Origin: Candidatus Binatota bacterium
GTDB taxonomy: Bacteria; Desulfobacterota; Binatia; Bin18
DNA: 34,785 nt
Assembly: GCA_011523265.1 (NCBI GenBank)
Contig: WTHD01000026.1
Span: 1-34,785 of the forward strand
Reading direction: 5' to 3'
In this document: positions 1 through 34,785 of the stretch, piece after piece
Position numbering within the stretch: the first letter of the stretch is position 1
How the letters are laid out: each line of letters starts with the position of its first letter
Notes under the pieces: model-generated
What the model was told of the DNA's origin: nothing
What the model saw: only the letters and a program-made list of their open reading frames with translations
The model's database searches: none
Translations under genes and position numbers: made by a program

Positions 1-323
1 TTCTGGACGCGGGTGCAGACGTGGACAGGCAGGACGACCTCGGAGCCACAGCGTTAATAGCGGCGGCACTCCAGGGTCACATAGAAGCTCTTCGAGTCTT
101 AGTTGAGGCTGGGGCCGATGTGGACAGGCAGACGACTGACGGAAGCACGGCGTTAATGGGTGCGGCGCTCTTTGGTAGGATGGAAGCCGCCCGATTACTC
201 CTGAAAGCTGGTGCAGATGTGAATAAACGGAATGCGGACGGCTATACGGCTGTGGTGGCGGCGGAAGGCTCAGGCTACACAGAAATAGTCACGCTTTTAG
301 AGAAGTACCAGAAGGAGAAGTGA
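1..323 (+). CDS. Ankyrin-repeat protein, C-terminal part (5' end outside window)
   Basis: The reading frame is open from position 3 to the TGA at 321-323. It already reads as the end of an ankyrin repeat (LDAGADVD), so the true start lies upstream of the window. About three ankyrin repeats are visible, with the usual landmarks: G-x-TAL/TAV turns, two short helices, and the AGADV(D/N) hairpin (for example VLVEAGADV and LLKAGADVN). Ankyrin repeats are protein-protein interaction modules, and nothing here gives a partner or a catalytic domain. The protein ends in a short Lys/Glu-rich tail. Its stop codon is 4 bp from the stop of the convergent gene at 328-909. The repeat family is certain, the cellular role unknown. 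Confidence 0.85.
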   Translation, partial: LDAGADVDRQDDLGATALIAAALQGHIEALRVLVEAGADVDRQTTDGSTALMGAALFGRMEAARLLLKAGADVNKRNADGYTAVVAAEGSGYTEIVTLLEKYQKEK

Positions 324-327
324 GTCA

Positions 328-909
328 TTATACCCATCGTTTCAATATCTTTCCCAAAACAGGACGAACTTCCTCTGGTTTTGCGCGATGAGATGTCTCC
401 TGTTTCAACTCCCCTTCTGCGGCAAAATACTCATATGCCCCGTCCTGAATCCTCTCCCCCATCTCCACTATAGTGACCGTTCCATCCGTATAGCCCGTAC
501 TATGAATATCCGTATGATTCTGGCTATAGCATGACCCAGCCGGATATGAAGTAAATCCATAGGGCTCAAGATAGACTAATTCCTCAGATATAGTTCTGAT
601 CCCACCCTTCGTAAAAACCTGCTCTCGTCGCCTTTGACGATTGTTGCCAGATAGACTTTCAGCATACAAATAATTCGTCAGAGTTCCGTCTACGATATAC
701 GAAGTAAAGTTCCACGGATGAGTATGAGCCGTACTGACATTCGGCACTTTCAACGATGAATCCCAAATATGAACACGAATTTTACCTCGGTCGTCAATGT
801 CTGCATTCAACAGTCCTAATCCCACCGCGTACCATTTCATAAAGTCTGGATCATTTATCGATCCCTGAAATAACTTATTCAAGAAAGCTTTTATAATCTT
901 CACATTCAT
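328..909 (-). CDS. Hypothetical cupin-like protein
   Basis: A 193-residue protein not recognised as a named family. Its centre looks like a cupin beta-barrel: an HTHPW segment followed by TSYIVDGTL resembles cupin motif 1, and YPAGSCYSQNHTDIHS followed by TVTIVEMG resembles motif 2, with several His residues that could bind a metal. No signal peptide or membrane segment is visible. It is less G+C-rich than the genes to its right and stands alone, convergent with the ankyrin gene, with an AT-rich upstream region (910-1110). The cupin assignment is inference from motif spacing; substrate and reaction cannot be named. Confidence 0.6.
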   Translation of the reverse strand: MNVKIIKAFLNKLFQGSINDPDFMKWYAVGLGLLNADIDDRGKIRVHIWDSSLKVPNVSTAHTHPWNFTSYIVDGTLTNYLYAESLSGNNRQRRREQVFTKGGIRTISEELVYLEPYGFTSYPAGSCYSQNHTDIHSTGYTDGTVTIVEMGERIQDGAYEYFAAEGELKQETSHRAKPEEVRPVLGKILKRWV

Positions 910-1162
910 GAATTAGTCCCTCTCAAAATATCTTCTAAGTAAAGTAGGGTTAGAAATCTTTTCACAATGCAGCACAGTCAACTGTTCTTAATCCACATCA
1001 GACCTAGTAAGTATATAAATCCCAAAGCAAAGGGCAGCCCCGTGTGGTTACCTTTTGCTTATTCTTTCTGGGCCTCTCAACGTTGACATCGCCTCTAGGC
1101 AGACTTAGCGTATACTCATGCGCCTACCTTGGTTGGAACTGAGCGCGGAGGAGGTGACCACC

Positions 1163-2014
1163 ATGCTACGCACCACGCTTTTACTCGGTGCCCTGACCGG
1201 CCTGATTATGCTGATCGGGCAGTATTTTGGCGGTCCTCAGGGGCTGACCATTGCCTTTATCTTTGCCGTCATCATGAACTTTGGCAGCTACTGGTTTTCG
1301 GACAAGATCGTCCTCAAGATGTACGGCGCGCATCAGGTCTCGGAAGCCGACGCCCCGCAGCTCTACCGCATTGTTCACGCCCTGACCGTTCGGGCCGGGC
1401 TACCCATGCCCAAGCTGTATATTATCCCCTCCGAGGGAGCGAACGCCTTTGCCACGGGCCGGAATCCCGAAAACGCGGCCGTGGCCGTCACCCAGGGTAT
1501 CCTGCGTTTGATGAATGAGCGCGAGTTGACCGGCGTCCTAGCGCATGAACTCGCCCATGTGAAGAACCGCGACATCCTCATCAGCTCCATTGCCGCGACC
1601 TTGGCCGGGGTGATCATGATGATTGCCCATATGGCCCAGTGGGCCGCCATTTTTGGCGGGTTCAGCCGTAGTGATGACGACGAAGGCGGCGGCGGGATGC
1701 TGGGGCTCATTCTGATGGCCATCCTGGCGCCGCTGGCGGCCACAATTATCCAGATGGCGATCTCGCGTACGCGCGAATACGCCGCGGACCGGAGCGGCGC
1801 CCAGATGAGCGGCGACCCCGAGGGCCTGGCTTCGGCCCTGGAAAAGCTCGGCTTCGCGTCCGAGCGCGTTCCCATGGAGGCCTCGCCTCAGACGGCTCAC
1901 TTCTTTATCGTCAACCCGCTGTCCGGACGCTCCATGGCGGGCCTGTTTACCACCCATCCGCCGCTGGAAGAGCGTATCGCCCGGCTGCGGGCGATGTCCG
2001 GACGCATGGCGTAA
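1163..2014 (+). CDS. htpX: Membrane zinc metalloprotease HtpX (M48 family)
   Basis: HtpX homologues are inner-membrane zinc endoproteases that take part in membrane-protein quality control, with the active site on the cytoplasmic side. The sequence has two N-terminal hydrophobic segments, the zinc motif HELAH (His128 to His132) and a third ligand Glu205 in [10 protein letters not shown]. Two more hydrophobic stretches lie between them, around a Gly/Asp-rich loop. The 283-residue length fits the family. I chose the ATG at 1163 because GGAGGAGGTGA lies just before it and the protein then begins with the hydrophobic segment. An in-frame ATG at 1118 would add 15 polar residues and lacks such a site. 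A -10-like TATACT is at 1111-1116. A strong terminator follows the gene. Confidence 0.93.
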
Positions 2015-2043
2015 CGGCCTCGATCTTCACATGACCGTATGGA

Positions 2044-2074
2044 GGGGCAGCCCTTGTGGCTGCCCCTTTTGTTT
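2044..2074 (+). terminator. Intrinsic terminator of htpX
   Basis: A perfect 9-bp stem, GGGGCAGCC (2044-2052) with GGCTGCCCC (2058-2066), closes a 5-nt loop and is followed by TTTTGTTT. It lies 30 bp after the htpX stop codon and separates htpX from the next cassette. Confidence 0.9.
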
Positions 2075-2314
2075 CTCCATTCCCTCAACCCTAACGCTAT
2101 CGCTCCCCTCACTAACTTACGAAAACATTGAGACCCATTCGAATACGGTCGGTATGGTGTAAGTCCCTGAAATTCGCCGATCTGGACCTGTCTTCATTTG
2201 CACGAGCAAATTCGTTGTACCACGTTGTTCAAAAAATGCTTAACACACTTAAGAGGGCTATGTATACTGCCATACGTTACAATGAAGAACAACGAAGAAT
2301 ACAGGAGGAAAGCA

Positions 2315-4633
2315 ATGGAGACGAAAGTTCACAAAGCGACCAAAACGAGATCGAGCAGGCCAGGTTGGAGCGTAATCTTCAGCCACCCTTGTCGAAGGGA
2401 TGCCCGCGGCAGGCTGGGGCTGAAAGTGCGGCGTGGTCTTGGTACGACGAATGATGAAGAAGCTGATCAAATGGTTGAACAGCTTAACGAACTCCTCGCC
2501 AATTCGTACTGGTGGAGCATTGACCGACGTTCTGAGGCCGAACGACAGTTCGATAAAGTCGTCGCCTCAGCATTCTTTGACGGTATTGAAGTCGGCAAGA
2601 GCAATTCCAAAGACCTACGGGAAGAGATTATACAACTGCCCACTCCAGAGGATAACGAGGATAACTACGCACGGGTGATGCTAGTCGGCTCCACAGGGGC
2701 AGGCAAAACCACTCTGCTACGCCATTTCATCGGCTCCGACCATAAGCGCGACCGCTTCCCTTCCACATCGACAGCAAAGACGACAACGGCTGATATCGAG
2801 ATAGTAGTAGCAACCGGGCCTTTCAAGGCAGCGATAACCTTTATGACCGAGCACGAGGTTCGCTGTGCCGTTGACGAGTGTCTGGAAGCCGCCTGCGAGA
2901 GCATAATCCGGGAATACGAGGACACCAGGGTAGCTGAGGCTCTGCTGGAACATCGGGAACAGCGTTTTCGACTCTCCTATCCCCTCGGCGCATGGCAACA
3001 GGAGCAGCCGGGGCAGGAGGCAGACGACCAGTATGAGATGGATTACGAGTACGAAGGCGAAGCGGCGGAAGCGGGCACTTTGGCAGATGATGAAATCGTG
3101 GATGCAGTCGAAATTACTAAGAACAACGAACGCTTGAGTGAATACGTTTCTCGTATCAGGGAAGTCGCAACGGCGGTACGCAAGCAAATAGCGAAGGAGC
3201 GTGGCGACTTTCAGAACATGGACAACGCCAATCGTCGGCAAGACTGGCTGGAAGACTTCACCGATGCGTTGTACGAGAATCAGGATTTCGCCCAGCTCTC
3301 CCTTGATATCATGGATACCATCTCGGAGCGGTTCGAATTGGTTGTGACGGGTGATTTTGATCGTAGCGCAACAGGTTGGCCAACCCTTTGGCGCTACGAG
3401 GAAAAAGACCGCGACACCTTCCTGGAGCAGGTACGATGGTTTAGCAGTAATCACGACCAGCAGTTTGGGCGGCTGCTGACGCCTATGGTTAGCGGTATCC
3501 GGGTGCGCGGCTCGTTTCAGCCGGCTGTAGCCACCCTTCAGGATGATGACCGAAGGATTGTACTGTTGGATGGCGAGGGGCTAGGCCATTCGGCGAAGGA
3601 GGCCACAAGCGTATCCACAAAGGTAACTGAAAAGTTTCCTGAAGCGGACATGATTCTGCTTGTGGACAATGCGGAGTCTCCGATGCAGGCTGCCTCACTG
3701 GAACTCCTTCGGTCGGTTGGCAGTAGCGGTCACGGACACAAACTCGCTGTCGCTTTCACACATTTCGATCATGTGAAGGGTGACAACCTACGCACCTATA
3801 ACCAGAAGCAGAACCACGTTCGCGCCTCAATTGGTAACGCCCTTGTCAGTCTGCGCGAATCACTAGGGGCTCCAGTAACAGAGATACTGGAACAACAATT
3901 GACAAACAAAGATTTTTACTTGGGTGGTTTGGATAGGGTTACGAAGAAAATACCACGCCGTGATATCAGACAAATGAAGGACTTGTTTGAACAAATGCAG
4001 CAGGCGGTTAAAGATTCTGAGACGATTGCAGCCGCTCCAACTTATAACATCGCCCGATTGGAACTCGCTCTGCGCGACGCCACCGACGGGTTCAAAAATC
4101 CCTGGCGGGGTAGGTTGGGGCTCAGCTATTACGAAGGCATTCGCAAGGAGCACTGGGGGCGCGTTAAAGCGTTGTGCCGGCGCATAGCCAACCTTTGGGA
4201 TGATGAGTACAACGGACTACGGCCTGTCGCTGACCTAGTTCGCCAGTTACAAAATAGTATATCCCTATGGCTGGATAATCCTTCCGGCTGGACCAGACAG
4301 CCGGGTAATGAGGAAGAAGAGAAAACCGCTATAAACAAAATACGTCAGGAGGTGTTTGTCCGTATCCACAAGCTTGCAGTACAGCGTCTAATGACTAACA
4401 AACTCGACGCTTGGCGAACCGCTTTTGGGTTCAGCGGCAGGGGGTCAAGCCGTCTAAGGGCAGAGGAGATGGATCGAATATATAATGCTGCGGCGCCATC
4501 TATTACTTCTGCAATGGACCCTCCAACACAGGATTTCTTGAACCAAATCGTCCAGGATGTCAGCGACTCCATTGAGGAATCCGGTGGTTCGCTGAGCGGT
4601 ATTACCGAGCGCCCATCTACCAACGTTGGGTAA
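2315..4633 (+). CDS. Large P-loop GTPase with integrase-arm-like N-terminus
   Basis: This 772-residue protein has GTPase motifs: a P-loop GSTGAGKTT (125-133), a Thr-rich switch-I-like stretch STSTAKTTTAD soon after, G3 DGEGLG (Asp419-Gly422), and a G4-like THFD (482-485) followed by HVKGDN. Between P-loop and G3 is a long insert that is very acidic near residues 230-255 and partly helical. A helical C-terminal third follows. Residues about 16-65 (GWSVIF, then KVRRGLGTTNDEEADQMVEQ) resemble the arm-type DNA-binding domain of phage integrases. The start at 2315 is set by AGGAGG six bases upstream; an ATG at 2198 is in frame but has no such site. The gene has visibly lower G+C than htpX. It is followed after 40 bp by a glycosylase-like gene, presumably in one operon. 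A DNA-related or defence role is inference. Confidence 0.8.
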   Translation: METKVHKATKTRSSRPGWSVIFSHPCRRDARGRLGLKVRRGLGTTNDEEADQMVEQLNELLANSYWWSIDRRSEAERQFDKVVASAFFDGIEVGKSNSKDLREEIIQLPTPEDNEDNYARVMLVGSTGAGKTTLLRHFIGSDHKRDRFPSTSTAKTTTADIEIVVATGPFKAAITFMTEHEVRCAVDECLEAACESIIREYEDTRVAEALLEHREQRFRLSYPLGAWQQEQPGQEADDQYEMDYEYEGEAAEAGTLADDEIVDAVEITKNNERLSEYVSRIREVATAVRKQIAKERGDFQNMDNANRRQDWLEDFTDALYENQDFAQLSLDIMDTISERFELVVTGDFDRSATGWPTLWRYEEKDRDTFLEQVRWFSSNHDQQFGRLLTPMVSGIRVRGSFQPAVATLQDDDRRIVLLDGEGLGHSAKEATSVSTKVTEKFPEADMILLVDNAESPMQAASLELLRSVGSSGHGHKLAVAFTHFDHVKGDNLRTYNQKQNHVRASIGNALVSLRESLGAPVTEILEQQLTNKDFYLGGLDRVTKKIPRRDIRQMKDLFEQMQQAVKDSETIAAAPTYNIARLELALRDATDGFKNPWRGRLGLSYYEGIRKEHWGRVKALCRRIANLWDDEYNGLRPVADLVRQLQNSISLWLDNPSGWTRQPGNEEEEKTAINKIRQEVFVRIHKLAVQRLMTNKLDAWRTAFGFSGRGSSRLRAEEMDRIYNAAAPSITSAMDPPTQDFLNQIVQDVSDSIEESGGSLSGITERPSTNVG

Positions 4634-4644
4634 TCATATACTTG
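4621..4644. repeat. Left copy of a 24-bp inverted repeat around the UDG-like gene
   Basis: The sequence CAACGTTGGGTAAT then ATATACTTG, with one base between, matches 5365-5388 in inverted orientation at 23 of 24 positions. This copy carries the last two codons and stop of the GTPase gene. Similarity stops abruptly outside CAACG on both sides, as in terminal inverted repeats. The enclosed segment is 768 bp and holds only the UDG-like gene. Confidence 0.75.
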
Positions 4645-4673
4645 CCTAATCACGCAAAGAGAGGAGGATTCCG

Positions 4674-5330
4674 ATGGCCGAATGTGTAAGGGAGAACGAA
4701 GAAGGAGTGTATGGGTTTCGACCCTGGATTGGTGAGTATTACCAGCAGAATATGTGGGGACGGCGCGTTTTGGTCCTTGGTGAGTCACATTATCAATGGG
4801 ACGAAAATCAGCCAATTGACAACTGGCCTACCCTGACGATTGAATGCGTTGAGGAGACAATTGCTGGGGAATATACTGGTCGGTTCTGGACCAATATCGC
4901 GGTTGCATTTCTCAACCCCCTTCCTCATCACCTTCCCAGCTTGGCCGAAAAAGGAGAGTTCTGGCATTCCGTCGCGTTTTACAACTTCATTCAACAGGGA
5001 GTCGGATTTGGCCCGTACCCGAATCCGACTCCAGCAATGTGGACTGAAAGTCTCCCTGCCTTTCAGTCTCTCCTGAATACCCTTCAACCCGAGTTGGTCA
5101 TTGTCCTGGGAAGACAGAACTGGTGGAATATTCAGGGACTTGGTGGCCAAGAGGGGTGGCCCATAGAAGGGGCACGATATACAGAGACGCAGTGGTTACC
5201 ACACGCTGGTGGACAGTGCCTTGCGTATGGCATTTGCCATCCGTCTGCGCGTGGTCGGTATGGTTTTAATGGACGATATTGGCATCCCTTTATTATGCAG
5301 GCACTCCAGTATGCAGACGGGCCGCATTAA
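4674..5330 (+). CDS. Uracil-DNA-glycosylase-like protein
   Basis: A 218-residue protein with the layout of the uracil-DNA glycosylase superfamily. RVLVLGESHY (Gly36-Tyr40) sits where motif 1 (GQDPYH or GEAPG) is found, LVIVLGRQNWW is the central strand, and ICHPSARGRYGF (His189-Ser191) resembles motif 2 (HPSPLS). The middle segment FYNFIQQ, GFGPYPNPTPAMW and PAFQSLL looks family-specific. Known UDG-fold proteins remove deaminated or modified bases or bind DNA; the substrate here is unknown and activity is not assured, because motif 1 lacks the usual catalytic Asp. GAGGAGG precedes the ATG. The gene follows the GTPase gene by 40 bp, ends before a terminator, and lies inside 24-bp inverted repeats, which suggests it can move as a unit. 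Confidence 0.65.
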   Translation: MAECVRENEEGVYGFRPWIGEYYQQNMWGRRVLVLGESHYQWDENQPIDNWPTLTIECVEETIAGEYTGRFWTNIAVAFLNPLPHHLPSLAEKGEFWHSVAFYNFIQQGVGFGPYPNPTPAMWTESLPAFQSLLNTLQPELVIVLGRQNWWNIQGLGGQEGWPIEGARYTETQWLPHAGGQCLAYGICHPSARGRYGFNGRYWHPFIMQALQYADGPH

Positions 5331-5364
5331 AGAATACGGCCTGCTTTAGCCTAGGATGGTTATC

Positions 5365-5388
5365 CAAGTATATTATTACCCAACGTTG
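5365..5388. repeat. Right copy of the 24-bp inverted repeat
   Basis: Read on the minus strand it is CAACGTTGGGTAAT, one mismatched base, then ATATACTTG, the partner of 4621-4644. Outside the outer end (5389 onward) there is no match to the flank of the left copy, and no target-site duplication is evident. Confidence 0.75.
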
Positions 5389-5471
5389 CCCAATGATGAG
5401 AATGCAATCCCAACTTGTAGTTCCAAGACGACTGAGCCCTCTGTGCTGTTGTTTAGCGGGCATATTCTGAG

Positions 5472-5497
5472 GGCGGGCACAATGCCCGCCTTGTTTT
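5472..5497 (+). terminator. Intrinsic terminator after the GTPase/UDG-like pair
   Basis: An 8-bp stem, GGCGGGCA (5472-5479) with TGCCCGCC (5483-5490), has a 3-nt loop and is followed by TTGTTTT. It lies 140 bp after the UDG-like stop codon and probably ends the two-gene transcript. The rest of 5331-5609 holds no credible gene. Confidence 0.8.
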
Positions 5498-5521
5498 CAC
5501 TTCACTGCCAATAGGTTCAGC
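5496..5521. repeat. Direct repeat copy 1 of the cyclase 3' end
   Basis: The sequence TTCACTTCACTGCCAA followed by TAGGTTCAGC matches 6237-6262 at 23 of 26 positions. Read on the minus strand it gives LNLLAVK and a stop, close to the true cyclase end LNPLAVK. The two copies bracket the hicA-hicB module. Confidence 0.6.
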
Positions 5522-5609
5522 AGATACTGACTGTATGCGGATGGACAGGTCTGAGAACACGGGTTCAAGGAGCGTCTACTGCCTTTAAGGGTGACTCACG
5601 CAATCCCTC

Positions 5610-5945
5610 TCACGCCGACCCTGCGGGCAACGCCTTCTCCAATATTTCCTGGATATATGTATCGATACCCACCCGACGGCGAGCCGCTTCTAAAGCGAGA
5701 CGCCGGTGGAGTTCAGGACTTGTCTGGAACGCTAACTTTCCCGAGCACGGTGGCTCGGGCGCCCGCCCCTGTTCTCGGCAGAATGCAAGATATTCCTCCA
5801 CAGACTTCTGCATTTCTTCTCGGAGTTCCTTGACGGAGACACCGTAGAACGTAATCACGTCATTTGTGTTGATGACGGTTCCGTGAAAGGAGTCGATTTC
5901 GGAGTCGAACTCAAAGGTGCCGATATAGCCTTTGTACTCAATCAT
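5610..5945 (-). CDS. hicB: HicB-family antitoxin
   Basis: The 111-residue protein has the HicB layout: an N-terminal partial RNase-H-like fold (YKGYIGTFEFD, DSFHGTVINTNDVITFYG, LREEMQKSVEEYLAFC) and a C-terminal ribbon-helix-helix segment (SGKLAFQTSPELHRRLALEA, then GIDTYIQEILEKAL). HicB neutralises the HicA RNase and usually represses the operon. Its ATG overlaps the stop of the upstream hicA as ATGA, the classic arrangement. Because hicA carries a one-base lesion, this may now be a lone antitoxin or repressor. Confidence 0.9.
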   Translation of the reverse strand: MIEYKGYIGTFEFDSEIDSFHGTVINTNDVITFYGVSVKELREEMQKSVEEYLAFCREQGRAPEPPCSGKLAFQTSPELHRRLALEAARRRVGIDTYIQEILEKALPAGSA

Positions 5946-6194
5946 GGCCTAATCCCCACGTTTACGAGAAAACGCCGCACAGTTCTCACTGCGCCTTTAT
6001 CCATATTCGGGCTCGGATGCGGGCGATGGAACACCGCAACACGGTCATTCAGCAAAACAGCCACTCTCGACCCAACGCGCGCTCATGACAGCGCCTAAAG
6101 ATTCCAACAGTGATTCAACTTCTTGCCATTTAGTATTACCCAATATGGGCTGGGTGAAAAGCGCGTTGAGTGTCCTTCTGTGTCGTTTTGTCAT
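5942..6194 (-). pseudogene. hicA: HicA-family toxin, frameshifted
   Basis: Two overlapping frames together give a complete 83-residue HicA-like mRNA interferase. The first frame starts at the ATG at 6194 (MTKRHRRTLNALFTQP) and runs to about residue 40. The second continues GSRVAVLLNDRVAVFHRPHP and NMDKGAVRTVRRFL to the stop at 5944-5942. Removing one T from the TT pair (plus-strand AA at 6074-6075) joins them without any other change. With it, the first frame stops early and the FHRPHP segment is lost. The toxin stop overlaps the hicB start. It could be a true pseudogene, an assembly indel, or less likely a +1 frameshifting gene. Confidence 0.85.
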
Positions 6195-6236
6195 GAGTGC
6201 GTCGTTGTCTCGTTCCGGCGTCCTACCCGCCTCCTG

Positions 6237-6262
6237 TTCACTTCACCGCCAACGGGTTCAGC
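6237..6262. repeat. Direct repeat copy 2, at the cyclase 3' end
   Basis: This copy includes the last seven codons and stop of the cyclase gene. It matches 5496-5521 with three mismatches, so the toxin-antitoxin segment lies between a real gene end and an imitation of that end. Confidence 0.6.
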
Positions 6263-7176
6263 GGGCTGCCGACCGCGTTGGGGATGTTGAGCGGCGGGGC
6301 GACCCACAGGAATTCGTACACGCCGTCAGCGGCGCAGTCTTCTGCCAGGGCTTCGAAGGTAAAAATCTCACCCAGCGAGAGACCGAGGTCACGGATGGCG
6401 ACCTGATGAAAAGGAATGAATTCGTCATCCACTTCGGACGGCAGCCGTTCGACGGCGATATTGTCCACGGCAATGCAGGCAATTTCTTTCTGATGGATCC
6501 ATTCCGCAGTTGAGACCGAAACACCGGGCTGAGCGTGGAAGTAGGCTTCCTTCTGTTCCGGCGTTTCGAGCGTATACCAATACGGCACCCAGCCGGTGCG
6601 GATACATAGCGCGTCGCCACTTCTGACCTCGACGTTCTGCGCCTGACAGCAGCCGTCCAGGTCTTCGGCCGTAATCGGATAGTCGGCCGGGAGATGCCCG
6701 TCGGCTTCGCAGCCTTTGTAGCGGACCATATCGAGCAGCACGCCTCGGGTGACAAACGACTGGTACAGCTTACCAATATCGTTCCTGGACGCCCCGCCGT
6801 GGGCGGTGATGGCGCTGGCCGGCACATCGTTGTAGTACTTGCCGTCGTAGCCCACGTGGGCCAGGCTGTCCCACTGGGTCGAGCCTTGCAGATACATGGT
6901 AATATAGTCGTCGTTGGCAATGGCCGAGCCCGCCAGACCGACTTCCTTGACCGGGACGTTGAGGATCGACATAAACCGCTGGGGCGGGGTGCGGGTAGGA
7001 AAGACCGGTCCATCCTGGTCAATCGGAATGCAGCAGCAGAAAACCTGCCCCTTGCGGACCAGTCTGGCCGCGGCGACAATCACCTCCGGCGTAATGAAAT
7101 TGGCCGTCCCCTTTTCATCATCCGCTCCCCACCGACCCCAGTTTGAGACTTTTGGTATGGCTTCGCGTCCAGGCAT
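6238..7176 (-). CDS. Cyclase-family metal-dependent hydrolase
   Basis: A 312-residue member of the large branch of the cyclase/kynurenine-formamidase family (PF04199), recognised from NWGRWGADDEKGTANFITPE near the N-terminus, from STQWDSLAHVGYDGKYYND in place of the shorter HxGTHxDxPxH motif, and from IACIAVDNIAVERLPSE. These enzymes hydrolyse amides or lactones, often in degradation of aromatic compounds; the substrate here is unknown. AGGAGGG lies before the ATG. It is the last gene of a run of minus-strand genes, and its 3' end is duplicated at 5496-5521. Reaction class is well supported, specificity is not. Confidence 0.88.
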   Translation of the reverse strand: MPGREAIPKVSNWGRWGADDEKGTANFITPEVIVAAARLVRKGQVFCCCIPIDQDGPVFPTRTPPQRFMSILNVPVKEVGLAGSAIANDDYITMYLQGSTQWDSLAHVGYDGKYYNDVPASAITAHGGASRNDIGKLYQSFVTRGVLLDMVRYKGCEADGHLPADYPITAEDLDGCCQAQNVEVRSGDALCIRTGWVPYWYTLETPEQKEAYFHAQPGVSVSTAEWIHQKEIACIAVDNIAVERLPSEVDDEFIPFHQVAIRDLGLSLGEIFTFEALAEDCAADGVYEFLWVAPPLNIPNAVGSPLNPLAVK

Positions 7177-7265
7177 ACTCGCCCTCCTTTTTTGGAATAT
7201 GCCGTTGTTATAGCGGAGCCGGAGCAGCGCTTGTAGTGGACGCTTCCGCTCAGGAGCGGTCTTCT

Positions 7266-7973
7266 CTAGAGGGATTCAAGCACCGTTAGCAGCTCGTCCA
7301 AACCGCGGACAACGTGGCAGTCTGCGGTGCTCTGCTGACGACTGGAGCGCTCAATCAGGACCGGGGTAAGTCCGGCATTTTGTGCCCCGACAATATCCAG
7401 CTCATAGCTGTCACCGATGTGCAGGGCTTCTTGGGGGCGAAGATCACACTCTGTGAGTGCTTTCTGGAAGATGGCAGGCTCGGGCTTGGCCGCCCCGGCG
7501 CGCGTTGAGGCAACAATAGGGTCGAAGAAGTGGCCGATGTCCAAGCCGTTCAGCACGCCAAACAGACGCGCGTCGAAATTTGAAATCACCCCGAGACGGT
7601 ATTTACGTGCGTGCAGGGCCGTCAGCGTCTGGCGGGCTTCCGGATAAAGCTGCCACGCTCGCGGTTCGGCAAAGAAATCGTACAGGGCATGAAAGTAGGC
7701 TTCAAAACCGGGAAACGGGCCGAGCGGGGCAAAGACCTGCCGGACCACGTCATGCCACCAGGCTTTCTCCAGCCGTGGAATCTGGTCCGCGTCCGCGCCG
7801 GGAAAGGCCATGGGCGGCGCGGTGGCAAAGCAGCGTCGAAAGCCGGCTTCCAGGTCCCGGACGCTGACGGCCTTACCGTGCTCACGGGCCAGCCGGGCGT
7901 AGGTCTCGCCGACCGAGCCATTGACGCGAAGCAGCGTGCCCGCGGCGTCAAAAAATATGACGCGCATATCCAT
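7266..7973 (-). CDS. HAD-superfamily hydrolase (subfamily IA)
   Basis: The 235-residue protein has all four HAD motifs: FFDAAGTLL with nucleophile Asp near residue 9, VISNF (motif II), AAKPEPAIF (motif III Lys) and HIGDSYELDIVGAQNAG (motif IV). The second acidic residue of motif I is Ala (DAAGT instead of DxDGT), as in the DREG-2-like branch, which is compatible with phosphatase activity in some members. A helical cap lies at about 15-95. The start overlaps the end of the upstream aminotransferase gene by 26 bp, so the two are probably translationally coupled. An in-frame ATG two codons later is an equally good start. Substrate unknown. Confidence 0.88.
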   Translation of the reverse strand: MDMRVIFFDAAGTLLRVNGSVGETYARLAREHGKAVSVRDLEAGFRRCFATAPPMAFPGADADQIPRLEKAWWHDVVRQVFAPLGPFPGFEAYFHALYDFFAEPRAWQLYPEARQTLTALHARKYRLGVISNFDARLFGVLNGLDIGHFFDPIVASTRAGAAKPEPAIFQKALTECDLRPQEALHIGDSYELDIVGAQNAGLTPVLIERSSRQQSTADCHVVRGLDELLTVLESL

Positions 7974-9189
7974 CGTCCGTCTTCAGTATCTCATCCAGCG
8001 CGGCTAACAAGGCGTCAATGTCGTCCCGGCTGGTATAGTAATGAATCGAGACCCGCAGCCCGCCGACCCCGGAGCAGTACCGCACGGTCGGATAAATATT
8101 CCGGGCTTCCAGCGCCTGATTGAGTTGATGGACCCGGTCCGCGTCCGCAAACGGCTCGCAGGTGACAATGCCCGACCGCAGCGCGTGCGCCTCTTGGGTC
8201 CAGACCTTGATGTCGCGGCGTTTCAGCTCCTCTATCAGAACGTCGCCCAGCGACAGAATATGCTCGGTGACGGCGGCCGAGTCGAGTTGATTGACATAGG
8301 CCAGTGACTCTGCTAGGCCCGCGGTCCCGAGATTTTTGGGCATGCCATGGACCTCGAACCGGCGGGCGTCCGAGGCCAGGGGCAGGGACATAAAGGGCGT
8401 CAGCCCTGGGTCGCCAAGATAGCGGAGCCACCCTTCCGGCGGCTCGGCCAGCGCGAACAGGCCGTGCGCCAAGCCCGGTTCGACCTGCTGCTGGACTTCC
8501 GAACGGATGTATAGCAGCCCGATATTGAACGGCGCGTTCAGCCATTTCTGGGCACCTGCGGCGAGAAAGTCGACGCGCAGATTTGAAACATCGAGCGGCA
8601 GGGCGCCCAACTGCTGAATGGCGTCCACCACCAGAAAACACTCCCGCTCTTCGGCCAGGTGTGAAAACGCGGCCAGGTCCATACGCAGGCCGTTGATCCA
8701 TTGCACCGAACTCACCACGATCGCGCGGGTATGTTGGTCCATCAAGCGGGCATAGTCATCCACACCAATCAGGCCGTCCCGATGACGCGCAACCCGAACC
8801 TCAACCGCCTGCTGCTTCTGGGAGTGGGCGGCGCTGATGGCAACCTGCGGATACTCCAGGTCGCACAGCACGATATTATCACCAGGGGCAAAAGGAATAG
8901 CGGCCAGGGCGGTATTCAGCCCCATGGTGGTATCGTCGGTAAAGGCGATTTCCGTGGGCTGAGCCCTGAGCAGCCGAGCGGCTTCCTGTCTGGCCTGAAC
9001 GCTCGGCTTGCCGAGCGCCTGATAATAGGCTGGGTAGCCCATCTCAGCCGGCCCCTGACCGAGCAGGGTCGCCGCGCGTTGGACGGCCTGGGTTGCGGAC
9101 CTCGGCGGCAGCCCAATCCCGGCAGCATTCAGATAGACCTGTTGCGTCGTTCCCGGAAAATCCGCGCGTACCGCGTTCACGTCAAACAT
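7948..9189 (-). CDS. Class V aminotransferase (cysteine-desulfurase/epimerase-like)
   Basis: A 413-residue fold-type I PLP enzyme. YLNAAGIGLPP at the N-terminus, TTMGLNTAL, the PLP-contacting Asp in DAIQQLGALPLDV, and the Schiff-base Lys215 in AAGAQKWLNAP are visible. The family includes cysteine desulfurases, isopenicillin-N epimerase-like enzymes and kynureninase relatives. A catalytic Cys loop of a classical IscS is not evident, so the substrate is open. I chose the ATG at 9189 because GGGAGGGAGT precedes it and residues then match the usual start (FDVNAVRADFPG). An upstream in-frame ATG at 9249 has no such site. It is coupled to the HAD gene downstream. Confidence 0.85.
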   Translation of the reverse strand: MFDVNAVRADFPGTTQQVYLNAAGIGLPPRSATQAVQRAATLLGQGPAEMGYPAYYQALGKPSVQARQEAARLLRAQPTEIAFTDDTTMGLNTALAAIPFAPGDNIVLCDLEYPQVAISAAHSQKQQAVEVRVARHRDGLIGVDDYARLMDQHTRAIVVSSVQWINGLRMDLAAFSHLAEERECFLVVDAIQQLGALPLDVSNLRVDFLAAGAQKWLNAPFNIGLLYIRSEVQQQVEPGLAHGLFALAEPPEGWLRYLGDPGLTPFMSLPLASDARRFEVHGMPKNLGTAGLAESLAYVNQLDSAAVTEHILSLGDVLIEELKRRDIKVWTQEAHALRSGIVTCEPFADADRVHQLNQALEARNIYPTVRYCSGVGGLRVSIHYYTSRDDIDALLAALDEILKTDDGYARHIF

Positions 9190-9279
9190 ACTCCCTCCCA
9201 AAGCACCAGCGCTGTCAAACTCCGCCCACCATCGATTGGCTCGGCGCATTTGTCAACAAAGACCCTACGCAGCGTGACT

Positions 9280-9834
9280 TCAATGATACACCACGCGCTC
9301 TTCACCGGACGAGGTAATGGCACTCAGCAGGCGGTCAATGGCGATCCGAAGCTGTCGCTCGTTCTCTTTGAGCCGAGGCTCTCCGTCAGTACTTGGTCGG
9401 CTCTCTCCGGCTCGCTCCCGAAAGGCGTCGAGCTGGATTTCCAGGCGCTCGGCAAGTAAACGATCCGTGTCCGCCAAGGCGGGCAGGCTGAGGCGTCCGG
9501 TGTCGAATTCATCGGCAACAGTCAGCAAACGGTTGAGCAGGCCGGTGTGGTATTTGCCAACTTCTGTCAGCAGGGACGAGTGGTGACGAATGGGCTTGAG
9601 AAAAAAGGCACTCCCAAACGCCCGGACAGCCCCGGTCAGGTCGCCGCGTTCAAGCAGTTCATCGCCGCGCTGACAGCGCAGACTCTGACGGCGAAAAGCC
9701 GCCCGTTCAAACAGGCCGCCAAAGGAAGCCCGGAATCCCCCAAGGAAAATCTTGCCCAAGATATAAATGAGGCCAATACTGATGGCCAGAAAGCTCAGGC
9801 TCAGGAGCAGCGTGAGAGCAGACACGTCCGGCAT
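9280..9834 (-). CDS. Hypothetical membrane-anchored protein
   Basis: This 184-residue protein starts with one hydrophobic segment (about residues 5-32, ALTLLLSLSFLAISIGLIYI), followed by a helical, charged cytoplasmic or periplasmic part. CQRGDELLERGDLTGAVRAF with AFFLKP resembles a single TPR-like helix pair, and the C-terminal half has heptad-like Leu spacing (LPALADTDRLLAERLEI). An AAGAGGTGG stretch lies before the start. It sits between the NYN-domain gene and the aminotransferase, same strand, with gaps near 100 bp. No family recognised; the TPR reading is inference. Confidence 0.7.
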   Translation of the reverse strand: MPDVSALTLLLSLSFLAISIGLIYILGKIFLGGFRASFGGLFERAAFRRQSLRCQRGDELLERGDLTGAVRAFGSAFFLKPIRHHSSLLTEVGKYHTGLLNRLLTVADEFDTGRLSLPALADTDRLLAERLEIQLDAFRERAGESRPSTDGEPRLKENERQLRIAIDRLLSAITSSGEERVVYH

Positions 9835-9948
9835 GCCGTTACCTTACCACCTCTTATACGGGAGGGTAGTGGGGAATAACCCAGAGGCAGCATTACCCAC
9901 TGGGAGAGGCTTTCTTTTCCGTTCGTTCTCACGCACTGTAGTAGATCA

Positions 9949-10722
9949 TCATTTTTTCTTGGTGTCCGCGGTTTTTCCCGAGGTCTTGCTCTTCTTGATT
10001 TTGCGGCGGATGTACACCGTACCGCCCGATTCCTTCCTGATTTCAAAACTACCGGACTTTTCGGCCAACGTACTCAGATTGGAACAGCCGTAAGTCCGTG
10101 GGTCGAAGTCCGGCGCGGCCCCGAATATACGACTCCCGACATTACTGAGATGAACCCAACCGTCATCGTCCGCGTCCTCCATCGCCTTGGTGATAACCTT
10201 CACAGCCTTGGAGGGAGATTCTTTTTTCGACTCCTTCGTCGGCGAGGCGGTCGCTCCGTCTCCCTTTTCATCCTCGGTTTCGGTTAGATTTTCCACATAG
10301 ATAAACCGGTTACAGGCGCTACGGAATGCTTCCGGGGTCTTACGCTCACCAAAGCCGTAGACCACAAGCCCGTCCTCCCGCAACCGCTGCGCCAGACGAG
10401 TGAAATCGCTGTCGGAGCTAACGAGGCAAAATCCGTCGAGCTTGCCCTTGTGCATGAGATCCATAGCGTCGATCACCAACGCGATGTCGGCAGCGTTCTT
10501 GCCCGTGGTGTTGTTACGCTGTTGATGCTGCAGGATCGCGAGCGATTGTATCGCACTGTTCCATCCAGAAAGACGGCTACCTGAAAAGTCGCCGTAAATT
10601 CGCCGGACGTTGGCTTCGCCAAGCTTGACGATCTCCTCGAATATCGCGTGGGCATGGCGCGCGCTGGTATTGTCGGCATCGATCAGTACCGCCAAGCTTG
10701 GCGGTTGTCCATGTCCCTGCAT
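9949..10722 (-). CDS. NYN-domain/OST-HTH protein (LabA-DUF88 type)
   Basis: The 257-residue protein has an N-terminal NYN nuclease domain (PIN-like): LAVLIDADN with Asp15 and Asp17, ADIALVIDAMDLM, and LVSSDSDFTRLAQRLRE supply the expected acidic cluster for metal-dependent RNA cleavage. A charged linker leads to a C-terminal OST-HTH (LOTUS) RNA-binding domain at about 170-245 (WVHLSNVGSRIFG, then SGGTVYIRRK) and a Lys-rich tail. Such proteins are predicted RNases or RNA-binding factors. AAGGGGAAG is directly upstream of the ATG, a short spacing. The target is unknown. Confidence 0.9.
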   Translation of the reverse strand: MQGHGQPPSLAVLIDADNTSARHAHAIFEEIVKLGEANVRRIYGDFSGSRLSGWNSAIQSLAILQHQQRNNTTGKNAADIALVIDAMDLMHKGKLDGFCLVSSDSDFTRLAQRLREDGLVVYGFGERKTPEAFRSACNRFIYVENLTETEDEKGDGATASPTKESKKESPSKAVKVITKAMEDADDDGWVHLSNVGSRIFGAAPDFDPRTYGCSNLSTLAEKSGSFEIRKESGGTVYIRRKIKKSKTSGKTADTKKK

Positions 10723-10731
10723 CTTCCCCTT

Positions 10732-10980
10732 TCAGCGCCGGTCCGGGCCGGTCATTCGTCCGGTTTCTCGCGCAGCGTTTCCATCGTGTCCGGCACCGAG
10801 GCGCGTATCGGTCATTGACAGTTCGCCCACCGCCCGCAAACTGGGATCGTCGATTTTGGCGCTGCGCTTGATCCGGTCGATTAATGACGACAGCGTGCGT
10901 GCCTCGGCGGCGGATATTTTGCCTCGATGGGGGCTGCTATTCAATGCCTTGCTCAATATACTCGCGGGAAAACCTGACAT
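10732..10980 (-). CDS. Possible small hypothetical protein
   Basis: An 82-codon frame that begins inside the 3' end of the carbonic anhydrase gene (44-bp overlap) and ends 9 bp before the NYN start. The middle (SAAEARTLSSLIDRIKRSAK) reads like a real amphipathic helix with codon use like its neighbours, while the ends are less convincing. If real, translation would be coupled to the upstream gene. It is not a recognised family. The alternative is a 200-bp spacer with chance coding. Confidence 0.35.
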   Translation of the reverse strand: MSGFPASILSKALNSSPHRGKISAAEARTLSSLIDRIKRSAKIDDPSLRAVGELSMTDTRLGAGHDGNAARETGRMTGPDRR

Positions 10981-11455
10981 AATTATTTGCCGAGCGGTGG
11001 AGCGATGTCACTTCCTCGGGAGTGAGCGAGCGCACGACTTTGCCCGGATTCCCAAGTACCAGCGAATGGGGCGGGATCTTCGTTCGCGGGGTCACCACCG
11101 CGCCGGCGCCGACCAGACATTCTTTTCCCACTTCAGCCCCGTCCAGGACAATCGCGCCCATGCCGACCAGGGTGAAATCACCAATGGTGCAGGCATGGAC
11201 CACGACATTATGGGCGACCGACACGCCGTCCCCAAGAATGGTTGGGATGCCGCCGCTAAAGACATGAACAGTGGTGTTGTCCTGGATGTTGACCCGTGCC
11301 CCAATGCGGATCGCGCACACATCACCACGGACCACGGCATTAAACCAGACGCTGGATTCCGGACCGATCCGAACATCGCCGATAATCTGGGCACTCTGCT
11401 GGATATAGGCGCTGGAATCGATCTGCGGGGTCCTCCCATGGTGCGTGATAATCAT
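10937..11455 (-). CDS. Gamma-class carbonic-anhydrase-like protein
   Basis: A 172-residue left-handed beta-helix protein of the gamma-CA/YrdA/PaaY group. Hexapeptide-type repeats run through IIGDVRIGPESSVWFNAVVRGDV and on. Three His positioned as zinc ligands are His64 (NTTVH), His82 (SVAHN) and His87 (VVVHA). The C-terminal helix HRSANNYVRFSREY is typical. Members form trimers in the cytoplasm; some hydrate CO2 and others are thioesterases or have no known activity. It is the first gene of the minus-strand run and divergent from the VWA gene. Fold and ligands are clear; catalysis is inference. Confidence 0.92.
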   Translation of the reverse strand: MIITHHGRTPQIDSSAYIQQSAQIIGDVRIGPESSVWFNAVVRGDVCAIRIGARVNIQDNTTVHVFSGGIPTILGDGVSVAHNVVVHACTIGDFTLVGMGAIVLDGAEVGKECLVGAGAVVTPRTKIPPHSLVLGNPGKVVRSLTPEEVTSLHRSANNYVRFSREYIEQGIE

Positions 11456-11611
11456 AGCCGTCTCCGTTCTGTCGGATCGTCTTAAGCGCTGGCTTCCCCT
11501 GGGTCAAGGAGACTGGCCCACGGCGGGATGGCCAGTCCATGCGCCATTCCCTCTTGTTCCCATGTAGAGAAGGGTTTAAGGTCGGACACAGAGACGATAA
11601 GCAGGCGTACC

Positions 11612-12766
11612 ATGAGCCGGACTTCTCTTTTCGCTAGCCTCGTGTGTGGGGCAGGACTCGTCCTCCTGAGCGCGACCCAGGCTTTGACCCAGGAAAGAAC
11701 GCTGCAAACCGAAGGCTGGCAAGGCAAACGGCCGCCGCCCGTGGAGCAGCGGACCCTCACTCCAGCCCCCCAACGACTGGCTCCCTCCGGTAAGCAGGTA
11801 CTCGAAATTCCCGTCCAGCCCCAACGTCCCGCCCTTCCGTCGCCAAGTCAGCAAGCGAGCCTTCCGCCGCGCCCTCAGCCCCTCCGCCCGCCTCCCAAGC
11901 AACTTGTGACCGTCACCGTGACGGATCAAAACGGCGGTTATGTGCCCGGCCTGCAAACGGGCGATTTTGTGGTGTATGAGGGCGATACACGCCAGGAGAT
12001 TACCTACTTCAATACCGGCGAGAATGAGCCGGTCAGCCTGGGCTTAATCGTGGATTCGAGCGGCAGCATGCAGAACAAAATCGGGCATGCCCGCCACGCC
12101 CTACAGCGCTTTATCAACTCGATTAAGCCACAGGATGAGGGCTTCCTGGTCGGATTCAGCGCGCAGCCGTTTGTGCTGCAAGACTTCACCGACAGTCGGA
12201 TGCTCCTGGCCCAGGGCATCGGCCTCCTCCGTCCACGGGGTGGGACCTCCCTGTACGACGCGATTCTCACCGGCCTGCGACGGATGCGGCAGGGCAAACA
12301 CCGCAAGAAAGCCCTGATTGTGATGACGGACGGCATGGATACCGCAAGCCTGTCTTCCCTCGCACAGACGATTGCCGTCTCGCAACGGGCCGGTGTGCTG
12401 ATTTACACGATTGGGATTGGCAATCCGCACCATCGCCTCACGCCCGGTGGAAGCGGTTTCGCCATCGGCCCCTTTGGCGTTGTCGTTGGCGGCGGGCGGG
12501 ATGATCGCGTGGATTCACGAACGCTTCGGCGGTTGAGTGACGAAACCGGCGGACGCCACTTCCTGCTCAATACCCGGGATGTGCTCAGCAGCAGAACCGT
12601 GCTTGATACGGCGACCCAGACCATCTCGCGCGAGCTCCGCTTCCAGTACAGTCTCGGCTATATGTCCTCGGGGAGTGGCAATCAGTACCGGAGTGTCCGC
12701 GTAGAAAGCACCCGGCCTGATGTCGTGGTCCGCACGCAAAAGGGCTACGCGGTCGAGAAAGAGTGA
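11612..12766 (+). CDS. Secreted VWA-domain protein (TIGR03436-like)
   Basis: A 384-residue exported protein. It starts with a signal peptide (MSRTSLFASLVCGAGLVLL, cleavage likely after SATQA or nearby). A Pro/Gln-rich linker follows to about residue 90, then a short beta-domain (VTVTDQNGGYVPGL, DFVVYEGDTRQEI), then a von Willebrand A domain with a complete MIDAS DSSGS (Asp148-Ser152) and MTDGMDT. This architecture is known mostly from Acidobacteria-type VWFA-related proteins. Its role outside the membrane is probably adhesion or complex assembly through a bound metal. The ATG at 11612 was chosen because it starts the signal peptide; an in-frame ATG at 11528 would bury it. A large inverted repeat covers the stop codon. 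Confidence 0.88.
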   Translation: MSRTSLFASLVCGAGLVLLSATQALTQERTLQTEGWQGKRPPPVEQRTLTPAPQRLAPSGKQVLEIPVQPQRPALPSPSQQASLPPRPQPLRPPPKQLVTVTVTDQNGGYVPGLQTGDFVVYEGDTRQEITYFNTGENEPVSLGLIVDSSGSMQNKIGHARHALQRFINSIKPQDEGFLVGFSAQPFVLQDFTDSRMLLAQGIGLLRPRGGTSLYDAILTGLRRMRQGKHRKKALIVMTDGMDTASLSSLAQTIAVSQRAGVLIYTIGIGNPHHRLTPGGSGFAIGPFGVVVGGGRDDRVDSRTLRRLSDETGGRHFLLNTRDVLSSRTVLDTATQTISRELRFQYSLGYMSSGSGNQYRSVRVESTRPDVVVRTQKGYAVEKE

Positions 12767-12814
12767 ACGTGTCCTCCAATGAGCATGGATAATGCTGGAC
12801 ACGTTTACTCTTTG
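12761..12814. terminator. Large inverted repeat over the VWA stop codon, possible bidirectional terminator
   Basis: GAGTGAACGTGTCC (12761-12774) pairs with GGACACGTTTACTC (12797-12810) at 13 of 14 positions. Inside the loop AGCAT and ATGCT form a second 5-bp stem. The left arm contains the VWA stop codon. A short T-rich run follows. It lies between convergent genes, so termination on both strands is the simplest reading, though the T tract is weak. Confidence 0.5.
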
Positions 12815-12831
12815 TAGCGCGGCAGACGGCG

Positions 12832-13215
12832 TTATTTTTTCTTCAGCAGATTCTCGCGGACCTTTTCGCGGTCGAGCGGCGTTGTTGCCAGCGTATCAAA
12901 GATGCTGGCAAGGGCTTGGACACAGCGGACAAAATCCGGCCAGACCGCCTGGGGACTGGTAAAGGTCAGGTGGGTCGAATGCACGCCTTCGTGGGTATGC
13001 GCCTCTCCGCCGTCACGCGCGCTTTTAACATCAAACGGCCGCGCCGTTGTTGTCATCGTGAGGTGGAAGACGTCTGAGTCCTCCTCACCCACCGGACGAC
13101 GCAGCTCCATGGATAAGCCGCCATCGCCACCGTCTACCTCAACGATATACCACTCGCCCGGATAGGCGCTGGAGACCTTGATTTTGGGAAGCTTTTCAGT
13201 TGGGTCGGTTGCCAT
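12832..13215 (-). CDS. Hypothetical protein
   Basis: A 127-residue soluble protein that I do not recognise. It reads as a beta-rich N-terminal part (YPGEWYIVEVDGG, LSMELRRP, VFHLTMTTT), an EAHTHEGVHSTHLTF segment with four His, and a C-terminal helix (PDFVRCVQALASIFDTLA) ending in KKK. The His cluster could bind metal but has no known motif spacing. AGGTAG lies upstream of the ATG. It is convergent with the VWA gene and preceded by a terminator, so it probably has its own promoter between 13216 and 13234. Confidence 0.7.
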   Translation of the reverse strand: MATDPTEKLPKIKVSSAYPGEWYIVEVDGGDGGLSMELRRPVGEEDSDVFHLTMTTTARPFDVKSARDGGEAHTHEGVHSTHLTFTSPQAVWPDFVRCVQALASIFDTLATTPLDREKVRENLLKKK

Positions 13216-13224
13216 AAGTTACTA

Positions 13225-13260
13225 CCTAAAAAATAGGAAGGCCCTTCACAGGGCCTTCCT
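13225..13260 (-). terminator. Intrinsic terminator (minus strand)
   Basis: A perfect 11-bp stem, AGGAAGGCCCT (13235-13245) with AGGGCCTTCCT (13250-13260), has a 4-nt loop. The A-rich run at 13225-13234 gives the U tract for minus-strand transcripts. It sits directly after the stop of the small frame at 13260-13445 and before the gene at 12832-13215. Confidence 0.85.
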
Positions 13261-13445
13261 CATTTGAATTCGCTCGCCTGTGGATCAACTTCCGGGTTGA
13301 TCCTGTCTACCTCGCAGTAGCGTCCGCGTCCGGAGTATGGAAGTTCAAGGGACCGCCAGGAAAGCGTGTAAGCTTCCTCGCGCTCATTTTCAACGACTTC
13401 CATGCTTGGCTGGGAACCCCATTCCTGACCGTGAACCCTAGGCAA
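13260..13445 (-). CDS. Possible small hypothetical protein
   Basis: A 61-codon frame from a TTG at 13445, with AGAAAGAG upstream; an internal ATG at about 13400 would give 47 residues (MEVVENEREEAYTLSW onward). The stop codon touches the stem of a strong minus-strand terminator, which is the main argument that something on this strand is transcribed here. The protein is polar and acidic (VDRINPEVDPQASEF) with no known motif. It could also be the tail of a decayed gene, since the frame is closed just upstream by TAA. Confidence 0.35.
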   Translation of the reverse strand: MPRVHGQEWGSQPSMEVVENEREEAYTLSWRSLELPYSGRGRYCEVDRINPEVDPQASEFK

Positions 13446-13670
13446 AGCTCTTTCTGGGACGACTTTTTAGCAAAACAACAGAAGAGCGTCAATAACCAAA
13501 TAGCATTTTGGAAAAGTTTTTTCAAAAAAAGTCCTTTTGGAATAGGGAGTTCGTCAACTTAAAATGGTGTTGCTAAAAATGCATGTCCCAAAATAACAGA
13601 ATGTTCTAAATTCAACCCACAGCTCTGGACCAATGCGACATCAACAGTACTTTTTGTGAATCCTCAGGTA

Positions 13671-13699
13671 TTGACCCTGGGAGTTGAGTTCGCTAGGCT
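13671..13699 (+). promoter_or_regulatory. Candidate sigma-70 promoter
   Basis: TTGACC (13671-13676) and TAGGCT (13694-13699) are separated by 17 bp. The -35 matches five of six consensus bases and the -10 three of six. The element lies upstream of a terminator with no gene between. The AT-rich stretch 13446-13670 before it holds no credible gene. Confidence 0.4.
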
Positions 13700-13704
13700 G
13701 CCGG

Positions 13705-13782
13705 GTGCATTGAGACGTCTGGAGTGTGGGAACCCCGCCGTCTTGAGCCCTAGGCCCGGATGCTTCATCCGGGCCTTTTTTT
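13705..13782 (+). ncRNA. Candidate small RNA with its own promoter and terminator
   Basis: Between the promoter at 13671-13699 and the terminator at 13752-13782 there is no open frame, but the sequence can fold. TGAGACG pairs with CGTCTTG (with G-U pairs), and inside it GTGGG-AAC-CCCGC forms a hairpin, followed by the terminator stem. The product would be about 78 nt. No known RNA family was recognised: it lacks the signal-recognition-particle core, and I could not match 6S RNA. A longer transcript beginning further left is possible. Confidence 0.4.
13752..13782 (+). terminator. Strong intrinsic terminator
   Basis: A perfect 11-bp stem, AGGCCCGGATG (13752-13762) with CATCCGGGCCT (13766-13776), has a 3-nt loop and runs into seven T. 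It lies 74 bp before the beta-helix gene and has no plus-strand protein gene upstream for about one kilobase, so it points to a short RNA. Confidence 0.9.
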
Positions 13783-13855
13783 GACTCTTCTCCGTATGTT
13801 TTTCAGGCGCTTCAGTATTTTTTCATACCGACCGACACTATGTTAAGGAAAAACG

Positions 13856-15121
13856 ATGAAGACGATCTTTGTCTCGCCTCACGCTGCTGGTGCCGATGCG
13901 CGTTCGCTCTCAGAAGCCCTCCAACAGGCTCAGCCGGACGATGTTATCCTGGTCGAGCCCGGCCGCTACTCCCCGTCTCTGACCGGAGAGCGTTTGCCCT
14001 TAACCATTCCGCCCGGCGTCCGGGTTCAAGGCGCTGCCAGGCAGGAATGCATTATTGACGGAGAAGGACACTTCTCCCCTTCCTTTCATCCGATCCAACC
14101 GGCGCAGTCGGTCGTCGTTCTCACAGACGGGACGAGTCTGAGTGGCGTGACCGTCACCCAGGGCGGCGGCCACGGGATTGGCGTTCCCCCGGCCGCCTCG
14201 GTTACGGTTCGCTCGTGCACGATCAGCAACCACGGGGATCACGGCATTTTCCTCTGCGGGGTGACCGCGGCGGCCGTAACAGGATGTGATTTTTCAGACA
14301 ACGGGCTGGAACGCTTCGAGCCGTCCCTGCCACGCGGAACGGGTGCGCGCCAGGGTCATCATATTTTTGCCGAAGCCCGGACCGGCCAGCGTAACCATCT
14401 CTTCGTTACCGACAATACCATGCACCGCTGCTTTGCCGATGGTCTCGCCTTTATCTGTTTCTTTCCCGAACCGGACGCGGTGTCCTTTGACGCCACGATC
14501 CTGCGCAATACGATTGAAGACTGTGAAAGGGGCGGCCTGCTGTTTTCGTGTTCTTTCGGACCGTCGTCCAACCGGCAGGCGCTGACCGTCGCGGACAACA
14601 CCCTCCGGGGGAACAAACAGTTCGGTATCAACATCCTGACCGCCATTCCCCTGGCGGACAAGGTGCCCCAGCACGGTCGGCTCACCGCCCTGCTCGCGGG
14701 CAATACAATCACCAACAGTCCGGTGGGCATTGCCGTCCACGGGGCGCTGGGAGAGGCCCGGCATAACACCTGTCGCGTCGTGATTGACCGGAACGAGATT
14801 GCGGACTGGAAAGCCCACGCGGTCCGTCTGGTCGGTGGGTCCGGCCTGGACAACGTCGAGACCACGGACAACGAGGTTGTCGCGACGCTCTCCCGGAACG
14901 TTTTCAACGGCAAGTCGCCCGCCGTTGTCATGCAGGGCGCAGGCGGAACGACGCACAGTATTACCAGCCGGAATAGGGTCACCGCCCGCGTGCTTGCCAA
15001 CGATCTCGATAGCGCCGGCGACCAGCCGATTCTGGTCAGCGACGGCCGGCCCGATAATCAGGCCGAGGTCCAGACAGCGGGAGACCCATACGTCCGGCGG
15101 GCTGAGGACCTGCTGGGTTGA
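13856..15121 (+). CDS. Right-handed parallel beta-helix protein
   Basis: A 421-residue protein made of beta-helix coils: an N-terminal DUF1565-like start (LSEALQQAQPDDVILVEPGRY, then PPGVRVQGA), then repeated N-x-(I/V/L) turns such as VRSCTISNHGDHGIF, VTDNTMHRCFADGLAF, ILRNTIEDCERGGLLF and VADNTLRGNKQFGINI. The fold is shared by pectate-lyase-like enzymes, NosD and many adhesins. No catalytic set or signal peptide was recognised, so the protein seems cytoplasmic or exported by an unusual path. AAGGA precedes the ATG. Fold clear, function unknown. Confidence 0.82.
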   Translation: MKTIFVSPHAAGADARSLSEALQQAQPDDVILVEPGRYSPSLTGERLPLTIPPGVRVQGAARQECIIDGEGHFSPSFHPIQPAQSVVVLTDGTSLSGVTVTQGGGHGIGVPPAASVTVRSCTISNHGDHGIFLCGVTAAAVTGCDFSDNGLERFEPSLPRGTGARQGHHIFAEARTGQRNHLFVTDNTMHRCFADGLAFICFFPEPDAVSFDATILRNTIEDCERGGLLFSCSFGPSSNRQALTVADNTLRGNKQFGINILTAIPLADKVPQHGRLTALLAGNTITNSPVGIAVHGALGEARHNTCRVVIDRNEIADWKAHAVRLVGGSGLDNVETTDNEVVATLSRNVFNGKSPAVVMQGAGGTTHSITSRNRVTARVLANDLDSAGDQPILVSDGRPDNQAEVQTAGDPYVRRAEDLLG

Positions 15122-15258
15122 GCCGGACTCGCCCAACGCTTTACGGCCCCGGTCCGACGCGCTATGACGGCGGCTGGACAACGGCGGCCCAGGTGACGAC
15201 TCCTCAGACGGGAAGACTCGGCACCCTGCCGTCCTGACCGAGAAAAAGGAGGTATCGC

Positions 15259-16041
15259 ATGATTCGCTTGACCTTTGTCCTGCGGCGCAAACCGGATATG
15301 TCACGGGCCGAATTCCAAGAGTACTGGCGTAACGTCCATGGCCCCCTGGTGGCAAAGAGTTCCACCGCGCTGAACATGCTGCGCTACGTCCAGGTGCACA
15401 CCCTGGACGACCCCATCAACGACCAGCTTGCGGAAGCCCGGGGCGGCATGGAGGAACCCTATGACGGCGTGGCGGAGGTGTGGTGGCCCAACCGCGAGGC
15501 GCTCACCTCAGGCCTGGACAACGCGGCCGGTCGGGCTGCGGCAAAAGAACTCGTCGAGGATGAGGCGCGCTTCATCGATCTGGCCCATTCACCGCTCTGG
15601 TTCAACTACGAGTATCCCCAGGTCAACCCCGTACCGGAAGAGATAGTGGCGCGGGAATCCAGTCCCTTGGTGAAGATTTTCTTTTGCCTGCGCCATCCCG
15701 AGCATCTCAGCCTCGAACAGGCCCAGCTCTACTGGCGCACCAACCACGGCCCGGTGATTCGCGGCGTAGCCCAGGGCATGGGCATGCAGCGCTATTTCCA
15801 GGTGCACTACTACGCGGATGAACTCGAAGGCCCGCTCCGGGCCAGCCGCGGGACCGAGACGCCGCCCTACACCGGCCATGCCGAGGCCTGGTTCAACCGG
15901 GCCGACCTGGCCACGCTGGCCAACGTCCCGGAGGCTAAACGGGCCATGGAGATCGCGGTCGAGGACGAGTCCCACTTCATTGATTTTCCGCGCTCGGCCA
16001 TGTGGATCGCCAAAGAACGCGTCTTTATTGATCGCCGCTAG
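15259..16041 (+). CDS. Tandem EthD-domain protein
   Basis: This 260-residue protein consists of two EthD-type ferredoxin-like domains. The first begins IRLTFVLRRKPDMSRAEFQ with YWRNVHGPLV, and the second begins KIFFCLRHPEHLSLEQAQ with YWRTNHGPVI. Each contains a matching MLRYVQVH or MQRYFQVH strand and an FIDLAHSPLW or FIDFPRSAMW end. EthD domains occur alone in proteins linked to ether degradation and as dimeric alpha-beta barrels; here the dimer is made in one chain. AAAAAGGAGG sits before the ATG. It lies ahead of an amidohydrolase and near a BVMO and a cupin, which suggests a catabolic setting. Substrate unknown. Confidence 0.88.
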   Translation: MIRLTFVLRRKPDMSRAEFQEYWRNVHGPLVAKSSTALNMLRYVQVHTLDDPINDQLAEARGGMEEPYDGVAEVWWPNREALTSGLDNAAGRAAAKELVEDEARFIDLAHSPLWFNYEYPQVNPVPEEIVARESSPLVKIFFCLRHPEHLSLEQAQLYWRTNHGPVIRGVAQGMGMQRYFQVHYYADELEGPLRASRGTETPPYTGHAEAWFNRADLATLANVPEAKRAMEIAVEDESHFIDFPRSAMWIAKERVFIDRR

Positions 16042-16134
16042 GGGCCTTGCCCTGCGGGCGGGTGCAGGCTGACATCCCCCCATACGCCCGCCGCTGCCTG
16101 CATCCGTCCGGTTGAAAGGCAGAGGTTTTCGCCT

Positions 16135-17274
16135 ATGCGTACAGCAGTCTTAGGTCTTACCTTGAGTACCCTGGTGATGGCGTCCACGCTCTGGGCCGAC
16201 GAGCGCGTATCCCCTCAGGAAGAAAATATCACCACCTTTGCGGTGGTCGGCGGGCATATTGCGGGCCACGGGAAAGCAACCCTGGTCGTTCGGGCCGGCC
16301 GCATCGAAGAGATTACCTCGGCAGCGCCCAGCAGTGCCCTGCGCGGCGTGAACGCCACCGGCCGTTATCTGGCGCCCGCCTTTATCGACAGCCACGTGCA
16401 TCTCGCCTACCGCTTCAGCGCTCCTGAACTCGCGCGTGGCGGGATCGCGGCGGCGGTTGATTTGGCCGCTCCAATTGCGTTCCTGACCAAAGATATGAGG
16501 CCGCTCCAGACACTGCTTGCCGGCCCGATGGTGACGGCCCTGACCGGCTACCCAACCCGGAGCTGGGGCAGCGACGGCTACGGACTGGAAATTAGCGGGG
16601 TGCAGGCGGCCCGAGCAGCGGTGGACCACCTGCATGCGGCAGGGGCTCGGGTGATCAAGCTGCCCGTCGGCGACGCAACAGGTGGGGGCGCCCTCTCAAT
16701 GCCGAAAAACCCCTCCATACTCAGCGACCAGGAAATGAAGGCCATTGCCGATCAAGCGCATTCATATGGTATGCGCGTTGTCGCGCATGCCCTCAACGAT
16801 ATTGATGTGCTGCGCGCGGCGGTGGCTGGGGTCGATGTGCTGGCGCATACCCCAACCGACCCCCTCAGCGATCCGACGGTGCAGGCGTGGTCCGGACGCG
16901 CGGTCATTTCCACCCTGGCCGCCTTCCCCGATTTAACCGAACCGGCAGAGAACCTGCGTCGTCTGCGAGCCGGTGGGGCCATAGTGCTGTACGGTACGGA
17001 CATGGGCTATACGACCTTCCCTGGGATCAATCCCCAGGAGCTCGAACTCTTAGGCAAGGCCGGCCTTGATAATGAAGCAATTCTCGCTGCCGGAACGACG
17101 GTCCCGGCACAATTCTGGGGTTTCGGAGACGGTCTTGGCACCCTCGCCGCCGGACATACCGCCAGCTTCCTCATTCTCGACGCGGACCCTCAACGCGATC
17201 TGCTGACGCTCTCCCGACCGGTGGCCGTCTATCTTGATGGGGTACGGATTTATTCCAACACAAACCCGTCGTAG
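16135..17274 (+). CDS. Exported amidohydrolase-family protein
   Basis: A 379-residue metal-dependent hydrolase with a signal peptide (MRTAVLGLTLSTLVMASTLWA, cleavage near ADE). Amidohydrolase landmarks are APAFIDSHVHL (metal-binding HxH), a candidate bridging Lys in ARVIKLPVG, VVAHALND and VLAHTP (later His ligands), and YGTDMGYT (catalytic Asp). The C-terminal part (LAAGHTASFLILDADPQRDL) is the usual composite beta-domain. Closest in style to imidazolonepropionase- or prolidase-like exported enzymes; substrate unknown. The end overlaps the convergent BVMO gene by 25 bp. Confidence 0.88.
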   Translation: MRTAVLGLTLSTLVMASTLWADERVSPQEENITTFAVVGGHIAGHGKATLVVRAGRIEEITSAAPSSALRGVNATGRYLAPAFIDSHVHLAYRFSAPELARGGIAAAVDLAAPIAFLTKDMRPLQTLLAGPMVTALTGYPTRSWGSDGYGLEISGVQAARAAVDHLHAAGARVIKLPVGDATGGGALSMPKNPSILSDQEMKAIADQAHSYGMRVVAHALNDIDVLRAAVAGVDVLAHTPTDPLSDPTVQAWSGRAVISTLAAFPDLTEPAENLRRLRAGGAIVLYGTDMGYTTFPGINPQELELLGKAGLDNEAILAAGTTVPAQFWGFGDGLGTLAAGHTASFLILDADPQRDLLTLSRPVAVYLDGVRIYSNTNPS

Positions 17275-18887
17275 CCCTCTGCCGCTACCTCGTCGCACTT
17301 TTTCCGATAGGCCGGGGAGCCGCCGGCATACATCAGGAAGGTCCGTTTCTTGCCGGGGATATTCGCCCCCACAAACCAGGAGGGAGTATCGAGTAGAATC
17401 GTGTCCTGGGCCACCTCATCAACGTGGGTCGTCCAGTCGTCTTCGGCCTTCGGGGTCGCAACGATCTGGGCATAATCGTGCTCGCGCATATAGCGCAGGC
17501 AATCGGTTACCCACTCGACGTTCTGCTCAATACAGCGCGGGATATTGCAGAAGGTGGCGCCGTTGTGAGGGCCGACAACCGTGAACAGGTTGGGGAAACC
17601 GGCACTCTGCAAGCCGAGATAGGTGCGCGGCCCGTCGGCCCACTTGTCCTTGAGCGTCCGGCCGCCCACCCCGCGAATATCGATCTTATTAAACGCCCCG
17701 GTGACCGCATCGAAGCCCGTGGCGTACACGATGACGTCGCACGCATACTCGGCGTCGCTGGTCTTGATGCCCTTAGGGGTAATACATTCGATCGGGGTCT
17801 CGTTGAGGTCAACCAGGACCACGTTGTCCCGATTATACGACTCGTAGTAGCCGCTCTCTAAGGGGACGCGCTTGGTTCCCCAGGGGTGGTCCTTGGGCAC
17901 CAGCTTTTCGGCGACCACCGGGTCGTTGACCCGCTCGCGAATCTTATTGCGGACAAACTCCGTCATGGTGGCGTTGGCCTTCAGGTCCGACATGGTGTCG
18001 CCGAAGTTGCCGAACCATTTGGCGAAGCCGGGCTGGGCCCACAGCTCTTCGTAGCGCGCCAGCCGTTCTTCCTCGGACACTTCGAGCGCCGAGCGCGTAT
18101 CAAAGTCGTGCAGAAAGCTGGCGAAGGTCTCCCGACAGCGTTTGAAAATCTCGGGATAGTTGGCTTTGATTTGCTGCCGGGTCTCGGGGTCTATCGGTCC
18201 GTTCCTGAGCGGCGCGCAGTAATTGGGCGTGCGCTGGAACACGGTCAACTGGCCCACATTCTTGGCGACTTCGGTGATGAGTTGGACCGCGGTCGCACCG
18301 GTGCCGATGACACACACCCGCTTGTCGCTGAAGTCCAGGGGCTCCTTGGGCCACTGGCCCGTATGAAAACTCAGGCCGGTAAAGCTCTCACGGCCCGCAA
18401 AGTCGGGAGTATACGGCGCGGACAGGACGCCGATGGCGGTAATCAGAAACCGCGCCCGCGCCCGCTCGCCGGTGTCGGTCCGGACCTGCCAGCAGTGTGT
18501 GGCCTCGTCGTAGGCTGCCCCGGTCACCCGGGTGCTGAACCGGATGTCGCGGCGGAGGTCGAATTTATCCGCCACATGGTTGAGATAGCGCTCGGTCTCG
18601 GGCTGGCCGGCAAAGTGTTCGCTCCAGTCCCACTCCTGCAAGAGTTCCTCCGAGAACGAATAGCCATAGGTATAGCTCTCGGAATCGAAACGCGCGCCCG
18701 GATAGCGGTTCCAATACCAGGTCCCGCCCACACCGGTGCCGGCCTCGTACACCCGCACCGAGAGCCCCAGCTCCCGCAGCCGGTAGAGCTGGTACAGACC
18801 GGCCACTCCGGCCCCGATGACGATGGCGTCAAACTGGTCGGCCGCCTGCGTGCCGACAGGCTGCGGATCGTGAGAAGACGTTGCCAT
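17250..18887 (-). CDS. Flavin-containing Baeyer-Villiger monooxygenase
   Basis: A 545-residue class B flavoprotein monooxygenase. It shows the FAD-binding Rossmann motif GAGVAG (25-30), the Baeyer-Villiger fingerprint FTGLSFHTGQWP (169-180, consensus FxGxxxHxxxWP), the NADPH Rossmann motif GTGATA (195-200), and VIVYATGFDAVTG. Such enzymes use NADPH and O2 to insert oxygen beside a ketone, giving esters or lactones. Length fits cyclohexanone-monooxygenase-type members. The ATG at 18887 has AGAGGA four bases upstream; an in-frame ATG at 18926 would add 13 charged residues. With the amidohydrolase and the tandem EthD protein it suggests ketone or cyclic-compound degradation, which is inference. 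Confidence 0.92.
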   Translation of the reverse strand: MATSSHDPQPVGTQAADQFDAIVIGAGVAGLYQLYRLRELGLSVRVYEAGTGVGGTWYWNRYPGARFDSESYTYGYSFSEELLQEWDWSEHFAGQPETERYLNHVADKFDLRRDIRFSTRVTGAAYDEATHCWQVRTDTGERARARFLITAIGVLSAPYTPDFAGRESFTGLSFHTGQWPKEPLDFSDKRVCVIGTGATAVQLITEVAKNVGQLTVFQRTPNYCAPLRNGPIDPETRQQIKANYPEIFKRCRETFASFLHDFDTRSALEVSEEERLARYEELWAQPGFAKWFGNFGDTMSDLKANATMTEFVRNKIRERVNDPVVAEKLVPKDHPWGTKRVPLESGYYESYNRDNVVLVDLNETPIECITPKGIKTSDAEYACDVIVYATGFDAVTGAFNKIDIRGVGGRTLKDKWADGPRTYLGLQSAGFPNLFTVVGPHNGATFCNIPRCIEQNVEWVTDCLRYMREHDYAQIVATPKAEDDWTTHVDEVAQDTILLDTPSWFVGANIPGKKRTFLMYAGGSPAYRKKCDEVAAEGYDGFVLE

Positions 18888-18912
18888 ATGTTCCTCTGTT
18901 TCTCTCTCTCTG

Positions 18913-19085
18913 CTAGAGCGTTTCACGATGAGTTGGAGTCATGCCAGTACGCGCTCGTCGGGAAGGCCAAGGGTCTGCACCAAGCGGCCCAGGAGGGGAT
19001 GGGGTGTGGCGCTCCTCCTGGGAGGGCGGCCATCCTGGCCGCCATGCGGGCTGGAAGCCCGCACTCCTACCGTGATTTGCTCTAG
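18913..19085. mobile_element. MITE-like repeat element
   Basis: A 173-bp non-coding segment with terminal inverted repeats: CTAGAGCGTTTCACG at 18913-18927 and its partner CGTGATTTGCTCTAG at 19071-19085 (12 of 15 paired). Inside are two hairpins, GGCGGCCatcctGGCCGCC and GCGGGCTggaAGCCCGC. The same end (CTAGAGC, AAA, TCACGATG) recurs at 23321-23338. It lies between BVMO and cupin genes and supplies the cupin stop codon. No transposase, so movement would need one in trans. Confidence 0.5.
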
Positions 19086-19588
19086 GCGGCTTTTCTCCGG
19101 CTGCGGGTGGTTTTGGCGGTCGCCCGCTTTTTGGTGCTGCGTTTGGCCCTGGATTTAGCGCGTTTCTTTTTGGCCTCATCGACCATGAGCTGAATCGTCC
19201 GCCAGTCCAGCACCTGGGCGATATTGCCGTTCTCGTCGTGGAAGCCGACCGGCCCGTAGACGTTGGCCAGGTAGATGGTATCAACCGGATGCGAGGTGGC
19301 TTCGTGCACCGCCCCGGCCGGCTCGTAGACCCAGTCTCCGGTCCGGGCAGACCCGCCCCGATAGTCAAAGCCCCCGGAGATAACGTAGAAATCGGCTGCG
19401 CCCAGATGCGTATGGGGCGGATTCACCTGGCCCTTGTCGGCCTTGATGAGGGCGCTCCAGGCACCCGTCTCTTTGCTGATCCGCAGCACCTTGAACTGAT
19501 TCCCGTCTCCGCTCTGAATCCACTCTTCTGCATCGGTCCGCACCAGGGCCGCGTCCAGCGGATCAAATACTTGTTTACCTTTCGCCAT
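19082..19588 (-). CDS. Cupin protein with a Lys/Arg-rich C-terminal tail
   Basis: A 168-residue protein whose first 130 residues form a single cupin: NPPHTHLGAADFYVISGGFDY is motif 1 and GDWVYEPAGAVHEATSH motif 2, both supplying His ligands for a metal. It resembles small non-haem iron dioxygenases such as those acting on beta-diketones or hydroxyacetophenones. The last 30 residues (KKKRAKSRAKRSTKKRATAK onward) are a basic, Ala-rich tail like those of histone-H1-like proteins, which is unusual for a cupin and may bind nucleic acid. GGAGGG precedes the ATG at 19588. The frame stays open far upstream (to 20362), antisense to the methyltransferase gene, but that part is a shadow. Confidence 0.85.
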   Translation of the reverse strand: MAKGKQVFDPLDAALVRTDAEEWIQSGDGNQFKVLRISKETGAWSALIKADKGQVNPPHTHLGAADFYVISGGFDYRGGSARTGDWVYEPAGAVHEATSHPVDTIYLANVYGPVGFHDENGNIAQVLDWRTIQLMVDEAKKKRAKSRAKRSTKKRATAKTTRSRRKAA

Positions 19589-19738
19589 TCCGAGTCCCTC
19601 CTTTGTCCCTCGATTCGGTGAGCCATTGTAGTCAGGCCGGACAAAAGTGTGCAAGGGGTTGGGCAACGACGGCGCGATATTGAGAACACGCCGAACCCGG
19701 ATTATAGTGGCCAGCCGGAGACCCCTGCTCGGCAAATC

Positions 19739-21217
19739 ATGGCACGAGCAGCCGACGAGCCGATGGCAGCGCCCACAATCGAGCGACACCGCACCGCAAT
19801 CACCCGGACCGACCTGTCCCGGCCGGTCCGGCTGGCGATTGAGGACGGCCTCATTACCCGAGAGACGAGCGTCTTTGATTATGGCTGCGGGCGGGGCACG
19901 GATATTCTGCATCTCAGACATCGGGAGATTCCTTGCCAGGGTTGGGACCCGGCCTATTTCCCGGACAACGAGCGAACGCCGGCCGATATTGTGAATCTGG
20001 GCTATGTGGTCAACGTGATCGAAAACCCGGGCGAGCGCACCGACGCCCTGCGGCGGGCCTGGGCGCTGACCCGAAAAGTGCTGATCGTGTCCGCCCGCCT
20101 CAGCCTGGAGGCGGCGCTCGATACGCTGACCCCCCACACCGACGGCGGCATTACCCGTCGCGGAACCTTCCAGAAATTCTTTGAACAGCAGGAACTCCGC
20201 GAGTGGATCGACACGGTGCTCGGCGCTTCGAGCGTGCCGGCCGGACCGGGGATTTTCTATGTGTTCCGGGACCCGCAACAACGCCAGTCTTTTGCCGCCG
20301 CGCGCTATCGACGCCAGTTCACGGTGCCGCGCCAGCGCCTCAGCGAGGTCCTGTTCGAGCAAAACAAGGTACTCCTGGAGCCGCTGATCGGATTCCTGAC
20401 TACCCGAGGGCGCTTACCCGAGGACACCGAGCTACCCGAGACCGACGCGATTTGCCAGGCGTTGGGCAGCCTCAAACGGGCCTATGGCATCATCCGCCGC
20501 GTCACCGGCGATGAGGAGTGGAACCGCATCCGGGCCGAGCGCCAGCAGGACCTGCTCCTCTATCTCGCACTCGTACGCTTCGAGGGCCGTCCGCGCTTTA
20601 CCCAACTCCCGCGCGATCTCCAGCGGGATGTGCGCGTGTTTTTCTCGTCCTATAACCGGGCCTGCTCGCTGGCCGACGATCTGCTGTTCTCCGCCGGCGA
20701 CCGTGTCGCAGTCGATCAAGCCTGCCGGAGCGCCACGGTCGGCAAATTGACGCGCCAAGCCTTATACGTGCACGAATCGGCCCTGTCTCAACTCCCGCCC
20801 ATCCTGCGCACCTTTGAGGGGTGCGCGCGGGCGTATATCGGGGTGGTGGAGGGCGCGAATATCATCAAGCTGCACCGCGACCAGCCCCAGGTCTCCTATC
20901 TGTCCTACCCGGCCTTCGAGCGCGACCCCCATCCGGCCCTGGCCAGTTCGCTGCTCGTGCCCTTGCAGACGTTCAAGATTCGCTATCGCACCTACCGGGA
21001 CGCGACCAACCCGCCGATTCTGCACCGCAAAGAGACGTTTATTGCCACCGATCATCCCCTGCATGAAAAATTCGCCCGCCTGACCCGCCAGGAGGAGAAA
21101 AAGGGGCTGTACGAAAAGCCCGAGTTGATCGGCACCCGAGAAGGCTGGCAGACCGCCCTGGCCGCTCGCGGCCTCCGTCTGGCTGGACACCGGCTGATGC
21201 GTAAGGCTGCGCGTTAG
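19739..21217 (+). CDS. DNA phosphorothioation-associated putative methyltransferase
   Basis: A 492-residue protein recognised from TIERHRTAITRTDLSRPVRL near its N-terminus, the SAM-binding VFDYGCGRG (Asp47-Gly53), the ADIVNLGYVVNVIENPGER segment and ALTRKVLIVSARL. This combination is the family named for its association with dnd phosphorothioation clusters (TIGR04096). Its exact modification has not, to my knowledge, been settled. No dndBCDE genes are in the window, but a phosphorothioate-dependent restriction gene lies 3.6 kb to the right. Start is uncertain: ATGs at 19739 and 19763 both fit and neither has a good ribosome site. Confidence 0.85.
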   Translation: MARAADEPMAAPTIERHRTAITRTDLSRPVRLAIEDGLITRETSVFDYGCGRGTDILHLRHREIPCQGWDPAYFPDNERTPADIVNLGYVVNVIENPGERTDALRRAWALTRKVLIVSARLSLEAALDTLTPHTDGGITRRGTFQKFFEQQELREWIDTVLGASSVPAGPGIFYVFRDPQQRQSFAAARYRRQFTVPRQRLSEVLFEQNKVLLEPLIGFLTTRGRLPEDTELPETDAICQALGSLKRAYGIIRRVTGDEEWNRIRAERQQDLLLYLALVRFEGRPRFTQLPRDLQRDVRVFFSSYNRACSLADDLLFSAGDRVAVDQACRSATVGKLTRQALYVHESALSQLPPILRTFEGCARAYIGVVEGANIIKLHRDQPQVSYLSYPAFERDPHPALASSLLVPLQTFKIRYRTYRDATNPPILHRKETFIATDHPLHEKFARLTRQEEKKGLYEKPELIGTREGWQTALAARGLRLAGHRLMRKAAR

Positions 21218-21288
21218 GCTGGCTCCGGAGACTGCCGATAAGCATTCTCCACGGTTCTCGTTGTGTACGCGGAAGATACTGGACTTGT

Positions 21289-21316
21289 TTGACTCTCCTA
21301 TGAATCAGAGTACGAT
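21289..21316 (+). promoter_or_regulatory. Candidate promoter of the UPF0175/DUF3368 pair
   Basis: TTGACT (21289-21294) and TACGAT (21311-21316) are 16 bp apart, 40 bp before the UPF0175 start, whose own site is AAGGAG. Five of six and four of six consensus matches. Confidence 0.4.
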
Positions 21317-21355
21317 GCCTGGGAATAGCCATCGAAACGACAAGGAGCACGGAAC

Positions 21356-21625
21356 ATGTCGAGACGGCTTAATTTTGAAGTGGAAGTCCCTGACGACGTG
21401 TGTGTACATCTCCCTCAGGAGGAGTTTGCCGCTAAGGCAAAAGAGGCCCTGGTTATGGAACTCTTACGTGAGCACCAGATATCGCAAGGCAAGGCCGCAG
21501 AGATGCTTGGGATACCGCGTCATGACTTATTTGACCTGATGACTAAATACCAAGTCTCAGTTCTTGATCTAACGCACGAGGAACTCAAGGCTGAACTACA
21601 GAAGCCCTTTCCCCGCGCTTCCTAA
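21356..21625 (+). CDS. UPF0175-family antitoxin
   Basis: An 89-residue small protein of the UPF0175 type. A beta start (NFEVEVPDDVCVHL) is followed by a helical part with a helix-turn-helix-like stretch (MELLREHQISQGKAAEMLGI, then PRHDLFDLMTKYQV). UPF0175 proteins are usually encoded just before DUF3368 PIN-domain proteins and act as antitoxins in that pairing; the next gene, 9 bp away, is exactly that. AAGGAG precedes the ATG. Part of a toxin-antitoxin cluster with clearly different composition from the adjacent methyltransferase gene. Confidence 0.88.
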   Translation: MSRRLNFEVEVPDDVCVHLPQEEFAAKAKEALVMELLREHQISQGKAAEMLGIPRHDLFDLMTKYQVSVLDLTHEELKAELQKPFPRAS

Positions 21626-21634
21626 GCGTTCTCT

Positions 21635-22117
21635 ATGCAGGTTGTTGCGGATGCCGGTCCTCTTCTCTCATTTGTCCGCGCCGAGCGTCTGGCCCTCCTC
21701 AAATCCGTCACGGGCTCTGTCGTTATTCCAACAGCAGTCTACGAAGAGATTGTCGTTAAGGGTGCCGGTAAACGTGGCGCGGATGAGGTGGAGCACGCAG
21801 ACTGGATTGAGCGCCGATCCGTTAGAGATCAGACATTCGCCAATCGTTTACCCCATAAACTCCATAGTGGAGAACGCGAAGCCATAACACTCGCCAGGGA
21901 GATTGGCGGGGTCTTATTAGTTGACGAGTTGGAAGTCAGGAAGGAAGCGCAACGCCTCGGCATTCAATATTTTGGCAGTCTTGCCCTGCTCAAAGAAGCA
22001 AAGCAGCGTGGACTCATTCCAGCGGTAAAGCCAGTCCTGGATGAGCTGATTGCAGCCGGCACCTATATTAGCAAATCGCTCTATCAAGACGTGCTTGAAC
22101 AGGTTGGGGAAACATAG
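21635..22117 (+). CDS. DUF3368 PIN-domain toxin
   Basis: The 160-residue protein has the PIN-like layout of DUF3368: VVADAGPLL at the N-terminus (Asp6), GEREAITLARE (central Glu) and LLVDELEVRKEAQRLGI (Asp-x-x-x-x-Arg). These acidic residues would bind Mg or Mn for RNA cleavage. It follows its UPF0175 partner by 9 bp. The motifs look intact, in contrast to the two frameshifted toxins elsewhere in the window, so this is the one type II module here likely to be functional. Confidence 0.9.
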   Translation: MQVVADAGPLLSFVRAERLALLKSVTGSVVIPTAVYEEIVVKGAGKRGADEVEHADWIERRSVRDQTFANRLPHKLHSGEREAITLAREIGGVLLVDELEVRKEAQRLGIQYFGSLALLKEAKQRGLIPAVKPVLDELIAAGTYISKSLYQDVLEQVGET

Positions 22118-22153
22118 TCGAACGCAAAAGCGGTCGCACTCGTGGTCGTCTGA

Positions 22154-22393
22154 CTAGCGGGCCTTGTGGGCCGCTTGTTCCAGGCGTTCTGCCAGCCACA
22201 GCTTGATAATGGATTGACGAGTAACGCCAATGCGAGCCGCTTCTTTATCGAGTGAGGCTATCATCCACACGGGAAAATCAACATTGACCCTTCTCTGGCG
22301 CTGATTCGGACGCCGCGCGGTTGTCATGTCCAAATCTTGGACAATATCGACCGCTCCGTCGTCAAATTTCTTGTCGAAATCTTTAGCTTTCAT
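22154..22393 (-). CDS. brnA: BrnA/CopG-type antitoxin
   Basis: A 79-residue protein with a disordered acidic N-terminus (MKAKDFDKKFDDG) and a C-terminal ribbon-helix-helix domain (RRVNVDFPVWMIASLDKEA, then GVTRQSIIKLWLAERLEQA). This is the BrnA layout, an antitoxin that also represses its operon. I chose the ATG at 22393, with GGAGG nine bases upstream, rather than an upstream ATG at 22450. The start overlaps the stop of a brnT remnant by 11 bp, as in real brnT-brnA operons. Its toxin is decapitated, so it is now an orphan antitoxin. Confidence 0.85.
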   Translation of the reverse strand: MKAKDFDKKFDDGAVDIVQDLDMTTARRPNQRQRRVNVDFPVWMIASLDKEAARIGVTRQSIIKLWLAERLEQAAHKAR

Positions 22394-22469
22394 AGATAAG
22401 AACCTCCGCTCTACGGGACCTGCGTACCGAAATAATACGGATTTTTCCACGCCTGCGGGTAATCACTAC
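22383..22469 (-). pseudogene. brnT: BrnT toxin, C-terminal remnant
   Basis: About 28 codons read VVITRRRGKIRIISVRR and SRRAEVLIYES before TAA at 22385-22383. This is the C-terminal strand-helix of BrnT toxins (family pattern RGxxIRIISARKA). The frame is closed by TGA just upstream, where yafQ coding sequence takes over; the first 60 or so residues of BrnT are missing. The remnant starts right at the yafQ stop codon, so the dinJ-yafQ segment apparently replaced the front of brnT. Confidence 0.75.
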
Positions 22470-22748
22470 AGCCCGAGTTCACTGTGGGAACCGAGGCGCA
22501 CGAGATCAAGATGTTCGACATCAGGCTTACGATAAATCAGGATCAAGTCAGGACGAATGTGGCAGTCTCGATGATCACTCCAGTCTCCGACAAGAGCATG
22601 ATCACGATATCGCCAGGGAAGAACATTGTTGGCAACTAATATCGCTACGACCTTCGACAGGTCATCGTCCAGCGTTTTTCCGTGCCGTCCCCTTTATTTC
22701 GCGTTTGTAATCGCGTTTGAAAGCTGAGGTCCGCCTAATCGTCCGCAT
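22466..22748 (-). pseudogene. yafQ: YafQ-family mRNA interferase toxin, frameshifted
   Basis: The first frame (MRTIRRTSAFKRDYKREIKG, then TARK) and the second (TLDDDLSKVVAILVANNVLP onward) together give a 93-residue YafQ homologue; E. coli YafQ has 92. Deleting one A from a run of five (plus-strand T at 22675-22679) restores it. The residues known to matter in YafQ are all present after correction: His50, His63, Asp67 and His88. Its ATG lies inside the last codons of dinJ, as in functional dinJ-yafQ operons. It may be a homopolymer sequencing error, a recent inactivation, or frameshift-controlled. Confidence 0.87.
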
Positions 22749-22992
22749 TGAGATCGGCCACTAAGTCGCTCAGTCCACCGACAGTAACTAACTCACCACG
22801 GCGGGCTGCCGCCATAGCCTCAACCGTCTCTTCGTTAGGAACTAATGGTTCAAACGGGAGACGCTTCTCAGCGGCAATGCGCATCATCATCAGGCGAAAG
22901 GCATCAGATACAGTAAGCCCGACCTCGGCCAGCACTGCGGCGGCTTCCTCTTTTATCTTCCCATCAATGCGGACTCGAATCACTTCTTTCAT
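22735..22992 (-). CDS. dinJ: DinJ/RelB-type antitoxin
   Basis: An 85-residue antitoxin. The N-terminal ribbon-helix-helix reads EVIRVRIDGKIKEEAAAVLA with GLTVSDAFRLMMMRIAAEKR, followed by the LPFEPLVPNEETVEAM linker and an acidic C-terminus that would wrap around the toxin. The ATG at 22992 is preceded by GGGAG; an in-frame ATG at 23034 would add 14 residues that do not fit the family. The stop codon overlaps the yafQ start. It probably binds the inverted-repeat region upstream (23064-23128) as autorepressor; that is inference. Confidence 0.9.
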   Translation of the reverse strand: MKEVIRVRIDGKIKEEAAAVLAEVGLTVSDAFRLMMMRIAAEKRLPFEPLVPNEETVEAMAAARRGELVTVGGLSDLVADLNADD

Positions 22993-23063
22993 AGCCTGCT
23001 CCCTACACGGTTGAGTCACAGTGTAGCACGCCAAAAGACACCGTTCACGCTCCTATCCGACAC

Positions 23064-23128
23064 TCTGTGGAATGTTCGCTAAATTTGAAACGTCGGTCAT
23101 TTTAGCGTAAAACGCAACCTGCCACAGA
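23064..23128. promoter_or_regulatory. Nested inverted repeats upstream of dinJ
   Basis: TCTGTGG (23064-23070) pairs with CCACAGA (23122-23128) and inside them CGCTAAA (23077-23083) pairs with TTTAGCG (23101-23107). They lie between the divergent dinJ and the 44-residue protein gene at 23141, so they could be an operator for either. Arms are short, so chance is possible. Confidence 0.35.
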
Positions 23129-23140
23129 ATAGGATTCTTT

Positions 23141-23275
23141 ATGAACGTCGAAAAACTTTTCTGGGATTTCTACAAAGCTCCTGTGGAAAATGAAGTCGAG
23201 AGTGATCTGACGCACTATCTCGACAAGGCCCCGGACCTGCCGCCTGATCCAGAGGATGAGTTGCCGCGCGAGTGA
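23141..23275 (+). CDS. Small acidic protein, 44 residues
   Basis: An ATG at 23141 with TAGGAT upstream opens a 44-codon frame: MNVEKLFWDFYKAPVENEVE, SDLTHYLDKAPDLPPD, then PEDELPRE. It has an aromatic N-terminal helix and a very acidic, Pro-rich C-terminus, a layout seen in some antitoxins and anti-defence peptides, but I do not recognise a family. It sits divergent from dinJ within the toxin-antitoxin pile. Its biased composition and good codon structure make it more likely real than chance. Confidence 0.45.
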   Translation: MNVEKLFWDFYKAPVENEVESDLTHYLDKAPDLPPDPEDELPRE

Positions 23276-23285
23276 TGAAGGCGCA

Positions 23286-23338
23286 GACCTCCTCCAAGAG
23301 AGGGATGGCTGGAGGTCCGCCTAGAGCAAATCACGATG
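23286..23338. repeat. Composite dispersed repeat
   Basis: GACCTCC (23286-23292) pairs with GGAGGTC (23311-23317) around a CTCCAAGAGAGGGA core like those at 26010-26062 and 28998-29039. It is followed at 23317-23335 by 19 bp identical, in inverted orientation, to 19071-19089, the end of the MITE-like element and the last codons of the cupin gene. Confidence 0.5.
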
Positions 23339-23417
23339 CTGTGTAGCCGTCCGTCATTCCTGAGCAGCAGGCCGTAGGCAGATATGTCCACATCCCGGAC
23401 AACCAGACCTTGACCCT

Positions 23418-23457
23418 ATTCTTGCAAAATAGAAATAAATTTCTAAAATGCAAGAAT
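23418..23457. promoter_or_regulatory. 40-bp perfect palindrome over the start codon of the DUF4143 ATPase
   Basis: ATTCTTGCA (23418-23426) and TGCAAGAAT (23449-23457) form the outer arms, TAGAAAT (23430-23436) and ATTTCTA (23439-23445) the inner arms, with AAA between on each side and AA at the centre. All arm bases pair. The right arm contains the first two bases of the start codon, and a TTGACC box is at 23410-23415. It is very likely an operator or a translation-blocking hairpin. Confidence 0.65.
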
Positions 23458-24607
23458 GCTGGCACGAAAAATCACAGCGGTTCTGGGAGCACGGCAGCGG
23501 TCCTACCCGGCGGTCGCCTTGGTCGGGCCACGCCAGTGCGGCAAAACAACCCTGGCCCGCTCTCTGGGAGGCCAATACTTCGATCTTGAGCAGGAACCCG
23601 ACCGGCTGCGCCTGGACCTGGGGTGGGAGACCATTGCTGACGGACACGAGCTTGTCATTCTGGACGAAGCCCAGACCTGGCCCGAAGTGTTTCCGCGCCT
23701 GCGCGGGACCATCGACCGCGACCGCAGGCGCAACGGTCGCTTCCTGCTGTTGGGGTCGGTGTCTCCGTCCCTGATGGTCCGGGTGTCCGAGTCACTCGCG
23801 GGACGACTGGCCGTTGTCGAGCTGACCCCCTTGCTCCAGTCCGAGCTTGGAAACGAGAGCCAACGGCTCTGGCTCTGCGGCGGCTATCCTGACGGCGGGG
23901 TTTTAGGCGGCCGCAGGTTTCCCGTCTGGCAACACAACTATCTGGACCTGCTGACCCAGCGCGACCTTCCCAACTGGGGCCTGCCTGCTCATGCCCGGAC
24001 GACACGCCGTCTGCTCCAGATGCTCGCCGCGGTTCACGGGCAGGAATGGAATGCAAGTCAGGTCGGGAAGAGCCTGGCCCTCTCTTACCATACCGTCAAC
24101 AGCTATCTGGACTATCTGGAGGGCGCGTTTCTCGTGCGCCGCCTGCCAGCGTATCAGGCGAACATCCGCAAGCGTCTCGTCAAGCGGCCCAAGGTGTACT
24201 GGCGGGACACCGGGTTGCTGCACGCCCTGTTGAACCTGTATGACCGGGCCGCGCTGCTGAGTCAGCCCTGGGTCGGTGCGAGCTGGGAGGGGTTTGTCAT
24301 CACTCAGGTATTGGCCGCCCTGCAATACACCGACCGGACATTCGACGCGTACTATCTCCGGACGAGCGATCAACGTGAGATTGACCTCCTGGTCCAGGTC
24401 GATTCCGAGCTATGGGCGCTGGAGATCAAGCTCACTACGCACCCTGGTCCAAACGATATGAAACGGCTCAACGCCACTGCGGACCTGATCGGCGCGGACC
24501 GACGCTTCCTGGTCTGTCAGCGCAGCGAGTTCCTCCAGAGCGGCCCCCAAGTCGTCTGCGACCTTGAAGGGCTTATTGCCTGTATCGAAGGGGGCAAGGT
24601 CGTTTAG
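23456..24607 (+). CDS. AAA ATPase with DUF4143 domain
   Basis: A 383-residue protein with a P-loop ATPase N-terminal half: Walker A GPRQCGKTT (Gly24-Thr32), Walker B LVILDEAQ (Asp70, Glu71), GRFLLLGSVS as sensor. A winged-helix-like segment (WNASQVGKSLALSYHTVNSY) follows, and the DUF4143 C-terminal domain ends in REIDLLVQVD and LEIKL, a PD-(D/E)xK-like nuclease arrangement. Such proteins are common but poorly understood in many genomes, often among toxin-antitoxin and defence genes. The start at 23456 fits the family's N-terminus; there is no ribosome site, and the ATG lies in a perfect palindrome, so translation may be leaderless or hairpin-controlled. Confidence 0.9.
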   Translation: MLARKITAVLGARQRSYPAVALVGPRQCGKTTLARSLGGQYFDLEQEPDRLRLDLGWETIADGHELVILDEAQTWPEVFPRLRGTIDRDRRRNGRFLLLGSVSPSLMVRVSESLAGRLAVVELTPLLQSELGNESQRLWLCGGYPDGGVLGGRRFPVWQHNYLDLLTQRDLPNWGLPAHARTTRRLLQMLAAVHGQEWNASQVGKSLALSYHTVNSYLDYLEGAFLVRRLPAYQANIRKRLVKRPKVYWRDTGLLHALLNLYDRAALLSQPWVGASWEGFVITQVLAALQYTDRTFDAYYLRTSDQREIDLLVQVDSELWALEIKLTTHPGPNDMKRLNATADLIGADRRFLVCQRSEFLQSGPQVVCDLEGLIACIEGGKVV

Positions 24608-24619
24608 CGTCAGTCAGGG

Positions 24620-24865
24620 GTGGAAGACGGAACCTATGAAGACGCAAAGAGCCAAGCGATTGAGACTGTTCTTACCTACAATCTGAAGGGGGCAATGAAT
24701 GCGTAGAACCTATCCGAGGCACGGATGGCCGAGCGCATGGCAACCAACCGCTCTCATCTCGACCGGTTACTCGACCCGGAGAACGAAGGCGTGACGCTGC
24801 ATACATTAAAACACACTGCGGCCGCTGTCGGGATGCGTCTTGAGCTTAAACTCCACCAATCCTAG
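24620..24865 (+). pseudogene. XRE-type antitoxin (HigA-like) remnant with in-frame amber stop
   Basis: In one frame the sequence reads VEDGTYEDAKSQAIETVL, then NLKGAMNA, a TAG at 24704-24706, then NLSEARMAERMATNRSHLDR and LLDPENEGVTLHTLKHTAAA to the TAG at 24863-24865. This is the helix-turn-helix of HigA-like antitoxins; the amber codon stands where Gln or Glu is usual. The first 15 or so residues and any toxin gene upstream are missing: the frame begins 12 bp after the ATPase stop. A shortened product from the ATG at 24725 is possible. Its last codon overlaps the stop of the convergent restriction gene. Confidence 0.75.
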
Positions 24866-25821
24866 TTTGTGTCAGAACTCGACGAATCCTGCGGTGGGTC
24901 ACGAAAGACCTCGCGTGTATGCCATTTCACGAACTCGGCTTTCGGTTTGAACTCGCTACTGCGGGGACGTCGGAGCGGCGCATTGTGACAATCCCAGAAC
25001 CACCGCGTCGCATCGCTTTCACCTTGGACTTTGGCCGAAATGAGTACCTTGAATCCCCCAGCGACCGGTGCCAAGCCGAGTGCCCCCCGATCAAGCGTCT
25101 TATGATGAATGCTGCATAGCGCCAACCCGTTCGGAACCTTACTCGGACCACCAGCCGAATGCCATTTGATATGCGCGGCCTCTAATCCGAGGAGTTCGTC
25201 TTCCAGGCGGAGATCGAATCCACACGCGGCGCAACGGCACTCGTACGCGCGGAGGACGGCGTGCCGAAAGTTCCGGTCTCGCGGGCGGGCAGGAGCACGT
25301 GGCACCACCAAACCGTAAGGAAGACCAGGAGGCTCCTGTACCAGAAATTCAGTAGGAAAGCCGGCTGCGGTACGGATGTCATCATGTAACGAGTAGGGAA
25401 AATGTTCGTAGAGGAGCGCTTGAGCGGCCTGCTGTACGAGTTCGGAATCGGAGAGGAGCAGTTCGTAGATTGGTTCGGGAAAACCGCCCGTCACAGAGTG
25501 TTTAATGAGTCCGCTTCGGTGTAAATCTCCTTGTCCCGTGGCGGGCAATGATTCTTTGCCTGGGATTTCCCATAGCCCGTCTTTTGGCAGACGGCTGAAC
25601 GGGTACTCAGGGTGAATTGCCTTGCGGGGCGGTCCAAAGCGCTCCAGCAAATCTGTTAGTGGACGTTCAATGTCCTGTTCGTAGCGGGCCAAGCGCTCTT
25701 CTTTCCGAGCGATCCGGCCAAGCGCGAGCAGAACCAGTAGCGGCTTATGTGGCGCGCGCTGTCCGCGCGTTCGCCAGAATTTTACTTGGCCGAGCTTCTG
25801 AAGAAATTCGTTGCGGTTCAC
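24862..25821 (-). CDS. Phosphorothioate-dependent HNH restriction endonuclease (ScoMcrA-like)
   Basis: A 319-residue type IV restriction enzyme. The N-terminal 160 residues match the sulfur-binding domain: RAPHKPLLVLLALGR (22-36), FGPPRKAIHPEYPF (62-75) and DGLWEI. The C-terminal HNH domain has CAAC (Cys197, Cys200), LGLEAAHIKWH (His217), NGLALCSIHHK (Asn231, Cys236, His240). Family members recognise phosphorothioate DNA and cut nearby, limiting foreign or self DNA with that mark. The start is the GTG at 25821, where the family begins (MNRNEFLQKL); the frame is open further upstream but that part does not fit. No ribosome site stands out. It cannot coexist with active phosphorothioation without harm, so the host probably lacks a working dnd system. 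Confidence 0.88.
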   Translation of the reverse strand: MNRNEFLQKLGQVKFWRTRGQRAPHKPLLVLLALGRIARKEERLARYEQDIERPLTDLLERFGPPRKAIHPEYPFSRLPKDGLWEIPGKESLPATGQGDLHRSGLIKHSVTGGFPEPIYELLLSDSELVQQAAQALLYEHFPYSLHDDIRTAAGFPTEFLVQEPPGLPYGLVVPRAPARPRDRNFRHAVLRAYECRCAACGFDLRLEDELLGLEAAHIKWHSAGGPSKVPNGLALCSIHHKTLDRGALGLAPVAGGFKVLISAKVQGESDATRWFWDCHNAPLRRPRSSEFKPKAEFVKWHTREVFRDPPQDSSSSDTN

Positions 25822-25885
25822 AATTGAAGGTCTATAGCCGAATTGATACCTTGCCGACAGTCTTCCAGCATCCGCATCCGTAGCA

Positions 25886-26005
25886 AGCTCAATCCGTTTC
25901 AGCCTCGGCTTTGACACGACCGACGCAGACCTTGAAGAGGCGGTGCGGCTGATTACGGAGGCGTTGACACGGTTGGCGCGGGCCGGGCGGTGTTCTGGGT
26001 CATAG
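25886..26005 (+). pseudogene. Cysteine-desulfurase C-terminal remnant
   Basis: Thirty-nine codons read SSIRFSLGFDTTDADLEEAV, then RLITEALTRLARA before a TAG at 26003-26005. This is the conserved tail of IscS/DndA-type cysteine desulfurases (pattern SSIRxSLGRxTTEEEID). Nothing upstream continues the protein, as the opposite strand holds the restriction gene. DndA supplies sulfur for phosphorothioation, so the fragment beside a phosphorothioate-dependent nuclease may be the tail of a lost dndA, but an iscS-type gene cannot be excluded. Confidence 0.65.
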
Positions 26006-26009
26006 AGAA

Positions 26010-26062
26010 CCCACCCCGCCGCTGACGCGGCACCCCTCCCAAGAGGGGATGGGAAGGGTGGG
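26010..26062. repeat. Dispersed hairpin repeat
   Basis: CCCACCC (26010-26016) pairs with GGGTGGG (26056-26062) around two hairpins, GCCGCtgacGCGGC and CCCCTCccaaGAGGGG. The same three-stem design recurs at 28998-29039 and partly at 23286-23317. Confidence 0.6.
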
Positions 26063-26072
26063 AGAGATGCTA

Positions 26073-26942
26073 TTACAGGCTGGGAGAGCCGGGGCCGGCG
26101 AATTCGGACGCGGGGTCGCCGGCGATTCGGGCGTGGTACATCACCCGTGCTTCGGTCATGTCCCAGGGGCAGGACTGGTGCAGCAGGCGGCGGTTGTCCC
26201 ATAGCACGGCGTCGCCGACCGTCCACCGGTGATGATAGACACGCGGCGGCTGGCAGGTATGGTCCACTAGCGCCTTGAGCAATTGTTCGGATTCGGCCGT
26301 GTCCATTCCCGGAATGCCGTAGGCATGACGGCCGATCAGTAGCGACTTGCGCCCGGTCTCGGGGTGCGTTTTCACCAGGGGTCTGAGCGGCGGGTCCTTG
26401 ACGTCCAACCCATAGCCGTTATAGTCGCCGCCCTTTTTGGCTGAAAACCCGATTTTTTTCTGTGAATGACGGAGGGAATGGTAGGCCGACAGATCGGCGA
26501 CTTTCTCTTTCATGGCGTTGTCGAGCGCGTCATACCCGGCGCGCAAATCCGCCCAGCCGGTCTCCCCGCGCGCCGCAGGCACAACGTGGGCCGTGAACAC
26601 CGCGCCCTTGGCCTGCACGGGCATATAGGTGCTGTCGCAATGCCAGCCCATATTGCCTTTGAGGACCTGAATCATCTCGTCCGCATCGTCTTCGACGCGA
26701 ATGCTGCCGTCTTTTTTGACGTTGCTGATCGGCACCAGATCAAACTCCAGCTCACCGAAGCGTTTGGCAAATTCGACCTGCTGGTCGTTGGAGAGATGCT
26801 GGTCCGGGAAGATGAGCAGCGCGTACTCCAGCCAGGTGTCGTACAGCCGGCTGAAGGTTGTCTCGTCAATGTCGGCCAGCTTGAGTCCGGTTACGGTCGC
26901 CCCAAAGCTCGCGTCGAGCGGTTTCACATGAAAATCCGTCAT
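26073..26942 (-). CDS. TauD/TfdA-family dioxygenase
   Basis: A 289-residue Fe(II)/2-oxoglutarate-dependent dioxygenase. The iron ligands are His101 and Asp103 in GWHCDSTYM and His255 in RRLLHQSCPWD; the Arg near the C-terminus in EARVMYHARIAG would bind 2-oxoglutarate. PLDASFGATVTGLKL at the start is the usual N-terminus. These enzymes hydroxylate taurine, 2,4-D or other carboxylates or sulfonates; the substrate here is unknown. No genes of taurine transport are nearby. It stands between a dispersed repeat and the double VOC gene and probably is its own transcription unit. Confidence 0.92.
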   Translation of the reverse strand: MTDFHVKPLDASFGATVTGLKLADIDETTFSRLYDTWLEYALLIFPDQHLSNDQQVEFAKRFGELEFDLVPISNVKKDGSIRVEDDADEMIQVLKGNMGWHCDSTYMPVQAKGAVFTAHVVPAARGETGWADLRAGYDALDNAMKEKVADLSAYHSLRHSQKKIGFSAKKGGDYNGYGLDVKDPPLRPLVKTHPETGRKSLLIGRHAYGIPGMDTAESEQLLKALVDHTCQPPRVYHHRWTVGDAVLWDNRRLLHQSCPWDMTEARVMYHARIAGDPASEFAGPGSPSL

Positions 26943-27064
26943 CGGTGTGCGTCCTCCTCGGTTGCCTCAGCATGACGCGCGGAAGGAAAGCTGTCAATCC
27001 TGTATATAATCCGCCCTGATCATTTGGCACTACCGGGCGCTGTCCACCTGCATGCATATGCCGG

Positions 27065-28129
27065 TCAGGAAACGCGCGACCAAATGTCGTCACGGCGATG
27101 CAGCATACTGGTATGACGAGGGCCACGTTCATACACCATAATCCGCATCCCCTGACTCTCGTTCAACGGGAAATAGTGATGCCGATCACCGGACGGCTCG
27201 ACCGTGAGCCCCTTCGCTCCAGGTGCCAATGGAGTCCCATCACCGTTGACCATGGTAATGCCCTTGGCCACCATGTGGTCGTAGAACGCATCGAGGTCGT
27301 CCACTTCGGCGGCCACTTCCAGGGCATAGCCCTCACCTTTTTCTTTGAGAAGATCCAGCACATACCCGGCTGACGTCGGCTGAACCAATTGCACCCAAAC
27401 GCCATTGGCCTCAATAAACGCGCATTGCATATCACCAAGGTTGTGCGCGCCCCCGTCAAGGCCAAATTCAGCGGGATGGCGCTTGAGCCCCATGACTTCG
27501 GTATAGAATGCTGCCGTCTTCGACAGGTCTTCGACAAGAATGCACACGCGATCGATGCGCGGGCTATGCGGCCGGGGTTTTTCATTCACCCACGCCTCGT
27601 CGCGAATGTTTAGGAGGTTGGTCGCATCATCCAGCCGCCGCTCGTAGACCTCAATGGTCGTCCCACAACTGACGTCTGCCGGCCAGTAGGCAATGAGCTG
27701 TCCGGTCTCCGCGGTCGCCGCATCCCCACGTACGCTTTCCTGGATTCTGCCACCATCTTTGAGTGGAGAGCCATCCATGCTGAGCATCTGAATGCCTTTC
27801 GCGTCCATCTCCTCAAGCACTCTTCGATAGTCCGCATCGACCGCTTCAAAATTGACCTCAACAATGGCGCCCTTACCAACCTCTTCCAATATTGCCATGC
27901 CGGGTCCGGGGGATGTTGGTAAAACCAACTCCAACCACAAGCCACCGCCATGAACGAAGGCCGCTTTCATGCCGCCTGTTGTTTCGTCTTCCGCGCTGAC
28001 CTCAACCACCATGGGGTGGCGCTTCCAGCCAACCGTCTCGGTCAGGAACGCAGCCGTTTTATCAATGTCTTCTACCCAGACTGCGAGATGATCGAGTCGT
28101 AATTCTGGCTTTCCCCGCTCGTTCGGCAT
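27065..28129 (-). CDS. Double VOC (glyoxalase/dioxygenase fold) protein
   Basis: A 354-residue protein made of two vicinal-oxygen-chelate units. The first begins RLDHLAVWVEDIDKTAAFLT with VGWKRHP, and the second IDRVCILVEDLSKTAAFYTE with MGLKRHP. Each half has paired beta-alpha-beta modules and ends in a TTIEVYERR or GMRIMVYERG strand carrying Glu, a usual metal ligand. VOC enzymes include methylmalonyl-CoA epimerase, glyoxalase I and extradiol dioxygenases; which applies is open. The start at 28129 is chosen for AGGAGGAGGCT before it; a longer frame to 28174 has no such site. Confidence 0.88.
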   Translation of the reverse strand: MPNERGKPELRLDHLAVWVEDIDKTAAFLTETVGWKRHPMVVEVSAEDETTGGMKAAFVHGGGLWLELVLPTSPGPGMAILEEVGKGAIVEVNFEAVDADYRRVLEEMDAKGIQMLSMDGSPLKDGGRIQESVRGDAATAETGQLIAYWPADVSCGTTIEVYERRLDDATNLLNIRDEAWVNEKPRPHSPRIDRVCILVEDLSKTAAFYTEVMGLKRHPAEFGLDGGAHNLGDMQCAFIEANGVWVQLVQPTSAGYVLDLLKEKGEGYALEVAAEVDDLDAFYDHMVAKGITMVNGDGTPLAPGAKGLTVEPSGDRHHYFPLNESQGMRIMVYERGPRHTSMLHRRDDIWSRVS

Positions 28130-28202
28130 AGCCTCCTCCTGGCACGTGAACAACGCTGCAAAAAAATGAATCAAACCCGATGAGTCGGAAGAAGCTTAAC
28201 AA

Positions 28203-28230
28203 GAAAAAGCCCTTGCAGACACAAGGGCTT
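28203..28230 (-). terminator. Intrinsic terminator after tRNA-Thr
   Basis: AAGCCCTTG (28207-28215) and CAAGGGCTT (28222-28230) form a 9-bp stem with a 6-nt loop. The A-rich run at 28203-28206 and before is the U tract on the minus strand. It lies 7 bp after the tRNA. Confidence 0.85.
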
Positions 28231-28236
28231 GGGCAG

Positions 28237-28309
<73 letters not shown>

Positions 28310-28364
28310 GTAGATTGCGGGGATTCTACCAGTGAGGCGAACCGCGGGGCAAGCCCGATGCGCC

Positions 28365-28976
28365 TCAGTCGAGCTGCCGCAATAACTCGCGCGCGGCCTG
28401 AGTGGGGTCGGGGGCCGCGCTGATGGCCGAAATCATGGCAATGCCGTGGGCGCCGGTCTCCAGGACCTCAGCCACGCACTCGGTCTTGATGCCGCCAATC
28501 GCAAAAACCGGCACTGTACTGTGAGCAACCGCCGTGCGCAGGCGGTCGAGCCCCTGGGGTTTACCGTAGGCAGCCTTTGAGGGGGTGTAATAGACCGGGC
28601 CGAAGAGCATGAAATCGGCCCCCTGAGCCGCGGTGATTTCCTGCCGGGAATGGGTTGAAACGCCGATGAGTTTCCCGGCTCCCAGCAGACGGCGGGCATC
28701 TTGGACCGAAAAAGAGTGCTGTCCAAGATGGACGCCGTCGGCCTCGACCGCCAGGGCCACGTCCAGGCGGTCGTTGACCAGCAGTTGGGCCCGGTAGCGT
28801 GCGGTCAGCGTACGAAGCTGCTCGGCCAGTGCGTACAGCTCGCGGCCTTCAAGGTCCTTTTCCCGGAGTTGAACGGCCCGCACCCCACCGTCGAGAGCGG
28901 CGTGCACGACATCGGTGAGGGGCCGGTCGGCGGTTTGTTTACGGTCGGTGACGAAATACAGGCGGAAGTTGAGCAT
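28365..28976 (-). CDS. thiE: Thiamine-phosphate synthase
   Basis: A 203-residue TIM-barrel enzyme that joins the thiazole and pyrimidine parts into thiamine phosphate. Landmarks are LYFVTDRKQT, RAVQLREKDLEGREL (pyrimidine-diphosphate binding), LLVNDRLDVAL, GVHLGQ, and FMLFGPVYYTPSK near the phosphate site, with FAIGGI later. I chose the ATG at 28976 (MLNFRLYFVTD); the frame is open to 29027 but the extra part comes from a dispersed repeat. It is third in a thiS-thiG-thiE run with thiG 70 bp upstream. No thiC, thiD or thiF is in the window. Confidence 0.93.
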   Translation of the reverse strand: MLNFRLYFVTDRKQTADRPLTDVVHAALDGGVRAVQLREKDLEGRELYALAEQLRTLTARYRAQLLVNDRLDVALAVEADGVHLGQHSFSVQDARRLLGAGKLIGVSTHSRQEITAAQGADFMLFGPVYYTPSKAAYGKPQGLDRLRTAVAHSTVPVFAIGGIKTECVAEVLETGAHGIAMISAISAAPDPTQAARELLRQLD

Positions 28977-28997
28977 CGGTCGGACGGCCTGGGGAAA

Positions 28998-29039
28998 CCC
29001 ACCCCGGCCCTCGGCCACCCCTTCCAAGAGGGGAGGTGG
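28998..29039. repeat. Dispersed hairpin repeat between thiE and thiG
   Basis: CCCACC and GGTGG ends enclose GGCCctcGGCC and CCCCTTccaaGAGGGG, the same design as 26010-26062. Inserted in the spacer of the thi operon, it may affect thiE expression. Confidence 0.55.
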
Positions 29040-29046
29040 CGACTGG

Positions 29047-29829
29047 CTAGGCGATCATTCCGTCGAGCGGGCTGGAGGCGGTGGCGTACAGCTTTTTACC
29101 CATGCGTCCGGCCAGATAGGCTTTGCGCCCGGCTTCCACCCCCTGGCGCATGGCGTCGGCCATCAGAATCGGGTCCTTTGCCGCGGCAATGGCCGTGTTC
29201 ATCAGCACCGCGTCACAGCCCATCTCCAGGGCAACCGCGGCGTCCGAGGCCGTGCCCACCCCGGCGTCAACAATCACCGGCACGCTACTGTGTTCGAGAA
29301 TGATACGGATATTATACGGATTGCGGATGCCGAGCCCGGAGCCGATGGGCGCGGCCAGCGGCATGACCGCTGCGCAGCCCATGTCTTCGAGCTTTTGGCA
29401 GGAGATCGGATCGTCGTGAATATAGGGCAGAACGATAAAACCCTCGTCAACCAGGGTCTTGGCCGCCTCAAGCGTGCCCGGAATGTCGGGGAAGAGGGTC
29501 TTGTCATCGCCGATGACCTCCAGCTTGACCATCTTGCCGACCCCAGCCTCGCGGGCCAGGCGGCAGGTCCGTACCGCGTCCGCGGCGTTATAGCAGCCGG
29601 CGGTGTTGGGCAGGATGGTGTAGCGCTTGGGGTCGATATAGTCGAGCAGATTCTCCTGGTTGGGGTCGGTGATATTCACCCGGCGGACCGCCACCGTCAC
29701 AATCTCGGCCCCCGAGGCCTCGATCGCCTGTTTGGTTTCCGCAAAATCCTTATACTTTCCCGTGCCGACAATCAGCCTGGAATGGTATTCCTTGCCTGCG
29801 AGTACAAAGGGGTCTTTGGGACCTGGCAT
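29047..29829 (-). CDS. thiG: Thiazole synthase
   Basis: A 260-residue TIM-barrel enzyme that makes the thiazole phosphate from 1-deoxyxylulose-5-phosphate, ThiS-thiocarboxylate and dehydroglycine. [12 protein letters not shown] near residue 20, the catalytic Lys102 in [20 protein letters not shown], and [20 protein letters not shown] (phosphate-binding loop) are as in the family. It lies 35 bp after thiS and before thiE on the same strand, so the three are one operon. Typical length and no missing residue. Confidence 0.96.
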
Positions 29830-29864
29830 GGCGTCCTCACTGTGTTGATCTGTGTACGCTCTGA

Positions 29865-30068
29865 CTAGCGGCCTCCGCCAACAAAATGGACGATTTCAAC
29901 CTCGTCGTCCTGTTGCAGTCCGCAGTTGGCGTACTCGTCGCGGGGAATAATATCCCGGTTGACTTCAACCGCAATCCGCTTGTTTCCAAGGCCGAGTTCC
30001 TCAACTAAGGCCGCGACCGTGGTGCCCTCTCGGCACTCCCGCACATCGCCGTTGAGCCGCAATGTCAT
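29865..30068 (-). CDS. thiS: Sulfur-carrier protein ThiS
   Basis: A 67-residue ubiquitin-fold protein: [20 protein letters not shown], then [22 protein letters not shown], and [10 protein letters not shown] at the C-terminus. ThiS is adenylated and thiocarboxylated at a C-terminal Gly-Gly, then feeds sulfur to ThiG. Here the chain ends GGGR, so one Arg follows the glycines and would have to be removed or tolerated. The ATG at 30068 gives the family's N-terminus; the open frame to 30170 is not used. Divergent from purH, with a 126-bp gap. I found no TPP riboswitch in it. Confidence 0.92.
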
Positions 30069-30194
30069 CGCGGCCCACCATATGCCCACGGGTTTCCCTT
30101 TACAACCCAGGAGGCTTCTGGTATTCCCCTGTCTGCCCATCCAGGCATATCTAGATGGACACCTTTCCAACCCGCTATCACCAAGGAGTACCCC

Positions 30195-31781
30195 ATGGCT
30201 ACCGTCACCCGCGCCCTGATTAGCGTGAGCGACAAACGTGGCGTTGTTGATCTGGCTCGCGGCCTGGCTGCGCTTGGTATTGAAATGCTCTCAACCGGCG
30301 GCACGGCCAAGGCGCTGACCGACGCCGGCCTTACCGTGACCCCGGTCGAAGACTTTACCGGCTTTCCCGAAATGCTCGACGGCCGGGTGAAGACCCTGCA
30401 CCCCCGCATACACGCCGGCATTCTGCACCGCCGGGGCGACCCCAGCCATCTTGAGGCCATGACCCACCACGACCTCAAAGCCATTGATCTGGTGGTGGTC
30501 AACCTCTACCCGTTTGAACAAACCGTGGCCAGGCCGGACTGCGGCTTTGCCGACGCGATCGAGAACATCGATATCGGCGGGCCGTCCCTGCTGCGCGCCT
30601 CGGCCAAGAATCACGCCGACGTTTGTGTCGTGGTGGACCCGGACGATTATCCGGCCGTGCTGGCCGCGCTCACGGCAGACGGCGCCCTGTCTGCCGAGCA
30701 CAAGCTCGCCCTGGCCAAGAAAGCCTTCCGGTTGACCGCCCGCTACGACGGCGCCATTGCCGACTACCTGGGCAGCCTCGACGGAGAGGAACGCCGGCCT
30801 TTTGGCGAAACCCTGCACCTGCAATATGTCAAGGCCCAGGACCTCCGCTATGGAGAAAACCCGCACCAGTCTGCAGCTTTTTACCGCAGCCCGGTCGTCC
30901 GGGAGGCGTGTATCGCCAACGCCAAACAGCTCCAGGGCAAGGCGCTGTCGTATAATAATATTGTGGATGCCAACGCCGCGTTTGCCCTGCTCCAGGAGTT
31001 TGACGAAACGGCCGCGGTGGCCATCAAGCATACCAACCCGTGTGGCGTGGCCACCTCGACGGAGTCTCTGGCCGACGCCTTTCGGAAGACGCGCGCCTGC
31101 GATCCGGTTTCCATTTTTGGCGGGATCGTGGGTTTGAACCGCGAGGTCGATGCGGCGACCGCCCAGGAAATCCTGAACCTGTACGAACAGGGCTTTCTTG
31201 AAATCGTGCTGGCCCCCGGCTATGCGGCCCCGGCCCTGGAGATGCTGGCCTCGTCCAAGCGCCTCCAGAACATCCGGTTGCTGGAAATCCCGGAGATCGT
31301 AGACGCCCAGCCGGCCCGCTACGAGGCCAAGCCGATTACCGGCGGCCTGCTGTATCAGGAGCGCGATACCGGCCAAGTCAATGTACGAGACTGCGAGGTG
31401 GTGACCAAACGGCGGCCGACCGACGCGGAGTACCAGGCCCTGGCCTTTGCCTGGCGGGTGTGCAAGCACGTCAAGTCCAACGCCATTGTGCTCACCTCAA
31501 GCGATCAGGTCGTGGGCGTGGGCGCTGGTCAGATGAGCCGGGTTGACTCGGCCAAGATCGCCGTCTCCCGGGCGCGCGACCTCGGGCTGGAGACCCGCGG
31601 CAGCGTGGTCGGCTCGGATGCGTTTTTTCCCTTTCGCGACGGGCTCGACGTGGTGGCCCAGGCCGGCGCAACCGCCGCGATTCAGCCCGGCGGTAGCCTG
31701 CGGGACAAGGATGTGATTGCCACCGCGGACGAGCACGGCATGGCCATGATTGTCACCGGCATGCGGCATTTTCGGCATTAG
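30195..31781 (+). CDS. purH: Bifunctional AICAR formyltransferase/IMP cyclohydrolase
   Basis: A 528-residue protein that does the last two steps of IMP synthesis. The N-terminal IMP cyclohydrolase half has [30 protein letters not shown] and [15 protein letters not shown]. The C-terminal AICAR transformylase half has [21 protein letters not shown] (Lys278, His279) and the end [18 protein letters not shown]. Length is typical (about 520). AAGGAG precedes the ATG. purD follows 19 bp later, so the two form an operon. Confidence 0.97.
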
Positions 31782-31800
31782 CCATGATTCGGCGTTAGCA

Positions 31801-33072
31801 ATGAAAATACTGGTGATTGGCAGCGGCGGCCGGGAACACGCCCTGGTGTGGAAGATTCGCCAGAGTCCGCGCGTCTCGACAATTTACTGTGCGCCGGGCA
31901 ACGCCGGGATTGCCGACCAAGCCGAACTGGTTGCGCTGGCCGCGGACGATGTTGACGGGCTGTGCGCGTTTGCCGAAAAAGAACGGATCGGATTGACGGT
32001 GGTCGGCCCTGAGTTGCCGCTGAGCCTCGGAATTGTCGATCGGTTTGAGTCGCGGGGTCTGCGCGTGTTTGGCCCGAACCGGGCCGCTGCTCAACTCGAA
32101 GGCAGCAAAGCCTTTACCAAAGAACTCTTGCAGCAGCAGGCCGTGCCCACCGCCGCCTTTGGCGTGTTTCACGACCCGGACGAAGCCAGCCGCTATATCG
32201 AAAAAGTCGGAGCGCCGATTGTGGTCAAGGCCGACGGCCTCGCCGCGGGAAAAGGTGTCCTGTTATGCGCCACCCAGGCCGAAGCTCAGGCCGCAATCAC
32301 CACCATTATGCGCGAGCGTCAGTTTGGTGCGGCGGGCGACCAGGTGGTGATTGAGGAGTTTTTGCGCGGCGAAGAGGCCTCGTTTCTGGCGTTGACGGAT
32401 GGCACCCATATTCTTCCCTTGGCTTCTTCTCAGGATCACAAGCAGGTCTTTGACGGCGACCGGGGGCCGAATACCGGCGGGATGGGAGCCTACTCGCCGG
32501 CGCCGGTCGTCACCCCGGCGCTGGCCGACCGGATTGTGCAGGACATTCTCAGCCCGGTCGTCCACGGGCTCAGACAGCGCAATATCGTGTATAAAGGTGT
32601 CCTGTACGCCGGGCTGATGATCCACCAGGGGCAGGCGAAGGTTCTTGAATTCAACGTTCGCTTTGGCGACCCGGAGTGTCAGCCGCTCATGCTGCGCCTC
32701 AAGTCGGACCTCATCGAGGTCATGCAGGCCGTGGTTGATGAACGCCTCGACCGGGTGAGCCTCGACTGGGATGACCGCGCCGCGGTGTGTGTCGTGCTCA
32801 CGGCCGGAGGCTATCCGGGCAGCTATGAGAAGGGCCAGGCGATTGCCGGATTGGAGCAGTTCGCCGACTGGCAGGACGGGGCGGTTTTTCATGCCGGCAC
32901 AAAACGACAGGCAGACGCGCTGGTCACCAATGGTGGCCGCGTTCTGGGCGTGACCGCAACCGGGACGGATATTCGTCAGGCCGTTGCGACCACCTATCAG
33001 GCGGTGCAACGCATTTCGTGGCCGGGCATGCACTACCGGCGGGATATTGGTCAACGGGCACTGGCAGGCTAA
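31801..33072 (+). CDS. purD: Phosphoribosylamine-glycine ligase
   Basis: A 423-residue ATP-grasp enzyme that makes glycinamide ribonucleotide, step two of purine synthesis. The N-terminal MKILVIGSGGREHALVWKI, VVKADGLAAGKGVLLC, QDHKQVFDGDRGPNTGGMGA and LEFNVRFGDPECQ motifs are all present. The ATG at 31801 follows purH by 19 bp; a longer frame to 31750 overlaps purH and is not needed. Two 51-bp repeats begin in its stop codon. Confidence 0.97.
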   Translation: MKILVIGSGGREHALVWKIRQSPRVSTIYCAPGNAGIADQAELVALAADDVDGLCAFAEKERIGLTVVGPELPLSLGIVDRFESRGLRVFGPNRAAAQLEGSKAFTKELLQQQAVPTAAFGVFHDPDEASRYIEKVGAPIVVKADGLAAGKGVLLCATQAEAQAAITTIMRERQFGAAGDQVVIEEFLRGEEASFLALTDGTHILPLASSQDHKQVFDGDRGPNTGGMGAYSPAPVVTPALADRIVQDILSPVVHGLRQRNIVYKGVLYAGLMIHQGQAKVLEFNVRFGDPECQPLMLRLKSDLIEVMQAVVDERLDRVSLDWDDRAAVCVVLTAGGYPGSYEKGQAIAGLEQFADWQDGAVFHAGTKRQADALVTNGGRVLGVTATGTDIRQAVATTYQAVQRISWPGMHYRRDIGQRALAG

Positions 33073-33173
33073 AACCGGAGGTCCCCCCCTTCTTTAAGGG
33101 GGAAGCCCGAAGGACAGGGGGCAAACCGGAGGTCCCCCCCTTCTTTAAGGGGGAAGCCCAAAGGGCAGGGGGC
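33072..33173. repeat. Two tandem 51-bp repeats
   Basis: Copies at 33072-33122 and 33123-33173 differ at two positions. Each carries CCCCCTTctttAAGGGGG, a 7-bp hairpin. The period, 51, is a multiple of three, so a frame stays open through both copies into the next gene (17 codons per copy, PEVPPFFKGEA). Confidence 0.85.
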
Positions 33174-33182
33174 AAGAGAATC

Positions 33183-34460
33183 ATGGCACACATTCGTCCC
33201 TTTCGCGCGTTACGCTATAATCCGGCGGTTGTCGGCGATTTGAAAGAAGTCGTCTCTCCGCCGTATGACGTGATCAGTCCGGAACAACAAACGCTCCTCC
33301 ATCTCCAGAGTCCGTATAACGCCACCCATCTCGACTTCAACAAGGCGGACGACCCCTATACGGCGGCGGCCGAGACTTTTCAGACCTGGCTGTCCCAGCG
33401 GGTCGTGCAGTCCGACCCGGAGCCCGGCTTCTACTGCTACACCCAGGAGTACACGCTCCAGGACGGCCAGCGACGACGGCGGACCGGTATTTTTACCGCG
33501 CTGCGGGTTGAAGATTTCGAGTCCGGGGTCATTCGCCCGCACGAGCGCACCTTCGAGCGGGCCAAAAAAGATCGGCTCGCCCTGCTGCGCGCCTGCCGGG
33601 CGCATCTGAGTTCGATCTTCTGTCTCTACGCTGGGGCGGGCTGGTCGCTCGAACACACCCTCCGGGAGGCACTCGCCCAACCGGCCGCGGTGGAGATCGC
33701 GGACGACGCGGGTGTCACTCATCGGCTGTGGCCCATCCGGGACCCGGCGGTCGTTGCGGACATTACGGCGCAACTCTCGGACAAATCGCTGATTATCGCC
33801 GACGGCCATCACCGCTATGAAACCGCGCTGCAATACAGCCGCGAGCGGACGGCGGAAACCGACGCGAGCGAGGATAGACCCTTTCATTACGTCCTGGCGT
33901 ATCTGACCAGTGCCGAGGACAGCGGTCTGACCATCCTCCCAACCCATCGACTGATCCGGCAGACCCGTCTGCCCAGTCCGACCGATCTGCAAGCCGTTCT
34001 CAAGCGCGACTTTCGACTGACCCGTTATGCTCCGGCCCAACGCCAGGCATTTCTGAACGCCCTTTCGGCGCCCGGCCCGGAGCGCCGGATCGGGTGCGTC
34101 ATGGCCGGAGCCGAGCACGACTGGCTGTTGTCCTTCGATGACCGGGTCACGCAGGACCTGTCCGCCTCGGCGGCCATGCGGGCGCTTGATGTCACCGTGT
34201 TGCACGATGTGCTGTTCGAGCGTTTTCTGGGCTTACCGCCCGCCGTCCAAAAGCAGGCCGTCTCGTATACGAGCGATACTGACGAGGCGCTGCAACGTGT
34301 GAGCGCCGGAGACGCTCAGGCCGCTTTTCTCCTGCGCTCAACAACCTTTGAGCAGATTCAGCAGGTCTGTGCCGGCGGCGAGACCATGCCGCAGAAGTCA
34401 ACCTATTTCTACCCCAAGCTGTTGACCGGTCTGGTATTCTACCATCTGGAGCAGGGCTAG
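33183..34460 (+). CDS. DUF1015-family protein
   Basis: A 425-residue conserved protein of PF06245, whose members are widespread in anaerobes and environmental bacteria and of unknown function. MAHIRPFRALRYNP at the start, VVSPPYDVIS, FYCYTQEYTL, and IADGHHRYETALQYS (the signature region, with His-His) are all present. No signal peptide. The ATG at 33183 is the family start; the frame is open upstream only because the repeats lack stops. It may share the purH-purD transcript. A serine-kinase-like activity has been proposed for relatives; I cannot confirm it here. Confidence 0.88.
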   Translation: MAHIRPFRALRYNPAVVGDLKEVVSPPYDVISPEQQTLLHLQSPYNATHLDFNKADDPYTAAAETFQTWLSQRVVQSDPEPGFYCYTQEYTLQDGQRRRRTGIFTALRVEDFESGVIRPHERTFERAKKDRLALLRACRAHLSSIFCLYAGAGWSLEHTLREALAQPAAVEIADDAGVTHRLWPIRDPAVVADITAQLSDKSLIIADGHHRYETALQYSRERTAETDASEDRPFHYVLAYLTSAEDSGLTILPTHRLIRQTRLPSPTDLQAVLKRDFRLTRYAPAQRQAFLNALSAPGPERRIGCVMAGAEHDWLLSFDDRVTQDLSASAAMRALDVTVLHDVLFERFLGLPPAVQKQAVSYTSDTDEALQRVSAGDAQAAFLLRSTTFEQIQQVCAGGETMPQKSTYFYPKLLTGLVFYHLEQG

Positions 34461-34476
34461 CTGCGGACAGAGTCGA

Positions 34477-34785
34477 TCAGAATCGCCGCCCGCCACCACC
34501 GCCGCCGAACCGCCGTCGTTCCGGTGGACGCGCGGCGTTGACCTTCAGCACCCGGCCAAGGACTTCCTGGCCGTTGAATTTTTCAATAATCGCGTCGGCC
34601 TCTTCCTTCGAGCCCATTTCAACAAAGGCGAAGCCCTTTGATTGTCCGGAGAAACGGTCGGTAACAACGCTGACCGAACTGACCGTGCCGACCTCGGCAA
34701 AGACCTTTTCCAGGTCGGTGTTTCCCGCGGAATAGGGCAGGTTGCCGACAAAGAGCCGGGTGCCGGATGACGGACGGGGCTGGGA
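34477..34785 (-). CDS. RRM-type RNA-binding protein (5' end outside window)
   Basis: The minus strand is open from the right edge (34785) to the TGA at 34479-34477, 102 codons. It reads an RRM: RLFVGNLPYSAG (RNP2 in LFVGNL), then KGFAFVEM (RNP1), NGQEVLGRVLKVNAARPPER, and a Gly-rich tail ending GGGGGRRF. This is the layout of bacterial single-RRM RNA chaperone-like proteins, usually about 80-110 residues, so only a few N-terminal residues are missing. It converges with the DUF1015 gene; 16 bp separate the stops. Confidence 0.9.
   Translation of the reverse strand, partial: SQPRPSSGTRLFVGNLPYSAGNTDLEKVFAEVGTVSSVSVVTDRFSGQSKGFAFVEMGSKEEADAIIEKFNGQEVLGRVLKVNAARPPERRRFGGGGGGRRF

Follow-up and report, generated by a model that had tools for sequence, protein, structure and literature searches.

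The window, a 34,785-nucleotide stretch of contig WTHD01000026.1 from a Candidatus Binatota bacterium (GCA_011523265.1), contains two ORFs on the forward strand separated by a gap of 40 bp. The upstream one (positions 2315–4633) encodes a predicted GTPase of 772 aa from an ATG start, with the ribosome-binding site AGGAGG at 2303–2308 (forward strand). The downstream one (4674–5330), also with an ATG start and with GAGGAGG at 4661–4667 on the same strand, encodes a 218-aa protein related to uracil-DNA glycosylases (UDG). A preliminary description of this DNA had presented both genes as one system, with good ribosome sites, a lower G+C content than htpX, a common terminator and a neighbouring toxin–antitoxin module. 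The ORFs, their start codons and their ribosome sites were found, as was the difference in composition (53.0 and 51.3% G+C for the GTPase and UDG genes, respectively, vs. 62.3% for htpX). The other two claims stood only in part. One terminator-like hairpin (5470–5492, forward strand) lies 3' of both genes, but it is present without the UDG gene in the relatives G299, G300, and G302, and the same hairpin precedes the cyclase gene in relatives that have neither gene; therefore, the terminator belongs to the site. As for the toxin–antitoxin module, a HicB-like antitoxin ORF (5610–5945, reverse strand; Pfam HicB, 1.8e-13) was found, but it stands alone, with no HicA seen, and it represents separate cargo that is absent from G299.

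Analysis of G299, a genome of the same genus, revealed the GTPase gene at the same site and no UDG gene beside it. Both GTPase genes are 94.9% identical in DNA sequence (dN 0.022, dS 0.115), and 734 of the 772 residues are the same. The G299 junction corresponds to the window minus a segment of 752 bp (4629–5380, forward strand) and minus one copy of the 8-bp sequence CAACGTTG, which flanks this segment on both sides in the window (4621–4628 and 5381–5388, forward strand) and appears once in G299, as expected for a target-site duplication (TSD). At the ends of the segment there are imperfect terminal inverted repeats (TIRs) of about 24 bp, the left one being GGTAATCATATACTTGCCTAATCA (4629–4652, forward strand) and the right one, as reverse complement, GGTAATAATATACTTGGATAACCA (5357–5380, reverse strand). 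Left and right ends agree over 16 bp with 1 mismatch, and the 32-nt arms, palindromic TSD included, are 88% complementary. The UDG ORF alone fills the 752 bp, with no transposase, and the last codon and the stop codon of the GTPase (ending at 4633) are provided by the left TIR. The intergenic space between the two genes is thus a transposon end, a feature invisible to the preliminary description.

On sequence grounds, we identify this segment as a transposase-less mobile insertion cassette with IS1595-type repeats, which lies, together with its 8-bp duplication, within the final codons of the gene for the GTPase. The combination of TIR and TSD was found at the UDG gene of the window, in none of 60 shuffles and at none of 13 other UDG loci; the UDG-family locus of G301 showed no such combination. 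In addition, contig 78 of G299 carries at an unrelated site a decayed UDG copy (67% at the amino acid level) with the same right TIR. The empty site in G299, the IS1595 elements with the same ends and this decayed copy identify the UDG gene as the passenger of the cassette, and insertion in the window is more parsimonious than precise excision in G299.

Full IS1595-family transposons with cassette-type ends are present in the genus or its family. The ends of one of them, L124, match the cassette TIRs at 20–21 of 24 positions, and clean duplications of 8–9 bp surround L124 (3548 bp), L127 (2879 bp), and L130 (1236 bp). Transposases are encoded in L123, L124, L127, and L129, all of the same TIR family, those of L123 and L124 showing 40% identity to annotated IS1595 family transposases over 91–97% coverage, and related full elements with DNA methyltransferases were found in the genus. 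This agrees with the 25-bp TIRs and 8-bp duplications described for IS1595-type elements (PMC5704250). A resident IS1595 transposase presumably acted on the cassette in trans; genome G000 yielded a transposase fragment (L132) and no complete autonomous element with the exact cassette TIR, its copies being partial or at least 3 positions off. In its inverted repeats, target duplication, presumed mobilisation in trans and a passenger in place of the transposase, the cassette resembles MIC231 of Bacillus cereus and the qnrD mic element (PMC3913671), whereas its ends are of IS1595 and not IS231 type, its passenger has a predicted UDG fold, and its mobilisation in trans is our reading of these data. 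It also shares TIRs of about 25 bp, the 8-bp duplication and the carriage of passenger genes with the IS1595 elements MTnSag1 and tISCpe8 (PMC5704250), but has lost its transposase completely.

The surroundings of the GTPase gene also bear signs of mobility. The gene lies between htpX, coding for an M48 peptidase (1118–2014, forward strand; Pfam M48, 2.2e-36), and a putative cyclase gene (6238–7176, reverse strand; Pfam Cyclase, 6.4e-25). In G297, G302, G303, and G305, these two flanking genes are adjacent, with a nearly empty gap of 69–370 bp, vs. 4.6–6.7 kb in G299, G300, and G301. Other relatives carry defence genes at this site, namely Septu PtuA (2.9e-148), TmtA (3.5e-79), and a PD-T4-6-like kinase (5.8e-13), so the cargo setting proposed earlier is borne out. 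A second copy of the 3' terminus of the cyclase gene (5497–5521, forward strand) marks the boundary of the GTPase module, and positions 5380–5521 align in L093 next to where the cyclase gene ends. Cargo at the htpX–cyclase junction varies within the genus, and in the window it is the GTPase alone.

The G1 (GSTGAGKT, residues 125–132), G3 (DGEG, 419–422), and G4-like (THFD, 482–485) motifs noticed earlier in the 772-aa protein are invariant or nearly so in an alignment of 29 members (A3). Its AF2 model (pLDDT 83) gave fold matches to SynDLP (Foldseek, 4.7e-6), a bacterial dynamin pair (5.2e-5 for bacterial dynamin), mitofusin and Toc34, centred on residues 110–568, and the C-terminal part is modelled as helical. 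The predicted structure thus supports a large TRAFAC GTPase with a dynamin-superfamily-like fold, in line with the large GTPase of the preliminary description; the assignment at dynamin family level is weak, because the EF-Tu score in VIA (Z 14.7) nearly equals that of mitofusin (14.8); only families present in the VIA list were counted as evidence. In predicted fold, its GTPase domain resembles those of DynA of B. subtilis, which delays phage lysis (PMC8844932), SynDLP, the dynamin pair of PDB 5owv/5oxf, and LeoA. In contrast to these bacterial dynamin-like proteins, it has an extra Arm-like N-terminal domain, a helical insert of about 200 residues between the G2 and G3 strands, and THFD instead of TKxD as G4; it shows no sequence match to them and is encoded by a lone, horizontally moving gene. 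The N-terminal domain (residues 1–62; 2315–2500, forward strand) has a beta-beta-beta-alpha secondary structure in the AF2 model and is Arm/DUF6538-like. It is usual in the family but missing from the aligned Rhodococcus plasmid homologues, and DUF6538 matched below threshold in 4 of 11 family members (best E 0.0045); the domain is a putative DNA-binding one. DUF6538 was not found in 20 relatives or in a literature search, and in the homologue records it appeared in two plasmid ORFs, neither of them annotated as integrase, so an integrase link for this N-terminus is not proven. The PDB sequence search gave no matches, and the best PADLOC hit of the GTPase (mad8, 2e-5) covered only the P-loop and was not convincing. 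For either protein, nothing beyond generic P-loop families passed the curated cut-offs of Pfam, NCBIfam, PADLOC, and PHROGs.

The UDG-like motifs reported before in the 218-aa passenger, GESHY (residues 36–40), FYN (102–104), and HPS (189–191), were confirmed, with E37, N104, and H189 conserved. Its match to the Pfam UDG model is below threshold (E 0.014). In its AF2 model (pLDDT 79.7) the protein has the alpha/beta fold of UDGs: all 21 Foldseek matches below 1e-3 were TDG, family 4, UdgX or MUG proteins, and the family-4 UDG 4zby aligned over 170 residues (Z 13.5, rmsd 3.6). Family 4 UDGs and UdgX (Z 12–13 for the latter) resemble it in predicted fold (Z 12–13.5 over about 160–170 residues), in the motif-1 Glu and in the His of HPS, whereas the passenger has GESHY for their GExPG and no conserved cysteines for an iron–sulphur cluster, as no column of the UDG-family alignment held at least 3 Cys. 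PADLOC offered no matching model, the phage collection no match, and a single-sequence query of viral contigs no hit.

The adjacency of the two families, which the preliminary description had offered as a check of its two-gene system, spoke against that system. The UDG family was found at 0 of 31 GTPase homologue loci, each with at least 1 kb of downstream DNA, and the GTPase at 0 of 14 UDG-family loci. The genes next to the GTPase homologues on the 3' side (a 452-aa protein in L013, a GIY-YIG-like one in L034, a 602-aa protein in L005) are non-recurrent, and therefore no alternative partner was found. Two independent mobile-cargo events rather than one operon, with the GTPase arriving at the hotspot and the cassette entering its 3' end, are thus very probable. 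A true defence or DNA-quality system, in which the GTPase would sense or remodel and the UDG-like protein would make abasic sites in invading DNA, with both genes transcribed and terminated as one unit, is in agreement with the 40-bp spacing, the two ribosome sites, the single downstream terminator and the carriage of both families by mobile elements. However, the sister genome keeps a 95%-identical GTPase gene in this position with no UDG gene, which already largely refutes such a system, the UDG gene is bounded by its own TIRs and TSD, and its remnant lies apart from the GTPase gene, so we consider it very improbable; co-transcription may occur, but as an accident of insertion. Deletion in G299 between chance direct repeats of 8–9 bp, which are able to mediate such events, would explain the 752-bp difference with no transposon, but TIRs placed exactly at the segment ends and matching IS1595 ends, together with the remnant bearing the same TIR, make it very improbable as well. 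One small transposon insertion can hence create a convincing-looking two-gene defence operon, and TIR, TSD, and empty sister site are a concrete check before new systems get named.

As for the role of the GTPase, its family is rare and patchily distributed, at odds with a housekeeping GTPase. Homologues are encoded on plasmids, conjugative ones included, and in phage structural gene clusters or prophage-like contigs, with type I RM, Abi, and patatin/nucleotidyltransferase genes as neighbours in individual cases. We lean towards a single-gene antiphage or anti-plasmid factor as a plausible role. The Arm-like N-terminus would contact DNA, and the large helical protein, assembling in a GTP-driven manner, would target either the incoming DNA or, once infection has taken place, the membrane. 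A horizontally spread dynamin-like protein of the membrane or cell envelope (fusion, stress, division), with no part in defence, is somewhat unlikely: its fold neighbours are membrane-remodelling GTPases and the homologue in G298 (same genus, 40% identity) has ordinary metabolic neighbours, but neither the plasmid and prophage distribution with a defence hotspot nor the additional N-terminal domain fits it well. Less likely still is a plasmid or prophage factor for maintenance, segregation or exclusion of rival elements: conjugative plasmids and prophage-like contigs carry the gene and an integrase-type N-terminus could bind element DNA, but the gene also occurs at a chromosomal hotspot with no plasmid functions nearby.

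Beyond the single-gene factor, a broader and rather speculative possibility is that the GTPase founds a new single-gene antiphage family, with an integrase-Arm-like DNA-binding head fused to a dynamin-like GTPase assembling on invading DNA, and that IS1595-type cassettes are small vehicles carrying genes for DNA modification (glycosylase, methyltransferases) from one genome to another, with some of these genes ending up in defence loci. Two leads arise from this locus: a widespread unnamed GTPase family, usually with the extra Arm-like N-terminus, on plasmids, in prophages and at a defence hotspot, and a mobile UDG-fold passenger. The latter is probably active as the predicted glycosylase and would act on uracil or a modified base, perhaps as a Brig-like enzyme. 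It belongs to the UDG superfamily, as do the phage-defence DNA glycosylases Brig1 and Brig3 (PMC11078745, PMC13160076), but, in contrast to these, it sits in a transposon cassette. The likeness to Brig1 comes through a common match, the S. tokodaii family-4 UDG 4ZBY, which is the best structural match of Brig1 and also the top one of the passenger.

The open reading frames that prompted this analysis were borne out: a 772-residue GTPase (2315–4633, + strand) is followed after 40 bp on the same strand by a 218-residue UDG-like protein (4674–5330), both with strong ribosome sites. G1, G3 and a G4-like THFD are invariant or nearly so across 29 homologues of the GTPase, and the second protein shows GESHY, FYN and HPS. 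Both genes are also poorer in G+C (53.0% and 51.3%) than htpX (62.3%), as the preliminary description had stated. The observation was confirmed, but the two-gene system proposed from it was not.

The sister genome G299, of the same genus, carries the GTPase at the same site, in the htpX/cyclase interval; the two proteins agree at 734 of 772 residues (dN/dS about 0.19), and G299 has no UDG gene at this site. The alignment leaps from window position 4628 to 5380, where G299 reads ACCAACGTTGCCC and the window ACCAACGTTG/GGTAATCATATACTTG...CAAGTATATTATTACC/CAACGTTGCCC. The extra segment (752 bp, 4629–5380) carries inverted repeats at both ends, in which 16 bp pair with a single mismatch and a looser match runs on to about 24 bp; copies of an 8-bp duplication lie on either side. 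Such a structure was found in none of 60 shuffled sequences and at none of 13 other UDG loci. The stop codon of the window GTPase falls within the left repeat of this cassette, and the protein ends in TNVG, versus TNVAR in G299. Another contig of G299 holds a disrupted UDG gene whose protein is 67% identical and which shares the cassette's right end, so that the cassette, and not the gene pair, is the unit that moved. Parsimony favours insertion in the window lineage over a precise loss from G299, since every other GTPase locus lacks the UDG gene as well.

Homologues of the GTPase (31–59% identical) were found in plasmids of Bradyrhizobium, Rhizobium, Agrobacterium, Caballeronia, Azospirillum and Rhodococcus, in bacterial genome contigs, and in prophage-like contigs, adjoining tape-measure and DUF6441 genes. 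The UDG-family profile had no match in any of these loci, of which 31 distinct ones include at least 1 kb downstream (some of the virus contigs being near-identical to one another), and the GTPase was absent from all 14 UDG-family loci. Across the phylum (297 genomes), three genomes gave a UDG match and seven a GTPase match (some weak or partial), the only genome with both being the window's own. Judged from these neighbourhoods and the sister site, the two genes are not a pair; the comparison of family adjacency suggested earlier found them neighbours only in the window. At eight loci the homologue lies within a cluster of phage structural genes (tape measure, DUF6441) but is encoded on the other strand from them, in the manner of moron genes.

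The repeat pattern GGTAATNATATACTTG occurred 22 times in the window's genome versus 3 for the reversed control, and 17 versus 3 times in G299, with paired repeats enclosing elements of 0.5–3.8 kb. Four of these encode a transposase of 319–331 aa: L124 (3548 bp, duplication TTTGGCAAA), L127 (2879 bp, duplication TAACGAAA), L129 (3838 bp, with an N-6 DNA methylase-like passenger) and L123 (2941 bp, with an N4/N6 DNA methyltransferase passenger). The L123 and L124 enzymes share 40% identity with annotated IS1595 family transposases, and the literature describes IS1595-type elements with 25-bp repeats and 8-bp duplications (PMC5704250). Element L130 (1236 bp, duplication CAAATTTG) has a passenger without a transposase, like the window segment, which is by its structure a mobile insertion cassette such as those reported for IS231 and qnrD (PMC3913671). 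An IS1595 transposase would mobilise it in trans, and co-transcription of passenger and GTPase would be accidental. Events of this kind, in which a transposon cassette lands in a cargo site, are known; what is unusual here is the passenger. L130 and L128, both transposase-less, carry a weakly methyltransferase-like protein; DNA-acting passengers are borne by the same-ended IS1595-type elements L123, L129, L130 and L128.

The passenger gave a sub-threshold UDG match in sequence libraries, and its model (pLDDT 79.7) matches the family-4 UDG 4zby (Z 13.5, 170 residues), as well as UdgX and TDG, in line with the glycosylase-like motifs first noted. It keeps both the Glu of motif 1 and the His of HPS, but lacks GExPG and conserved cysteines, so that by predicted fold it belongs to the UDG superfamily, not to family 4. 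It may be a glycosylase acting on uracil or a modified base, like Brig1 and Brig3 (PMC11078745; PMC13160076).

For the GTPase, sequence libraries returned generic P-loop matches only. Its AlphaFold2 model (pLDDT 83), in which a helical insert of about 200 residues sets apart the G2 and G3 strands, gave SynDLP (4.7e-6) and a bacterial dynamin pair (5.2e-5) as best Foldseek matches, and mitofusins (Z 14.8) in VIA. Because EF-Tu scores about equally there, the modelled fold places it, as far as this goes, as a TRAFAC GTPase nearest the dynamin superfamily. Residues 1–62 form three strands and a helix with a sub-threshold likeness to Arm/DUF6538, a domain not present in the aligned Rhodococcus plasmid homologues. 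More distant relatives, namely open frames of 975–992 aa in Campylobacterales and Aureivirga (L026, L027) and a 608-aa frame from a further genome of the phylum (L064), suggest a wider superfamily.

The htpX/cyclase junction (window 2014–6238; L093–L097) is a variable-cargo hotspot in the genus, nearly empty in four relatives (69 bp in G297, 370 bp in G302, 87 bp in G303, 80 bp in G305). The gap reaches 5.0 kb in G299, with Septu PtuA (2.9e-148), 6.65 kb in G300, with TmtA (3.5e-79) and an ATPase ORF related to PtuA, and 4.6 kb in G301, with a PD-T4-6-like kinase (5.8e-13). Homologues of the GTPase have type I restriction genes nearby at L009, L022 and L046 (partial at L015), an Abi gene at L008 and a patatin/nucleotidyltransferase pair at L006. 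Given the hotspot and these neighbours, a defence role for the GTPase by itself is our best guess. It could act alone against phage, with its N-terminal domain binding DNA and its assembly depending on GTP; the main rival to this DNA route is action at the membrane, since the bacterial dynamin DynA can slow phage lysis (PMC8844932). The family, without a name so far, merits its own phage assay.

The 3' ends of the flanking genes recur as partial copies between successive cargo modules: htpX copies stand before modules in each of G299, G300 and G301, and a cyclase copy (window 5497–5521) sits between the GTPase module and a HicB ORF, with junction-locus positions at 4368–4416 (L093, reversed), about 4690 (L094, reversed) and about 2869 (L095). 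As these copies separate the modules, they suggest stepwise addition by recombination at the flanking genes. The HicB-like ORF (5610–5945, minus strand), with no recognisable HicA partner, is absent from G299.

Follow-up and report, generated by a model that had tools for sequence, protein, structure and literature searches.

We describe a gene that we read, with roughly even confidence, as encoding a horizontally moving dynamin-like GTPase, most likely engaged in anti-phage or anti-element defence and bearing an accessory domain, made up of three strands and a helix, that is of the integrase-arm type. The gene lies in a contig of 34,785 nucleotides from a Candidatus Binatota bacterium, the whole of which is referred to as the window. 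The open frame containing it spans 2198-4633 on the forward strand, and translation likely starts, judging from the sequence, at the ATG at 2315 just downstream of AGGAGG, giving a product of 772 amino acids. The gene (2315-4630, forward strand) is present in a single copy in the genome assembly, and its product was divided as follows:

2315-2512, forward strand: N-terminal arm-like module (residues 1-66), studied by alignment, predicted structure, charge and profile tests
2513-2650, forward strand: linker (residues 67-112), with helices at 69-78 and 81-95 in the short model
2651-4630, forward strand: dynamin-superfamily-like GTPase body, studied by alignment, full-length model and structure searches

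A preliminary description of this DNA had noticed in residues of about 16-65 of a GTPase the stretches GWSVIF and KVRRGLGTTNDEEADQMVEQ and a helix, in the pattern of the arm-type DNA-binding domains of tyrosine integrases. Residues 16-65 map exactly to 2360-2509, and all of these elements are there: GWSVIF at residues 17-22, KVRRGLGTTNDEEADQMVEQ at residues 37-56 and a predicted helix at residues 47-62, in an open frame and a conserved region. Thirteen residues (A8, F22, H24, P25, R27, G35, R39, G41, L42, T44, N58, L61 and A75) are invariant in 16 aligned N-termini, and because the relatives sharing them are as little as 43% identical over the module stretch, this conservation exceeds chance. 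The alignments left out L036, whose N-terminus is missing, L026, L032 and L035 as the same proteins as L025, L031 and L027, respectively, and the Rhizobium records L012 and H4 as duplicating the L006 hit. Within the first 80 residues, where an arm-type fold was expected, AlphaFold2 supplied with 13 aligned sequences predicted three strands (residues 9-12, 18-28 and 34-41) and the helix, followed by two more helices; these elements were read from DSSP, the sheet topology not being inspected in the coordinates. The mean pLDDT of this short model was 78-90 per ten-residue block over residues 11-90 and 75.9 over all 112 residues. The full-length model gave the same N-terminal elements, with the same 13 proteins as input, so that it does not count as independent. 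The net charge is +10 over residues 1-45 and -28 from residue 111 onward; up to the GT motif it is +7 to +11 in 15 of the 16 N-termini, the sixteenth (L004) lacking the motif searched for. We conclude that the N-terminal domain noticed at first reading is a real, separable domain.

Its kinship with integrase arms was only partly borne out by profile searches. A Pfam scan of the 16 members gave DUF6538 as the commonest weak match (4/16, best E 0.0073), followed by TOPRIM_C (3/16, best E 0.0096) and ALN (1/16, E 0.17); TOPRIM_C, which was left out of the shuffle test below, is nearly as strong as DUF6538 by single E-value, and therefore the Pfam match alone proves nothing. The best DUF6538 score was 16.4 bits against a cut-off of 27, no match reached a curated family cut-off, and the match covers strand 3 and the helix only (27-31 residues by Pfam, 23 columns by hhalign). 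Residues 1-83 of the window protein, scanned alone, matched no Pfam family; the N-termini gave nothing in NCBIfam and three weak matches in PHROGs, none of them integrase-named. AP2 (PF00847), a family also named for comparison at first reading, was among the Pfam matches of none of the 16 members, and AP2 loci were found in 2 of 198 genomes, too few for a profile comparison.

A preference for particular arm families emerged when scores were calibrated by shuffling. The profile sets comprised 11 sequences for DUF6538 (L057 dropped), 7 for Arm-DNA-bind_2 (L124 dropped) and 26 for Arm-DNA-bind_3 (L109 and L120 dropped, L111 and L112 without an open frame); a separate DUF6538 alignment held 10, and PF14657, represented by one locus, was left out. 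The DUF6538 places were fetched from same-phylum genomes (15 found, 12 examined, not including L054, L058 and L060), and the ORFs of 5 of the 12 contain a tyrosine-recombinase motif of the HxLRH type (our own pattern), further C-termini being alike by eye. Against the DUF6538 profile the module scored 23.0, a value reached by none of 200 column shuffles (mean 9.9, maximum 18.4), and against Arm-DNA-bind_2 19.4, again reached by 0/200 (maximum 18.3), whereas the score of 11.5 against Arm-DNA-bind_3 was at chance, being reached by 90/200. For scale, DUF6538 scored 15.7 and 17.4 against the two Arm-DNA-bind families, and those two 27.7 mutually. Among 31 overlapping segments of the body starting after residue 70, the maxima were 14.7 for DUF6538, 16.0 for Arm-DNA-bind_2 and 20.5 for Arm-DNA-bind_3, with some segments outscoring the module on the last profile. 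The hhalign probabilities were low: 28.8 in the 23-column DUF6538 comparison, and 19.6, 4.9 and 0.2 in the shuffle-tested set. When the module profile was run against 3818 six-frame segments of integrase loci, an arm domain ranked first (E 0.073) and two arms stood in the top ten, with L054, a sub-cutoff DUF6538 match at rank seven, counted as non-arm; with 100 shuffled profiles an arm came first in 2, and the top ten never held more than one. Within 395 same-phylum genomes, at most 13 candidates being scored per genome, the module profile found no non-self match better than E 0.016.

Structural comparison, also proposed at first reading, brought no significant counterpart: when the N-terminal model was submitted to Foldseek, neither PDB nor BFVD returned a match at E 0.001, and the N-terminal alignment, used as a profile against the sequences of solved structures, matched nothing up to E 10. 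In a second look with VIA, the best rows were enolase-superfamily N-terminal regions (Z 5.0-6.2), then PI-SceI (4.1) and PX, yegP-type and ribosomal chains (about 3); an arm-type chain is absent among the 50 rows listed, which is not evidence of absence. These rows, the lack of a Foldseek match and the lack of fit to Arm-DNA-bind_3 all speak for a module of another kind, namely a sheet-plus-helix domain for protein contacts, self-assembly or RNA/ribosome binding, in which the arm likeness would be a common strand-helix motif. We take this possibility seriously while placing it short of probable: the enolase-type Z values are below 8, as is common between unrelated chains in VIA, and the calibrated profile preference for DUF6538 and Arm-DNA-bind_2 and the strong basic charge argue for an arm. 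The arm-like fold of the module is thus probable; homology with integrase arms is the favoured reading, short of established, common ancestry is possible, and DNA binding is plausible. Like the DUF6538 (PF20172) and Arm-DNA-bind_2 (PF12167) domains of tyrosine integrases, the module is N-terminal and has the strand-3/helix motif, which reads RxGLGTxDxxEA in the module and xxSLxTxxxxxA in the aligned DUF6538 set. Unlike them, it is joined to a GTPase instead of a recombinase and scores below the cut-offs, and its HP-x-R-x-D loop is not seen in the aligned DUF6538 domains.

The naming of the protein as a GTPase held good, with Pfam MMR_HSR1 over its cut-off (22.8 vs. 21.9 bits) and a predicted body that matches dynamins and other GTPases; AAA_22 is also narrowly over cut-off, and both Pfam matches lie at the P-loop region. 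The GSTGAGKT at residues 125-132 fits the P-loop GxxxxGK[ST], with G125, T127, G128, A129, G130, K131 and T132 invariant in 10 aligned proteins. We take this stretch to be G1, DGEG at 419-422 to be G3, and THFD at 482-485 to be the probable G4. THFD, invariant in the 10 aligned proteins, departs from the G4 pattern [NT]KxD, and two distant relatives have SKLD and AKLD at its place. Foldseek of the body model put the bacterial dynamin pair Cj-DLP first (E 3.4e-6), also matched SynDLP, Fzo1 and mitofusin-1, and gave LeoA as the 41st match. In VIA, the body matched Fzo1 at Z 16.8 (rmsd 4.0, 234 aligned), MFN1 at 15.8, a SynDLP fragment at 15.2, BDLP at 14.9 and IniA at 14.4, with EF-Tu close behind the dynamins at 14.1. 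In the full-length model, which is of middling quality (mean pLDDT 72.4), the predicted G-domain fold appears closest to dynamins.

The predicted G domain and its flanking helices superpose with those of the bacterial dynamin-like proteins (BDLP, the Cj-DLP pair, SynDLP, IniA and LeoA) and of mitofusin/Fzo1, while several features set the protein apart. In contrast to bacterial dynamins and Fzo1, it has a largely helical insertion, about 165 residues long (approximately 179-345), ahead of G3, which is unusual for dynamins, as well as the N-terminal arm-like module and no hydrophobic segment; a membrane-like segment was not found, the maximum 19-residue Kyte-Doolittle mean being 1.17. The C-terminal part of the body is also helical. 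Dynamins carry DxPG and TKxD where the GTPase here has DGEG and THFD. PADLOC gave five partial matches only, all of the P-loop type (best mad8, E 2e-5, residues 121-169), and none of its models matched over most of the length.

The GTPase was found in 3 of 58 genomes searched, the window's own included, all belonging to one genus with 7 genomes in the set; 7 of 395 phylum genomes (again with the window's own) match at E 0.001 or better, mostly in part. Relatives occur in 11 of 72,556 plasmid records (33.6-42.0% identity) from Bradyrhizobium, Agrobacterium, Rhizobium, Caballeronia, Azospirillum and Rhodococcus, and at 15 IMG/VR loci by alignment search (0 by single-sequence search), whereas the phage collection yielded no record with a relative. 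The module is present in the aligned proteobacterial plasmid copies, in the same-genus copies and in 14 of the 15 IMG/VR loci, i.e., those with the start preserved. It is absent from four aligned Rhodococcus copies, which also lack most of the linker and start just before the P-loop region; a fifth Rhodococcus record (H10) lay outside the comparison. In two distant same-phylum matches an in-frame stop lies at most some 55 residues ahead of the P-loop, too close for the module to fit in between, and in one of the two the frame is interrupted by many additional stops. A search of 992 six-frame segments from the four Rhodococcus loci did not turn up the module as a gene of its own nearby (best E 0.37). 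Nor was the module seen fused to other proteins in the 15 viral loci (14 on contigs already known) or in 7 plasmid records, six of which are the GTPase and one a chance match at E 3. The new viral locus, L039, contains a 781-aa ORF that by its size may belong to the family. On alignment evidence, the module is a separable, optional part of the GTPase family, carried by a large branch of it and not by all. Since natural copies with and without it exist, its role is directly testable.

A comparison of the flanks placed the gene in a variable chromosomal slot, for which the relevant features are:

1118-2014, forward strand: HtpX-like gene (named by eye), slot flank
2071-6235, no strand: segment missing from same-genus genome G001, where the slot is empty, by flank comparison
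4674-5330, forward strand: 218-aa gene 40 bases downstream of the GTPase, with a sub-cutoff uracil-DNA-glycosylase-superfamily match (UDG-like gene)
6238-7176, reverse strand: cyclase-family-like gene (named by eye), slot flank

The two flanks were looked up in all 7 genomes of the genus, and the slot was readable in 6. It is empty in G001, where 5 bases separate the matching blocks vs. 4165 in the window, and near-empty in G006 (289 bases). In the window's own genome the GTPase shares it with the UDG-like gene and a HicB-family gene; in G003 it contains Septu genes (PADLOC PtuA E 2.8e-148, PtuB 4e-104) together with the GTPase; in G004, PtuA (E 7.9e-151) and a TmtA-like protein (3.2e-79); and in G005, a kinase gene weakly like PD-T4-6 (PADLOC E 5.4e-13, kinase region only) and a gene for a 249-aa product with no match. 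The slot is unreadable in G002, where each flank lies on a contig of its own and the GTPase, with other genes around it, on yet another. The GTPase thus occupies the slot in 2 of the 6 readable genomes, L002 and contig C2 of G003 being evidently one contig and counted as one copy. The gene is mobile, because the slot is empty, near-empty or otherwise filled in relatives and other copies lie among prophage structural genes.

The slot region (2012-6240 in the window; counterparts L149, L150, L151, L152 and L153) also contains repeats, and no integrase gene was noticed in it. In G003, G004 and G005 the HtpX 3′ end recurs in degenerate form within the slot, whereas in the window the repeated sequence is at the cyclase side. 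There, an imperfect direct repeat (5485-5521 and 6226-6262, 84% over 37 nt) flanks the HicB-family gene (5610-5945, reverse strand); its second copy extends into the end of the cyclase gene and may mark a cassette boundary.

Seven phage neighbourhoods were scanned (L025, L028, L031, L032, L033, L035 and L039). In L032 (region 4510-8954) the GTPase is antisense, with a tail gene (phrog_290) on one side and a phrog_6367 gene on the other; such neighbours were confirmed on the tail side in L025, on the phrog_6367 side in L028 and L033, and as a tail tube gene (Pfam) in L031. A tape-measure gene is nearby in L035, and in L039 the GTPase comes after a head-protease gene of the same orientation. On plasmids, the annotated neighbours are patatin with a nucleotidyltransferase, an Abi protein, and type I restriction genes (one plasmid each), those of the other copies being mostly metabolic, regulatory or hypothetical. 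A defence role is probable because the slot also holds Septu, TmtA-like and PD-T4-6-like kinase genes and because copies occupy a cargo position among phage structural genes. The location of relatives among phage structural genes and on plasmids would also fit a mobile-element fitness factor outside defence, e.g., a prophage or plasmid gene for host lysis, membrane repair or element maintenance, and DynA of B. subtilis is reported to work by delaying lysis (PMC8844932). We consider such a role unlikely, given the slot shared within the genus by the GTPase and PADLOC-named defence genes and the patatin, Abi and restriction neighbours on plasmids.

If the defence reading with an arm-type domain is right, the basic sheet of the module may contact DNA as integrase arms do, candidate residues being R27, K37 and R39. 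Such a contact would place or trigger the GTPase on DNA, most obviously on incoming phage or plasmid DNA, after which the GTP-driven assembly of the body could block the invader, or kill or protect the cell; the module-free copies would act via the GTPase body alone or have another trigger. GTP hydrolysis would be linked to DNA, provided that the likeness of the module is functional. Antiviral dynamins are known in animals. A stronger version, which we put forward tentatively and think rather doubtful, is a dynamin-superfamily GTPase whose acquired integrase arm domain recognises invading phage or plasmid DNA and whose GTP-driven assembly takes place on that DNA, i.e., a DNA-sensing equivalent of Mx and similar antiviral dynamins that prophages, plasmids and a chromosomal defence slot would spread. 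If true, a DNA-gripping dynamin-like GTPase on mutually warring elements would tie GTPase assembly to the recognition of foreign DNA.

The nearest functional precedent that we found is DynA, a membrane-remodelling dynamin-superfamily GTPase with a reported anti-phage effect (PMC8844932). The likeness, drawn from its description and not from sequence, lies in the superfamily and in the effect on phage; its abstract mentions no arm-like domain, unlike the GTPase here. Slowing phage release at the membrane, as reported for that one bacterial dynamin, differs from the route that a DNA-gripping one would take, if true. The DO-GTPase conflict systems (PMC7159879) are described as GTPases of the TRAFAC clade that occur in prokaryotic conflict loci and in many cases have an additional N-terminal domain, as here; zinc ribbons or TM segments and a partner, GAP1, are found with them, whereas no such partner was noticed by eye beside the GTPase. 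In the open literature (subscription papers lying outside this scope), we found no paper that mentions DUF6538, none in which the arm type, a tyrosine recombinase, a DNA-binding domain and a GTPase all occur together, and none that links a dynamin-like GTPase to a defence island.

Enzymes of the UDG superfamily have DNA as their substrate. A two-gene DNA-directed system made up of the GTPase and the UDG-like gene, which lies on the same strand 40 bases away, is nonetheless highly improbable, with the UDG match below cut-off (E 0.014, 15.9 vs. 24.3 bits), no UDG-like ORF seen by eye after the GTPase in G003 (L002/L153) or G002 (L154), and no UDG annotated beside the plasmid relatives. Two minor observations concern plasmid copies. 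On the Agrobacterium plasmid, a 598-aa protein (L006, 8266-10062) without a Pfam or PADLOC match at E 0.01 comes right after the GTPase, and a protein of the same accession adjoins the Rhizobium copy (L012). In L008, PLSDB names an 89-aa ORF (9303-9572) as the efflux resistance gene baeS at 100% identity, the small size of which suggests a spurious prediction.
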